A DNA stretch of 57,420 nucleotides from an uncultured Halieaceae bacterium (GTDB taxonomy: Bacteria > Pseudomonadota > Gammaproteobacteria > Pseudomonadales > Halieaceae). Location: positions 1-57,420 of the forward strand of contig CAJWEV010000008.1 of NCBI GenBank assembly GCA_913031575.1, written 5' to 3'. A program made the position numbers and the translations under genes. How positions within the stretch are numbered: the first letter of the stretch is position 1; the number at the start of each line of letters is the position of its first letter. Of this stretch, positions 1-57,420 are shown piece after piece. The notes beneath the pieces are model-generated. The model was not told where the DNA came from. It did not search any database and worked only from the letters and a program-made list of their open reading frames with translations.

Positions 1-41
1 AGATGCAATTACACAACCTCACAGATAAATAGGAACTACCG

Positions 42-485
42 ATGATGTTAAGACTTCTCTCCGCGATTATCGCGACTATGGCTGCGATCAGTGTTACGGC
101 AGCTGAACATACTGTCCAAATGAAAAACCAAGGCAGCACAGGCATTATGGTTTTTGAACCCGCAGTGTTGAAAGTGGCTGTAGGTGATACGGTAACTTTC
201 CAGCCCAGTGACATGGGTCATAACTCGCAATCCATACCTTCGATGTCACCTGCAGGCGCTAAGGGTTGGACCGGCGGTATCAATCAAGCGGTGTCAGTCA
301 CTATAGAGACCGAGGGCGTTTACATTTATAAGTGCCAGCCACACTTGGCACTTGGCATGATCGGCGTAGTGGTCGCTGGTGAGGCGACAAATATAGAAGC
401 GATCAATGCTAAAGTCCCAGCAATGGAAAAAGCGTTGCTTTCAAATAAGGGACGGCTCCGCGAGTACCTTGCGCAGGCCCAGTAA
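42..485 (+). CDS. Pseudoazurin-like blue copper protein, exported
   Basis: A small periplasmic type I copper protein that shuttles single electrons between redox partners. The first 20 or so residues form a signal peptide (MMLRLL, then a hydrophobic stretch ending at VTAAEH). The mature part has the cupredoxin ligand set His60, Cys98, His101 and Met106; the spacings (38, 3, 5) equal those of classical pseudoazurins (H40, C78, H81, M86). The start is one of two adjacent ATGs at 42 and 45. It stands alone, followed by a terminator-like hairpin. In denitrifiers this family feeds nitrite reductase; no such gene is nearby. A role as soluble donor to the reaction centre is only inference from the neighbourhood. 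Family identification is firm, partner unknown. Confidence 0.9.
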   Translation: MMLRLLSAIIATMAAISVTAAEHTVQMKNQGSTGIMVFEPAVLKVAVGDTVTFQPSDMGHNSQSIPSMSPAGAKGWTGGINQAVSVTIETEGVYIYKCQPHLALGMIGVVVAGEATNIEAINAKVPAMEKALLSNKGRLREYLAQAQ

Positions 486-498
486 AGCAAGCTGAATT

Positions 499-533
499 TG
501 TCTTTGCGGCCTCGCGGCCGCGAGACAGTTTTC
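499..533 (+). terminator. Hairpin terminator after the pseudoazurin gene
   Basis: Stem of TGTCT and GCGGCC (499-511, with two unpaired T) against GGCCGC and AGACA (516-527), four-base loop, then GTTTTCC. It starts 13 bases after the stop codon. The T-run is short, so termination may be partial. Confidence 0.55.
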
Positions 534-864
534 CCATACAGTGTCACAAATTTGCTCCTCAATAAGGCCTGAAACGCTCGCTAATAAATCTATTTTTGGT
601 GTCTATGCGCTCATCGGTATTATGATAACAGCGAGACTCAGCACCTGCAGTTCGCGTTAAGTTCTAATTTATTCGGCGCGCTGATCGCTCAGAAACGAGC
701 GCACCTGGTTGGCAATGGGTCCAGAAATATACGTGGCCACTACGCCCTGCTAATGCGGCCTACTCTTATACCGAGCTATGCCGACACTCTAAGTTTTCGA
801 CTACACTAAGCGCGACTGCTGTTCTGCGAGGAACAGGTAATCATATGCTTTGGGGGCAAATGAT
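534..864. other. Intergenic stretch without a recognisable gene
   Basis: About 330 bases between the pseudoazurin terminator and the sterol-desaturase gene. The longest protein-like piece I see is a minus-strand open stretch of some 23 codons ending with the TAA at about 672-674; it has no start context and is probably chance or a gene remnant. The promoter of the downstream gene presumably lies near 780-850, but I cannot pick out convincing -35/-10 hexamers. Confidence 0.4.
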
Positions 865-1752
865 ATGGACCAAGTTATTGCGGTAATGCAGGACGACTGG
901 GTAATGATGGCCCTGCCCTTTTTCTTTGGGGCTCTCGCCATTGAGGTTCTGTGGGCTTACAAAGCCACGACGAAACATTACGAATCCGTTGACTTTTGGA
1001 CGAGCATCCGCGTCATGTTGCTCACCGTTTTTGTGGATTTGATTCCCAAGTTCTTGGGTATTTGGTTGATGTTTGTCGCGTACTCGTTGTCACCACTGCA
1101 AGGCATGATCGACACGAGCTGGTACTGGTGGGTACTCCTATTTTTCCTAGATGATTTAACGTATTACAGCTTTCATCGAGGCAACCACGAGGTGAGATTG
1201 CTGTGGGCGGGTCATGTCTCACACCACAGTTCGCAGTACTACAACCTCGGTACAGCACTGAGACAGGGCGTCGGCGAGCGCATTTTGAAATATCCTTTTT
1301 GGTTGCCACTGGCAATCATTGGATATCACCCGGCCATGATTGTGACGATGCTCAGCTTGAGTTTGATCTACCAGTACTGGCTCCACACTGAGGCATTTTA
1401 TAAGTTTCCAAGAACGATAGAGTTCATCTTCAACACGCCATCGCATCACCGCGTTCACCATGGATCCAATGTTCGTTATCTTGATCGCAACCATGGAGCG
1501 ACACTCATCATTTGGGATCGTCTTTTTGGCACCTTTTCTGAAGAAGTCCCTGAAGAACCTGTTCAGTATGGTTTAACCAAAAATATAAACACCCACAAAG
1601 TCATGCAGGTGGCTTTTGGAGAATACGGCTCGATGTGGCGTGATATTCGTCGTGCAGAAACATGGCGCGACAAGTTGGGCTACCTGTTCAAGGCACCAGG
1701 ATGGAGCCACGATGGTCCTGACATGCGATCTGACACGCTTAGGAACGCGTAA
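865..1752 (+). CDS. Sterol desaturase / fatty acid hydroxylase family membrane protein
   Basis: An integral membrane di-iron oxygenase of the superfamily that includes C-5 sterol desaturase and carotenoid hydroxylases. The three histidine boxes that bind the metal pair are all present: HRGNH, HVSHH and SHHRVHH, separated by hydrophobic helices. At 295 residues it has the usual family length. I chose the ATG at 865 because a GGGGG run lies about 9 bases upstream; a TTG at 850 is the longer alternative. The next gene overlaps its 3' end. Its location before a P450 and crtD suggests hydroxylation or desaturation of a lipid or carotenoid, but the substrate cannot be read from sequence. It is not close enough to CrtZ or CrtR for me to name it so. 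Confidence 0.85.
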   Translation: MDQVIAVMQDDWVMMALPFFFGALAIEVLWAYKATTKHYESVDFWTSIRVMLLTVFVDLIPKFLGIWLMFVAYSLSPLQGMIDTSWYWWVLLFFLDDLTYYSFHRGNHEVRLLWAGHVSHHSSQYYNLGTALRQGVGERILKYPFWLPLAIIGYHPAMIVTMLSLSLIYQYWLHTEAFYKFPRTIEFIFNTPSHHRVHHGSNVRYLDRNHGATLIIWDRLFGTFSEEVPEEPVQYGLTKNINTHKVMQVAFGEYGSMWRDIRRAETWRDKLGYLFKAPGWSHDGPDMRSDTLRNA

Positions 1753-2155
1753 CGCCTGTGTGACTGATCAAATTCTGGCCATCTACGACGCTGATTTCAC
1801 CGTGCTGGGTGAGATCGCTTATGCCATCGGCAAAGTAACCGGCATTCGTAGTTGCGCGCTCTGTGATGTCTCCCATGGCTTAAATCCACTCGGAAAAAAA
1901 AACTGGCGGAGCTATCGTGGGACGCGACCTGAGATCGAATGGATCCATCGAAATGATTTGGATGACGACACCAGAGCGGCACTCGTCTGTGAGCTCCCCT
2001 GTGTAATAGCAAAAGATTCTTTAGGCGGCTGTCATATGCTTCTGGATAACAAGGAAATCCGGGCCTGTCACGGCGATATCACACAGTTTGACGCGAGGTT
2101 ATCAAATGCGTTGGCGCAGCGTTTGATTGTGCTCGATGACGCACACGCATCATGA
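1712..2155 (+). CDS. Uncharacterised conserved-looking protein with Cys-x2-Cys motif
   Basis: I do not recognise a named family. The protein (147 residues from the ATG at 1712; 131 from an alternative GTG at 1760) begins with an ILAIYDADFTVLGE segment followed by CALC-DVSHG, a Cys-x2-Cys with a nearby His that could bind metal or act in redox. No signal peptide or membrane helix is visible. The ATG at 1712 has GGAG five bases upstream and overlaps the preceding oxygenase gene by 41 bases, which suggests translational coupling; the GTG would avoid the overlap. Its last 77 bases overlap the tail of the convergent P450 gene. The link to the upstream hydroxylase is the only functional clue. Confidence 0.6.
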   Translation: MVLTCDLTRLGTRNACVTDQILAIYDADFTVLGEIAYAIGKVTGIRSCALCDVSHGLNPLGKKNWRSYRGTRPEIEWIHRNDLDDDTRAALVCELPCVIAKDSLGGCHMLLDNKEIRACHGDITQFDARLSNALAQRLIVLDDAHAS

Positions 2156-3503
2156 CCTGTTCTGCAGGACGGGTCGTTAGTCTAGCTGCGGGAACCACTG
2201 TTTGATTTGGCAGCAATTCAAAATCGAACTTACTGACTAGCTGTGACATGATTAGTAGACTTTCGACCTGCGCAAACCCAGCACCAACGCATAAATGCGG
2301 CCCCTGCCCGAAAGGAATATAGGCACCCTGAGTAAGGTTCTTCTCATTTTCCGGAAGAAAACGCTCGGGTTTAAAAGCGTGTGGATCTTCCCAGTACTTG
2401 CTATGTCGTTGAAGTGTCCAAGGCGCAATCATAACCAGGGCACCCCGTGGCAAGCGCTTGCCCTCGATCTCAACCTTCTCCAATGCGACTCTTGGTACAA
2501 AGGTAATTGGCGGGTAAAGTCGCAATGCTTCCTTAAAAAATGCTCGTGTCAAGGGTAGCTTCTTAGTCGCCTCAAAGGATAAATCACCGTCGCTCATGTA
2601 GGGATCTATTTCCTCACGCAACCGAGCTAGCCACTCAGGTCGCTCTGCCAAAATGTAAAAGACCCAAGTCAGTGCGCTCGCTGTCGTCTCATGGCCCGCA
2701 AGGAAGAAAACTCCCAACTGGTCAATCAACTCATCTCGGGTAAACGGCAATCCGGTGTCTTTGTCTTTGGCTTGGATGACCGCTGAGGCAATGTCATTAA
2801 ACTTGCCCTCAGTTACATTGAGGTGAGTATCGATCAAAGCACCAATGTGATATCTGATGCGCTCACAAGCGGCAAGCACTTCCCGAGTTTGCTTGATCTC
2901 CGACCAAGCGGGCTTCAGTATCATCCCGAGTATATCGACCTGAGCCACAGACTTCTCAAAGAGCGTAAAGTCCTCAAACACCTCTTTCGCGACATTTGAC
3001 GCTAGGGGTGTCGAAAAGACAGTTCGACAAATTACATCAGCCGTGAGATGGCTCATTGCCAAATCCAAAGAGAACGGCTGTCCCGAATCCGCAGATTCAC
3101 TAATTGTCGAAACATGATCGTCAGTAGCCGCACACATCGCAACATAAGCCACACTTAAGCGCATCAAACTAAACGCCGGGTCGATCATCGCGCGCTGGCG
3201 ACGCCATTTAGGTCCGTCGGTTACGAACATACTCTCACCGATGAGTGGGTCGAGTGCGCCAACCATGAGGTCGCTTTTAGGGAATACGCCCTGCTCGTCG
3301 CGCATGATCTCCTTCACCGCCGAAGGCCGGTTGAAGAGCACTGTGCCACGCCTAGATCGCCCTAGGTGACCAATATCAAAGTGATAGGCCTCAGCAGGAA
3401 GTAGCTCAAGTAAATTCCCATCTCCCTTCCAAAGCGATCGAATTAAAGCAATAACCGCAGGTAGCGAGTTTGGCTTTGGTGGTATGTAAAGTGTTTCATC
3501 CAC
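2079..3503 (-). CDS. Cytochrome P450
   Basis: A soluble bacterial haem-thiolate monooxygenase of 474 residues, needing an external ferredoxin or flavoprotein that is not encoded nearby. Visible signatures in order: the I-helix oxygen-binding motif AGHETTAS, the K-helix ExxR (EALRLYPP), and the haem-binding loop FGQGPHLCVG with the axial ligand at Cys405. The start is a GTG at 3503. The gene runs toward the sterol-desaturase block and away from the membrane-protein/crtD pair, sharing only about 50 bases of upstream DNA with the latter. Carotenoid or other terpenoid hydroxylation is a reasonable guess from the neighbours; nothing in the sequence fixes the substrate. Confidence 0.9.
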   Translation of the reverse strand: MDETLYIPPKPNSLPAVIALIRSLWKGDGNLLELLPAEAYHFDIGHLGRSRRGTVLFNRPSAVKEIMRDEQGVFPKSDLMVGALDPLIGESMFVTDGPKWRRQRAMIDPAFSLMRLSVAYVAMCAATDDHVSTISESADSGQPFSLDLAMSHLTADVICRTVFSTPLASNVAKEVFEDFTLFEKSVAQVDILGMILKPAWSEIKQTREVLAACERIRYHIGALIDTHLNVTEGKFNDIASAVIQAKDKDTGLPFTRDELIDQLGVFFLAGHETTASALTWVFYILAERPEWLARLREEIDPYMSDGDLSFEATKKLPLTRAFFKEALRLYPPITFVPRVALEKVEIEGKRLPRGALVMIAPWTLQRHSKYWEDPHAFKPERFLPENEKNLTQGAYIPFGQGPHLCVGAGFAQVESLLIMSQLVSKFDFELLPNQTVVPAARLTTRPAEQVMMRVRHRAQSNAAPTHLITSRQTV

Positions 3504-3551
3504 GGAAACTATCCAATAGTATTGACACTACACACAGTATGGAGCGCCAAT

Positions 3552-4298
3552 ATGGGCCTGTCGACCCATAGCATTTTCGAATCGCTGGTGATCATGCACA
3601 TCATTACAGGGACCGTGGGACTCATCTCTGTCTGGATTCCTATTGCAGGACAGAAAGGCGGCAAACTTCACCGGAAAGCGGGCAATATATTCATTATCAG
3701 CATGTTGACGACCGGACTGATCGCAACAGGTATTTCGCTCACGACACTCTCTGATCCAACAGGCACGCATCCGCATCTTGCAGACCACCCACTGTTTAAA
3801 GATCCACAACTGATCGCCGGTATATTCGGCTGGATGATGCTCTATCTCGCCACGCTGACGGTCAACTTGGCATGGCATGGCTGGCTCTGCATGCGGAACA
3901 AGCGCGAGCATCATAAGAATGCCGCCTGGCACAATCTGCTATTGCAAGTCGTCCTCACGGCAACATCGGCCAATTGTTTTATCCGCGGTTTCGAACTCAA
4001 TCAACCGATGATGATGGGCATTGCCTTTGTAGGCTTTGCAACGGTTGCAACCAACCTGTCGTTCATCTACCGACAGCCCTCCTCGCCCAAAGTACGAATT
4101 AAGGAACACATTAAATCGTTGGTGGGCGCAGGCATTTCCGTTTACACCGCCTTCTTCGCATTCGGCGCGGTTCGATTACTGCCAGAGATCGCGCTAACCC
4201 CAGGACTTTGGGCCATCCCACTGGTGACAGGACTGGCTTTGATAATTTATCACCAGCGAGCCGTGATGACTCCGCCTCGGCGCATCCAGACAACCTGA
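3552..4298 (+). CDS. Multi-pass membrane protein, DUF2306-like
   Basis: A protein of about 248 residues with roughly seven hydrophobic helices. Near the N-terminus it carries a HIITGTVGL helix and a GGKLHRKAGN loop, which resemble the DUF2306 membrane family; the His residues in these segments could bind a cofactor, though none is proven. I prefer the ATG at 3552, which has GGAG seven bases upstream, over a TTG at 3522 that has no ribosome site. Its TGA shares bases with the crtD ATG (TGATG), so the two are almost certainly cotranslated and may act together. Function unknown. Confidence 0.6.
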   Translation: MGLSTHSIFESLVIMHIITGTVGLISVWIPIAGQKGGKLHRKAGNIFIISMLTTGLIATGISLTTLSDPTGTHPHLADHPLFKDPQLIAGIFGWMMLYLATLTVNLAWHGWLCMRNKREHHKNAAWHNLLLQVVLTATSANCFIRGFELNQPMMMGIAFVGFATVATNLSFIYRQPSSPKVRIKEHIKSLVGAGISVYTAFFAFGAVRLLPEIALTPGLWAIPLVTGLALIIYHQRAVMTPPRRIQTT

Positions 4299-5782
4299 TG
4301 GCAAGACGCGCGATCATTATTGGTGCCGGTGCGGGCGGACTCGCCTGCGCCACTGAACTCGCTGCAGCCGGCTGGCAAGTCGACGTTTTTGAAGCACGGA
4401 GCGAGCCGGGTGGAAAAATGCATCAGCGTCAAGTCGGTGGCGTGGGCATCGACAGCGGACCCACGGTCTTTACCATGCATTGGGTGTTCGAGCAGTTATT
4501 TAAGCGCGGAGGAAAGCACTTTGACGATTGTGTGGCCCTCACGGAGAGTCGCCGCCTAGCGCGTCATGCGTGGACAGATAGCAGTTACCTTGACTTGTTT
4601 CACGATATCGATCAATCCAGCGAAGCGATTGCCAAGTTTTCTGATGAGGAGAACGTAGACGGCTATCAACGATTCTGTAAGGACGGAGAAATTATCCACG
4701 GTTTATTAAAGGATAACTTCATGGCCAGCGCTCGGCCATCTCCAGCCAAGCTAACCTATCGACTACTTAGAGATGGCGGCATGAAGGCGCTTTCAGTAGC
4801 ACCACATAAATCTCTCTGGCAGTCGCTCGGCCGCTACTTCAGTGATCCTAGGCTGCGCCAGTTGTACGGACGATATTCGACCTATGTGGGCTCATCGCCA
4901 CTGCTAACCCCATCAACACTCATGCTCATTGCACACGTTGAGCGCCAAGGGGTTTGGTGCGTCGCGGGAGGCATGCGTGCGCTCGCCGACGCCATGGCCA
5001 ATGTTGCTTCCGAAAACGGTGCAACCTTCCACTACAACAGCGCAGTTCGCGAGATTACGGGCGATGAACGTAGCGTTCGAGGGATAACTCTCGCCTCAGG
5101 CGAAACGCATAATGCTGACGTTGTGATTTTTAATGGTGACACAGCCGCTTTGAGTGATGGACTTCTCGGCGAGCGCGTTCGTAGGGCAGTCCCATCGCGC
5201 GCGCGCAAACAGCGCGGCCTGTCGGCTATTACCTGGTGTATGCGAGCCAGTACGTCGGGGTTAGATCTCGATCATCACAATGTTTTCTTTGCAGCCGATT
5301 ATGAAAAAGAATTTTCACACATATTTGAGCAACGCGGCATCTGTCCAGAACCCACCGTCTACGTTTGCGCGCAAGACCGGTTAAATGGCGAGTGCAAATC
5401 TCCTAACGGCGAGCGCCTATTACTGCTCATCAATGCACCCGCTGACGGCGATCACCTGGCGTGGACACCTGAGAAACTTCTCGAGCAGAGAAATCGAGCG
5501 TTGGATGTTATCAAGCGAGGCCGGGTCAACATCGAATTCGAAGAGGAAAACTGCCTCGCAACCTCTCCCGATGATTGGCATAGACGCTTTCCAGCCAGCG
5601 GAGGTTCTCTCTATGGTGCAGCATCGCACGGCATGTTTTCGATTTTTAGTCGCGCCTCGTCTAGGACCAAGGTACGAGGCTTATACCTCGCTGGTGGCAG
5701 TGTGCACCCAGGTCCCGGAGTTCCCATGGCGACCTTGTCAGGCACACTGGCAGCTCGCGAAATTCTCGAACAAGTCAACTAA
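4298..5782 (+). CDS. crtD: Hydroxyneurosporene / carotenoid 3,4-desaturase CrtD
   Basis: An FAD-dependent desaturase of the CrtI/CrtD family that introduces the 3,4 double bonds of spirilloxanthin-type carotenoids. The N-terminus has the dinucleotide-binding motif IIGAGAGGLACATELAAAG; the C-terminus has the family signature GLYLAGGSVHPGPGVPMA. At 494 residues it is of normal length. The ATG at 4298 places the flavin motif at residue 5, and the overlap with the preceding stop supports it. It is less similar in style to the CrtI encoded at 10532, and the presence of crtC and crtF argues for CrtD rather than a second CrtI. Its last four bases overlap the end of a convergent hydrolase gene. Confidence 0.85.
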   Translation: MARRAIIIGAGAGGLACATELAAAGWQVDVFEARSEPGGKMHQRQVGGVGIDSGPTVFTMHWVFEQLFKRGGKHFDDCVALTESRRLARHAWTDSSYLDLFHDIDQSSEAIAKFSDEENVDGYQRFCKDGEIIHGLLKDNFMASARPSPAKLTYRLLRDGGMKALSVAPHKSLWQSLGRYFSDPRLRQLYGRYSTYVGSSPLLTPSTLMLIAHVERQGVWCVAGGMRALADAMANVASENGATFHYNSAVREITGDERSVRGITLASGETHNADVVIFNGDTAALSDGLLGERVRRAVPSRARKQRGLSAITWCMRASTSGLDLDHHNVFFAADYEKEFSHIFEQRGICPEPTVYVCAQDRLNGECKSPNGERLLLLINAPADGDHLAWTPEKLLEQRNRALDVIKRGRVNIEFEEENCLATSPDDWHRRFPASGGSLYGAASHGMFSIFSRASSRTKVRGLYLAGGSVHPGPGVPMATLSGTLAAREILEQVN

Positions 5783-6645
5783 CACTCGGCGTAAAAATTT
5801 TCGATTACCGACACCGTCTCTCCCGAATGCTCCCAATGCGGCATACCAAAGCTAGGGGCCACACGATGAAATCGCCAGTTAGCGGTGTTCTCAAAATCAG
5901 CAAAGCGCTCAAAAGACACGTTCGGGTCACGATCAAAAATCACCAACACCGGCAAATCCAGGCGCTGATAAAGGTTCTCGACCGCATTCTCTGTAAACAA
6001 CCCCATCGATAAAAACTGCAGTGGCATCAGATGGGCGTCAGGTACCTTGGTCGTTTTTAAGGCATAACTCACGAGCTCATTAGGGACGCAACCCGAGAAA
6101 TTCATACCGTAGAAATACCGAATACTTCGCTCAGTGCGAAGGAGTTTGAAAGCATTGCGGCCAAAGCCCGCAAACTCAAAGATCTTTTTAAGGCGTTGCT
6201 GAGTTTTTTTTGATACTACTCCGCGCGCGGAAAAACCTGTTGGTGAGATGAGCGTGACGCTTCGCACCTTCGCACCAAATTCTGTAATCGCTCGTGCCAC
6301 AAACTCGCACCCTAGAGACAGTGCGACAACATCTGGAGCTTTGTCTCCCGGCAACGACTCGATCATTGCAGCGATCTCACGCGCGAAATCTATAGACGTG
6401 AACTCACCAACGTTACGTTCTGAGCGACCGAAACCCGGTAGATCAGGCGCAAAAGCTGGTCGCGACTCTTGAAAATGCGTGAAGAGCGGCTTCAATTCGA
6501 TGGCGCTCGGTGCGGCGTTGACACTATGAATGAAAAGTAAGGGTCTACCCACTTGATCTGCAGAGAAATACCAATACAGCTGGTGCTCCATACATCCCCT
6601 AAAGTATTCACCGCTGCAATCAATGGCGCTCTCTAATTGGCGCAT
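5779..6645 (-). CDS. Alpha/beta hydrolase of unknown substrate
   Basis: A hydrolase-fold protein of about 288 residues. It shows the oxyanion-hole segment LLFIHSVNAAP, the nucleophile elbow ALSLGCE (Ser in place of the usual GxSxG context, with Leu before it), an acid candidate in VIFDRDPN, and a late His in MPHWEHSG. The ATG at 6645 has AAGGAG nine bases upstream; an in-frame ATG at 6672 is also possible. It is not BchO, which is encoded at 9616. It is transcribed away from bchI, sharing that gene's operator region, and converges on crtD, so it is probably under photosynthetic control. Esterase, lipase or accessory roles cannot be told apart. Confidence 0.75.
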   Translation of the reverse strand: MRQLESAIDCSGEYFRGCMEHQLYWYFSADQVGRPLLFIHSVNAAPSAIELKPLFTHFQESRPAFAPDLPGFGRSERNVGEFTSIDFAREIAAMIESLPGDKAPDVVALSLGCEFVARAITEFGAKVRSVTLISPTGFSARGVVSKKTQQRLKKIFEFAGFGRNAFKLLRTERSIRYFYGMNFSGCVPNELVSYALKTTKVPDAHLMPLQFLSMGLFTENAVENLYQRLDLPVLVIFDRDPNVSFERFADFENTANWRFHRVAPSFGMPHWEHSGETVSVIENFYAEC

Positions 6646-6747
6646 CCCTACCCACTCCTTACTCTCTCCCATCTATACGTCCTATACGTAGCTAAACTCG
6701 CCCGGACTGACGAGCATGAAAAAATAAATAAATTTTGACAATTTATA

Positions 6748-6765
6748 TGTTTAAATAAAGTGACA
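6748..6765. promoter_or_regulatory. PpsR/CrtJ-type operator upstream of bchI
   Basis: Exact TGT-N12-ACA palindrome with an AT-rich spacer (TTAAATAAAGTG). A TTGACA at 6735-6740 precedes it by seven bases, and its ACA could act as the right half of a second, degenerate site. It lies between the divergent hydrolase and bchI genes and could serve both. Confidence 0.65.
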
Positions 6766-6797
6766 CTAATACGGCTAATCTCAATCAGGCCGATATG

Positions 6798-6813
6798 CCT
6801 GTATTAATACAGG
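6798..6813. promoter_or_regulatory. Perfect 16-bp palindrome before bchI
   Basis: CCTGTATTAATACAGG is a perfect inverted repeat 20 bases before the bchI start codon and 32 bases after the PpsR-type site. It does not fit TGT-N12-ACA, so it would be bound by another dimeric regulator, or may be a chance palindrome. Confidence 0.4.
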
Positions 6814-6833
6814 TTCAAGTTGGGGGAATTATC

Positions 6834-7850
6834 ATGACCGTAGCGTATCCCTTCACGGCGATCGTTGGGCAGGATGATATGAAGCTGGCACTTGCCATTG
6901 CAGCGGTAGACCCCGGTATTGGTGGTGTGCTCGTATTTGGTGAGCGCGGTACTGGAAAGTCCACGACGATTCGCGCACTGGCGCAACTACTTCCCAAAAT
7001 TTCCGCGGTAGAAAACTGCCCCTATCACTGCGACCCTGAGGCATCAAATAAAACCCTGTGCCCTAGCTGTCAAAGTGATACCAATCCGAAAGCCCGTAAA
7101 ATATCTATTCCGGTAGTAGACCTCCCATTGGGCGCCACAGAAGACCGAGTATTAGGCGCATTAGATATCGAGAAGGCCATTCACAGTGGTGAGAAAGCCT
7201 TTCAACCCGGCTTGCTTGCAGCAGCCAATCGTGGCTTTTTGTATATCGATGAAGTGAATTTACTTGAGGACCATATTGTCGATGCCCTTTTGGACGTTGC
7301 GGCCTCGGGTGTCAATGTCGTTGAGCGGGAAGGCCTGAGTATCCGTCACCCTGCAAGATTCGTTCTCGTCGGTAGTGGCAACCCTGAAGAGGGAGAACTG
7401 CGTCCACAGCTTCTGGATCGCTTCGGCCTTTCCCTCGATGTAAGAACGCCGCGCGACATCCCTACTCGCGTGGAAATCATCAAGCTCCGTGATGCTTTCG
7501 ATCTCGACCCCGAAGGATTTAGTAGGCGATTCTCCCGAAAAGAGGGTGCGCTTCGACGAAAAATTGATGTGGCAAGGGGGGTTGTTGAAAGCGTGAATGT
7601 GCCAGCGGAAGTGCTGGAGAAGGCTGCAGAGCTTTGCTTAGCACTGGGAACTGACGGACTCCGCGGCGAACTTACCCTCATCAGAAGCGCTCGCGCGCTC
7701 GCCGCGCTTGAGGGCCATAGTGCGGCCGATATAAACCACCTAAAACACGTCGCTTTATTTGTGCTGCGCCATCGTTTGAGGCGCGATCCTATGGACGAGT
7801 CCAGTGCCGATGCTCGCGTCGAGCGAACTATCACAGCCGTCCTCCCCTGA
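6834..7850 (+). CDS. bchI: Magnesium chelatase ATPase subunit BchI
   Basis: The AAA+ motor of magnesium chelatase, which with BchD drives Mg insertion into protoporphyrin IX by BchH. Walker A is at residues 36-44 (GERGTGKST), Walker B reads FLYIDEVNLL, and the arginine-rich sensor region near VGSGNPEEGELRPQLLDRFG is intact. The length of 338 residues is typical. The ATG at 6834 follows GGGGGAA and gives the usual MTVAYPFTAIVGQ start; an upstream in-frame ATG at 6795 lies in operator DNA and is unlikely. bchD begins inside its 3' end, so subunits I and D are coupled. A PpsR-type operator sits 68 bases upstream. Confidence 0.97.
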   Translation: MTVAYPFTAIVGQDDMKLALAIAAVDPGIGGVLVFGERGTGKSTTIRALAQLLPKISAVENCPYHCDPEASNKTLCPSCQSDTNPKARKISIPVVDLPLGATEDRVLGALDIEKAIHSGEKAFQPGLLAAANRGFLYIDEVNLLEDHIVDALLDVAASGVNVVEREGLSIRHPARFVLVGSGNPEEGELRPQLLDRFGLSLDVRTPRDIPTRVEIIKLRDAFDLDPEGFSRRFSRKEGALRRKIDVARGVVESVNVPAEVLEKAAELCLALGTDGLRGELTLIRSARALAALEGHSAADINHLKHVALFVLRHRLRRDPMDESSADARVERTITAVLP

Positions 7851-9588
7851 ACTCGAAGTCTCGAGTTTATGGCGTGATGCGCAACTAGCGGCGGCAGTCA
7901 TAGCTGTTACTGGACATCAATGTGGTGGTATTCGTGTATCCGCACAACCAGGTCCTGTAAGGGATTTTTGGCTTTCCACGCTCGAGCATCTTCAGCAGGC
8001 AACCATAAGAAAGATACCGTCCAATACCCCCACCGATCGTCTGCTCGGGGGTATGGATCTAACTGAAAGTATGCGCCTTGGCAAACCCATATTAGCGACA
8101 GGTGTACTCACGGAATGCCATGAGCGAACAATTGTTATGCCAATGGCAGAGCGACTACCCAAAGAATATTCAGGGCATTGGTGCGCCGCACTTGACTCCG
8201 GAAAAATTCATGTGGCGAGAGATGGCCTCACGCACACAACAAAAGCGGCTATCACTTTGATTGCATTAGACGAAGGGATTGATGAGGAAGCCCCACCGAT
8301 GGCTTTACTGGAACGCCTCGCACTCAGCATTCAGCTCGACCCCATATCAATTCACGGGGTTGACGATACTGTTTTTAACCCCTCGGATATCGCCCGTGTC
8401 AAAGACAAACTGCGCGTTTGCTCTGCCAACGACGCGACCATAAAACTGCTTGCAGAGCTCGCCGCATCACTGGGCGTGCATTCGACACGCTCACTCATAT
8501 TTGCCGTCACCACATGCAGAGTAATTGCGTGGCTACTTGATCTACCCGAAACCCACAACGACGTAATTGGATCAGTGATTCGCCTGGTTCTTCTCCCACG
8601 CGCAACTCAGTTACCGCAGCAAAAGGTGCCCGAGCCACCTTTGGAAGAACAGGAGTCCGAGGCGACCGAGGAAAATAAGGCTCAAGAGCAGACTCCCGAG
8701 CCGCCCGGCGCTACGGAGGAAATGGTGCAAGCCGCTGCAGCGACCCTACCCCCCGAAATTCTTACAATGCTACTAAGCCGCGCAGAGCGAAGCCGCCAAC
8801 GCCAAAATAAAGCGGGCAACGCAGGCCACCTGTCTCAAGACAAGATGCGCGGTCGGCCTGTTGGTGTGCGCCGCGGCGATATAAAACGCGGCCACCGCAT
8901 TGATATCCCCGCTACCCTGAGAGCTGCAGCACCGTTGCAACATGTGCGAGCTCAATGGGATAGTTCAGGCATCACCAAGCGTGGCCTTTACATCGAATCG
9001 GCAGATATCATGGTTAAGCGCTTTGAGCAGCGGAAATCTAGCGTGATGATCTTTGTCGTCGACGCATCAGGGAGTAGCGCCTATCAGAGAATGGCCGAGG
9101 CAAAAGGCGCCATTGAACTGATACTCGCAGACTGCTACTCGCATCGCACCGAGGTTGCATTGATTACGTTCAAGGGCGAGAGCGCTGAATTACTGTTACC
9201 ACCTACTCGCTCGCTGGTCCGTGCTAAACGAACCGTAGCGCAACTACCTGGCGGCGGGGGTACGCCTATGGGCGCTGCACTACAAGCGATGCACGACCTT
9301 GCTTTGTCAGTTGCCGCCTCAGGTGCTACACCCAGTTTCATCTTACTTACCGATGGCGCCGCAAATGTCGCCCGAGACGGCACCAAAAGCCGCAGTGCCG
9401 GAACCGAAGATGCCATGAGTGCGGCGAAGGCAGTCGCCAGCGCCGACTACCGCGGCATCCTAGTCGATACGGCAACTCGCCCGAGTCCTCGGGCCCGTGA
9501 TCTTGCCGCAGCGCTCGATGCCGTTTATCTACCACTTCCAAATGCATCCGCGGAGTCGATCAACAACTCTGTGCGCGCACTCAATTGA
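7804..9588 (+). CDS. bchD: Magnesium chelatase subunit BchD
   Basis: The integrator subunit of magnesium chelatase. The N-terminal AAA+-like half lacks a working Walker A (QPGPVRDF where GxxGxGKS would be), the middle is an acidic, Pro/Glu/Gln-rich linker at roughly residues 275-310, and the C-terminal half is a von Willebrand A domain with the MIDAS motif DASGSS, the downstream GTPMG threonine and LLTDGAAN. At 594 residues it is of usual length. The start is a GTG at 7804 or the ATG two codons later; either overlaps bchI by 41-47 bases. Confidence 0.95.
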   Translation: MPMLASSELSQPSSPELEVSSLWRDAQLAAAVIAVTGHQCGGIRVSAQPGPVRDFWLSTLEHLQQATIRKIPSNTPTDRLLGGMDLTESMRLGKPILATGVLTECHERTIVMPMAERLPKEYSGHWCAALDSGKIHVARDGLTHTTKAAITLIALDEGIDEEAPPMALLERLALSIQLDPISIHGVDDTVFNPSDIARVKDKLRVCSANDATIKLLAELAASLGVHSTRSLIFAVTTCRVIAWLLDLPETHNDVIGSVIRLVLLPRATQLPQQKVPEPPLEEQESEATEENKAQEQTPEPPGATEEMVQAAAATLPPEILTMLLSRAERSRQRQNKAGNAGHLSQDKMRGRPVGVRRGDIKRGHRIDIPATLRAAAPLQHVRAQWDSSGITKRGLYIESADIMVKRFEQRKSSVMIFVVDASGSSAYQRMAEAKGAIELILADCYSHRTEVALITFKGESAELLLPPTRSLVRAKRTVAQLPGGGGTPMGAALQAMHDLALSVAASGATPSFILLTDGAANVARDGTKSRSAGTEDAMSAAKAVASADYRGILVDTATRPSPRARDLAAALDAVYLPLPNASAESINNSVRALN

Positions 9589-9615
9589 CGGCGCTTCACC
9601 TTGACGCCCGTTGAC

Positions 9616-10464
9616 ATGCCATCCGATTGGCCGTTAAGGCAGGCCAGCAAATTTAAAGTAATCGATAATGTACGATGGCACTTCCAAGTATTGGGGGATG
9701 GACCCGTGGTCCTGCTCCTTCACGGCACCGGAGCGTCAACGCACTCGCTCGCCGATCTTGCGGTGATCTTGAGCAACAACTTCACTTGCTTATTAATTGA
9801 TCTGCCAGGTCATGCGTTTACGTCACCGCTCGACGAACGAGAACAATTGCTCTCAGCAATGGCCGTTGCCGTGTATAAGCTGTGCAACAGACTTGATATC
9901 GCACCTAGCTACATCATCGGACACTCCGCAGGAGCAGCAGTCGCGATTAGAATGTGTCTAGATACCGAACTGTCGCCACAAGCACTTCTATCTGTAAACG
10001 GGGCATTACTTCCCTTTGGCGCGTTTATCGAACCCGTTATGCTCAAAACCGCCCGACTACTCAGTCGGTCAACATCTGTCACAAATTTTCTCGCCCGCCG
10101 CGGCACAGGAACGGCTGATGTCAGGCGGGCGCTCCGAGACACAGGTGCTGAAATATCTGAGCCCATGATTGAGCGGTACTCGTTTTTGATCTCTCACAAA
10201 ACTCATATCGAGGGCACACTCCGGATGATGGGGGGCTGGGAACTTGGGCAATTAGCCAAAGATCTTCCCAGGCTTGCAACACCGATCCACCTCATTGGTT
10301 GCGACAAAGATCATATTGTCCCTGCTACGCGTGCACATAGAGTCAAAAGACTTATACCTGGCGCTACAGCTGCAACGCTCGAAAACGCTGGACACCTGGT
10401 CCATGAAGCGGCACCTGAGCGGGTTTTTCAAGTCTTTATGCAATTGGCTGCCAAATACAATTAG
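9616..10464 (+). CDS. bchO: Magnesium chelatase accessory alpha/beta hydrolase BchO
   Basis: An alpha/beta-hydrolase-fold protein found directly after bchID in purple bacterial clusters and thought to assist magnesium chelation or substrate handling; the exact reaction is not established. The N-terminal DWP...ASKF segment and LLLHGTGASTHSL oxyanion loop are typical of BchO. The nucleophile elbow is IGHSAGAA and a catalytic His candidate is in LENAGHLVHE. I use the ATG at 9616; a TTG at 9601 would add five residues. It follows bchD after 27 bases. Confidence 0.9.
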   Translation: MPSDWPLRQASKFKVIDNVRWHFQVLGDGPVVLLLHGTGASTHSLADLAVILSNNFTCLLIDLPGHAFTSPLDEREQLLSAMAVAVYKLCNRLDIAPSYIIGHSAGAAVAIRMCLDTELSPQALLSVNGALLPFGAFIEPVMLKTARLLSRSTSVTNFLARRGTGTADVRRALRDTGAEISEPMIERYSFLISHKTHIEGTLRMMGGWELGQLAKDLPRLATPIHLIGCDKDHIVPATRAHRVKRLIPGATAATLENAGHLVHEAAPERVFQVFMQLAAKYN

Positions 10465-10495
10465 CGGGTGTGCAACACAAAATCCGGTGTTAGAC

Positions 10496-10513
10496 TGTAA
10501 AAATTAATTTACG
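10496..10513. promoter_or_regulatory. Near-exact PpsR-type site upstream of crtI
   Basis: TGT-N12-ACG, one mismatch from consensus, with an AT-only spacer. It is seven bases upstream of an exact site, a spacing known for cooperative CrtJ/PpsR binding. Confidence 0.5.
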
Positions 10514-10520
10514 AAATTAG

Positions 10521-10538
10521 TGTATTTATTAATGAACA
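10521..10538. promoter_or_regulatory. PpsR-type operator covering the crtI start codon
   Basis: Exact TGT-N12-ACA in which the crtI ATG (10532-10534) lies inside the spacer. Binding here would overlap the start region; the promoter must be upstream, so the site would act with its partner at 10496. Confidence 0.55.
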
Positions 10539-12058
10539 CAGCGCATCCAGATTTTGATCAGCTTCATCATGCCAGACCTGATGAGTGCGCCATTGTGATC
10601 GGTAGTGGCTTTGGTGGATTGGCCTCAGCCATTCGCCTCGCTGCCAAGGGATACCATGTCACATTGCTCGAGAAGCTCGATGCTCTAGGTGGCCGCGGGT
10701 ATACCTATCGGCAGGATGGCTTCACTTTCGACGGCGGTCCAACCATTGTCACTGTCCCCGAACTTTTCGAGGAGCTTTGGACGCTTTGCGGAAAAACCAT
10801 GAGCGATGATGTTGATCTGCGCCTCATGAATCCATTTTATCGAATACGCTTTAACGATGGGCGGGTCTTCGACTATTCGGGTGAAAAGTCAGAAAATCTT
10901 CGCCAAATTCGCGACTACAATCCGGCCGATGCAGAAGGCTATGAACGATACCTAAAGGCGAGTGAGGCGCGTCATAAGGTTGGCTTTGCTTTACTCGACA
11001 AACCTTTTAGCTCGCTGACTCAACTCATGCGATTTGCACCTGACCTTGTTCGACTTCGCGGCGATCAGAGCGTTTACACCTTAGTTTCGAAATACATCAA
11101 AAATGAACAGCTTCGACAAGCAGTGAGCTTCCATCCACTGTTGATTGGTGGAAACCCTTGCACGGCCAGTAGCCTGTACTCCCTTATTTCACACCTCGAA
11201 GTGACCGGCGGGGTCTGGTCCGCAATGGGCGGCACTGGAAGGATTGTTGAGGCACTCGGCGAGCTGATCATAGGCCAGGGAAGCAATATCCGCTTCAACG
11301 CCGAAGTGGATCAAATAACAACCTCGAGCGGCAAGGTAACGGGGGTTCGCCTGAAGTCAGGAGAGCACATCAAAGCCAACCTAGTAGTGTCGAATGCAGA
11401 CTCCGCGTGGACCTACAAATATTTGCTCTCTGAGACAGTCAAGCGTAAGTGGACTGAGCGCCGTATTGATAAAGCTCATTATTCAAACGGGCTTTTCGTT
11501 TGGTATTTCGGCACCAAAAAGCAATATCCGGATATACCTCACCACTCAATTATCTTGGGCCCACGCTATAAAGGTCTGCTAACTGATATTTTTAAGCACA
11601 AGAAGCCAACAGAAGATTTCAGCTTGTACCTCCACCGCCCCACCGCCACAGATCCATCGATGGCGCCGGAGGGCTGCGATACATTCTACGCACTGGTCCC
11701 TGTACCCCACCTTGATTCTGGCACTGACTGGACAACTCATGCGGAAGTGTTCAGAAAGGCTGTCGAGGAGCGACTTGAAGAGACTGGCTTGCCTCGACTG
11801 GGAGAGAACTTGGCCACTTCGATGATTCTAACGCCCCTGGATTTCCAAAATAGACTCAACTCGGTCAAAGGTGCTGGCTTCTCACTTGAACCACGTATCA
11901 CACAAAGTGCCTACTTCAGACCCCATAACAAGAGCGAGGAGGTTGATGGTCTGTTTCTAGTGGGCGCCGGCACGCATCCTGGTGCAGGCATGCCTGCTGT
12001 GTTGTCATCCGCCAAGGTAATCGACAACCTAATTCCGGCAGTAAGCTATGCCAACTAG
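10532..12058 (+). CDS. crtI: Phytoene desaturase CrtI
   Basis: FAD-dependent desaturase that converts phytoene to lycopene (or neurosporene) in the membrane. The FAD motif VIGSGFGGLASAIRLAAKG lies near residue 20, and the C-terminal family signature GLFLVGAGTHPGAGMPAVL is intact. 508 residues from the ATG at 10532; an in-frame GTG four codons upstream is less likely. It overlaps crtB by 11 bases, so the two first carotenoid steps are coupled. Two PpsR-type boxes lie across the start. Confidence 0.95.
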   Translation: MNTAHPDFDQLHHARPDECAIVIGSGFGGLASAIRLAAKGYHVTLLEKLDALGGRGYTYRQDGFTFDGGPTIVTVPELFEELWTLCGKTMSDDVDLRLMNPFYRIRFNDGRVFDYSGEKSENLRQIRDYNPADAEGYERYLKASEARHKVGFALLDKPFSSLTQLMRFAPDLVRLRGDQSVYTLVSKYIKNEQLRQAVSFHPLLIGGNPCTASSLYSLISHLEVTGGVWSAMGGTGRIVEALGELIIGQGSNIRFNAEVDQITTSSGKVTGVRLKSGEHIKANLVVSNADSAWTYKYLLSETVKRKWTERRIDKAHYSNGLFVWYFGTKKQYPDIPHHSIILGPRYKGLLTDIFKHKKPTEDFSLYLHRPTATDPSMAPEGCDTFYALVPVPHLDSGTDWTTHAEVFRKAVEERLEETGLPRLGENLATSMILTPLDFQNRLNSVKGAGFSLEPRITQSAYFRPHNKSEEVDGLFLVGAGTHPGAGMPAVLSSAKVIDNLIPAVSYAN

Positions 12059-13100
12059 CCAATTTCTTCCCACTCCAAGCACAGATATGGAGCTCTGCAA
12101 ACTGCAGCTATCGCACGGGTCTCGATCGTTCTACTTCGCATCACACCTACTGCCATCGGTCATGCAACATGCGGCTTGTGGACTCTATGCTTTTTGCCGA
12201 GAAGCCGATGATCTTGTCGATGAGGGAAATGACCCCAAAGCTGCACTTGAGTTACTACATGAACGGCTCGATAAAATTTATGAATCGAAACCTGAGTATC
12301 GATATACCGATCGAATACTCGCCCAGATTGTTCACACCTATCATATGCCGCGCGGGCTTTTGAATGCTCTACTTGAGGGTTTCGCTTGGGATGCAGAAGG
12401 GAAAATTTATCACACCATAGAAGACGTCTACGATTACAGTGCTCGCGTGGCAGGCTCTGTGGGAGTGATGATGTCGGTTCTAATGGGCGTGCGTGATCCA
12501 AGAATATTGGCGAGAGCTGCTGACCTCGGGACTGCCATGCAATTAACAAACATCGCGAGAGATGTTGGCGAGGACGCACGTCGAGGGAGGATTTATTTGC
12601 CTCTGGATGAGTTAGCCTCCGAGGGAGTTAGTCCCGAGAATCTGTTGACGACACCAAAGTTTAACGAGGGCATTGGCTCTGTAACAAAACGCCTGCTTAC
12701 TCGTGCGCAATGGCTATATCAGCGAGGTGACAGGGGTATCGCTTATCTACCGAGAAAGTATCAGCCTGGAATTCGCGCGGCACGCAAACTCTATGCAGCA
12801 ATCGGTGATCAACTTGCAGAAATCGGTTACAACTCAATTAATGATCGTGCCATTGTCTCTACGAGAAGGAAATTTGCGCTGCTTTCTTCCGCAATCGTGT
12901 TCACGCAGCCGCGCACTGAAGATATGGAAATTCCCTCACTTCCTCAAAATCAATTTTTAATTGACGCCGTGACAGAAACAGGTGGCAAAGCACCATCTGT
13001 CACATCTGACCCGTTCAAGGTACGAACGCTTTGGATGCTAGATCTATTTGAGACCCTTAGAGAACGGGATCGTAACGCGCGAATCACCCACCTTCGATAG
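12048..13100 (+). CDS. crtB: Phytoene synthase CrtB
   Basis: Squalene/phytoene synthase family enzyme that joins two GGPP molecules head to head to give phytoene. Substrate-binding Asp-rich motifs are present: READDLVDE early and NIARDVGEDARRGRIYLP in the middle. SFYFASHLLP at the N-terminus is typical. 350 residues, normal length. It starts inside crtI, and its last 57 bases are antisense to the end of crtC; both reading frames look complete to their stops, so this is a genuine tail-to-tail overlap rather than a misread end. Confidence 0.95.
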   Translation: MPTSQFLPTPSTDMELCKLQLSHGSRSFYFASHLLPSVMQHAACGLYAFCREADDLVDEGNDPKAALELLHERLDKIYESKPEYRYTDRILAQIVHTYHMPRGLLNALLEGFAWDAEGKIYHTIEDVYDYSARVAGSVGVMMSVLMGVRDPRILARAADLGTAMQLTNIARDVGEDARRGRIYLPLDELASEGVSPENLLTTPKFNEGIGSVTKRLLTRAQWLYQRGDRGIAYLPRKYQPGIRAARKLYAAIGDQLAEIGYNSINDRAIVSTRRKFALLSSAIVFTQPRTEDMEIPSLPQNQFLIDAVTETGGKAPSVTSDPFKVRTLWMLDLFETLRERDRNARITHLR

Positions 13101-14048
13101 GCCATAAATGATCTTGCGCATGCGGAACGGCAATAAGCGCTGGACCCAAGAAGAAGCAAAACGATCTAGATCTAAACTTTCATGCATTACGCTGTTTCCC
13201 GACGCATCACAGAGGTGACTTCGGGTATAGAATGGTGTGTCTTCCAGCGTTTTTTGTACCGTAAAACCCTGGTGACTTCGTGCAGGTCTTTTAACGCGCC
13301 ATATAGGCCCGATACTGAGATCTCTCCGAGGCGCAGAATGCTCGGAAGCCATACCGTCCTGTCCATTTCCGAACAATGTCATTAGACAACTCTCACCGTC
13401 GCGAGCATGCGCCTCGTAGACAATGCGGCAGTTGCTACCGAGATCCGCCCGAGACCAGTGCCAGCTGCTAAAGGTCTCCTCCAGTGGCACTGTCCCACCG
13501 TTTGTATCCATGTAGGCCCCGCCTGACCACTTTAAATCGGGGGCCTCCAGTGCCACATCGACCTTGGTTGCAGGTGCGATTGGCCACCATCGGTGCTGAC
13601 CTACCGAATGCAGACCAAAACATTTATCAGTTCGCTCCTGCAAATCAACTTTAACTATTCCCTTAATTGGGCGCCGCATTGGCGCTGAACGCTCGTCTAT
13701 CTTTACCGTGAGATAGCGCCCGTCGAAGCTCATCGATGAAGGTCCGATGTTTAGTGAGTGGGTTGATGTTTTAAGATCGCGCATTCGCCGCTCGGTCATC
13801 GCCCAATATTTACGCTCAGGCTCATAAAACACCGCATTTACACAAACAAACTCGCGAGGATCCGCATCTCCTCGCTTTCGCGCAGAGGCATAGAACGGTG
13901 AAAAAACGGTGCCTATAAAGAAAATAAGCGTAAGACCGTGCTGTCCGCAATCACTGAATCCATCGACGTACCACCATCGATAGCCATTTTTTCCAACCGG
14001 AAAGTTAAAACCTAAGCCTTCCGAATTTACTAGCGGTCTTTGCTCCAT
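13044..14048 (-). CDS. crtC: Carotenoid 1,2-hydratase (hydroxyneurosporene synthase) CrtC
   Basis: Adds water across the 1,2 double bond of acyclic carotenoids, giving the tertiary hydroxyl later methylated by CrtF. Family features seen: the N-terminal GFNFPVGKNGYRWWYVDGFSD segment (here split by a typical Tyr/Trp-rich motif), FIGTVFSPFY, ERKYWAMTERR and SSWHWSRADLG. 334 residues; the ATG at 14048 gives the expected start. It is transcribed away from crtE across a promoter region with two PpsR-type boxes. Confidence 0.93.
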   Translation of the reverse strand: MEQRPLVNSEGLGFNFPVGKNGYRWWYVDGFSDCGQHGLTLIFFIGTVFSPFYASARKRGDADPREFVCVNAVFYEPERKYWAMTERRMRDLKTSTHSLNIGPSSMSFDGRYLTVKIDERSAPMRRPIKGIVKVDLQERTDKCFGLHSVGQHRWWPIAPATKVDVALEAPDLKWSGGAYMDTNGGTVPLEETFSSWHWSRADLGSNCRIVYEAHARDGESCLMTLFGNGQDGMASEHSAPRRDLSIGPIWRVKRPARSHQGFTVQKTLEDTPFYTRSHLCDASGNSVMHESLDLDRFASSWVQRLLPFRMRKIIYGLSKVGDSRVTIPFSKGLK

Positions 14049-14097
14049 TATTTATCTCTCGCTTTTCGCTTGCAGGACCTACAAGATGGGCGTAGTG

Positions 14098-14115
14098 TGT
14101 AAATTAATATAGACA
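14098..14115. promoter_or_regulatory. PpsR-type operator between crtC and crtE
   Basis: Exact TGT-N12-ACA; the arms extend to TGTGT and ACACA. It sits 49 bases from the crtC start and 46 bases from crtE and can control both divergent genes. Confidence 0.7.
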
Positions 14116-14122
14116 CAATAAA

Positions 14123-14140
14123 TGTACAAATAAAATAACG
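14123..14140. promoter_or_regulatory. Second PpsR-type site, crtC/crtE region
   Basis: TGT-N12-ACG, one mismatch, seven bases downstream of the exact site. The pair mirrors the arrangement in front of crtI (exact plus ACG-type site, seven-base gap). Confidence 0.5.
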
Positions 14141-14161
14141 CTCACCCGCGGGGTATTGGCT

Positions 14162-15040
14162 ATGAACAGCGCATTACTTGATTGTGAACAGCACATAGAA
14201 GAGGCGATAGCAGAGCACGCCACCGCACAATGCCCGCCACTACTGGCTCAAGCACTGAACTATGCAGTGTTCCCCGGCGGCGCCCGTGTGAGACCACAAC
14301 TATGCAAAGCTGTCGCTCTGGCAAACAATTCAAGCGATGTAGGTCTTGCGAATGCTGCCGCAACGGCCGTGGAGCTTTTGCATTGCGCATCTCTGGTACA
14401 TGATGACCTGCCCTGTTTTGACGATGCTACCCAGCGGCGGGGCAAACCCTCAGTACACGCAAAATTTGGGGAACGTATTGCGGTATTAACGGGAGATGCA
14501 CTGATCGTCGCAGCGTTCCAAACACTCGCCGCACACGCCGTCCATGCCGTTAGAATCGAGCGCGTGCCTCTCGTCACAACAATTGTTGCGCGCGGTGTTG
14601 GCGCTCCACACGGAATATGCGCGGGTCAAGCATGGGAATGCGAGCAGCGAGTCGACCTCACCCGCTATCACCGTGCGAAAACGGGCGCTTTGTTCGTTGC
14701 AGCGACCTGTGCCGGTGCAGCGTCTGCAGGTGTCGATCCAGGCCCCTGGGTCAGCCTTGGTGCAAGTATCGGCGAGGCCTATCAAATTGCGGACGACATA
14801 AAAGATGCTGTCTCCGATCCCGAAACACTCGGCAAACCCGTGGGTATCGATGTCAAACTCGATCGTCCCAGTGCAGTGCGCACACTTGGTCTTGACGGGG
14901 CCGTTAGCCGACTGAAGGAGTGCCTTGAATCCGGCCTCGACAGTATGCCCTCTTGCGCAGGGCAGAATATGCTCTATCAATTGGTACGAGCCCAGTCGAG
15001 CCGGTTTATTCCTGCAAAGCTTGGCCAAGTGGCGGCCTGA
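14162..15040 (+). CDS. crtE: Geranylgeranyl diphosphate synthase CrtE
   Basis: Class I trans-prenyltransferase that makes GGPP for carotenoids and for the bacteriochlorophyll tail. The first Asp-rich motif is HDDLPCFDDATQRRG and the second is QIADDIKDA; GGARVRPQL near the N-terminus binds the diphosphate. 292 residues from the ATG at 14162; the upstream TTG adds two residues only. Its TGA shares bases with the crtF ATG (TGATG). Confidence 0.93.
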   Translation: MNSALLDCEQHIEEAIAEHATAQCPPLLAQALNYAVFPGGARVRPQLCKAVALANNSSDVGLANAAATAVELLHCASLVHDDLPCFDDATQRRGKPSVHAKFGERIAVLTGDALIVAAFQTLAAHAVHAVRIERVPLVTTIVARGVGAPHGICAGQAWECEQRVDLTRYHRAKTGALFVAATCAGAASAGVDPGPWVSLGASIGEAYQIADDIKDAVSDPETLGKPVGIDVKLDRPSAVRTLGLDGAVSRLKECLESGLDSMPSCAGQNMLYQLVRAQSSRFIPAKLGQVAA

Positions 15041-16194
15041 TGCCCGCGAGATCGGCGACAGGTCAAAATTTTGAGCTGCGCCGCGAAAGACCAAAACATT
15101 ACTATGCTCGGTTCCTATTGTGGCGCAACCGTTTACTGCGCAATCCCACCTTTCAAAAATGGGCGGCAAGACTTCCCATCAGCCAGTCCATTGCCCGACG
15201 ACGGGCCACTGATTTACATCACATTCTTGCTGGCTTTGTGTATTCACAGACATTAAGCGCGTCATACAAGCTGGGGCTACTGGAGTGCCTTAAAGACCAG
15301 ATCGCCACCTTGGATGAAATTGCCGAACACTGCGACCTAGAGAGACAGGCGACACTCACCTTGGTCAATGCCGCAACCTCCATCGACCTTCTGCAAAAAG
15401 CCAGCGACACTCATTGGACTCTAGGAGAGCTCGGCGCGTCGATACATGGCAATCCGGGTGTGCAGAGCATGCTACGCCATCACGACCTTCTTTATCAGGA
15501 TATGTCGGACCCGGCCCAGCTGCTTCGCCACAGAGAGCAGGCGTCATTAAGGGGCTACTGGCCTTATGTCGATGGTGATCACACCGATCCAGCGGCGGCA
15601 GCGAGATACAGTGAACTCATGGCAGATTCACAACACCTAATCGCCAATCACATTTTAGACGCTATTAATTTAACAGGAAAAACGCGCCTACTCGATGTAG
15701 GGGGCGGTACAGGGACATTCGCCAGACTAGCGGCCAAGCGCTTTCCAACTTCCAGGACCGCTATCTTCGATCTACCGCAGGTTATAGCATCGATTTCACC
15801 CAAGCATAGCCATCAGCTACAGAGCTACGCGGGTGACATGTTCAAAAATGCACTGCCAAATAATTTTAATGTCATCAGTCTCATCCGAATTTTACATGAC
15901 CACGACGATACCCTTGTCGAGGAACTCCTATCTCGGTGTTTTGATGCATTACCCAATGGTGGGCAGCTAATCATAGCCGAGCCAATGGCTGGGACGCGAA
16001 AAGCCGAGTCGATTGGTCATACTTACTTCGGTTTCTATCTTTGGGCAATGGGAAGCGGCCGGCCACGAACAAAATCCGAGATAACTAGCATGCTGGGACG
16101 CGCCGGATTCTGCGGGATAAATGAAAAAAAGACACATATACCGGCATTGGTGCGAGTGATCGTCGCGAAAAAACCATATGTCATTTTTTCTTGA
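15040..16194 (+). CDS. crtF: Hydroxyneurosporene O-methyltransferase CrtF
   Basis: SAM-dependent methyltransferase that methylates the C-1 hydroxyl made by CrtC, giving methoxy carotenoids of the spirilloxanthin series. An N-terminal winged-helix dimerisation part (roughly residues 50-130) precedes the SAM-binding motif LLDVGGGTGTFA, and a catalytic His candidate lies in RILHDHDD. 384 residues from the ATG coupled to crtE. The stop codon falls inside a PpsR-type box belonging to the downstream bchC promoter. Confidence 0.9.
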   Translation: MPARSATGQNFELRRERPKHYYARFLLWRNRLLRNPTFQKWAARLPISQSIARRRATDLHHILAGFVYSQTLSASYKLGLLECLKDQIATLDEIAEHCDLERQATLTLVNAATSIDLLQKASDTHWTLGELGASIHGNPGVQSMLRHHDLLYQDMSDPAQLLRHREQASLRGYWPYVDGDHTDPAAAARYSELMADSQHLIANHILDAINLTGKTRLLDVGGGTGTFARLAAKRFPTSRTAIFDLPQVIASISPKHSHQLQSYAGDMFKNALPNNFNVISLIRILHDHDDTLVEELLSRCFDALPNGGQLIIAEPMAGTRKAESIGHTYFGFYLWAMGSGRPRTKSEITSMLGRAGFCGINEKKTHIPALVRVIVAKKPYVIFS

Positions 16195-16196
16195 CA
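16179..16196. promoter_or_regulatory. First PpsR-type operator upstream of bchC
   Basis: Exact TGT-N12-ACA spanning the end of crtF; its right arm is part of a TTGACA (16191-16196) that may be the -35 element. Confidence 0.7.
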
Positions 16197-16204
16197 GTTT
16201 AATA

Positions 16205-16222
16205 TGTACTATTAAAATTACA
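16205..16222. promoter_or_regulatory. Second PpsR-type operator upstream of bchC
   Basis: Exact TGT-N12-ACA, eight bases after the first. Tandem palindromes eight bases apart are the arrangement described for CrtJ at the Rhodobacter bchC promoter. The site would cover the -10 region if TTGACA at 16191 is the -35. Confidence 0.75.
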
Positions 16223-16229
16223 GCATTGG

Positions 16230-16247
16230 TGTAACTGGATTTAAATA
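16230..16247. promoter_or_regulatory. Possible third PpsR-type site upstream of bchC
   Basis: TGT-N12-ATA, one mismatch, seven bases after the second box. Weak alone, suggestive because the spacing repeats. Confidence 0.35.
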
Positions 16248-16287
16248 AGCCAGTCCGCACTCGACGACATATGAGGCACTGAAAACC

Positions 16288-17238
16288 GTGACTTATAAGA
16301 AGACCACAGCGGTTGTATTTGAAAAACCTGGAGTACTGAAGCTTCGCGAGGCCTCTTTGCGGACACCCGCTGCTAATGAATGTGTTATCGAATCTGATTG
16401 GTCGGGAATATCAACCGGTACAGAGCGCTTGATGCTTACGGGGCAAATGCCGCCTTTTCCAGGCCTCGGTTATCCCTTGATTCCTGGTTACGAAACCACG
16501 GGACGGGTGGTACACACTGCAGCAGATTCATCCATTCGTGAGGGCATGCGCGTCTTTGTTCCCGGTGGCGTGGGATTTACGGATGCTAAAAATCTATTTG
16601 GTGGAAGCGCACATCACGTAATTTGTCCCAACGATCGCATTGTTCCCATCAATGATGGGCTTGCTCAGGATGGTGTACTTCTTGCTCTGGCAGCGACAGC
16701 ACGCCATGCACTCAGGCGATGCGAAGATGTTGGCCCACCAGAGCTGATCGTTGGCCACGGCGTGCTGGGGCAACTAGTAGCTCGACTCACCGAATCGCTA
16801 TACGGTAAGTCCCCGGTCGTTTGGGAGACAAACCCACAGCGACGAGTCAGTAAAGGTAATTACATTGTCTGTGATATCGACAGCGATGAACGACACGATT
16901 ATGGCGTCGTTTGCGATGTCAGCGGCAGCGCCAACGCTCTCAATCAGATGATTTCACGCTGTCGGCCAGGTGCGACAGTTGTTATGGCTGGATTTTACTC
17001 CTCAGCTGTAACTTTCGACTTTCCACCCGCCTTTATGAGGGAAATCAACCTCTCAGTAAGTGCGGAATGGCAACCCCAAGACTTAAAAGAAGCAGCAAAA
17101 CTCGCGTCAAATGGCCGATTGGATCTCAAAGATCTTGTCACTGATGTGCTGCCGGCCGCTGAGGCCGAGTCAGCCTACGACCGCGCTTTTAACGATGAAA
17201 GCTGCCTAAAAATGGTAATCGACTGGAGATCGATATGA
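16288..17238 (+). CDS. bchC: 3-hydroxyethyl bacteriochlorophyllide a dehydrogenase BchC
   Basis: Medium-chain dehydrogenase/reductase-like enzyme that oxidises the 3-hydroxyethyl group to the acetyl group of bacteriochlorophyllide a. Seen: WSGISTGTERLMLTG and PGYETTGRVV of the N-terminal domain and a nucleotide-fold motif VGHGVLGQL. 316 residues from a GTG at 16288. Its TGA overlaps the bchX ATG (ATGA). Two exact PpsR boxes precede it, so this heads the bchCXYZ-puf transcription unit. Confidence 0.95.
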   Translation: MTYKKTTAVVFEKPGVLKLREASLRTPAANECVIESDWSGISTGTERLMLTGQMPPFPGLGYPLIPGYETTGRVVHTAADSSIREGMRVFVPGGVGFTDAKNLFGGSAHHVICPNDRIVPINDGLAQDGVLLALAATARHALRRCEDVGPPELIVGHGVLGQLVARLTESLYGKSPVVWETNPQRRVSKGNYIVCDIDSDERHDYGVVCDVSGSANALNQMISRCRPGATVVMAGFYSSAVTFDFPPAFMREINLSVSAEWQPQDLKEAAKLASNGRLDLKDLVTDVLPAAEAESAYDRAFNDESCLKMVIDWRSI

Positions 17239-18236
17239 GTACGACAACGGTAGCGGCAACTGAATATGATCCAGGCTTAGAGGCCAGTGGGGAACGGGCT
17301 GATCTACTTGCAACTTCGGCCGATAATGCCGAGGGCACACAGATCATCGCGATTTACGGCAAAGGGGGCATCGGGAAAAGCTTCACGCTTGCGAATCTGA
17401 GTTACATGATGGCGCAACAGGGCAAAAAAGTCTTGTTGATCGGATGCGACCCAAAAAGTGATACCACATCACTGTTGTTCGGGGGGAAAGCCTGCCCTAC
17501 GATCATTGAGACCGCCTCAGCAAAGAAAGCTGCTGGTGAGGAGTGCCGGGTAGAGGATGTTTGTTTCAAACGCGATGGCGTCTATGCCATGGAGCTGGGT
17601 GGCCCGGAAGTAGGCCGAGGCTGCGGCGGTCGTGGAATCATCCATGGCTTCGAAACTTTAGAAAAACTTGGCTTCCATGATTGGGATTTCGACTACGTTC
17701 TCCTCGACTTCTTAGGTGACGTAGTCTGTGGTGGCTTCGGTCTGCCAATTGCACGTGACATGTGCCAAAAAGTGATCGTTGTAGCCTCAAATGACCTGCA
17801 ATCACTCTACGTTGCAAACAATGTTTGCTCTGCTGTCGAGTACTTCAGAAAACTCGGTGGCAATGTAGGTGTTGCCGGAATGGTTACCAATAAAGATGAT
17901 GGTACTGGGCAGGCTCAAGCATTCTGTAAAGCGGTGGGCATACCAGAGCTTGCCTCTATTCCCGCTAATGAAGATATTCGCCGAAAGAGTGCAAGTTACG
18001 AGATTATTGGACATCCCGACGGGGACTGGGGTCCTCTTTTTGCCGACTTGGCACAAAACGCTGGCGAGGCATTGCCCCACCGACCTACTCCAATGACCCA
18101 AGACGAACTCCTCAGCCTATTTGATAGTGATGAAGTAGGTAGGGACGTTGTTTTGCAGCCAGCGACGCTTGCAGATCTCTGCAGCGTGGAAACACTCAAC
18201 AAACCTTCTCTAGAGGTTGTCTATGACAATGTCTGA
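17235..18236 (+). CDS. bchX: Chlorophyllide a reductase iron protein BchX
   Basis: NifH-like ATPase that passes electrons to BchYZ to reduce ring B of chlorophyllide a. The P-loop is [10 protein letters not shown] (around residue 40), and the two Cys that bridge the 4Fe-4S cluster between monomers lie in GRGCGGRG and DVVCGGFG. 333 residues. It differs from BchL (30938) by the long N-terminal extension and the KSF P-loop. Overlaps bchC by four bases and bchY by 14. Confidence 0.97.
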   Translation: MSTTTVAATEYDPGLEASGERADLLATSADNAEGTQIIAIYGKGGIGKSFTLANLSYMMAQQGKKVLLIGCDPKSDTTSLLFGGKACPTIIETASAKKAAGEECRVEDVCFKRDGVYAMELGGPEVGRGCGGRGIIHGFETLEKLGFHDWDFDYVLLDFLGDVVCGGFGLPIARDMCQKVIVVASNDLQSLYVANNVCSAVEYFRKLGGNVGVAGMVTNKDDGTGQAQAFCKAVGIPELASIPANEDIRRKSASYEIIGHPDGDWGPLFADLAQNAGEALPHRPTPMTQDELLSLFDSDEVGRDVVLQPATLADLCSVETLNKPSLEVVYDNV

Positions 18237-19686
18237 GACTGACATCATTAAGACGAAAGATCTGGGCTGTCACGCCAGTGCGGAGCAGTTAGCTGCCGCT
18301 GCGACGGCTGCTGGAAAAAACGAGCTCATGGCGCAGTTTGCAGAGGACTACCCTAAGGGTCCACATGATCAACCGCAGAGCATGTGCCCTGCATTTGGCT
18401 CATTACGTGTAGGTCTTAGGATGCGCAGAACTGCGACCGTGCTATCAGGCTCGGCCTGTTGCGTCTACGGACTGACCTTCACGTCACATTTTTATGGCGC
18501 CAAGCGAACCGTAGGTTATGTGCCATTCGATTCAGAATCCTTAGTTACAGGAAAGCTCTTCGAAGATATCCGCGAGGCCGCTCACGATCTCGCAGATCCC
18601 GAAGTTAACGATGCTGTTGTTATTATCAATTTATGTGTGCCAACAGCGTCCGGCGTACCTTTAGATCTTCTCCCAAAAGAAATTAACGGTGTCAGAATTG
18701 TTGGAATAGACGTACCAGGTTTTGGCGTCCCCACACATGCCGAAGCTAAGGACGTACTCGCGGGTGCTATGCTCGAGTACGCGCGCGGTGAAATCGAGGC
18801 AGGCCCCGTCGCCCGGCCCATTCAGAGTGAGTCCCAGAAGGATAAGCCTACCGTTGCGTTAGTGGGTGAGATGTTCCCTGTCGATGCAATCACTATCGAT
18901 CGACTCCTCGACTCACTGGGCGCTGCAGCAGGTCCTGTAGTTCCAACTCGAGAGTGGCGAGAGCTTTATGGTGCGCTCGACTGCAAAGTGGGGGCCATGA
19001 TACATCCTTTCTACGCTGCAACAGCGCGACAATTTAGAGCCGCTGGTAGACCCCTAGTTGGATCCGCACCCGTGGGTGTTGAAGGTACAGCTGCGTGGTT
19101 GGAAGCGATGGGTAAAGTTTTAGGTGCTGACAAAGCTTCTCTCGATGCGGCAATTAGCACACAAAAAAGTGCAATTAGAGCGGCTCTGGATAACAACCCA
19201 ATCGATGCGAAGATCACAATGTCGGGCTACGAGGGATCAGAGCTGCTGGTTGCTCGACTACTGATTGAGAGTGGCGCTGATGTAGCTTACGTGGGCTCAG
19301 CGTGTCCCAAGACAGAGTTCTCTGTCGCAGACGCTAAGTGGCTGGAAAGCAAAGGTGTTTCAGTGAAGTTCAGAGCCTCACTCGAAGACGACCTCATCGC
19401 TATGGAGACCTTCCAACCCGATCTTGTAATCGGCACGACGCCTATTGTTCAGAAGGCCAAAGAGCGATCCATCCCCAGCTTGTACTTCACCAATCTCATC
19501 TCAGCTCGCCCACTGATGGGTGCTGCGGGAGCGGGATCGGTAGCACAAGTAATCAATAGTGCGTTGGCTAATCAGCCACGCATGATTGCGATGGAGTCAT
19601 TTTTCGAGGGCGTAGGTGAAGGTCCCACAAGCGGTGTTTGGACGCCCGAAATTATCGCCAAAACAGGCGTGGGAGGTACCTGCTAA
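18223..19686 (+). CDS. bchY: Chlorophyllide a reductase subunit BchY
   Basis: NifD/BchN-like subunit of the catalytic BchYZ heterotetramer. Cluster cysteines are visible in [20 protein letters not shown] and [10 protein letters not shown]. 487 residues from the ATG at 18223, which has AGAGG six bases upstream; ATG 18229 is an alternative. It begins within bchX and its TAA shares a base with the bchZ ATG (TAATG). Confidence 0.95.
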
Positions 19687-21131
19687 TGCTAGTACTCGAT
19701 CACGACCGCGCTGGCGGATACTGGGGCTCTGTTTACATCTTCACAGCAGTCAAAGGTCTGCAAGTCATTATCGACGGGCCTGTGGGCTGTGAAAACCTTC
19801 CGGTTACTTCAGTACTTCACTACACAGACGGTCTTCCACCGCACGAATTGCCCATTGTAGTAACGGGCCTAGCTGAAGAGGAGCTCGGGCAGCACGGTAC
19901 AGAGGGAGCCCTCCGTCGAGCGCATCATACGCTTGATCCTAAGAAGCCTTCTGTTGTGGTAACAGGCTCGATTGCAGAGATGATCGGCGGTGGCGTAACA
20001 CCTGAAGATACAAATATTAAACGCTTCCTGCCTCGCACCATTGATGAAGATCAGTGGCAGAGCGCAAACCGGGCACTGGTTTGGCTTTGGGAACAATACG
20101 GCGCGAGCAAAAAGCGCAAAGCAAAGAAAGCAGCTGAAACTCCATCAAAAACAGTCAATATCATTGGTCCAGCCTACGGCTACTTCAACACCTGGTCAGA
20201 TCTGGCGGAAATTCAGCGACTGCTCGCCGGTATGGGTGTAGAAGTGAATATGGTCTTCCCTCTCGGTTGTCATTTGAACGAGATCCCAAAGCTCGATAAT
20301 GCTGCGGTCAACATTTGTATGTATCGGGAGTTTGGCAGAAAACTGTGCGAAAAACTTGATAAGCCCTATCTGCAAGCGCCGATCGGCCTCGATAGTACGA
20401 CCAAGTTCTTGCGAAAGCTGGGGGAGCTACTGGACATCGATCCCGAGCCCTTCATCGCGCAAGAAAAAATGACGACGCTCAAGCCTGTCTGGGATCTTTG
20501 GCGCTCCGTCACACAAGATTTCTTCGCGACCGCCAATTTTGGCGTGGTCGCGACCGAAACATACACCCGCGGACTTCGACATTTCCTCGAGGAAGACTTG
20601 GGTTTGCCCTGTGCCTTCCATTACTCCCGAAAAGCGGGGGTAAAACCGGATAATAACCAAGTACGAGAATCGATTTATAAGACGGGCCCTCTCATCGTCT
20701 TTGGTGGGTACAACGAACGCATGTACGTCGCTGAAGCAGGCGGTAGAAGTATGTTCATACCTGCGTCGCTGCCCGGCACGATAATTCGACGTCACACGGG
20801 CACCCCATTCATGGGTTATTCAGGCGCCTGTTATTTAATTCAAGAGGTATGTAATGCGCTATTTGATGCGTTATTTAACATTTTGCCTCTCGGTACAGAT
20901 CTCGATCAGACCGAAGCTACACCAGCGCGCGCAAGCCTACCTTGGACTGACGAGGCCCAGACCCTGCTCGACCAGATAATAGAACAACAACCGATTTTAG
21001 TTCGAATCTCAGCCGCCAAAAGAATGAGAGATTCTGCAGAACAAATCGCTCGAGCCGAAGAAAGCGAGTCAGTCCACTCGTCGCATGTGCTGGATGCTAG
21101 CCATGCCCTGCAACTGAGCAGCGTTGTATGA
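19686..21131 (+). CDS. bchZ: Chlorophyllide a reductase subunit BchZ
   Basis: NifK/BchB-like partner of BchY. The N-terminus [19 protein letters not shown] and the Cys-bearing [16 protein letters not shown] are characteristic. 481 residues from the ATG coupled to bchY. pufQ follows after about 50 bases with no terminator, so readthrough from bchCXYZ into puf is likely, as in the superoperon of other purple bacteria. Confidence 0.95.
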
Positions 21132-21155
21132 AAAAGTATAGAAAATTAATTGAAC

Positions 21156-21168
21156 ACACTTTAAGTGT
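21156..21168. promoter_or_regulatory. Inverted repeat in front of pufQ
   Basis: ACACTT-T-AAGTGT, a perfect 6+6 inverted repeat around one base, 15 bases before the pufQ ATG and next to its GGAGGG ribosome site. It could be an operator or a small RNA hairpin; no TGT-N12-ACA box is present here. Confidence 0.35.
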
Positions 21169-21182
21169 CACCCGGAGGGCTT

Positions 21183-21386
21183 ATGAGGTCTCAACAAATG
21201 GCATTGCGTAAATCGGTATGGGAAGTCCTGCAGTTTCGGCTTCTTTTCGTAACTGTATTCACTTGGTTCCTGGCGGTAGCGGTGATCAATCGAATCAAAA
21301 TGACACGCCGAAACGAATTAAATCTTTGGGAAGACGCGAAGCGCCATGCCAGTAGCGTAGCCCCATATGCATTCATGCGGATATAG
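21183..21386 (+). CDS. pufQ: PufQ-like small membrane protein
   Basis: A 67-residue protein with one membrane helix (about residues 22-40, RLLFVTVFTWFLAVAVI) and the C-terminal pattern WEDAKRHASSVAPYAFM, which resembles the RxWREA..ITPxIF end of PufQ. PufQ is thought to help bacteriochlorophyll delivery to the assembling complexes. The position between bchZ and the puf structural genes is the canonical pufQ place. Sequence is divergent, so the name rests partly on position. Start ATG 21183 with GGAGGG just upstream. Confidence 0.7.
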   Translation: MRSQQMALRKSVWEVLQFRLLFVTVFTWFLAVAVINRIKMTRRNELNLWEDAKRHASSVAPYAFMRI

Positions 21387-21402
21387 CGAATTTGATCATT
21401 TT

Positions 21403-21430
21403 TCGATGAGATGACACTCATTTTCATCGA
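21403..21430 (+). other. Stem-loop between pufQ and pufL
   Basis: TCGATGA (21403-21409) pairs with TCATCGA (21424-21430); an alternative inner pairing is ATGAG with CTCAT. It may protect or process the pufLM message, as intercistronic hairpins do in other puf operons. Confidence 0.4.
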
Positions 21431-21480
21431 CCGAAAGAATAAAGAAATAAGGGCATAAGTAGCCTGAGGAGAGATAGTTA

Positions 21481-22305
21481 ATGTCAATGTTGAGTTTTGA
21501 AAAGAAATATCGCGTTAAAGGAGGGACGCTGATCGGTGGCGATCTCTTTGACTTTTGGGTTGGCCCTTTCTATGTGGGATTTTTTGGCGTAACTACCTTC
21601 TTTTTCGCGGCAGTGGGAAGTGCGCTTATTCTCTATGGCGCGGCCTTGGGCGATACCTGGAACTTTTGGCGGATAAGTATTGATCCACCTGATATTTCCT
21701 ACGGTTTGGCCTTAGCACCACTGAAAGAGGGTGGTTTATGGCAAGTAATTACACTTTGCGCGACAGGTGCCTTCGTTTCGTGGGCGCTACGGCAAGTGGA
21801 GATCTCACGTAAGCTCGGAATGGGACTTCATGTGCCGTTCACATTTAGTTTTGCGATTCTAGCCTACGTTACCCTTGTGATTATAAGACCAGTCCTCATG
21901 GGCGCATGGGGACATGGCTTCCCCTACGGAATTATGAGCCATCTCGATTGGGTCTATAACATCGGATATCAGTATGTGAACTTCCATTACAACCCTGCTC
22001 ACATGATTGCCATCACATTCTTCTTCACAAATGCACTAGCGCTATCTATGCATGGATCGCTCATATTGATGGCCACCAACCCCGCGGCTGGGGAGTTAGT
22101 GAAAACAGGAGAGCACGAAAATACGTTCTTTAGAGACGATATTGGCTATTCAATCGGTGCATTGGGAATCCATCGTCTAGGTATGTTCCTAGCGATATCA
22201 GCCGCTTTCTGGAGTGCTGTATGTATCGTTATCAGCGGACCTTTCTGGGCCAAAGGCTGGCCTGAATGGTGGAACTGGTGGCTCGAACTTCCAATCTGGT
22301 TTTAA
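21481..22305 (+). CDS. pufL: Reaction centre L subunit PufL
   Basis: Five-helix membrane subunit that with PufM binds the special pair, accessory pigments and quinones. Strong signatures: [26 protein letters not shown] (split motif), NFHYNPAHM with the special-pair/iron His residues, and [11 protein letters not shown]. 274 residues, standard length; ATG 21481 preceded by GAGGAGA. Followed after 15 bases by pufM. Confidence 0.98.
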
Positions 22306-22320
22306 TGGAGGGCTTTTAAC

Positions 22321-23250
22321 ATGATTGAATACCAGAATATTTTTACAAAAGTTCAGGTTGATGCACCTGATTATCCGGGCGTTCCTCCTTATGGCAGTGA
22401 AAATGATCGAACAAAAGGCGTCACTCACTCTTATTTAGCGGGAAAGTTTGGAGACGCGCAGATTGGACCAATCTACTTAGGTCCTATCGGTGTGGCATCA
22501 CTTTTCACCGGCATACTCGCTTTTGTGCTGATCGGACTGGGTATGATGGCGTCAGTAGATTGGTCACTCGGCGAGTTTGTTAAACAACTATTCTGGCTGG
22601 GTGTATACCCCCCTGCGCCGGAGTATGGCCTGTCTATCCCACCTTTAAACGAAGGGGGCTTATGGCTGCTGTGCGGCATGTTACTGACCGTATCGATAAT
22701 GCTTTGGTGGTGGCGAACCTTTGCATTATCCGCAAATCTAGGTATGAGCAACTATCTAGCCTGGGCCTTTGCGGCAGCAATCTGGCTCTATCTAGTTCTA
22801 GGCTTCATCCGACCAATCCTGATGGGAAGTTGGTCAGAGGCGGTACCGTTTGGGATATTCCCTCACCTAGAGTGGACCAATAACTTTTCACTACGCTATG
22901 GCAATTTGTTCTACAACCCATTCCATATGTGGAGCATTTTCTTCCTGTATGGGTCAGCAGTACTGTTTGGAATGCATGGTGCGACGATCTTGGCGACAAG
23001 CCGTTACGGAGCAGATCGCGAAATCGATCAGATTACAGATCGCGGTACAGCTGCAGAGCGCGGAGCCCTCTTTTGGAGATGGACGATGGGTTTCAATGCA
23101 TCAATGGAGTCAATCCATAGATGGGCGTGGTGGTTCGGTGTCCTCACATGTGTAACAGGCGGAATAGGCATAATTCTTACTGGGACAGTTGTTGACAATT
23201 GGTACCTATGGGGAATCAAACATGGTCTGGCTGAACAACCAGAGTTTTGA
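22321..23250 (+). CDS. pufM: Reaction centre M subunit PufM
   Basis: Partner of PufL in the type II reaction centre. Signatures: [51 protein letters not shown] with the His ligands, and the C-terminal [15 protein letters not shown] helix. 309 residues; GGAGGG ribosome site. The C-terminus ends at AEQPEF with no PufX/PufC gene following; the next gene is pufB after 179 bases. Confidence 0.98.
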
Positions 23251-23298
23251 AAAGTACAAGACCTATGAAAAGTACGGTAATACAAAATTTGCCTTACT

Positions 23299-23319
23299 GG
23301 CGCGGTGCTTCACCCCGCC
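23299..23319 (+). other. Intercistronic hairpin between pufM and pufB
   Basis: GGCGCGGTG (23299-23307) pairs with CACCCCGCC (23311-23319) around CTT, one mismatch; a second small hairpin ATGCT-GTAA-AGCAT follows at 23337-23350. Such elements could stabilise the upstream message or attenuate, setting the ratio of reaction centre to LH1. Confidence 0.5.
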
Positions 23320-23429
23320 GGAAAGTAAGTCTCTCTATGCTGTAAAGCATGTTGAGCACATTGGCGTCGTGACATCGGCTGGTAGCCAAGCCGCGACATA
23401 TCGCTGAAACCATCATGGGAGGTAAAACC

Positions 23430-23585
23430 ATGAACGATGAAAGAGTAGGAATGTCTGGACTCACCGAACGCGAAGCTCGTGAATTCATGAAATCTTACGA
23501 AAAAGGCATGTGGACATTTGTTGCGATTGCAAGCGCTGCTCACATTGCTGTTTGGGCGTGGAAGCCTTGGTTTGACTTTATGTAG
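23430..23585 (+). CDS. pufB: LH1 beta subunit PufB
   Basis: A 51-residue single-helix antenna protein that pairs with PufA to hold bacteriochlorophyll in the LH1 ring. Signatures: the N-terminal LTEREAREF segment, GMWTF before the helix, and AAHIAVWAWKPW with the Mg-ligand His38. Met20 occupies the position 18 residues before that His where LH beta chains normally have a second conserved His. Start ATG 23430 with GGGAGG seven bases upstream. Located downstream of pufM rather than before pufL. Confidence 0.93.
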   Translation: MNDERVGMSGLTEREAREFMKSYEKGMWTFVAIASAAHIAVWAWKPWFDFM

Positions 23586-23616
23586 AACCAAGAATCCACA
23601 TCATTAGTGTGACAAG

Positions 23617-23629
23617 CCCTGTGACAGGG
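23617..23629 (+). other. Small hairpin between pufB and pufA
   Basis: CCCTG-TGA-CAGGG, followed by TCTTTATC; lies in the 75-base gap. It may tune pufB and pufA message stability or act as a weak terminator. Confidence 0.4.
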
Positions 23630-23660
23630 TCTTTATCAAACTAAATATGGAGAAGATGAC

Positions 23661-23807
23661 ATGGTAACAACACAACCATTCGCGAAAGTCTGGATGCTAT
23701 TTGATCCAAGACGTGTACTTGTCGCGCAGGGTGTTTTCCTGTTCAGCGTTGCAATAACAATCCACTTTATTGTTTTGAGCACCGCAAAGTACAACTGGAT
23801 CGGCTAG
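23661..23807 (+). CDS. pufA: LH1 alpha subunit PufA
   Basis: A 48-residue antenna protein. Canonical features: [20 protein letters not shown], the Mg-ligand His35 in TIHFIVLST, and YNW near the end. The chain stops three residues after that Trp-containing motif, so the C-terminal tail is short compared with Rhodobacter LH1 alpha. ATG 23661 with GGAGAAG upstream. Last gene of the puf unit; a strong terminator follows. Confidence 0.93.
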
Positions 23808-23954
23808 ATCCAGGCTGGCAACCATGAGTTGCATCGTTTCAACCCGCGCTAGATCGCAATGCAATATTGCGATTAGCATTGTGGCCAAACTTGAAACTGA
23901 CGGTCCCCTGCCCCCAGAGCTACCGTCCGCAGTTCGAGATAATACAGCCGCAAG

Positions 23955-23982
23955 CCTTCAAAAGTGAAGGGCGGGTTTTTTT
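23955..23982 (+). terminator. Rho-independent terminator of the puf operon
   Basis: Stem CCTTCA / TGAAGG with loop AAAG, then GCGGG and a run of seven T. Located about 150 bases after pufA and just before idi. Confidence 0.75.
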
Positions 23983-24006
23983 CCTTTCACTACACCAATG
24001 CGAACT

Positions 24007-24576
24007 ATGGCAAAAAACGCGGCAACCGTATCGTTTGACAATGAACGCTTACAACTCGTTAATTCAAGCGACGACGTAATCGGCTATGAATCAAAGTTAG
24101 CTGCGCACCTTGGTAAAGGCCAACTGCATCGAGCATTTTCAATCTTCATCGTCAACGAAAAAGGCCAGGCGGCTCTCCAGCGCAGATCTACTAATAAACT
24201 ATTGTGGCCAGGCTATTGGGCCAATTCATGTTGCAGTCATCCCCGAGAGGGCGAGACCATAATGGATGCAGCCTATCGTCGACTAAGTGAAGAGCTTGGT
24301 ACCCAAACGACATTGCAATGGCTCTATAAATTTGAATACCGGAGTGAATACAATGACGTTGGCACCGAGCATGAACTATGCAGTGTGCTGATAGGCCATA
24401 TTGATTCGAAGCGCGAACTCAGTCCAAACCAAACCGAGATTGATGATATATCTTGGGTAGATTGGCACGAAATCGGCGCGTGGCTGAATGATCCCAATAT
24501 TCCGACAACCCCTTGGCTAGCCCTGGAGTGGTCACATCTCAACGAGCACCATCTAAACGCTGTTCTGAATTTATAA
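24007..24576 (+). CDS. idi: Isopentenyl-diphosphate delta-isomerase, type I
   Basis: Interconverts IPP and DMAPP, feeding CrtE. A Nudix-fold protein of 189 residues with the catalytic Cys in WANSCCSHPREGE and the catalytic Glu in RRLSEELG; LQRRSTNKLLWPGYW is typical. Two in-frame starts, ATG 23998 and ATG 24007; neither has a clear ribosome site and I use the second. Separated from pufA by a terminator, convergent with the HemN-like gene. Confidence 0.93.
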   Translation: MAKNAATVSFDNERLQLVNSSDDVIGYESKLAAHLGKGQLHRAFSIFIVNEKGQAALQRRSTNKLLWPGYWANSCCSHPREGETIMDAAYRRLSEELGTQTTLQWLYKFEYRSEYNDVGTEHELCSVLIGHIDSKRELSPNQTEIDDISWVDWHEIGAWLNDPNIPTTPWLALEWSHLNEHHLNAVLNL

Positions 24577-24593
24577 GGGCGAAGATGCGGTGG

Positions 24594-25880
24594 TTATAAA
24601 AAGCCATTTTTGGCAACTGAAGGGCCGTTGACGGGCCACACAAAAGGTAGCCAATGCCGGCCGGCATCAGAAATCTGAACATTAGCTCCTGAATCGCAAG
24701 ATTCGAAACAATAGTCTGGGAAACCTAAATCCGAAAGAAGTGCCAACGCACTGCTACCGTTTGGGACCGCCTTCTTGGCAAATAACGTGTTCAAATCAGA
24801 ACGGTCTCGCTTTTCTCCCGCCGTCATTACCTTTATCGCCTCATAAGGAGGCACCTTACTCTCCAAATGTGCCTTCCAGTCAGTGATGTTTAGTATGTTA
24901 TGGGCGAGAAGGTTCCTAGTCTCGGTGACTGCACCCACACCGAACCCGAGAGTAGTTTCGTTTTGACCAATAAAGTATCCATGCGGGCCGAAACCAGTAG
25001 AGTCAGGCTGAGTTTGACCCACCCAGGAGTGATTAGGCCTGACAAAACTATTTAATCCCACCCACTCCCAGTCTAGCGCTCTAAACCCTTCAGCAACACG
25101 GTAAAACATTGAAAGCTTCTCTGCGAGGCTAAGGTCTCCGTAACTGTCCATGCCACGTTGGTGAGGGAACAGCTCCGGTCTTCTAATAAATTGTTGACAA
25201 GATATTACGTCAGGGGACAGCTCATTTATGGTGTTAACAGTTTCCTGTATTGATTGAGCCGTCTGTAACGGAAGTCCGAAGGTCAAATCCATGTTCACTG
25301 ACTTGAACCCTAAGTTCCTTGCCATGGATATTGTGTCTTCAATCAGACCAATTGACTGGGTCATACCAATGGCAGCCTGCACGCGAGGGTCTACATCGCG
25401 CACTTCAAGATTTATATCAGTTACACCTAAACCTCTAAGCAATTCCAGCTGAACGCGGGAGGAGCGCCTGGGATCGATGTGCACCGTTATGGGCGCATCA
25501 TCAGCAAAATCAAATGAACACGCGAGCGTATTCAGGAGTTCAGCAAAGTTCAAATCACTCAAGTAGTTGGGGCAAGGGCCACCAATTACGAGACGATGGA
25601 CCCTGGGGTTGGTAGAGAAATTAGCCGTAACCAACTTAATTTCAGAGGTAAGAAGGCGAGTGTAATCCGTAAGATCGCTCTCTCGGTGTGTCACAACCGC
25701 AAGTTTATGACAGCTAAAGTCCAAGGCGGGTGTAAAAGGCAAGTGGATGTAAAGCGCTACTGGGCGAAGTGGCTCTGACTTCAGATCACTAGCAACCAAC
25801 TCTAGGGTCTCTGACGACAACTCGCTCCCGCTAAGAACGCCGCCTGACCGCATCAACTGACTGACTACCTTGTCATTCAT
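24594..25880 (-). CDS. HemN-like protein lacking the radical-SAM cluster cysteines
   Basis: A 428-residue protein aligned over its length with oxygen-independent coproporphyrinogen III oxidase HemN: LYIHLPF, THRESDLTDYTRLLTSEI, FGLPLQT and GVGAVTETRN match the family pattern. However the HemN cluster motif PFCxxxCxxCxC reads PFTPALDFSCHK: T50, D54, C57 and K59 stand where four Cys are expected, so only one is kept, and the GGGTPTYL glycine motif is IGGPCPNYL. A 4Fe-4S cluster and radical chemistry are therefore unlikely. The ATG at 25880 follows GGAAGG; a longer start at 25958 is possible. It is last in line behind puhE, 222 bases apart, perhaps with its own promoter. A haem/porphyrin-binding or assembly role is inference. 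Confidence 0.8.
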   Translation of the reverse strand: MNDKVVSQLMRSGGVLSGSELSSETLELVASDLKSEPLRPVALYIHLPFTPALDFSCHKLAVVTHRESDLTDYTRLLTSEIKLVTANFSTNPRVHRLVIGGPCPNYLSDLNFAELLNTLACSFDFADDAPITVHIDPRRSSRVQLELLRGLGVTDINLEVRDVDPRVQAAIGMTQSIGLIEDTISMARNLGFKSVNMDLTFGLPLQTAQSIQETVNTINELSPDVISCQQFIRRPELFPHQRGMDSYGDLSLAEKLSMFYRVAEGFRALDWEWVGLNSFVRPNHSWVGQTQPDSTGFGPHGYFIGQNETTLGFGVGAVTETRNLLAHNILNITDWKAHLESKVPPYEAIKVMTAGEKRDRSDLNTLFAKKAVPNGSSALALLSDLGFPDYCFESCDSGANVQISDAGRHWLPFVWPVNGPSVAKNGFL

Positions 25881-26003
25881 GGTTACCTTCCCCAGCCCAC
25901 CGTTTGCCCGATGGGTCGTCAGTAACTCCCGGTGATCAAGTGGCCTGAAACCAACCAACGCAAGGCGCGAATACTAAGAACAGATCAATCGAGGTTCAGC
26001 TTC

Positions 26004-26020
26004 TGTTTATATGTTTTACA
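26004..26020. promoter_or_regulatory. Possible operator upstream of the HemN-like gene
   Basis: CTGT and ACAG arms bracket 11 bases (TGT 26004-26006, ACA 26018-26020), one base short of the PpsR spacing. It lies about 125 bases before the HemN-like start. May be a variant box or chance. Confidence 0.25.
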
Positions 26021-26102
26021 GATTATGTTCCTCGTCATATATCGTCAAGTAAATCGCACGATTATTTAAGTACAATTAATCGGCATGCCGGGTCACCGTA
26101 AA

Positions 26103-26858
26103 CTAGTTTGGTGCATTCCGCTTGAACCATCGCCAGAGCTTCTCCTCTTTCATTGGTAACATCAAAAACAGATGCTCAAGAGTGCCCAACCCGGCTAGGC
26201 CAGTCATTAATAGATATGAGTACTGCTGATATAGCTCTTCCGAGTCCCCAGCAGCGGTAAAGAGTAGATACGTAATACTTAAGCAACATACTAGCGAGAT
26301 GATTCCAAAAGTAGTGGTTGTGCCGGTTTTGATATATGAAACTGTGTGTCGCAAATTTGCCGGTAACCAGTCCGAATTGAATCGCTGAGTCCCCAAAAAT
26401 AGATTCAGTTTGGTGCTCCACCTCATTAACCACAGTATTAGTGCAGTGTGGAAAGCAACGGGGTTTCGGGCCTCCATCGATATGAAACCGAGCATAACGA
26501 CGGCGATAATGATAGAAATCTCGTGATACAAAGACGTATTAACACCACCCACAAAACGCTGTATCTCAGTTTGGTTGTCTGGCAAGGGATTCTTGTTGGG
26601 TCCAGTCACGTAGCCCATCAAATAGCTGGTCTCTAACCAAGCCCAAATCAAAAGCCCGAGGAAAAATCCGATGGTTACATCCCATAGAGTGCTCGCGTGC
26701 ACATTCTCAGTTAATAAAATAATCGCACCGAGAGTCAGGGAAGTTAGTAAGCCAAAGGCGCTAAATTTTTTATTACCTTCGAGCTGCACAAGTGTCAAAA
26801 CAACACCAGTTGCTAGCCACCAAGCAACAAGAGATAGCAAGAATGCATTTATAAACAT
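26103..26858 (-). CDS. puhE: Photosynthetic complex assembly protein PuhE
   Basis: A multi-helix membrane protein of 251 residues (about seven hydrophobic segments) matching the putative photosynthetic complex assembly protein family (DUF3623). Features: WWLATGVVL at the start, WAWLETSYLMGYVTGP in the middle, TLILWLMRWSTKLNLFLGT-like helix and HLFLMLPMKEEKLWRW at the end. In Rhodobacter puhE loss alters complex levels. Three bases separate it from puhC. Confidence 0.9.
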   Translation of the reverse strand: MFINAFLLSLVAWWLATGVVLTLVQLEGNKKFSAFGLLTSLTLGAIILLTENVHASTLWDVTIGFFLGLLIWAWLETSYLMGYVTGPNKNPLPDNQTEIQRFVGGVNTSLYHEISIIIAVVMLGFISMEARNPVAFHTALILWLMRWSTKLNLFLGTQRFNSDWLPANLRHTVSYIKTGTTTTFGIISLVCCLSITYLLFTAAGDSEELYQQYSYLLMTGLAGLGTLEHLFLMLPMKEEKLWRWFKRNAPN

Positions 26859-26861
26859 GCG

Positions 26862-27338
26862 TTACTTGTTCGCAACAACACTGAAGGATTGGTACTCCGC
26901 TGACTGATCGAGTATTTTCTGAAATACCCCTACATTGTCTCGTCCAAAAGCGTCGAGCGCTAACCAATACCCGGTAATTGGATCTGACAGTAGAAGACTA
27001 CCGGTCTGAAGTTTCTCCAACTTAAAACTTGATTGCGACTCGATGCTCCGAATTCTTCTTTCATTTACTAGCGTTCTAACCGCTCCTCGCAGAAAGAATC
27101 CTTCACCTGATTTAAACGTAGCCAGCTCCCTATCAGTATTACCAAGTGTCACGGTCACGGAACCGTCAGTCGAGTCGCGAAAACCTATGAGCAATTCATT
27201 TGTTACCTCAGCGGTCGGTCGAGCCGGCGGCTCGCCGTTCCCCTGCCCTATCAATCCGACCAATAACGAAATTGTTACCATCGCTGACAGGGAGACCAAT
27301 AGCGGATTTCTCAAAAAAAGAGATGTCATTATGCGCAT
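26862..27338 (-). CDS. puhC: Photosynthetic complex assembly protein PuhC
   Basis: A 158-residue protein with one N-terminal membrane helix (residues about 12-32) and a periplasmic domain containing the family patterns GSVTVTLGNTDRELATFKSGEGFFLRG and ITGYWLALDAFGRDN. It supports reaction centre/LH1 assembly. Start at 27338 (MRIM...) with GGGGAA upstream. Lies between puhB and puhE in the usual order. Confidence 0.88.
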   Translation of the reverse strand: MRIMTSLFLRNPLLVSLSAMVTISLLVGLIGQGNGEPPARPTAEVTNELLIGFRDSTDGSVTVTLGNTDRELATFKSGEGFFLRGAVRTLVNERRIRSIESQSSFKLEKLQTGSLLLSDPITGYWLALDAFGRDNVGVFQKILDQSAEYQSFSVVANK

Positions 27339-27356
27339 ATTTTGTTCCCCAAGGAT

Positions 27357-28028
27357 TCAGAGTAAAGCTGGGTTCAGACCCCCTTGTTGCTCGCTTTGAC
27401 GATCATCCGTCTGTCTATTTTGGACTGATTCGCCCTCAACGGAAATTAGCTCTTTGAGCAAACCCGCGACGACCTCCGGTTTCTCAATTGCTCTCAGCAG
27501 AGGTTGTACATGCTTCCATTCAAAAGTGCGAACACTCGGCCATAACAGCAGCCAATACACCTTCAGGCCTTTATCCGGTACTAGTACGATGTCCCCTGTG
27601 TCATCCGAGTAAGTTCGAATACCAGCGGACTGCAGTTTGGTTAGCGGGATTGCAATCACTGAAGGAAGCGCAAGGCCTGATCGGATCACGAAACGCTTGT
27701 TAGTTAGTGCGTAGATCGTGCTTTTGGCATAAAAGTGCCCGAGCACACTAAGTATGGCGATCACTATCCCACCGAGAGACAACTGCCACAAAAGCGAACC
27801 CAGCAGCACCTTAATCTCGGCGGCCGAGGAGAGCGTTCCAATACTGGTGAAACCAACTACTAAAGCAAAATACATCGTTAGCGCCTTCAAATGAAAGGCT
27901 CTACGAATGAACGCAGATGGCTTAGGTTGGGCACTCCAAAGGAGCGTTTCATCGGGCGGAAGATCGAAAGCTCCATCACTGTCGATCGATCCGCCGCGAG
28001 TGATTACATCGGTCAGATCAGCACTCAT
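27357..28028 (-). CDS. puhB: Photosynthetic complex assembly protein PuhB
   Basis: A PH-like (bPH2) membrane protein of 223 residues with two or three helices. Signatures: LPPDETLLWSAQPKP, YALTNKRFVIRSGLALPSVIAIPL and the DTGDIVLVPD segment. PuhB assists reaction centre assembly. The last bases of puhA overlap its start by four. The C-terminal 25 residues are polar and Gln-rich. Confidence 0.92.
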   Translation of the reverse strand: MSADLTDVITRGGSIDSDGAFDLPPDETLLWSAQPKPSAFIRRAFHLKALTMYFALVVGFTSIGTLSSAAEIKVLLGSLLWQLSLGGIVIAILSVLGHFYAKSTIYALTNKRFVIRSGLALPSVIAIPLTKLQSAGIRTYSDDTGDIVLVPDKGLKVYWLLLWPSVRTFEWKHVQPLLRAIEKPEVVAGLLKELISVEGESVQNRQTDDRQSEQQGGLNPALL

Positions 28029-28783
28029 AGTACCGGACCCAGACGACTGGGCTTGGCATACAAAGTACCACCACCATAGAAGCCTACAATTTTGTCCTCT
28101 TCCTGAAGTGTCACCTGATCTGGATTCGCCAACTTAGGGACCTGTTTGAACTGATCGCCTCTAATTGATTTAACCCTAACCGATCCATCCTTTTGAACAC
28201 GCGCAAAGTTCATCGGCAATAAAACAGAGCCAGCTTCAGTATCAACCTCGGCGTAACGAAAATGAGGCTCTGCTCTGTCAACCCACATATCTATCACCGT
28301 GCCACCAGACTCACCGTCGCACCCATATACTTCATGACCTCGGGGGTCAGGGTCGCGTGCGCTCACTTTATGGTCACTGTCCACTCGCAGTGGGACGATC
28401 CTCGGACGGCCGTCTTCGGACATGTCAGGGTGTTCTGGTCTGATCGCATAAGCAGCGGGTCCAACTCCGTCCACCATAGGGTCGCCGGTTGGTTCAAGAG
28501 GCGAGCCGGGGGCGGGGCTCGTTGGCTTTGCCTTTAGCTCGTACTCGTCCTTCCATGGTGCAGGAACCGTTCGCTCCCCCTGGCCATGAGCCAATCGATA
28601 GGTCTTCGGCTCTGGCATTCCGCCAAGCCCAGTTTCATAACTGTCAACAACCCCGTCTGCTCGATAAGGGAAACCCTCGCGTTTGCCTTCTCGATGCAAA
28701 TAAATTACCAGCCAGACGAAAAAGACATTGAACGCAGTAAATAACATCGCCGTGATGTCGTAGTACAACTCTCCATTACCCAT
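28025..28783 (-). CDS. puhA: Reaction centre H subunit PuhA
   Basis: Single N-terminal membrane helix (residues 12-29) followed by FPYRADG and a large cytoplasmic domain with PAPWKDEYELKAKPTSPAPG, DPRGHEVYGCDGESGGTVIDMWVDRAEP and QVTLQEEDKIVGFYGGG. It caps the reaction centre and guides protons to QB. 252 residues, normal. GAGGAAT ribosome site; 26 bases after lhaA. Confidence 0.97.
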   Translation of the reverse strand: MGNGELYYDITAMLFTAFNVFFVWLVIYLHREGKREGFPYRADGVVDSYETGLGGMPEPKTYRLAHGQGERTVPAPWKDEYELKAKPTSPAPGSPLEPTGDPMVDGVGPAAYAIRPEHPDMSEDGRPRIVPLRVDSDHKVSARDPDPRGHEVYGCDGESGGTVIDMWVDRAEPHFRYAEVDTEAGSVLLPMNFARVQKDGSVRVKSIRGDQFKQVPKLANPDQVTLQEEDKIVGFYGGGTLYAKPSRLGPVL

Positions 28784-28809
28784 AGTAATTCCTCCTGTGG
28801 TATTGGTAG

Positions 28810-30233
28810 TTAAGTCGGGAAATCAACTAGTCTGACTTCGGTTGGATCAACGGTACCTCGCCTCAACCTATTGACTAGTGGACCAATCGCGATAAGCGCA
28901 GCAAATAGCAGTGCTATTTCAGTGTGGTAAACAAAGCTATAGCCAAAGTGGCTTGGCAATGAGTAGCTTTCATTGAAAAACGGTTGCAAGATGATTGGAG
29001 CGATATCCCGCAATGCACCCCCAAAGAAAATGGCAAGGCCTAAGGTCGTGGTCTGGATTGCCCCCCAAGTACCGATAACCAGCCCTGCCGTCGCCGTGTG
29101 CGTCAATAGCATCACGGCAGATAAGGTGCCAACAGCAAATAGGCCGTTACCCAAGCCTATAAAGAAAGTGCCCATGATAAAAATAACTAAGGAGTCTGTA
29201 GGGCCGGCAATAACAACTCCCGCAAATCCAAAAACACCTGCAATAGCACCTGCCGCCGCGAGTCTCATGGGATCCCCTTGGCCGCCCATGAAGCCTGAAG
29301 AAAGAGCAAGGGCAACCAACATTCCTGTACTAAAAATGGCTGTAAGCTGAGTCGTCTGACTCACAGTCATCAACAGGACCTCGGCGCCATAAGGCTCCAG
29401 CAAAATCTCTTGCATCCCAAATCCAAACGTCCCTAATGCAACAACAAAAAATAATCGCACTGCACCGGGTGTTGCAGATAATTCGTAAAACATCTCACGG
29501 AATTTTGGTCTTGGGGTCTCGAACCGAGTCAAGTCAGGGCGACGCTTTTCCATCTGCCACATTGCGATAATATTCAGAACTGCCACAACCACAGCTGAGC
29601 CCTGAATAACCTGTATTAGTCTGAAATAAGAAAATGGCTCCAAAAGGACAGCGAATAGAAGAGCACCCGCCAGCATACCCACGAGTAACATCAAGTAGAG
29701 AACTGCAACAACGCGATGCCGATTCTCGTCGCTCGCTAAATCAGTAGCCAATGACAATCCCGCAGTCTGCGTCATGTGCATGCCGATGCCTACCATAAGT
29801 AACGCCAGCAAAGACATAGCAAATCCCAATTTCGCAGCATTACCTTCACCCGAGGTCATAAGGATTAGCACAAAAGGCATTAACGCGAGACCGCCAAACT
29901 GGCCCATAGTTCCAGACCACAAATAGGGCAGTCGTCTGTAACCAAGATACGATCGGTGGTTGTCCGACCGATAGCCAATTATCATCCGAAGCGGTGCAAG
30001 CAGCAGCGGCAACGCGAGCATCGCAGAAATAATCCAAGCAGGGTGCTGCAGCTCAACTACCATGATGCGGTTCAGTGTGCCATTCAAAAGCACGAAACAA
30101 ATACCGACTGAAATTTGGAACAATGACAAGCGTACGAGCTTTCTACCCGTGATTTTCTCATCCGCAATATCAAGCCAAGGTAAATACCGGGAATTTACCC
30201 GTGAACTTAACTCCATCAATTGCTGGCGATTGA

Positions 30234-30240
<7 letters not shown>
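28810..30240 (-). CDS. lhaA: LH1 assembly protein LhaA (PucC/BCD family)
   Basis: A 12-helix protein of the bacteriochlorophyll-delivery branch of the major facilitator superfamily, needed for LH1 assembly. Typical: LVRLSLFQISVGICFVLLNGTLNRIMVVEL, RMIIGYRSDNHRSYLGYRRLPY, GFGMQEILLEPYGAEVL. 476 residues. It starts inside the end of bchM (7-base overlap) and precedes puhA, the canonical position of lhaA, which distinguishes it from the second family member at 41503. Confidence 0.9.
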
Positions 30241-35545
<5,305 letters not shown>

Positions 35546-35574
<29 letters not shown>

Positions 35575-37102
35575 ATAGCGTATCTACTTGAATGGTTAAT
35601 ATCCCCTGTTCTTCCGCGAAACGCTCGGTATTCCGGCGGGCCTTTCCCCGCACGAAAAAGGGGATTTTTTTTAATTCCTTTTCTGCCTCGAAGGCCCAAA
35701 TAACATTTCCCTCGCTCATGGGCTCATCGCCATCACTTAATGAACGTGCACCCTCACCTTCGCTTCCTAAGTGCGACGGACCAACACTGTCGTTGAATTC
35801 GAAATCGTCTCTAAACATGTGAAGTAAGTGCTCTTCCAGACCCATGATCAGCGGGTGCACCCAGGTATCGAACAACACGTTCGCACCCTCAAATCCCATT
35901 TGAGGAGAATACCGAGCTGGATAGTCTTGGACGTGAGCAGGTGTTGAGATAACAGCACACGGTATACCCAGACGCTTTGCGATATGACGTTCCATCTGAG
36001 TGCCCAAGACCATCTCTGGCTGAAGCTCCTGCACCTTGGCTTCAACCTCTAAATAGTTGTCAGTAATAAGCGCCTCGAGACCGTATTCTTTAGCGGCTGC
36101 CCTTACGTCGCGTGCACGCTCGCGACTGTACGTACCCAAACCAACCACATTGAAGCCCATCTCATCGCGCGCAACACGCGCGGCGGCTATCGCGTGGCTC
36201 CCATCCGCGAAAACAAAAACACGCTTGCCAGTTAGATAAGTTGAGTCAATTGACCTCGAGTACCAAGGAAGCCGCGAATCCCCTACTGCATTGGCATCGA
36301 TATTAAGATCGAGTACCTGAGCGACCTCGGCAATAAAATCGCGTGTTGCCCCCCAGCCCATCGGAATCGTCTGGATGGTCGGCATACCAAATGTGCGCGC
36401 CAGCCAGCTACAAGTAAGATCGGAAACCTCGGGGCACAAGTTCACGTTAGCGTCAGCAGCAGGTATCGATTGCAGATCTCGTGGGGAGGCTCCCAAAGGA
36501 GCTACAACGTTCACATCTACACCCATTGACGCCAGCAATCGCTCGATTTCCACTACATCATCTCGGCACCGGAAACCCAACTTGGTAGGTCCAAGCAAAT
36601 TCACACTGGGCTTTATTTCTGGATCACGCTTGGGTCGCTCGCTACCTGGCGCCGGTGCCTGGCGAGACAAAAGACCACGAACAAGTTGATAAAAAGTTTC
36701 TGACGCGCCCCAGTTTTCTTTCCGCGTGTACGCCGCCATCTCAAGGGGAATGACGGGAACAGGCAAATCGGCTCCCAGGGCAAGAGCACCGGGCTGATCC
36801 TGAATAAGTTCTGCAGTGCATGAGTCGGCAACCATAAGCACCTGTGGCTTAAACCGTTCTGCGGATTCGCGCAGAGACTTGATGACCATTTCTGCGGTAG
36901 ATGAACCCAGGTCTCGCGCCTGAAACGTTGTATAAGTCACAGGTGGTCGCTGACCATCGCGCTCAATCATTGTGAATAGGAGATCGGCGTAAGTATCTCC
37001 CTGTGGTGAGTGCAGCATCAGGTGGACATCGCGCATTGAAGCCGCAATTCTTATTGCGCCAACGTGTGGTGGACCTTCATATGTCCAAAGTGTCAACTCC
37101 AT
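35546..37102 (-). CDS. bchB: Dark protochlorophyllide reductase subunit BchB
   Basis: NifK-like subunit of the light-independent protochlorophyllide oxidoreductase; forms the catalytic complex with BchN. Starts [20 protein letters not shown], has [18 protein letters not shown], and the C-terminal [20 protein letters not shown] domain found in BchB/ChlB. 518 residues. It overlaps bchN by 10 bases. Operating without oxygen, this enzyme's O2 sensitivity contrasts with the O2-requiring AcsF, as in other aerobic phototrophs. Confidence 0.97.
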
Positions 37103-38382
37103 GAGCCCACCTCTAAGATAGACTCGCGAATAAGCGGCTTCGCGAATAGGCTGGCTAGATCTCCAGCCTGGTCAAATCCTTGGACGGGAGAGAATACGAG
37201 CTCAATAGACCACTTTGTTCTTAGCCCCTCTGACTCCAAGGCATTGGCTATCCCCATTCCACAAACAGTGAGATCAGGTCGGGCCTCTCGAACGCGATTC
37301 AATGCTGGATCTAAATCTTGTCCCTCGACAATGCAAACATCTGGGGGCAGCCGTGCAAGCTCACCGCGCATAACTAGCTGATCATGAAAAGGCGTGCCAA
37401 TCTCGTTTATGGTGAGGCCACATTCTTCACTTAAGAAGCGAGCCATGGGAATCTCTAGCTGGGAATCAGGGAGAAAGTGAATGCGCTTTCCTTTGAGCTT
37501 TGCCGCCTGCGTTTCAATGGCGCGCTTTGCCCGTTGGTAGGGCAACTCCAAGGTTTGTTGAACGCGCGCATCATCAACACCATAGGCTTTTGAGATCGCT
37601 TCAAACCATGATTTGGAGCCTTCAGCACCAAGCGGGAATGGCGCAGTAATAATATCTGCACCACGCTCAATTAGCGCTCGCACAGTCTCCCCAACAAAAG
37701 GTTGAGCAGCAACGAGACGCGTGCCCTTACCCACTGCCGGCAGATCGTCTGCCTTCCGGCCTGGGTAGAAATGAACGTTGGAAATACCAAGATCGTCGAA
37801 TATACGACGAAACTGATCTTCAACAATATCAGAGACCGTTCCCAAAACGACTAGATTCGCCTCTCCGCTAGGCAAAGCAGGGAGTTCAGCAGCGGTGCTC
37901 TTAAGACATTGATCCTCACCTTGAGTAAACGTGGTCTCGATGCCACTACCGCTGAAAGCCGAGATGCGCACCTTGTTCTCATGCTTTGCCTGAAGCTTCG
38001 CCGCGGCCGTCTCTAAATCCAACTTAATTACTTCAGAGGGGCATGATCCGACTAGAAATAACCTATTGATCCCTGAACGGCGGGTGATAAGCTCCGATAC
38101 GACGCGATCCAGCTCTTCATGACAATCCGCCATACCAGCAAGATCACGTTCTCCAAGAATCGCAGTCGCGAACCGAGGCTCGGCGAAGATCATCACGCCA
38201 GCAGCCGACTGAATCAGATGGGCACAAGTGCGTGATCCTACAACGAGGAAAAAAGCATCCTGTATCCTACGATGTAGCCAGATAATCGATGTGAGACCGC
38301 AAAATACTGCGCGCTGACCGCGCTCTTGAGTTTGAGGACCCGGGTGGTGCTCTGCCACAGTGCTTGCGATAACACTACTCAC
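37093..38382 (-). CDS. bchN: Dark protochlorophyllide reductase subunit BchN
   Basis: NifD-like partner of BchB. Cluster Cys lie in [29 protein letters not shown] and [32 protein letters not shown] is characteristic. 429 residues from a GTG at 38382 that overlaps the bchF stop (GTGA). Confidence 0.97.
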
Positions 38383-38894
38383 GATTTCGCCCCTGATCTA
38401 TAAGCGAGTCCACTCATATCAGAAGCACCAGACCGAGCTTGCTGAAATTTGAGCAAAAACTGAATAGCGTTCACCACATAAGCACTATATGCCGCGAGCG
38501 CGACCATCATTTGCTCTTGAGGGGTTCCTACAGCGGTAAGCCACATCAACAAGTAAATTGTGTGTAATGCAATAACGCCCATGCTCACTACATCTTCCCA
38601 AAAAAATGCAGGGGCAAAGAGGTAGCGTCCAAATACCACTCTCTCCCAAATAGCACCGGTCACCATGATGGAATATAGAATGAGCGTTTTAAGAATTACT
38701 GAAGCCGTGGCCACCGCAAGGCCAGTGCCGTTCAGCAAAAAATTGATTATGAACACAGTACTGATAGCAAAGACCAAAAACTGCAACGGTGCCAACACTG
38801 CTTGAACGAGCGTCCAAACCGTCTCATCGCGGCGCTTTTTCTGCTCAGGCGTATAAAGCCCACCACCTATCGAGTCGTTCGTAATGTGACTCAC
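38379..38894 (-). CDS. bchF: 2-vinyl bacteriochlorophyllide hydratase BchF
   Basis: Hydrates the 3-vinyl group, preparing it for BchC. A membrane protein with about four helices; LYTPEQKKRRDETVWTLVQ, ERVVFGRYLFAPAFFWEDVVSM and GTPQEQMMVALAAYSAYVVNAIQFL are typical. The GTG at 38894, with GGAAGG five bases upstream, gives 171 residues, matching known BchF; an ATG at 38942 adds an atypical leader. First gene of the bchFNBHLM-lhaA-puh unit, divergent from ppsR. Confidence 0.93.
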   Translation of the reverse strand: MSHITNDSIGGGLYTPEQKKRRDETVWTLVQAVLAPLQFLVFAISTVFIINFLLNGTGLAVATASVILKTLILYSIMVTGAIWERVVFGRYLFAPAFFWEDVVSMGVIALHTIYLLMWLTAVGTPQEQMMVALAAYSAYVVNAIQFLLKFQQARSGASDMSGLAYRSGAKS

Positions 38895-38983
38895 AGCACC
38901 TTCCCCGTCTTGCGTGTAGTGCACTAAGCACACACACTTCACGTCTTGTTATGAATTTGCAGGGTAGTGTTCGGCTCAAATGG

Positions 38984-39001
38984 TGTCAACAAAATTATAC
39001 A
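38984..39001. promoter_or_regulatory. PpsR-type operator between bchF and ppsR
   Basis: Exact TGT-N12-ACA. On the minus strand it contains TATAAT (38993-38998) and TTGACA (38984-38989), so it covers core promoter elements for bchF; it lies about 90 bases before the bchF start. A degenerate partner TGA-N12-ACG follows at 39009-39026, again with a seven-base gap. ppsR is 154 bases away on the other side and may be autoregulated. Confidence 0.7.
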
Positions 39002-39154
39002 TTGATCTTGATTAATAAATTTGACGTACAAGGGATATTGACAGAGCAGTGTAAAGATACTGATGACGATCCAATTTACGCTGTGTAACATTTAGTTTTA
39101 TAAGACAATAATATTGTTGGGGCCGATCTCAACAGTCTTGGAGCTATACACGCA

Positions 39155-40531
39155 GTGACTACCGCATCAACTTCTTCCTCAGAACTTCTGCTCCACCACA
39201 TAGCGAGCGTCCACTTCACCGTTACGGCCACAGGTTTCATCGTTAATTCGGAGACGAGCAGCCCTACAGGTACAATTCAGTCTGAGGATCTCGCTGGAAG
39301 TTCAGTCAGTGAAATTGTTGATGCCAATTCGCGCGAAGCTTTTAACACCAAGCTCAACGAAGCACGTCGTAACAAAGGGACACCTCTGCGTTGTGATATC
39401 ACTCTGACACCTCACAACACCGGCTCTGTGCCACTACTCTGCTGGCTATGTTGCGAGGATAGCAACGACGACGTCAGAGTCGCTGGCCTCGATTTACTTC
39501 CCGAGGTGAGTCTGCGGAACCAGCTACTGAACGCACAACACGCGATGGAACGCGACTATTGGTCTAAACGCAGGCTAGAGGCGCGCTATCGGCGACTGCT
39601 CGATATGGTCTCAGACGGATTCATCGTTGTAGACGATAGTAGTGGTCGGATAATTGAGGCCAACCCAATTGCCTCGGCACTATTAGCGGCTCCTGGTGCA
39701 AATCTTGTGGGAAAATCCTTCCCAGTTGGGCTTGACGATACAGCTCGCAGTACAATTGAACGCTTAACTCGAGAAGCACGGAGCGTGACCACAACAGTTG
39801 ACGCGATGCTGAGTAACGACGCTGGCTTAGAGCTCAATATAGCCATGACCTATCTCCGCCAGTCAGGCGAGGGACGGTTACTTGTAAGGTTAAGAGATGA
39901 TAGTGAGCACGATGTCGCGGGCGCCGAATTTCAGTCGTTCTTTGATGATGCGCCCGATGGTATTATCGAACTGGATGAGCAAGGAATTGTGCTAGCAGCC
40001 AATGATTCATTTCTTGAAATGGCGGGTCTAACGTCTAATGAACTTATAGAGGGACGACGCGCGGATCGCTGGATTGGTAGGTCTGCAGTGGATCTCAACA
40101 TTGTGCTGGATCACTCAAAACAAGCGGGGTCTGTGCGGCTCTACTCAACCACTCTTCGCACGGAAACAGAATCGTCGGTAGACATAGAACTCTCAGTGGC
40201 ACGGGTTAGCAAGAGGGACGCTACGAGCGTTTTACTGTTCATCCGCGACATAAGCCGTCGGATCACACCAGACCAATCCGTAGATGATCACCTGCCGCGA
40301 TCAATTGAGCAAATTACAGATCGCGTTGGACGCGTGCCTCTCAAGGAGCTTGTCCGAGAATCAACGGACGTTATAGAAGCTCTTTGCATCGAAGCTGCTC
40401 TGAAATTGACGAGCGGCAACCGTGCTTCAGCTGCCGAGCTTTTAGGTTTGAGCCGTCAAAGTTTGTATACAAAACTGCGTCGCTTCGATCTTGGCGATGC
40501 CGAGGTGGAGATTGACCGAGAAGCCGTGTAA
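39155..40531 (+). CDS. ppsR: Transcriptional regulator PpsR/CrtJ
   Basis: Redox-responsive repressor of photosynthesis genes that binds TGT-N12-ACA. 458 residues from a GTG at 39155. Order: an N-terminal PAS-like region (about 10-130), a coiled linker (NAQHAMERDYWSKRRLEARYRRLLD), two further PAS domains (about 145-250 and 260-375), and a Fis-type helix-turn-helix (NRASAAELLGLSRQSLYTKLRR). Cys411 in ALCIEAALKL matches the redox Cys of CrtJ at the start of the DNA-binding domain; a second Cys cluster (CWLCC) lies in the first PAS region. No aerR gene precedes it, unlike many clusters. Confidence 0.93.
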   Translation: MTTASTSSSELLLHHIASVHFTVTATGFIVNSETSSPTGTIQSEDLAGSSVSEIVDANSREAFNTKLNEARRNKGTPLRCDITLTPHNTGSVPLLCWLCCEDSNDDVRVAGLDLLPEVSLRNQLLNAQHAMERDYWSKRRLEARYRRLLDMVSDGFIVVDDSSGRIIEANPIASALLAAPGANLVGKSFPVGLDDTARSTIERLTREARSVTTTVDAMLSNDAGLELNIAMTYLRQSGEGRLLVRLRDDSEHDVAGAEFQSFFDDAPDGIIELDEQGIVLAANDSFLEMAGLTSNELIEGRRADRWIGRSAVDLNIVLDHSKQAGSVRLYSTTLRTETESSVDIELSVARVSKRDATSVLLFIRDISRRITPDQSVDDHLPRSIEQITDRVGRVPLKELVRESTDVIEALCIEAALKLTSGNRASAAELLGLSRQSLYTKLRRFDLGDAEVEIDREAV

Positions 40532-40551
40532 ATAATTAGTTACCGTAAATT

Positions 40552-40569
40552 TGTAATGATTTGTTGACT
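40552..40569. promoter_or_regulatory. Weak PpsR-type site upstream of bchG
   Basis: TGT-N12-ACT, one mismatch, 29 bases before the bchG ATG. One-mismatch sites are common by chance, so this is only suggestive. Confidence 0.25.
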
Positions 40570-40598
40570 GTTTCCGTCAGCATGTACAACATGATGCG

Positions 40599-41510
40599 AT
40601 GGCTAATTCGACGACGGTTACAGCGGGGGCGACGTCGAGATCATCGATCATTGACTACATTCAGCTCCTAAAGCCCATCACATGGTTCCCTCCCATGTGG
40701 GCGCTTATGTGCGGCCTCATCTCCGGCGGATTTAGCCCTATCAGTCACCCCTGGCTCTTTATTTTTGGGATGATGCTCACCGGACCATTGGTCTGTGGTG
40801 CCAGTCAAATCATCAATGACTGGTGCGACCGAGAGGTTGACGCCATCAACGAACCTGATAGACCAATTCCATCAGGGCGTGTAAGCGAGAGCCGCGCCTT
40901 TAAGTTTGCGTTTGTCTGGTCACTGCTTGCCCAACTTTGGAGCTTTAGCCTTGGAATATGGGTTGCATCTGCTACCGCACTTGCACTGATTCTCGCGTGG
41001 GCCTACAGCGCCCCTCCACTGCGACTGAAGCAAAATGGCTGGTGGGGCAATTTATCAGTCGCCATCAGTTATGAAGGTCTCGCCTGGGTGACAGGCGCGG
41101 CGATTGCTTTTGGTGGGCACTTGCCAAGCGTGGATATCTTAGTTGTTGCGTTACTTTATAGCTTGGGCGCGCATGGCATCATGACTCTCAATGATTTCAA
41201 AGCCATCGAAGGTGACATTGCGGTTGGGATCCGATCATTGCCTGTCCAACTTGGACCCGAGTCTGCAGCACGTGTAGCCTGCCTCGTAATGTTAATCCCT
41301 CAGCTAGTGATATTAGCGCTTCTTCAAACGTGGGAGCATACTCTCGCCGCGGCACTGGTCGCGATTTTAATTGCAGGGCAATTGCTGGCCATGCTGCGCT
41401 TACTAAAAGACCCGAGATTGCTCGCTCCGTGGTACAACGGCATTGGTGTTACCCAATATGTTGCAGGAATGATGGTCACTGCGAGTGCATTAGGAGGCTA
41501 CCTTGTCTAA
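40599..41510 (+). CDS. bchG: Bacteriochlorophyll synthase BchG
   Basis: UbiA-family membrane prenyltransferase that attaches geranylgeranyl (or phytyl) diphosphate to bacteriochlorophyllide a. First Asp motif NDWCDREVDAINEPDRPIPSGR and second motif LNDFKAIEGD are intact; about eight or nine helices. 303 residues. Overlaps the next gene's TTG start by eight bases. Confidence 0.96.
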   Translation: MANSTTVTAGATSRSSIIDYIQLLKPITWFPPMWALMCGLISGGFSPISHPWLFIFGMMLTGPLVCGASQIINDWCDREVDAINEPDRPIPSGRVSESRAFKFAFVWSLLAQLWSFSLGIWVASATALALILAWAYSAPPLRLKQNGWWGNLSVAISYEGLAWVTGAAIAFGGHLPSVDILVVALLYSLGAHGIMTLNDFKAIEGDIAVGIRSLPVQLGPESAARVACLVMLIPQLVILALLQTWEHTLAAALVAILIAGQLLAMLRLLKDPRLLAPWYNGIGVTQYVAGMMVTASALGGYLV

Positions 41511-42867
41511 CTTTCAGACATTGTCTTGGTTTGGCATTTTTAGGCTAGGGTTGATTCAGACTGCCCTGGGAGCACTTGTCTTTCTACCGACCAATACCCT
41601 TAATCGAATTATGGTCGTGGAGTACGCGTTGGCGGCGTCAATACCGGGCTTCTTGATCACACTTCATCACGTCGTACAGTTAGCGCGCCCATACATAGGT
41701 TACGGCAGCGATGGGGGAAGTCGAAGAACCCCTTGGATTGTCGGTGGCATGATGATTCTTGCTACAGGAAGCCTAACTGCCACTGCTGGTACAACGCTTA
41801 TACCCACCGCGGGAATTCTGGGGCACATGATAGCTGCCCTGGGCTTTTTGCTGATTGGCGTGGGGTCAGGAGCAGCGGGCACATCGCTATTAGTACTTTT
41901 ATCCAAGCAGGTAACTGAGCGACGTAAACCCGCAGCCGCGACATTGGTTTGGTTCATGATGATCATGGGGTTTGCCGTTACCGGAGGCGTTACCGGGCAA
42001 TTGCTAGATCCATTCACCGAAACGAGACTTTTGTGGGTCGTCTCCTATACCGCTGCCATTGCAATCATCATTAGTTTTCTCGCAATAATAGGCATTGAAA
42101 AGCCACACGCGACGGTCATACGCGATACAGAAAGAAAAGAAAACAAGCCCCCTTTTGCCGTGGCCATCAAGGAGGTGTGGAGTGAAGCTCACGCCCGTCG
42201 CTTCACTATTTTCGTTTTTGTGTCCATGCTCGCTTACAGCGCACAAGATCTTATTCTCGAGCCATTTGTTGGACTCACATTTGGGTGGACAGTCGGCGAG
42301 ACGACAGCGCTTGCTGGAATGCAACATGCGGGCATGCTACTCGGCATGCTTGCCATGGCGCTCTCTACGTACGCCTTCCGGACAAAGACCCGCCACATCC
42401 TTCACTTGTGGATTAGAGGCGGATGCTTAGTGTCTGCCCTCTGTTTAGTCATGCTCGCGATAGCGGGAACTTTGGGGGGTCCGACCTGGCCCATTAAATT
42501 AAATGTTTTCATTCTTGGAGCCTCAAACGGCAGCTTTGCGGTCGCGGCAATAGGCGGAATGATGATGCTAGCAAGCGAGGGCCGTTCAGAGCGAGACGGC
42601 TTGCGAATGGGTCTTTGGGGCGCTGCGCAAGCTATTTCATTCGCACTGGGCGGCTTCTTGGGAACGGTCGCAGTTGATCTCTCAAGCGTATGGCTGGACA
42701 ACTCAGCAGCGGCCTACGGACTGGTTTTTTGCGTGGAAGCGGCGTTCTTTGTATGGGCCGCCAGCCTAATCTTTAACTTAGATCAGCAAGTTCGGAACCC
42801 AAATAAAAGCGTTACAGAAGTAGACCAGTTTGCACTAGAAAGTTCATTAAGGGGTGTAAATCCATGA
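41503..42867 (+). CDS. PucC-family (BCD) transporter between bchG and bchP
   Basis: A second 12-helix MFS protein of the bacteriochlorophyll-delivery family, 454 residues, with LGALVFLPTNTLNRIMVVEY, YIGYGSDGGSRRTPWI, SAQDLILEPFVGLTFGWTV. Genes of this family commonly sit between bchG and bchP and have been called the 44.5-kDa bacteriochlorophyll synthase subunit, though no synthase activity is expected. The TTG at 41503 is well supported by AGGAGG five bases upstream. Its stop overlaps the bchP ATG. Confidence 0.9.
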   Translation: MSNFQTLSWFGIFRLGLIQTALGALVFLPTNTLNRIMVVEYALAASIPGFLITLHHVVQLARPYIGYGSDGGSRRTPWIVGGMMILATGSLTATAGTTLIPTAGILGHMIAALGFLLIGVGSGAAGTSLLVLLSKQVTERRKPAAATLVWFMMIMGFAVTGGVTGQLLDPFTETRLLWVVSYTAAIAIIISFLAIIGIEKPHATVIRDTERKENKPPFAVAIKEVWSEAHARRFTIFVFVSMLAYSAQDLILEPFVGLTFGWTVGETTALAGMQHAGMLLGMLAMALSTYAFRTKTRHILHLWIRGGCLVSALCLVMLAIAGTLGGPTWPIKLNVFILGASNGSFAVAAIGGMMMLASEGRSERDGLRMGLWGAAQAISFALGGFLGTVAVDLSSVWLDNSAAAYGLVFCVEAAFFVWAASLIFNLDQQVRNPNKSVTEVDQFALESSLRGVNP

Positions 42868-44066
42868 TTAATACAAATACAGATTTTGACGTTATTGTGG
42901 TGGGTGGAGGACCATCTGGCGCCACTGCAGCTCATGAAATTGCACTGGCTGGCCATCGCGTTCTACTCCTGGAGCGATCTTTTAGAATTAAGCCCTGCGG
43001 AGGCGCTATACCACCCTGCATATTGAGCGAGTTTGACATCCCAAGATCGCTGCTAAAAGCGGAAATTCAGTCAGCGCGAATGATCTCACCCAAGGCACAG
43101 AAAGTTGACATGCCCATCGAGGGCACCTTTGTTGGTATGGTCGACAGAGACGAATTCGATCCCTGGCTGCGGCTGAGGGCTCAGCACGCCGGTGCAGACC
43201 TCGAGCTCGCCACCTTCAAGAAGGTCGAGTACATCGATAAAACAACGCTTCGAGTGACCTATGTCCCCAAGGACCAGGGCGCAGATGCGAAAACTGCTAC
43301 TGCGCGCTGTGTGCTGGGGGCTGACGGTGCTCGCTCGCGAGTTGCAAGGCAAGGTATTCCAAAACATGCAGACATCCCGTGGGTAATGGCTTACCACGAA
43401 ATTGTCGAGGCGCCCGAGGCAGCAACAGAGGACTACAACCCCGAGCGCTGTGAGGTTTGGTACCAGGGAGACTTATCACCCGATTTCTATGCCTGGGTAT
43501 TCCCCCACGGAAAATCCGCCAGTATTGGTGTGGGTAGCGCATACAAAGACTTCTCTGCGAAGAGATCTGTTAACGAGCTGCGCGCCATCTCAGGTCTCGA
43601 TACAGCGGAAACCATTCGAAAAGAAGGTGCCCCCATCCCCATGAAACCTATGAAGCGGTGGGACGACGGCAAAGCGTTGTTGGTATCTGGTGATGCCGCC
43701 GGTGTCGTGGCACCTGCATCAGGCGAAGGCATTTATTATGCCATGCTGTGCGGACGCCTCAGTGCTGACGCCATCAAAGATTTCCTCGAGACGGGCAAAG
43801 CTTCTGCGTTACGAGCACCGCGGAAGCGCTTTATGAAGCTGCATGGCCGTACCTTCTTTGCCTTGGGCCTACTGCAATATTTCTGGTACCACAGCGACAA
43901 GCGACGCGAGCAGTTTGTTGAGATGTGTAAAGACGAGGATGTCCAAACACTCACTTGGCAGGCATACACACAGAAAAAACTCGTCAAGAAGAAGAAAAAA
44001 GAGCACCTACGTGTCTTTATCAAAGACGTTGCACAACTGTTAGGCCTTTCGAAAACAGCCGCCTAA
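42864..44066 (+). CDS. bchP: Geranylgeranyl reductase BchP
   Basis: FAD-dependent reductase that hydrogenates the geranylgeranyl tail of bacteriochlorophyll to phytyl. FAD motif VVGGGPSGATAAHEIALAGH, RIKPCGGAIPPCIL, and GDAAGVVAPASGEGIYYAM. 400 residues. Ends with a Lys-rich stretch (KKLVKKKKKEH). Coupled to the preceding transporter. Confidence 0.96.
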   Translation: MINTNTDFDVIVVGGGPSGATAAHEIALAGHRVLLLERSFRIKPCGGAIPPCILSEFDIPRSLLKAEIQSARMISPKAQKVDMPIEGTFVGMVDRDEFDPWLRLRAQHAGADLELATFKKVEYIDKTTLRVTYVPKDQGADAKTATARCVLGADGARSRVARQGIPKHADIPWVMAYHEIVEAPEAATEDYNPERCEVWYQGDLSPDFYAWVFPHGKSASIGVGSAYKDFSAKRSVNELRAISGLDTAETIRKEGAPIPMKPMKRWDDGKALLVSGDAAGVVAPASGEGIYYAMLCGRLSADAIKDFLETGKASALRAPRKRFMKLHGRTFFALGLLQYFWYHSDKRREQFVEMCKDEDVQTLTWQAYTQKKLVKKKKKEHLRVFIKDVAQLLGLSKTAA

Positions 44067-44074
44067 TACTCCCT

Positions 44075-44344
44075 ATGACGATTCTTATTCACTCAGGCGC
44101 GCTTATTGGTTTTATTCTTTTGTTGATTGTCGTTGAAATAGTGGTGCTGTATCGCCGGCATAAAACCTTGACTCATAGTGCGTCAGTCAGCACTTTTCTA
44201 CCCAATCTATTGGCCGGGTTATTTCTGATGTGCGGTATTCAGCTAGCGGTCTGGGACGCACCCACCACAGCGTTGCTGGGCTGCCTCACAGTCGCAGGGC
44301 TCTGCCATCTCTTCGAACTCAACCAGCATTGGCGGGGGCATTGA
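44075..44344 (+). CDS. Small three-helix membrane protein after bchP
   Basis: I do not recognise a named family. 89 residues with three hydrophobic helices (about 4-24, 40-58, 63-80), a basic YRRHKTL loop and an ending ELNQHWRGH. It begins eight bases after bchP with no obvious ribosome site, so it probably relies on coupling. Convergent with acsF, 18 bases from its stop. Position suggests a link to pigment synthesis or membrane insertion. Confidence 0.6.
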   Translation: MTILIHSGALIGFILLLIVVEIVVLYRRHKTLTHSASVSTFLPNLLAGLFLMCGIQLAVWDAPTTALLGCLTVAGLCHLFELNQHWRGH

Positions 44345-44362
44345 AAAACACAAGAATTGATC

Positions 44363-45427
44363 CTACCAAGCCGGTTGCATCGCGACCTGCTTTGGCATTT
44401 GATTTGGGATCGTTGGGAGCAGGAATAACCGAAGAATTGTAGCGCCAATACCCACCTGCAACGGCAGTCGCTTGAGCGCAACACCAAGGCCCTTGGCACC
44501 TTCAAGTTCATCGAGGCGCGTATTCAGATCCAACAAACGCTCGAGACCACGCTGGAATTTAGGATCCCGCGTATTCAATGTCATCGGAAACACCTGCTTT
44601 GAAATCTCGGTTGTAATGTCAAATACGGTGTGGTCGAACTCCGTTACATCCATGCCAAATGCCTCGTACAACTTTGGCCGTGAATGATCTCGCACATACA
44701 TGGTCGTATAAACCAGCACGAGAAACATCCGAATAAATAGCTTGTTGTAGCCAGTCAGTAACTTTGGGTTAGCACGCATCAACAAAGCAAAGGCTTCGCC
44801 GTGCGCAAACTCATCGTTACACCACTCGAGGAACCATTCAAAGATAGGATGAAATCGGCGCTCTGGATGACGCTCGAGATGGCGGTAAATAGTGATGTAA
44901 CGCGCATACCCAATCTTCTCCGACAGGTAGGTCGCGTAAAAAATGAATTTCGGCCGGAAGTAGGTGTATTCCTTATCGCGCTTGAGAACACTCAGGTCGA
45001 CAGCCACACCCAATTTCTTCAACGCACGATTAATAAAGCCCGCATGTCGTGACTCGTCACGAGCCATATAGCGGAAGAGTCGCGCAATCTCTGGATCCCC
45101 TACCTTGCTCTCGATTTCCTGATACAAGACGCACCCTGAATACTCAGCTGTAATTGAACTTACCAACAGATCAAGAAACTCGGCTTTTAATTCAGGATCT
45201 GCCTCCAATGTCTCGGGATCAAATTCATACTTCTGTTTGAAGTGCTCACGATTAATATCCAACTCAAAAGCTGCCATCATCACGTCCCACTCCTCACGGA
45301 CCGGATCAATGTCGAAGCGTCCAATTTCCTCGCAATCGGTCGTGTAAAACCGCGGTGCCAAAGCGCGGCTTTCGATCGCTTGCTTAGTGCTGTTATTCAT
45401 ACCAGCTGCAGCTGAATCTTCTGCCAT
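44363..45427 (-). CDS. acsF: Aerobic Mg-protoporphyrin IX monomethyl ester cyclase AcsF
   Basis: Di-iron oxygenase that forms ring E using O2. Iron-binding signatures: ITAEYSGCVLYQE, ARDESRHAGFI and CNDEFAHGEAFALLM. 354 residues, normal. No anaerobic cyclase bchE occurs in the window, so in what is visible ring E closure depends on oxygen. ATG 45427 preceded by GGGGGAA. Divergent from a BLUF gene. Confidence 0.96.
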   Translation of the reverse strand: MAEDSAAAGMNNSTKQAIESRALAPRFYTTDCEEIGRFDIDPVREEWDVMMAAFELDINREHFKQKYEFDPETLEADPELKAEFLDLLVSSITAEYSGCVLYQEIESKVGDPEIARLFRYMARDESRHAGFINRALKKLGVAVDLSVLKRDKEYTYFRPKFIFYATYLSEKIGYARYITIYRHLERHPERRFHPIFEWFLEWCNDEFAHGEAFALLMRANPKLLTGYNKLFIRMFLVLVYTTMYVRDHSRPKLYEAFGMDVTEFDHTVFDITTEISKQVFPMTLNTRDPKFQRGLERLLDLNTRLDELEGAKGLGVALKRLPLQVGIGATILRLFLLPTIPNQMPKQVAMQPAW

Positions 45428-45439
45428 ATTTCCCCCATG

Positions 45440-45476
45440 TAGACTTTGAGCAGTAAAAAGTAAAAGCTAAAGTCTA
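45440..45476 (-). other. Stem-loop in the acsF leader
   Basis: TAGACTTT (45440-45447) and AAAGTCTA (45469-45476) form a perfect 8-bp inverted repeat around 21 bases, 13 bases before the acsF start codon. As RNA it would flank the ribosome site and could tune translation; it could also be a chance repeat in an A-rich leader. Confidence 0.35.
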
Positions 45477-45495
45477 CCTATTCTGATATTTTGAC

Positions 45496-45513
45496 TGTCC
45501 ACTTTATTTTACC
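45496..45513. promoter_or_regulatory. Weak PpsR-type site between acsF and the BLUF gene
   Basis: TGT-N12-ACC, one mismatch from consensus, in the 140-base divergent region. Placement is right for control of acsF, but the match is not exact. Confidence 0.3.
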
Positions 45514-45567
45514 TTGGCAGTTCAATCAAGTTAGGACACCATAGGCGAAGTCACGAGATCCATATGC

Positions 45568-46008
45568 ATGTCTAAAATCAACAGTGATCGCCTTTTTCAC
45601 ATGGGCTATGTCAGCACCGAGACCGGAAACTTGGGCTCAGCGGACATGATCGAGCTACTTACCGATGCTCGCAGGATCAATACATCGCGCGACATCACCG
45701 GACTGTTACTGCACCGCGACAGATCGTTTTACCAAGTACTTGAGGGTACAGAAGACGTGGTCCGGCAGACGTTCGACCGAATAGAGAAAGACGAGCGCCA
45801 CACCGCTGTAGACATTCTATTTGAGGGAGAAGTTGATGAACGAGAGTTTCCTGACTGGCAGATGGGCTTCCTTGACCTCGACGGGGTTGACATTGAGACC
45901 CTGCAAGGGTACTCAAACTTTCTCTCGCACGAGGACAGCGCAAAAGACTTTCTAGAGAATCTGAGTCGGGGGAAGCGTCTTGCCCTAATGTTCCGATCAA
46001 TGGAATAA
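45568..46008 (+). CDS. Short BLUF-domain blue-light photoreceptor
   Basis: A flavin-binding blue-light sensor of 146 residues: BLUF domain (about 8-100) plus a short C-terminal helix region and no output domain. The key residues are complete and spaced exactly as in AppA: Tyr14, Asn38, Gln56, Trp97, Met99 (AppA Y21, N45, Q63, W104, M106). N-terminal LFHMGYVST and FPDWQMGF are typical. AppA is an antirepressor of PpsR; here the SCHIC/haem part is absent, so any PpsR contact would need a different surface. Short BLUF proteins of this kind act by protein contact. Divergent from acsF. Confidence 0.92.
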   Translation: MSKINSDRLFHMGYVSTETGNLGSADMIELLTDARRINTSRDITGLLLHRDRSFYQVLEGTEDVVRQTFDRIEKDERHTAVDILFEGEVDEREFPDWQMGFLDLDGVDIETLQGYSNFLSHEDSAKDFLENLSRGKRLALMFRSME

Positions 46009-46061
46009 CCCTCAGAAAAAATCTTTGCCTCCCTGTAATCAGCTCCTACACTTGAATATGA

Positions 46062-46082
46062 GGGGCAGAGGCCCCACTTTAT
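46062..46082 (+). terminator. Possible terminator after the BLUF gene
   Basis: GGGG-CAGAGG-CCCC followed by ACTTTATTT. Short stem and weak T-run. Confidence 0.35.
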
Positions 46083-46113
46083 TTAATACACACTAAATTA
46101 AGAGGGGGTAGTC

Positions 46114-47070
46114 ATGCAGTTTCTATCGTTTGGTTTGGTAAGTTCTGTCGCAATTGCGATCGTGCTGATTGTCGTTCTAACCAAGGCGGTAAAGTTTGTT
46201 CCACAAAACCGCGCCTTTGTAGTGGAACGTTTCGGTAAGTACACCCGCACTCTTGAAGCGGGACTCAATTTCCTCAACCCATTCTTTGATCGAGTAGCAT
46301 ATAACCGAACCCTAAAAGAACAAGCGTTTGATGTCCCATCACAGGCGGCGATTACGCGGGACAATATCTCACTAATCGTTGATGGCGTTCTATATTTGAA
46401 GGTGCTAGATCCCTACAAGGCATCCTACGGTGTCGACGACTACGCTTACGCCGTCACCCAGCTCGCACAGACCACCATGCGAAGCGAGATCGGCAAAATC
46501 GAGCTCGACAAAACCTTCGAAGAGCGTGAAGCGCTGAATAACAACATCGTCTCGCAAATTAACGAGGCCGCCGGACCTTGGGGCGTGATGGTCCTCCGCT
46601 ACGAAATTAAAGATATTGAACCACCGCGCACCGTACTGGATGCGATGGAACGGCAGATGAAGGCTGAACGAGAAAAACGAGCTGCCATTCTCGAATCCGA
46701 AGGTGAGCGTCAATCGTCCATTAACGTTGCAGAAGGTGAAAAACAGGCCAGAGTGCTCGCAGCTGAGGCTGAAAAAGCCGAGCAGATTTTGAAGGCCGAA
46801 GGTGAAGCCAACGCGATCATTGCAGTCGCGGAAGCGAAGGCTGAGGCCCTGAACAAAGTCGGTGCCGCTGCCAATACAGAAGACGGTCAAAAAGCCGTGC
46901 AACTGGACTTGGCAGAGCAGGCAATCACCGCCAAGCAAGCCATTGCACGCGACTCATCTGTCGTACTTCTTAGCGATTCGCAAACAAATGCATCTAATGT
47001 GGTGGCGGAGGCAATGACCATCGTCAATCGACTGAACGAAGTACAAGGAAAAACCAATGGCCCTGCTTGA
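46114..47070 (+). CDS. SPFH/Band 7 membrane protein (QmcA/paraslipin type)
   Basis: A stomatin-like scaffold protein of 318 residues: one N-terminal membrane helix (about 5-22), the Band 7 domain (VPQNRAFVVERFGKYTRTLEAGLNFLNPF ... split motif), and a long Ala/Glu-rich coiled coil (about 185-265). Such proteins oligomerise at the membrane and organise microdomains. The paired nfeD gene starts inside its end (14-base overlap), the standard partnership. GAGGGGG ribosome site. Confidence 0.92.
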   Translation: MQFLSFGLVSSVAIAIVLIVVLTKAVKFVPQNRAFVVERFGKYTRTLEAGLNFLNPFFDRVAYNRTLKEQAFDVPSQAAITRDNISLIVDGVLYLKVLDPYKASYGVDDYAYAVTQLAQTTMRSEIGKIELDKTFEEREALNNNIVSQINEAAGPWGVMVLRYEIKDIEPPRTVLDAMERQMKAEREKRAAILESEGERQSSINVAEGEKQARVLAAEAEKAEQILKAEGEANAIIAVAEAKAEALNKVGAAANTEDGQKAVQLDLAEQAITAKQAIARDSSVVLLSDSQTNASNVVAEAMTIVNRLNEVQGKTNGPA

Positions 47071-47536
47071 ATACTTGGGTGAAAACCCAGCTAGCTTCTG
47101 GTTTGCGATAGGTGCGCTAGCGCTTTTAATAGAGTTAGTGGTGCTTGGCATGAGCACTATCGTGCTTTTCCTAGCAGGACTTGGATCGCTCATTACCGCA
47201 CTACTCATTTACTTGGGAGTGGTGCCGGAAGATTGGTTAACTGGCTTCGCTGTGATGGGTGTACTGTCATTTATCTTGGGCGTATTGCTTTGGAAACCGC
47301 TCAAGCAATATCAGGCGGCCGAACCCCCTCGCTCTGGTCAAAGTTCTGACTTTGTCGGTTATGAGTTTGCACTGTCGAGCCTCTTGGATCGCGAGACTCA
47401 GTCCGCGCATCAATTTTCAGGCGTCTCATGGCGTGTTGAACTAGCGCGTGAGGAAGGAGATAAATCACTCGCCAGTGGCGACCGCGTTCGCGTTGTCGCT
47501 CTCCATCCGGGGATTTTGGTTGTAGCGCAGGCGTAA
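47057..47536 (+). CDS. NfeD-family membrane protein
   Basis: 159 residues: two to three membrane helices (about 14-90) followed by an OB-fold domain with YEFALSSLLDR and SGDRVRVVALHPGILVV. Partner of the SPFH protein encoded just upstream; the pair is widespread in bacteria and linked to membrane quality control. Confidence 0.88.
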   Translation: MALLEYLGENPASFWFAIGALALLIELVVLGMSTIVLFLAGLGSLITALLIYLGVVPEDWLTGFAVMGVLSFILGVLLWKPLKQYQAAEPPRSGQSSDFVGYEFALSSLLDRETQSAHQFSGVSWRVELAREEGDKSLASGDRVRVVALHPGILVVAQA

Positions 47537-47563
47537 TTACGCGACGCCTATTTAGTGAGCTTG

Positions 47564-47953
47564 CTACGGGGCTTGCATGATGGCGAAGTTGCCATCGGCT
47601 GTCCCCACAAGCTTCTGCTGAACATAGAGTTCCCCTCGAACATTGGCGAAGCGCTTACCTTTGTTCACCACTCTGACTTCACACTCTACAATGCCCCCAG
47701 CAACAGGCCTTAGAAAATTCATAGAGATTTGGAGTGTGGCGCAAATTTCGCCTTCGTCTAATTGCTGCATTAGCGAGGCGCCCATCGTTGTGTCGACCAA
47801 CGTGAACAAAGCACCTCCATGAACCACACCGTTAGGGTTCATATGACGCTCCGAGACTTCTAACCGCCCTTTTCCATTGCCATCAGTTTCTGGAAGAAGC
47901 TCAAAGCCGACTAGTTCGGCAAAACCGGGATGTTGCATAACGTTTTGAATCAC
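47564..47953 (-). CDS. PaaI-family hotdog thioesterase
   Basis: A 129-residue acyl-CoA thioesterase-like protein with the family motif NPNGVVHGGALFTLVDTTMGASL (split: HGGALFTLVDTT) and a typical end region. Substrate unknown. Stands alone. Confidence 0.85.
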   Translation of the reverse strand: MIQNVMQHPGFAELVGFELLPETDGNGKGRLEVSERHMNPNGVVHGGALFTLVDTTMGASLMQQLDEGEICATLQISMNFLRPVAGGIVECEVRVVNKGKRFANVRGELYVQQKLVGTADGNFAIMQAP

Positions 47954-48041
47954 TTCATTCGTAAATCGTGGCGAACTGTATCAGCTTCTTATCTTGCGAT
48001 CAGCGGGCCATATCGCTACCCAAAAGCGTATAGATGGCCAA

Positions 48042-48647
48042 TCAGCTACCGAGCTCGCGGGCGCCGAGATTGATGGACTCAGCAAAGGACCGCGGCAAGG
48101 GCTCCAGCTCTGAGCCCATCGTGTCACTCCATCGGTTCAGGAATCCAAACAACGCGATGACGCTGACTATTTCAACGATTTCTCGATCAGAGTAATGCTC
48201 CTTTAGCACAGCAAAATCGCTATCACTCGACGCATTGGGCTGAAGTGCGGCGTGCCATGCCAGCCGCAAGGCAGCGCGCTCTGCATCGCTAAACAGTAAT
48301 GAGGACTCGAACTCGAAGACAGCTTCGACTTTTTCCTGAGGCACACCCAGGTTATGTGCAGAGTGTGAGGTGTGAGCCTGGCAATAATGACAACCATTCG
48401 CCGCGCTAGCGACCATGGCCACCAACTGCTTAAAACCGCGATCAACCTCTCCGGTCTGCAGTATGGTCGCACCTATGCCACCAAAAGCCTTGAGTAACTC
48501 AGGCCAATGAGCCATAGATAGGAAATTATTGGGCACATAACCCATGCTTCCCTCGAGCAGCTGAAACATAGCTTCGAAATCGGGTAGCTGGTCTCGCGGT
48601 ACCGTTGGAATTCTGGACGTTCTCATCTCGTTAGCATCTCCCTTCAT
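48042..48647 (-). CDS. AhpD-like peroxidase-related (carboxymuconolactone decarboxylase fold) protein
   Basis: About 201 residues, helical, with the redox/proton-relay motif NGCHYCQAHTSH typical of AhpD-fold proteins (Cys-x2-Cys and His). Downstream ALFGFLNRWSDTMG is common to the uncharacterised peroxidase-related subfamily. Start uncertain: ATGs at 48701, 48647 and 48626. Probably peroxide or organic peroxide detoxification; not proven. Confidence 0.8.
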   Translation of the reverse strand: MKGDANEMRTSRIPTVPRDQLPDFEAMFQLLEGSMGYVPNNFLSMAHWPELLKAFGGIGATILQTGEVDRGFKQLVAMVASAANGCHYCQAHTSHSAHNLGVPQEKVEAVFEFESSLLFSDAERAALRLAWHAALQPNASSDSDFAVLKEHYSDREIVEIVSVIALFGFLNRWSDTMGSELEPLPRSFAESINLGARELGS

Positions 48648-48708
48648 AGTCCCATGCTCAGGATGTAGGAGTTTATGGCGGCGCTCCGAAAGGGCCCTCA
48701 CAAAAAGA

Positions 48709-49734
48709 TTATCGAACTGCCGGCCCTATTAGTCGAAGCACACCTGCGCCCGCATCCATCTCGGCAATCGCACCTACAGGCACTGTACTCTGCTGCTCTA
48801 CGTGCCCAATCATGGCACCAAAATAGCAGGGCACTTCCAGGGGTTCGCAGTGCTGCTTGAGGATGTCCATTAAGGCAAAATTGCCGAGACCAGGATTGGG
48901 TTTCACGCCAGTAAAGTGTCCAAACACAATCCCAGAAACTTGGCCGAGCACACCACTAAGCTTGAGCTGCGTCATCATACGATCGACACGGTAAATCGCC
49001 TCTCCGACGTCCTCAAGAAAAAGGATGGCGCCTCTGGCGTCCGGGAAGTAAGGCGTTCCAACCAATGCACTCACCAACGTGAGATTGCCGCCAATCAAAT
49101 GCCCTGTGACCTTCCCAGCGTTAATTGTCTGAGTGCGGTGTTTTCGAGCTACAAGATCATCATCGATAAACTCAGGATTACTGTAAGTCGCTGACTCAGC
49201 ATCGAAAAGCACCTCACGCATTCCCTGATAGGTAAATTGATTCCAGCGCGACATCACGTTAGGGCCGTGAAAAGTAACGACACCCGATTTGGCGTAAATA
49301 GCGTTTAGTAAACTGGTAATATCGCTATACCCAAGGAAGATCTTGGGGTTTTTTGATATGAGGTCAAAGTCTAAGAAGGGCAATAGCCGGCTCGCGCCCC
49401 AGCCACCACGCAATGCGAACACACCGTCAATCTCGGGGTCAGCAAACGCGGCATTGATATCCGAGGCTCGATCTTCGTCCTCCCCGGCAAGATAGCCAAA
49501 ACGGTCCATGACATGCAGCCCGACCTTCGACTTCAATCCCATCGCATCCAGGGCCTCCACCGCTATTTGAAGCTGCAGAGACTCATAGGTAACGGACGCA
49601 GGCGCCACGAGTCCAATCGTATCGCCCAGCTTCAGACGCTCCGGTCGTTTGGCCACACCTGCGACAGCGAGGCTGGGCACGATCCCCATTAGGGTGCTCG
49701 CAAGACTTAATTGAAGGAGTGATCGTCGATCCAT
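48709..49734 (-). CDS. LD-carboxypeptidase (peptidase S66) with Tat-like signal
   Basis: Cleaves the terminal D-Ala from tetrapeptides of peptidoglycan; S66 family. Seen: GLVAPAS at the start of the fold, RGGWGASRLLPFLDFD with FLGYSDITSLLNA containing the nucleophile Ser, and late Glu/His residues near IVFGHFTG. The N-terminus MDRRSLLQLSLASTLMGIV carries a twin Arg before a hydrophobic stretch, so export is likely, whereas many S66 enzymes are cytoplasmic. Start ATG 49734 chosen because the signal begins there. 341 residues. Divergent from a VanX-like peptidase. Confidence 0.87.
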   Translation of the reverse strand: MDRRSLLQLSLASTLMGIVPSLAVAGVAKRPERLKLGDTIGLVAPASVTYESLQLQIAVEALDAMGLKSKVGLHVMDRFGYLAGEDEDRASDINAAFADPEIDGVFALRGGWGASRLLPFLDFDLISKNPKIFLGYSDITSLLNAIYAKSGVVTFHGPNVMSRWNQFTYQGMREVLFDAESATYSNPEFIDDDLVARKHRTQTINAGKVTGHLIGGNLTLVSALVGTPYFPDARGAILFLEDVGEAIYRVDRMMTQLKLSGVLGQVSGIVFGHFTGVKPNPGLGNFALMDILKQHCEPLEVPCYFGAMIGHVEQQSTVPVGAIAEMDAGAGVLRLIGPAVR

Positions 49735-49828
49735 AGCGTACGTTTTCCTATTACTGTTATTGAGCTTGGCAGAGCTATTCTCTCGCGGCAAGCTAGACCC
49801 ATCGATAAACGAACCAGTCGGATTCATC

Positions 49829-50497
49829 GTGTACCAGTTACTTATAGTATTACTACTTTCCCTTACCCCACTCATCGTTCATGCTGATTCAGATCCGCTC
49901 GTAAACGCACAGGCCAGAACACCGAGCTTACTAACTGACATCCGGTATGCGGGACACGATAATTTCATTGGAAGAACTGTTGCAGGTTACGAGGCCCCTC
50001 TCTGTCTATTGAGCGAGGCTGCCTCTATGGCACTCGATCACGCTCAGGAGCTGGCCCAGAAGCGGGGCCTTAGTCTTTTAATGTATGACTGCTATCGGCC
50101 CCAGCGCGCCGTTGATGACTTCGTCGCCTGGGTCTCTAGTGTCGCTCCTGAACCAACTAAAGCATCCTATTACCCCAGCCTAGATCGTTCATCCCTTATA
50201 GATCTGGGATACATTGCCAGCAAATCGGGACATTCGCGAGGGAGTACCGTTGATTTAACACTGGTAAGTACTACGACCGGTGAACCCCTTTACATGGGTA
50301 CATCTTGGGACTTTTTTGACCCGATGTCTCACACTGAAAGCGACGCCATCGATCTAGCGGCGCGTAACAATCGGTTACTCCTCCGCGAGATTATGACGGC
50401 CTCTGGATTCAGGCCTTACTACGCCGAGTGGTGGCACTTTACACTGGTTGATGAGCCTTACCCTGAGACGTATTTCAACGTCGTGATAGATGAGTAA
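49829..50497 (+). CDS. D-Ala-D-Ala dipeptidase, VanX/DdpX family (M15D)
   Basis: Zinc dipeptidase that splits D-Ala-D-Ala. Zinc-site motifs SGHSRGSTVDLTL and EWWHFTL and the YDCYRPQRAVDDF motif are complete. A hydrophobic N-terminal stretch (YQLLIVLLLSLTPLIVHA) is a signal peptide, so the enzyme is periplasmic. GTG 49829 places the signal at the very start; a TTG at 49760 would add 23 residues. With the divergent S66 enzyme it suggests wall-peptide recycling rather than resistance. Confidence 0.87.
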   Translation: MYQLLIVLLLSLTPLIVHADSDPLVNAQARTPSLLTDIRYAGHDNFIGRTVAGYEAPLCLLSEAASMALDHAQELAQKRGLSLLMYDCYRPQRAVDDFVAWVSSVAPEPTKASYYPSLDRSSLIDLGYIASKSGHSRGSTVDLTLVSTTTGEPLYMGTSWDFFDPMSHTESDAIDLAARNNRLLLREIMTASGFRPYYAEWWHFTLVDEPYPETYFNVVIDE

Positions 50498-50605
50498 CAA
50501 GTCAAAACAGCAGTCATCTTGCGCCGAGTAATTGATGTAACATCGACGTAATAGAACTGATACCGCGCACCGACTAGGCTCAAAGATAAAAGATAAAAGG
50601 AAATG

Positions 50606-52327
50606 ATGACTATGCGTAAGTTGCTCGTTAGTTTACCCCTAATCGCCACGTCCATCCTCGGGGGTTGCAACAGCGAACCCAACATCGAGCCAGCCGATCT
50701 CATCTTTTCGGGTGGTGCCGTATTTACATCTGACCCCGAGCAACCCACTGCCTCAGCCGTTGCAGTAAGGGGAAAACACATCGTCTACGTTGGTGAGGAA
50801 AGGGGCGTTATTCCATTCATCGGTGTCAGTACCCGGCAAATCAATATTCAGGACGGACTCCTCATATCTGGACTTATGGATTCACATACGCATGTCTTTA
50901 ACGGGTCTTTCTCCGACGTTGGGGTCAATCTCAGTCTGGCCGACACCCGCGAGAAATTACAGGTGGCTTTAGAAGCTATACGAGATGCCAACCCTGGCAC
51001 AGGCCCCGTCTATGCTCGAGGCTGGCAAAACCACCTCTTTCCCAAGACTGGCCCTAAGGCACAACAGTTGGATGAGATTTTCGGTGATCGCATTGTGATC
51101 CTTGGATCGGTTGATGGTCATTCTCGGTGGTTCTCATCACGTGCTCTACGCGAGGGCGGTGTCGATGCCAACTACCCCGACCCACACCCGGGCGTGAGCT
51201 TTTTTGAGCGTGATTCACTCACCAATGAACCACTTGGCACTGGTCGTGAAAAGGCTGGGGAACACATTACAGCGAAATTTATTCCGGGCGACAAATCTGC
51301 CTATCAGGAACGATTCGTAAGATGGTTGCCACGCGCTGCCGCGGCGGGCCTTACTGGCGTTTATGACGCGTGGGCCGCAGCACCGAGCGAGCAAGAGGCT
51401 TATGAGATTTGGCATTCAATCAGTGAATCGGGGGGCCTTAGCCTCAGGGTTTTTGGTTCTGTCCGCGAGACTGACTCAGCCGATCTAATTGCAAATCGGT
51501 TTAAAAAATTCGAGCAAAACTTCAGTAGTGAGATGGTTAGACCCGAAGCGATTAAACTCGCCGCGGACGGTGTCCCAGAGGGTCATACAGCTTTTTTATT
51601 GACCCCGTATGTAGACTCTAACAACGAGGACTTTGGTCATCCAATGATCTCAAAAGAGGATATGACAGCGAATATCACGACCTACTTCGGTGCTGATATT
51701 CCAGTTCACATTCATGCGATTGGTGGTGGCGCCGTGCGCATGTCACTCGATGCAATCGAGGCCGCAAGGACAACAACAGGCAATGAATCTGTCCGAGCGA
51801 CCATCGCACACATGGACTTTGTACACCCTGACGATATACCCCGCTTTAAAGCACTCAATGTCACTGCACAAACCTCTATACAGTGGGCGGCGCGAGATCC
51901 GTCTTATTTCAATATTGGCTCTTTTGTAGGCATAGATAAAGTCGAGAACGCCTATCCCGTTCGCTCGATCATGGACGCGGGTGCGAACCAAAGCTTTGGA
52001 GCAGATTGGCCCGCCTCTGCCTACCTGTCGACCTATAAACCATTGGAGCTGATTGAGGCGGCCGTAACACGACGATTACCCGGCGAACCCAGCATGCCCC
52101 CTCGAAATCCCAATCAGTCCGTGTCTGTGGCTGAAGCCATTATTGCTATGACTCGCAACACCGCCATACAAGTCGGTGAGCTGGAGTCGTTGGGGTCCAT
52201 AAGCGAAGGGAAGCTCGCGGACTTGGTGCTGCTAGAAAAAAATCTGTTCGACATACCCGCCGAGACGATAAACGCGACGTCCGTCGCGATGACCGTAGTA
52301 AATGGCAGAATCGTTCACGAGCAGTAG
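50606..52327 (+). CDS. Amidohydrolase family lipoprotein (YtcJ-like)
   Basis: A metal-dependent amidohydrolase of about 573 residues. The first 20 residues form a lipoprotein signal with the lipobox ILGGC. The first metal motif is MDSHTHVF; others are in HIHAIGGGAVRM and AHMDFVHPDD; the substrate channel end SFGADWPAS is typical of the YtcJ/exoenzyme-like group. Substrate unknown. ATG 50606 with AAGGA upstream, ATG 50612 also possible. Confidence 0.88.
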   Translation: MTMRKLLVSLPLIATSILGGCNSEPNIEPADLIFSGGAVFTSDPEQPTASAVAVRGKHIVYVGEERGVIPFIGVSTRQINIQDGLLISGLMDSHTHVFNGSFSDVGVNLSLADTREKLQVALEAIRDANPGTGPVYARGWQNHLFPKTGPKAQQLDEIFGDRIVILGSVDGHSRWFSSRALREGGVDANYPDPHPGVSFFERDSLTNEPLGTGREKAGEHITAKFIPGDKSAYQERFVRWLPRAAAAGLTGVYDAWAAAPSEQEAYEIWHSISESGGLSLRVFGSVRETDSADLIANRFKKFEQNFSSEMVRPEAIKLAADGVPEGHTAFLLTPYVDSNNEDFGHPMISKEDMTANITTYFGADIPVHIHAIGGGAVRMSLDAIEAARTTTGNESVRATIAHMDFVHPDDIPRFKALNVTAQTSIQWAARDPSYFNIGSFVGIDKVENAYPVRSIMDAGANQSFGADWPASAYLSTYKPLELIEAAVTRRLPGEPSMPPRNPNQSVSVAEAIIAMTRNTAIQVGELESLGSISEGKLADLVLLEKNLFDIPAETINATSVAMTVVNGRIVHEQ

Positions 52328-52390
52328 CAGGTGATGGGCCTGCCCAAATGCAGGCCCAACAACCAACGATAACCCTCCACTTTGCGCGCT

Positions 52391-53494
52391 TTAAGCGCGA
52401 GCCATGACGCGTTGGAAAACACGGTCAAACGTTTTTAGATCCTCAAGCTTACCCATGCTAATGCGAAGGTAGTTCGGATATCCCTCGTACCCGGCATTAA
52501 TCAACACCCCCTCTTCCGCCATCGCACGGCGAATGGTCATTGCATCGCGACCAGCATCTACAAATACGAAGTTGGTTTGTGATGGCACCGGCTTAAGTCC
52601 AACATCAGCAAGTGTCTTTTGCACCAAGGCGCGCCCTTCGCGAACCTTGTCTCGGGAGAACTTGATAAAGTCTTGATCGATGTAGCTGTGATACGCAGCT
52701 GTGAGCCCCACCCCATTAGGCCACGCCATGATGTACCTAAAAGTATTCCCAATGATGTTAGGCCTCGCCATGCCATAACCCACCCGCATGCCAGCCATAC
52801 CAAAGATTTTCGAGAAAGTTCGCGTCACGAGGATATTTTCACCCTCACGTACAAGATCAACCATGGTGTCGCGATGAGGGTCATCTGTGAGCTCATTATA
52901 GGCTTCATCGACGATCACTAGTGCCTTGGGCCCCACTGACCGACAAAAGGCTCGGAGGCGGTCAGCGTCAATCGGTAGGCCTGTGGGGTTATTCGGATTC
53001 GCCAGGTAAACGACCGCAACGGACTCATCGACCATCTCCTCCATCGTATCCAAATCGACCTGCAAATCAGAACGCAATGGTACCCTCGATACCTTAACTC
53101 CCAGGGCCTCCGCGTAACCTAAGTGTGCGTCGTAAGTGAGCGCCGGCGTCAGTACCGATCCCGTTTTTCCATAGGCCATCAGTGCCGCCTGAAGCCCCTC
53201 ATTCGAGCCCGAGGACACGAATAGATTGTCATGACTCAGATCGTTATCTGCCGCAATGGCGTCAAACAGGTTATCTCGAATGGGATAGTCATACGGCGAG
53301 TCAGGATAATAAGCACTTAAGGACAGAATTTTTTTAACTTCGGCGATGGCCCTGGGACTGGGTCCATAGGGATTTTCATTAAAGACCAGTCGAACCTGTC
53401 CCTCAGGAATAAGGTACTGACCCCATGTAGGTATAGCAGAGCTTGCCAGCGCTGCCGTACCAAGTGCTGATAAAAAGTGTCTTCGGTTCATCAT
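52391..53494 (-). CDS. HisC-like PLP aminotransferase with Tat signal
   Basis: Fold-type I aminotransferase of the histidinol-phosphate aminotransferase family, 367 residues. PLP lysine is Lys229 in TRTFSKIFGMAGMRVGYG; NPNNPTG and VDEAYNEL are the other cofactor motifs. The N-terminus MMNRRHFLSALGTAALASSAI is a Tat signal, so the protein would be exported folded with its cofactor. No his genes are near, so histidine synthesis is unlikely. Substrate unknown. Confidence 0.88.
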   Translation of the reverse strand: MMNRRHFLSALGTAALASSAIPTWGQYLIPEGQVRLVFNENPYGPSPRAIAEVKKILSLSAYYPDSPYDYPIRDNLFDAIAADNDLSHDNLFVSSGSNEGLQAALMAYGKTGSVLTPALTYDAHLGYAEALGVKVSRVPLRSDLQVDLDTMEEMVDESVAVVYLANPNNPTGLPIDADRLRAFCRSVGPKALVIVDEAYNELTDDPHRDTMVDLVREGENILVTRTFSKIFGMAGMRVGYGMARPNIIGNTFRYIMAWPNGVGLTAAYHSYIDQDFIKFSRDKVREGRALVQKTLADVGLKPVPSQTNFVFVDAGRDAMTIRRAMAEEGVLINAGYEGYPNYLRISMGKLEDLKTFDRVFQRVMARA

Positions 53495-53589
53495 TAATCA
53501 CCCACGGCTAATATCATTAAACGGTCGGTATCACTATAAGCGCCCCCATCGAACTTTGCTCGCCTTGGCGCTTCACCCTTAAAACTGCA

Positions 53590-54216
53590 CTAAACACATG
53601 TAGCTTGTGCGAACGCAGCTTGCGCACGCTCATATTCCTCGGGCGTATTGAAATTCAAGCAGGGTTCCCACACTGCAGGCACGTTCACGGCGGTCCAAGA
53701 CCGGTGATCCAGAAACCCCATGACTGATCGACCACCCGATTCGACATAATCCTTTACGCAGGAGGCTAGCGCCACCGAAAATAGTCCGTGTAATGGGTGT
53801 AAATGTTCACCCCTCAACAGCACGACTTCAGCGTTGGCTGGCGTTGTATCAGTTAGGCGACCGTAGACATGTGATGGTGGGATGAGTGAGTCGGTGGGTA
53901 GCACAAGCACATAACCCTTTACGAGACCTGCGGTTTCCGCTGTGTCAAGTGCCTTGGCCACGCCCCCCAGTGGACCGGCAGAATGTATCAAATCCGGTAG
54001 ATGTCGAACGTCATACGGATTGAGCGCTTCGTAACGTCGAGACCCTGAACAAATGTAAATGGGTAAAGACTGAGATAGGTCACGCAGATCGCTCACCTGC
54101 CGCTCGATATGCGATGAGCCGTCATCACCAAGAACCGCTTTATCTTTTCCCATGCGCAGGCTGTCACCGCCTGCCAAAATTGCCGCAGCAATAACCGCCG
54201 TCGAATCGTCGGTCAC
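53590..54216 (-). CDS. mobA: Molybdenum cofactor guanylyltransferase MobA
   Basis: Attaches GMP to molybdopterin to form the MGD cofactor. The nucleotide-binding motif is AAILAGGDSLRMGKDKAVLG at the N-terminus; LPTDSLIPP and GLFSVAL follow. 208 residues from a GTG at 54216 that overlaps the moeA stop. Confidence 0.9.
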   Translation of the reverse strand: MTDDSTAVIAAAILAGGDSLRMGKDKAVLGDDGSSHIERQVSDLRDLSQSLPIYICSGSRRYEALNPYDVRHLPDLIHSAGPLGGVAKALDTAETAGLVKGYVLVLPTDSLIPPSHVYGRLTDTTPANAEVVLLRGEHLHPLHGLFSVALASCVKDYVESGGRSVMGFLDHRSWTAVNVPAVWEPCLNFNTPEEYERAQAAFAQATCV

Positions 54217-55481
54217 TGTAAGTCGGTCCAGGGAAAAACGGAGACCGTGACCTCAGAGCCCGCACTAATGTGTTCAACATCGGCCGCTATCTTGATAGTA
54301 CAATTTGCACGGGCGAGTCCTAGCACGCGATGCGAATCTTGACTCCCAATGGCAGAAACCCGAAACGTGTGGCGTCCGGCGGTATCTTCATACTTACTCA
54401 ATACACCGCGTTGAAATTCGAGGCGCCCACCCCGTCGAGAAAGATCCGTCTCAAGTATGGCCGCAAGTTGCGTATTGGGGATCACCCGCTCACGATTAAG
54501 TAAGAATTTCATCGCCGGCAGATAAAGTTCCGTCAGGACCACAAACGACGATACGGCATTTCCGGGCAGGCCAAAAAACAGAGCCTTGCCATTCTCCATA
54601 CCATCAATGTGACCAAAGCAAACAGGTTTACCTGGCTTCATGGCGACTTTGTAATCAGATACCGCGCCTATGGCATCAACACATTGCCGCACATAGTCAT
54701 AGTCTCCGACAGAGACCCCACCGCTACTGATGACCAGATCTGCAGTGTCGCTGGCCGTAGCTAAGCAGGCTTTGATCGCCTCTGGCGTATCCTCGACCAC
54801 CCCCAAGTTGATTAGCTCAATGGGGTAGTATCTCAGTACTGCGGCAATGGAGGCCATATTGCTTTCGTAGATATCGCCCTCACCCAAGGTATCGCCCGAC
54901 GCTTTTAACTCATCGCCAGTGGCAAAAAATGCCACTCGCAATTTTGGTCGAACCTTCACCTTTGCAATGCCCTGACTCGCCAGCAGTGGAACCATGTTTG
55001 GGGTAATTAATTGCCCGGCCGCAGCAATAACAGCACCAGCAGTAATTTCCTCGCCACGACAGCGTATGTTCGCACCAAAAGAAGTGTCATGCAGCATTCG
55101 AACAGACTTGTTCTCACACTCGACATTTTCCTGAATAACCACCGTATCCGCTGATGCAGGCACCACGGCCCCCGTAAAAATACGGACACATTCTCCCGGC
55201 GCTAATGGATCGCCTTTATAGGGCTCTCCCGCTCGGGATTCGCCTTTGAGAGAGAAGACTTGTGACGCTATGGCACCGTACTGGTCCTGCGAGCAAACAG
55301 CGTATCCGTCCATTGCGGATAAATCTGATCGAGGCAGCTCAAGGGTGGCAATCACATCTTCCGTAATATAGCGGTCCAGCGACTCACTCAACGCCAATGG
55401 CTCGCTCATATCTGATTGTTCCGCCAGCCATGTCTGGCACAGCCGATGCAAATTATCTTGCGCTTGTGCAAAGCTGATCAT
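54213..55481 (-). CDS. moeA: Molybdopterin molybdenumtransferase MoeA
   Basis: Inserts molybdate into molybdopterin-AMP. Motifs: LPRSDLSAMDGYA, SSGGVSVGDYDYV and FGLPGNAVSSFV. The ATG at 55481 gives 422 residues and the usual N-terminus; a GTG/ATG further up at 55547 is less likely. Forms an operon with mobA. Confidence 0.93.
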   Translation of the reverse strand: MISFAQAQDNLHRLCQTWLAEQSDMSEPLALSESLDRYITEDVIATLELPRSDLSAMDGYAVCSQDQYGAIASQVFSLKGESRAGEPYKGDPLAPGECVRIFTGAVVPASADTVVIQENVECENKSVRMLHDTSFGANIRCRGEEITAGAVIAAAGQLITPNMVPLLASQGIAKVKVRPKLRVAFFATGDELKASGDTLGEGDIYESNMASIAAVLRYYPIELINLGVVEDTPEAIKACLATASDTADLVISSGGVSVGDYDYVRQCVDAIGAVSDYKVAMKPGKPVCFGHIDGMENGKALFFGLPGNAVSSFVVLTELYLPAMKFLLNRERVIPNTQLAAILETDLSRRGGRLEFQRGVLSKYEDTAGRHTFRVSAIGSQDSHRVLGLARANCTIKIAADVEHISAGSEVTVSVFPWTDLQ

Positions 55482-55565
55482 GTTGATAACGCCCCTCAAT
55501 GAGACGCTATTGTGCTGTCGAGCCGTTTGCGGAGCAACCAAAGACAATCTATCTACAAACTACAA

Positions 55566-55690
55566 GCACCTATTTTGCGCTCTCGGAAGCCAATATCAGG
55601 ACAAATTAAAGACAAAAAAAGGGTTTTTATAACGCTCGGGACGCGAATAAGAAGCGCTTCGCAGAGCGATGGCATCAGGTAAATAGGTGC
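55566..55690. repeat. Long-range inverted repeat upstream of moeA
   Basis: GCACCTATTT (55566-55575) and AAATAGGTGC (55681-55690) are perfect reverse complements 105 bases apart; between them is the palindrome GAAGCGCTTC. The stretch 55482-55774 has no gene I can support. It could hold a structured 5' leader of moeA on the minus strand, but I do not recognise a known riboswitch. Confidence 0.3.
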
Positions 55691-55774
55691 ACCTTCGCCC
55701 ACAGATGCAGGCGGATACCAATGAGCGATGAAATCAAGCATGTCTCATCTACCGATGAAGCACTCGGATGCTGG

Positions 55775-57181
55775 TTACCTTAAGTTATTACGCCAGCTAC
55801 CATGGAAGCCAAAGGGAATGCGATGATCCAGCTTGGCAACGGCTACAGGCCCATCGCTGACCGCTTGGGCATCGAGAATCACCATGGAAGACGTATTGGC
55901 CTTGCTGTCAAAAAGAGTCGCCAGCAACCACCCCTCGCCCTCTTTTGAACCAGCGTTTTTCTCCACGAAGACAGGTTCGGAAACACCATTTCCAAAACCT
56001 GCGTCCCAAGAGCTGACATGTCCCGTGTCGCAATCGATCTTAGTAATCTCATGGAATAAGCCGCCGTCACCCTTTGCGCGTCTTGAAGCGGCCGCAATAT
56101 AACCATGACGATGACGGGAAGCGGCAAATCGATCATCAATGCGTGGAAATTCAGAGGCCACATCCAGGGTCTGTTGTCGATCGATGGCTCCAGTGTTCAC
56201 ATCTAGGGTCCAGCGCGTCAACTTACCCTGTGCGTCCGTATGGACTGGAATGCTTCCATCCGCATTAGGAAAGTTCGGGGCGACAGGAAAATCAACTGAA
56301 TCGAAGATCACTTTCGATCCCTCATTCCATGCATTTAGGTAATGGAAAACATAGCAGACAGGTGCTTCCAACCAACGAATGCTTGACACGGGCGCGCCAC
56401 GTTTCAATACCCCAATGTACGCTCCGGCATTTCGATCGAAGGCAAAAGGAAAACCAAACTGCGCAATGCGATCTAAATCGCAAGTAAGCGGAAACAGGGG
56501 GATAATTACGTAGTCACGAGTAATCATGAAATCGTGAACCATCGCCGCATAGGGTGCCTCGAAAACATCCGAACGCAGCATCCGACCGGCTCGATCAATG
56601 ACATGATAAGTCATTGTTTCACTCGCAAAATGATCGGTCATATACCCGAAACCATGAAGCTCACCGGTTTCAGGATCAATTTTAGGGTGCGCTGTCATGG
56701 CACCGTTGATGCCATCGGCATAGCGACCATATCCCTCCGATCCCAATGTCTGCGGATTCATACTGAAAGGGTGACTCCCCTCTTCAAGCGCCACCAAATG
56801 ATGGCCATGCGCCAAAATATGGGTGTTAGCGACACCGTAGCGGCGATTGCTCTCAATTTGGCCCGTTTCCGTGTTGATCTCGATGTCGAGGCTAAGACCC
56901 CGCCCCAGCTCGATTTCTTTTTCAAACTTGGGCGTTCTTACCCAGCGATTCAGGTAGCCTACTTTCCCCTGGTCAACATGAAAGGCATGAACCATGCCAG
57001 CACCAAAAAACCAGTGGTAAGTCCCGTCAACAAATTTTGGATTTGGACCTATCCGATAAAGCGAACCCGATAAACCATGGGGTACGTTGCCCTCGATGAC
57101 AATATCGTCGTAAGTCGCTTCAAAATTAATAGGGCCATAATTACCGCGTAGTTGCGGATGATTGGGAAGTGGCGCTGCCAT
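55775..57181 (-). CDS. Carotenoid cleavage oxygenase (RPE65/CCD family)
   Basis: Non-haem iron dioxygenase that cleaves carotenoids or related stilbenes at a double bond. 468 residues, normal length. The four iron-binding His are recognisable: His165 (AHPKIDPETGEL), His216 (VHDFMIT), His280 (YVFHYLNAW) and His460 (FGFHGSW). Products could be apocarotenals or, with a symmetrical cleaver, retinal; lignostilbene-type activity is also possible. It sits at the far end after mobA/moeA rather than among the crt genes. Confidence 0.92.
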   Translation of the reverse strand: MAAPLPNHPQLRGNYGPINFEATYDDIVIEGNVPHGLSGSLYRIGPNPKFVDGTYHWFFGAGMVHAFHVDQGKVGYLNRWVRTPKFEKEIELGRGLSLDIEINTETGQIESNRRYGVANTHILAHGHHLVALEEGSHPFSMNPQTLGSEGYGRYADGINGAMTAHPKIDPETGELHGFGYMTDHFASETMTYHVIDRAGRMLRSDVFEAPYAAMVHDFMITRDYVIIPLFPLTCDLDRIAQFGFPFAFDRNAGAYIGVLKRGAPVSSIRWLEAPVCYVFHYLNAWNEGSKVIFDSVDFPVAPNFPNADGSIPVHTDAQGKLTRWTLDVNTGAIDRQQTLDVASEFPRIDDRFAASRHRHGYIAAASRRAKGDGGLFHEITKIDCDTGHVSSWDAGFGNGVSEPVFVEKNAGSKEGEGWLLATLFDSKANTSSMVILDAQAVSDGPVAVAKLDHRIPFGFHGSWRNNLR

Positions 57182-57312
57182 AAGCGGGTGGTCCGTCCAT
57201 CAGTATTGCTACTAACCATACGCAAGTTACGACCGAACCGATGGCGACGGCGGCAACCACAGTGTCGATTAGAAAGCTCGTAACATTAAATACAAGGAGC
57301 GGCTAGCAGCGG

Positions 57313-57420
57313 TCACTGCTCTGAACACACTAGCTTCGCATTGACCTCACCCACGACGGCAAGATTCATTTTTGCACGGCCCTGCATGCCCCCCTGCACC
57401 TCACAGGCTTGAAGCGTGTC
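57313..57420 (-). CDS. Possible C-terminal fragment of a gene running off the window
   Basis: On the minus strand 35 codons are open from the window edge to a TGA at 57313-57315, reading ...CEVQGGMQGRAKMNLAVVG...KLVCSEQ. No family is recognisable and so short an open stretch could be chance. Between it and the oxygenase gene (57182-57312) I see nothing definite. Confidence 0.3.
   Translation of the reverse strand, partial: DTLQACEVQGGMQGRAKMNLAVVGEVNAKLVCSEQ

Follow-up and report, generated by a model that had tools for sequence, protein, structure and literature searches.

What does a HemN-like protein do in a photosynthesis cluster once its radical-SAM site has been taken apart? The question is raised by a gene at 24594..25880 on the minus strand of the window (the whole stretch of 57,420 nucleotides analysed here), which encodes a Cys-less protein of 428 residues that we assign, from its frame, profiles, alignment, synteny and tree position, to a photosynthesis-cluster HemN subfamily (PGC-HemN). 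The open frame was called from a TTG (24594..25958), and the ATG at 25880 gives the 428 intact codons that an earlier, sequence-only reading had remarked on. The gene lies between puhE and idi, and a HemN-like protein encoded in the family's photosynthesis clusters is its syntenic orthologue. Upstream on the same strand stand puhE, puhC, puhB and puhA (26103..28783, minus), assembly and reaction-centre H genes that co-diverge with it. Downstream, idi, for isopentenyl-diphosphate isomerase (23998..24576, plus), is a convergent neighbour, and beyond it come pufL and pufM, for reaction-centre subunits (21481..23250, plus), strongly diverged from those of the clade. Two small ORFs (23430..23807, plus), assigned only by eye from their translations, would be the LH1 antenna genes pufB (about 23430-23585) and pufA (about 23661-23807). 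We tentatively propose that the HemN-like protein assists reaction-centre assembly as an accessory factor, that its Fe-S/SAM centre would have served a step tied to PufC, and that the protein would be kept here as a pseudoenzyme, a reading that is plausible on sequence grounds, if somewhat short of probable.

The dismantling of the site is extensive. In an alignment with E. coli HemN (PDB 1OLT), C62, C66, C69 and C71 correspond to T50, D54, C57 and K59 of the window protein (codons 50-59, 25704..25733, minus), reproducing exactly the T50-x3-D54-x2-C57-x-K59 motif of the sequence-only reading, and GGGTPTYL aligns with GGPCPNYL, as expected from the reported replacement of GGGTPTY by IGGPCPNY (GGPCP for GGG(T/S)P at codons 100-104, 25569..25583, minus). 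The changes go beyond the cluster motif: E145, R184, G113 and T114 of E. coli HemN become H134, M173, P102 and C103, with the His at codon 134 (25479..25481, minus) and the Met at codon 173 (25362..25364, minus) replacing what we take to be SAM-site residues. Thus, the window protein has lost two of the three cysteines of the radical-SAM motif together with SAM-site residues (E145H, R184M, G113P). It keeps D209 (D198), Y56 (Y44) and H58 (H46), and the position of Q172 is Arg, likewise in all 55 three-Cys-group rows read. The HemN scaffold that had been claimed is retained as well, in that the LYxHxPF and GLPxQT stretches are common to HemN and a HemN fold is predicted; the AlphaFold2 model, built from an alignment of the window protein with eight HemN-type proteins (pLDDT 78.9, pTM 0.82), has 1OLT as its best PDB match (TM 0.83). 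A sequencing slip is unlikely, because several separate codons differ and changes of the same type recur in syntenic copies of other genomes, with the same pattern in G084 and similar ones in G046, G012b, G032b, G034 and G020.

One alternative is that the gene encodes an isozyme of the oxygen-independent coproporphyrinogen oxidase, dispensable beside HemF. The best NCBIfam profile for the window protein is indeed TIGR00538 hemN, HemF is found in the window's genome (G000), in 46 of 49 same-genus genomes and in 75 of 78 genomes, and a published comparison of aerobic phototrophs, in its available part, gives the name hemN to a gene that it places downstream of puh in members of the NOR5/OM60 clade (PMC3176799). 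However, the window protein reaches 184 bits on the hemN profile, or 183.2 when the genome is searched, where the cut-off is 324.95, the cluster copies in the family cut-off listing also fall below that value, and the window protein lacks CxxxCxxCxC, GPRYTSYP and FQGY; in the accessible text of PMC10320005, GPRYTSYP and FQGY are described as required for HemN oxidase activity. Moreover, a true HemN with all hallmarks occurs in addition to the cluster copy in four genomes (G010, G088, G089 and G115; sequences read), and second matches of similar score to these occur in G090, G114, G116, G117 and G166 (judged by score only). The isozyme reading is therefore very improbable, and, judging from profile and motifs, it is very likely that the window gene does not encode a coproporphyrinogen oxidase, as the sequence-only reading had supposed. 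The published label would count the gene toward anaerobic haem synthesis, probably wrongly, at least as used in the available part of that paper (PMC3176799). Beyond this label, the portions of the literature searched gave no description of the gene or of a link to pufC, and a term search of the available part of a paper on the OM60/NOR5 clade (PMC3679898) returned neither pufC nor hemN.

The cluster gene is a paralogue of HemN and differs from the oxidase even in copies that retain every cysteine ligand. Searched at E 0.001, all 78 genomes had a match to the window protein, counting those of HemW type, and three rounds of fetched loci yielded 69 rows: the 4 true HemN and 65 copies from photosynthesis clusters, five of which are fragments. 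GPRYTSYP, FQGY and the fourth cysteine are present in none of the 65 cluster copies, fragments included, versus all three in 4/4 true HemN. C62, C66 and C69 are kept in 54 of the 63 copies with a readable motif, and the C71 position is Arg or His. Every fetched locus that was long enough (56/56; 39 + 17) has puhE, idi or crtC as a neighbour. In a tree built without the motif columns, from which three fragments were left out, the cluster copies form a clade apart from the four true HemN at 100/100. Five residues, R139, Q144, R161, D182 and W335, are shared by 9/9 Cys-less copies and by no fewer than 95% of the 51 full-length three-Cys copies, and occur in 0/4 true HemN. The window copy has each of the features by which we define the subfamily, namely the position by puhE/idi, the clade apart from HemN and the five residues. 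Because the subfamily as a whole, even where three cysteines remain, already falls short in the HemN tests, the window protein is a pseudoenzyme within a separate paralogous group rather than a recently inactivated HemN; the loss of the site described by the sequence-only reading stands. The sequence-only reading had also proposed looking for a normal HemN elsewhere in the genome: none scores over the cut-off in this assembly (2.14 Mb, 88 contigs, 79% complete), in which HemF and a HemW-like protein (the second match) are encoded, and among the same-genus genomes G000-G048, its own included, only 1 of 49 (G010) has a HemN over the cut-off. On Pfam, the window protein matches Radical_SAM only (PF04055; 39.1 bits, above the gathering threshold of 29.5).

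Other HemN relatives offer partial precedents. HemW (TIGR00539) is likewise a HemN-like protein that has departed from oxidase chemistry, and in E. coli its 4Fe-4S cluster is needed for haem transfer and not for haem binding, according to the accessible text of PMC10320005, which cites earlier work; the window protein, by contrast, scores 82.9 bits against the HemW cut-off of 205.4, has no HNxxYW and coexists with the HemW-like gene elsewhere in the genome. CgdH2 of Campylobacter jejuni, HemN-like and without oxidase activity, binds haem through two histidines, which the available part of the same paper gives as H48 and H133 in a table and as H45 and H133 in the abstract (PMC10320005). The window protein has H46 (in LYIH) and the gained H134, 88 residues apart, a likeness in spacing only, and whereas CgdH2 keeps CxxxCxxC in that text, the window protein does not. 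By analogy, H134 and H46 of the window protein may form a bis-His site for a tetrapyrrole that replaces the SAM site; H134 is found in 0/8 other Cys-less copies. PsgB (TIGR04419), by its NCBIfam name a non-iron pseudo-SAM relative of HemN, is a precedent for a pseudo-SAM HemN, and differs in that the window protein scores 27.5 bits against its cut-off of 300; our literature search on PsgB found no paper.

Loss of the cysteines is recurrent. The alignment with cluster homologues that the sequence-only reading had suggested reveals the same or similar losses in syntenic copies of other genomes; with the window copy, 9 of the 63 readable copies in about four lineages are affected, and four is the smallest number of changes on the HemN-like tree. 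The window protein and G084, from another genus, read T-x3-D-x2-C; G046, G012b (probably another strain in its bin), G032b, G034 and G020 read C-x3-D-x2-C, mostly as PALD, and form a five-sequence ‘PALD’ clade. The middle cysteine has thus become Asp in three lineages (that of the window, the five-sequence clade and the other genus). The remaining losses are C-x3-G-x2-S in G005 and S-x3-C-x2-G in G039. With the HemN-like data, a clade of G084 and the PALD copies is rejected (p 0.0003), as is one of the window copy and G084 (p 0.003), and therefore Asp-type forms arose separately at least twice, in pufC-less clusters each time; the window copy and the PALD copies as one clade give p 0.084, above rejection. 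The HemN-like protein rejects a single origin of all Asp-type copies (AU p 0.0005); pufLM does not, as joining all five pufC-less sequences in one clade gives p 0.078, above rejection.

These Cys-less relatives are under purifying selection. Four of five Cys-less pairs allow dN/dS to be computed, the fifth being saturated, with NG86 values of 0.15, 0.14, 0.17 and 0.11, the first three from pairs that share three sequences, and YN00 values of 0.20, 0.21, 0.25 and 0.18; among 11 three-Cys pairs, the 7 computable ones have NG86 values of 0.05-0.12. Saturated dS leaves G005/G039 and both window pairs, among others, with no value, the window copy having no relative close enough. A pseudogene is rejected for the Cys-less relatives by these ratios, three of the four values coming from three sequences. 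The earlier argument that the gene is kept for some reason is accordingly upheld by the relatives, and the dN/dS test that went with it has an outcome for them and, with saturation, none for the window copy itself. Relaxed constraint would offer a different account of the recurrent losses, with an O2-sensitive cluster useless in aerobic phototrophs and a gene drifting away for reasons unrelated to PufC. The very long branch of the window copy (1.89) fits such drift, and so do G005 and G039, which lost cysteines with pufC present. Drift sits poorly, however, with the NG86 dN/dS of 0.11-0.17, the open frames and the five subfamily residues in 9/9 Cys-less copies, and the pufC-bearing G141 and G010, whose branches are also long (1.68 and 0.93), keep all three cysteines; we consider this account improbable.

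The Asp-type losses coincide with the absence of pufC. At 23251..23429 (plus), the junction of pufM and pufB in the window, pufC is missing; pufC-bearing relatives have it between pufM and idi, an interval that in the window contains no tetrahaem ORF, and PF02276 (pufC) has no match in the window's 79%-complete genome. The photosynthesis cluster thus has pufLM and, judged by eye, pufBA over 21481-23807 of the window, and lacks pufC there. Within the family (f1), pufM exceeds the cut-off in 49 of 140 genomes and 47 of 140 have pufC, and 6 of the 49 pufM-bearing genomes have no pufC match (G000, G020, G032, G034, G084 and G007, the last with pufM at a contig end and the interval unreadable). Among 40 readable pufM-idi intervals, a tetrahaem ORF is present in 35 and absent from 5; in G084 a single contig carries pufL, pufM and idi but no pufC. 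The pufM-idi interval is likewise without pufC in G020, G032, G034 and G084. PufC could be coded in 40 of the 65 PGC-HemN rows and both traits in 39, of which 32 combine pufC with three cysteines, 2 (G005 and G039) pufC with lost cysteines, 5 no pufC with lost cysteines and 0 no pufC with three cysteines. In all three Asp-type lineages, pufC is missing wherever the puf operon is readable, which it is not in G046 and G012b. The fourth Cys-loss lineage is the exception, as G005 and G039 keep a tetrahaem pufC despite their lost cysteines.

The number of independent events behind this association is small. The independent pairs number three and are all concordant, but three are too few for a sign test to reach 0.05. 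On the bch tree, which has 84 branches and 43 tips and on which G032b was not scored as a separate loss, three losses would fall on the four Cys-loss branches by chance with a probability of 3.3e-4 when weighted by length and 4e-5 when uniform, in a post hoc test of a pattern itself noticed post hoc and involving at most three pufC losses. The pufLM tree joins G084 to G032b/G034/G020 at 98/98, and this grouping of G084 with the PALD copies, together with the unrejected single pufLM clade, means that the pufC losses may be fewer than three. G032 (69% complete) fits the association poorly, as it has no pufC match and yet carries two copies, a Cys-less one by the pufC-less puf operon and an intact three-Cys one beside puhE; the puf-linked copy was coded and the three-Cys copy left out of the trait table. 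PufC losses in Alpha- and Betaproteobacteria are described in section 3.4, the part consulted, of a 2019 survey (PMC6920907); those found here appear to be gammaproteobacterial, as inferred from gene order and the literature. We place the window in the NOR5/OM60 clade on the strength of the hemN-labelled gene that follows puh there (PMC3176799).

Which genes diverge together with the HemN-like gene? Pigment genes mostly do not, with percent identities (window to clade/within clade) of 95.8/94.6 for bchX, 94.2/93.8 for bchY, 91.3/92.7 for bchZ, 94.6/95.6 for bchL and 83.9/87.7 for bchH; bchM is somewhat lower at 80.1/86.6. By contrast, the values are 85.6/98.1 for pufL, 81.6/96.5 for pufM, 65.7/90.0 for lhaA, 73.5/92.2 for puhA, 40.5/81.7 for puhB, 33.8/73.5 for puhC, 41.6/71.7 for puhE and 36.0/75.9 for the HemN-like gene. 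Because reaction-centre and assembly genes co-diverge and most pigment genes do not, the protein would be tied to the reaction centre rather than to pigment synthesis. idi, a non-assembly gene of the same block, diverges too (50.1/73.3), and its inclusion means that the pattern fits linkage as well. Under linkage, divergent pufC-less puf-puh segments would have been horizontally acquired, with degenerate HemN-like genes riding along, and the association with pufC would not reflect function. Several observations are of this kind. The window segment may owe part of its divergence to replacement by a foreign segment rather than to acceleration, because its pufLM differ from those of G006 at 0.72 of fourfold sites versus 0.53-0.57 for bchXYZ, and the window pufLM reject their bch position (AU p 0.024). 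Between G032 and G022, fourfold differences are 0.12 in bchX, 0.29 in bchY and 0.36 in bchZ versus 0.63 in pufL, 0.71 in pufM and 0.77 in HemN', and G032b pufLM joins G034/G020 at 100/100, whereas the bch tree puts G032 with G022; from these sequence comparisons, the pufC-less pufLM-idi-HemN' block of G032 looks to have been acquired as a unit. Nevertheless, the HemN-like data do not reject the bch position of the window (p 0.127, above rejection), the Asp-type forms that arose separately, at least two, are both in pufC-less clusters, and G032 already had a three-Cys copy, yet still holds the Cys-less one. We regard linkage in place of function as a serious, if doubtful, possibility.

Two further loci stand out. 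In L044 (G032:C8), at about 8000-14300 of a frameshift-rich contig, pufLM-idi-HemN' appears to have been exchanged amid G022-like bch genes. In G020, the HemN-like gene lies by idi and is absent from its usual place between puhE and crtC, where a stretch of about 4.9 kb (L154, 10271-15173) has no match to the window proteins used as queries.

How might a reaction-centre accessory factor, our preferred reading, lose its active site and still be kept? By analogy with HemW-type haem chaperones, PGC-HemN could bind a tetrapyrrole in its HemN barrel. In most relatives, the three-Cys cluster and SAM would drive a step required by reaction centres that contain the tetrahaem PufC. In the lineage of the window, where PufC is absent and the cluster motif and SAM site are dismantled, the remaining scaffold could be kept for binding or assembly with PuhB/C/E and LhaA. 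Among the roles that the sequence-only reading had listed (a porphyrin or haem-binding chaperone, a regulator of tetrapyrrole flow, or an assembly factor for the puh/puf complexes), the last fits best. A fuller version would make the three-Cys radical-SAM PGC-HemN a maturation factor of the reaction centre serving PufC, and the Asp-type, cluster-free form a chaperone of cytochrome-free reaction centres that has arisen repeatedly and travels with the pufC-less pufLM-idi block; taken whole, this version seems to us rather unlikely. More broadly, the repeated loss of a radical-SAM site, for the most part in lineages that lack one subunit of the reaction centre, provides a genetic handle on assembly of the complex and a natural series of enzyme-to-pseudoenzyme conversions within one syntenic gene.

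PGC-HemN is a family-specific addition: in our sample it is confined to photosynthesis clusters from a single bacterial family. In six cluster-bearing genomes from other families, the 14 kb fetched around puhE contain no HemN-like gene; HemN-like matches lie elsewhere in these genomes, and five of the six have pufC. PufC therefore does not generally need PGC-HemN. In a class-wide sample outside the family (369 genomes, 256 with a match), 29 non-self loci were fetched (L116-L144) from among the higher-scoring matches, and CxxxCxxCxC is present in 28 of them; the remaining one, L117, has CxxxCxxCxR and yet scores over the HemN cut-off (539.1 bits).
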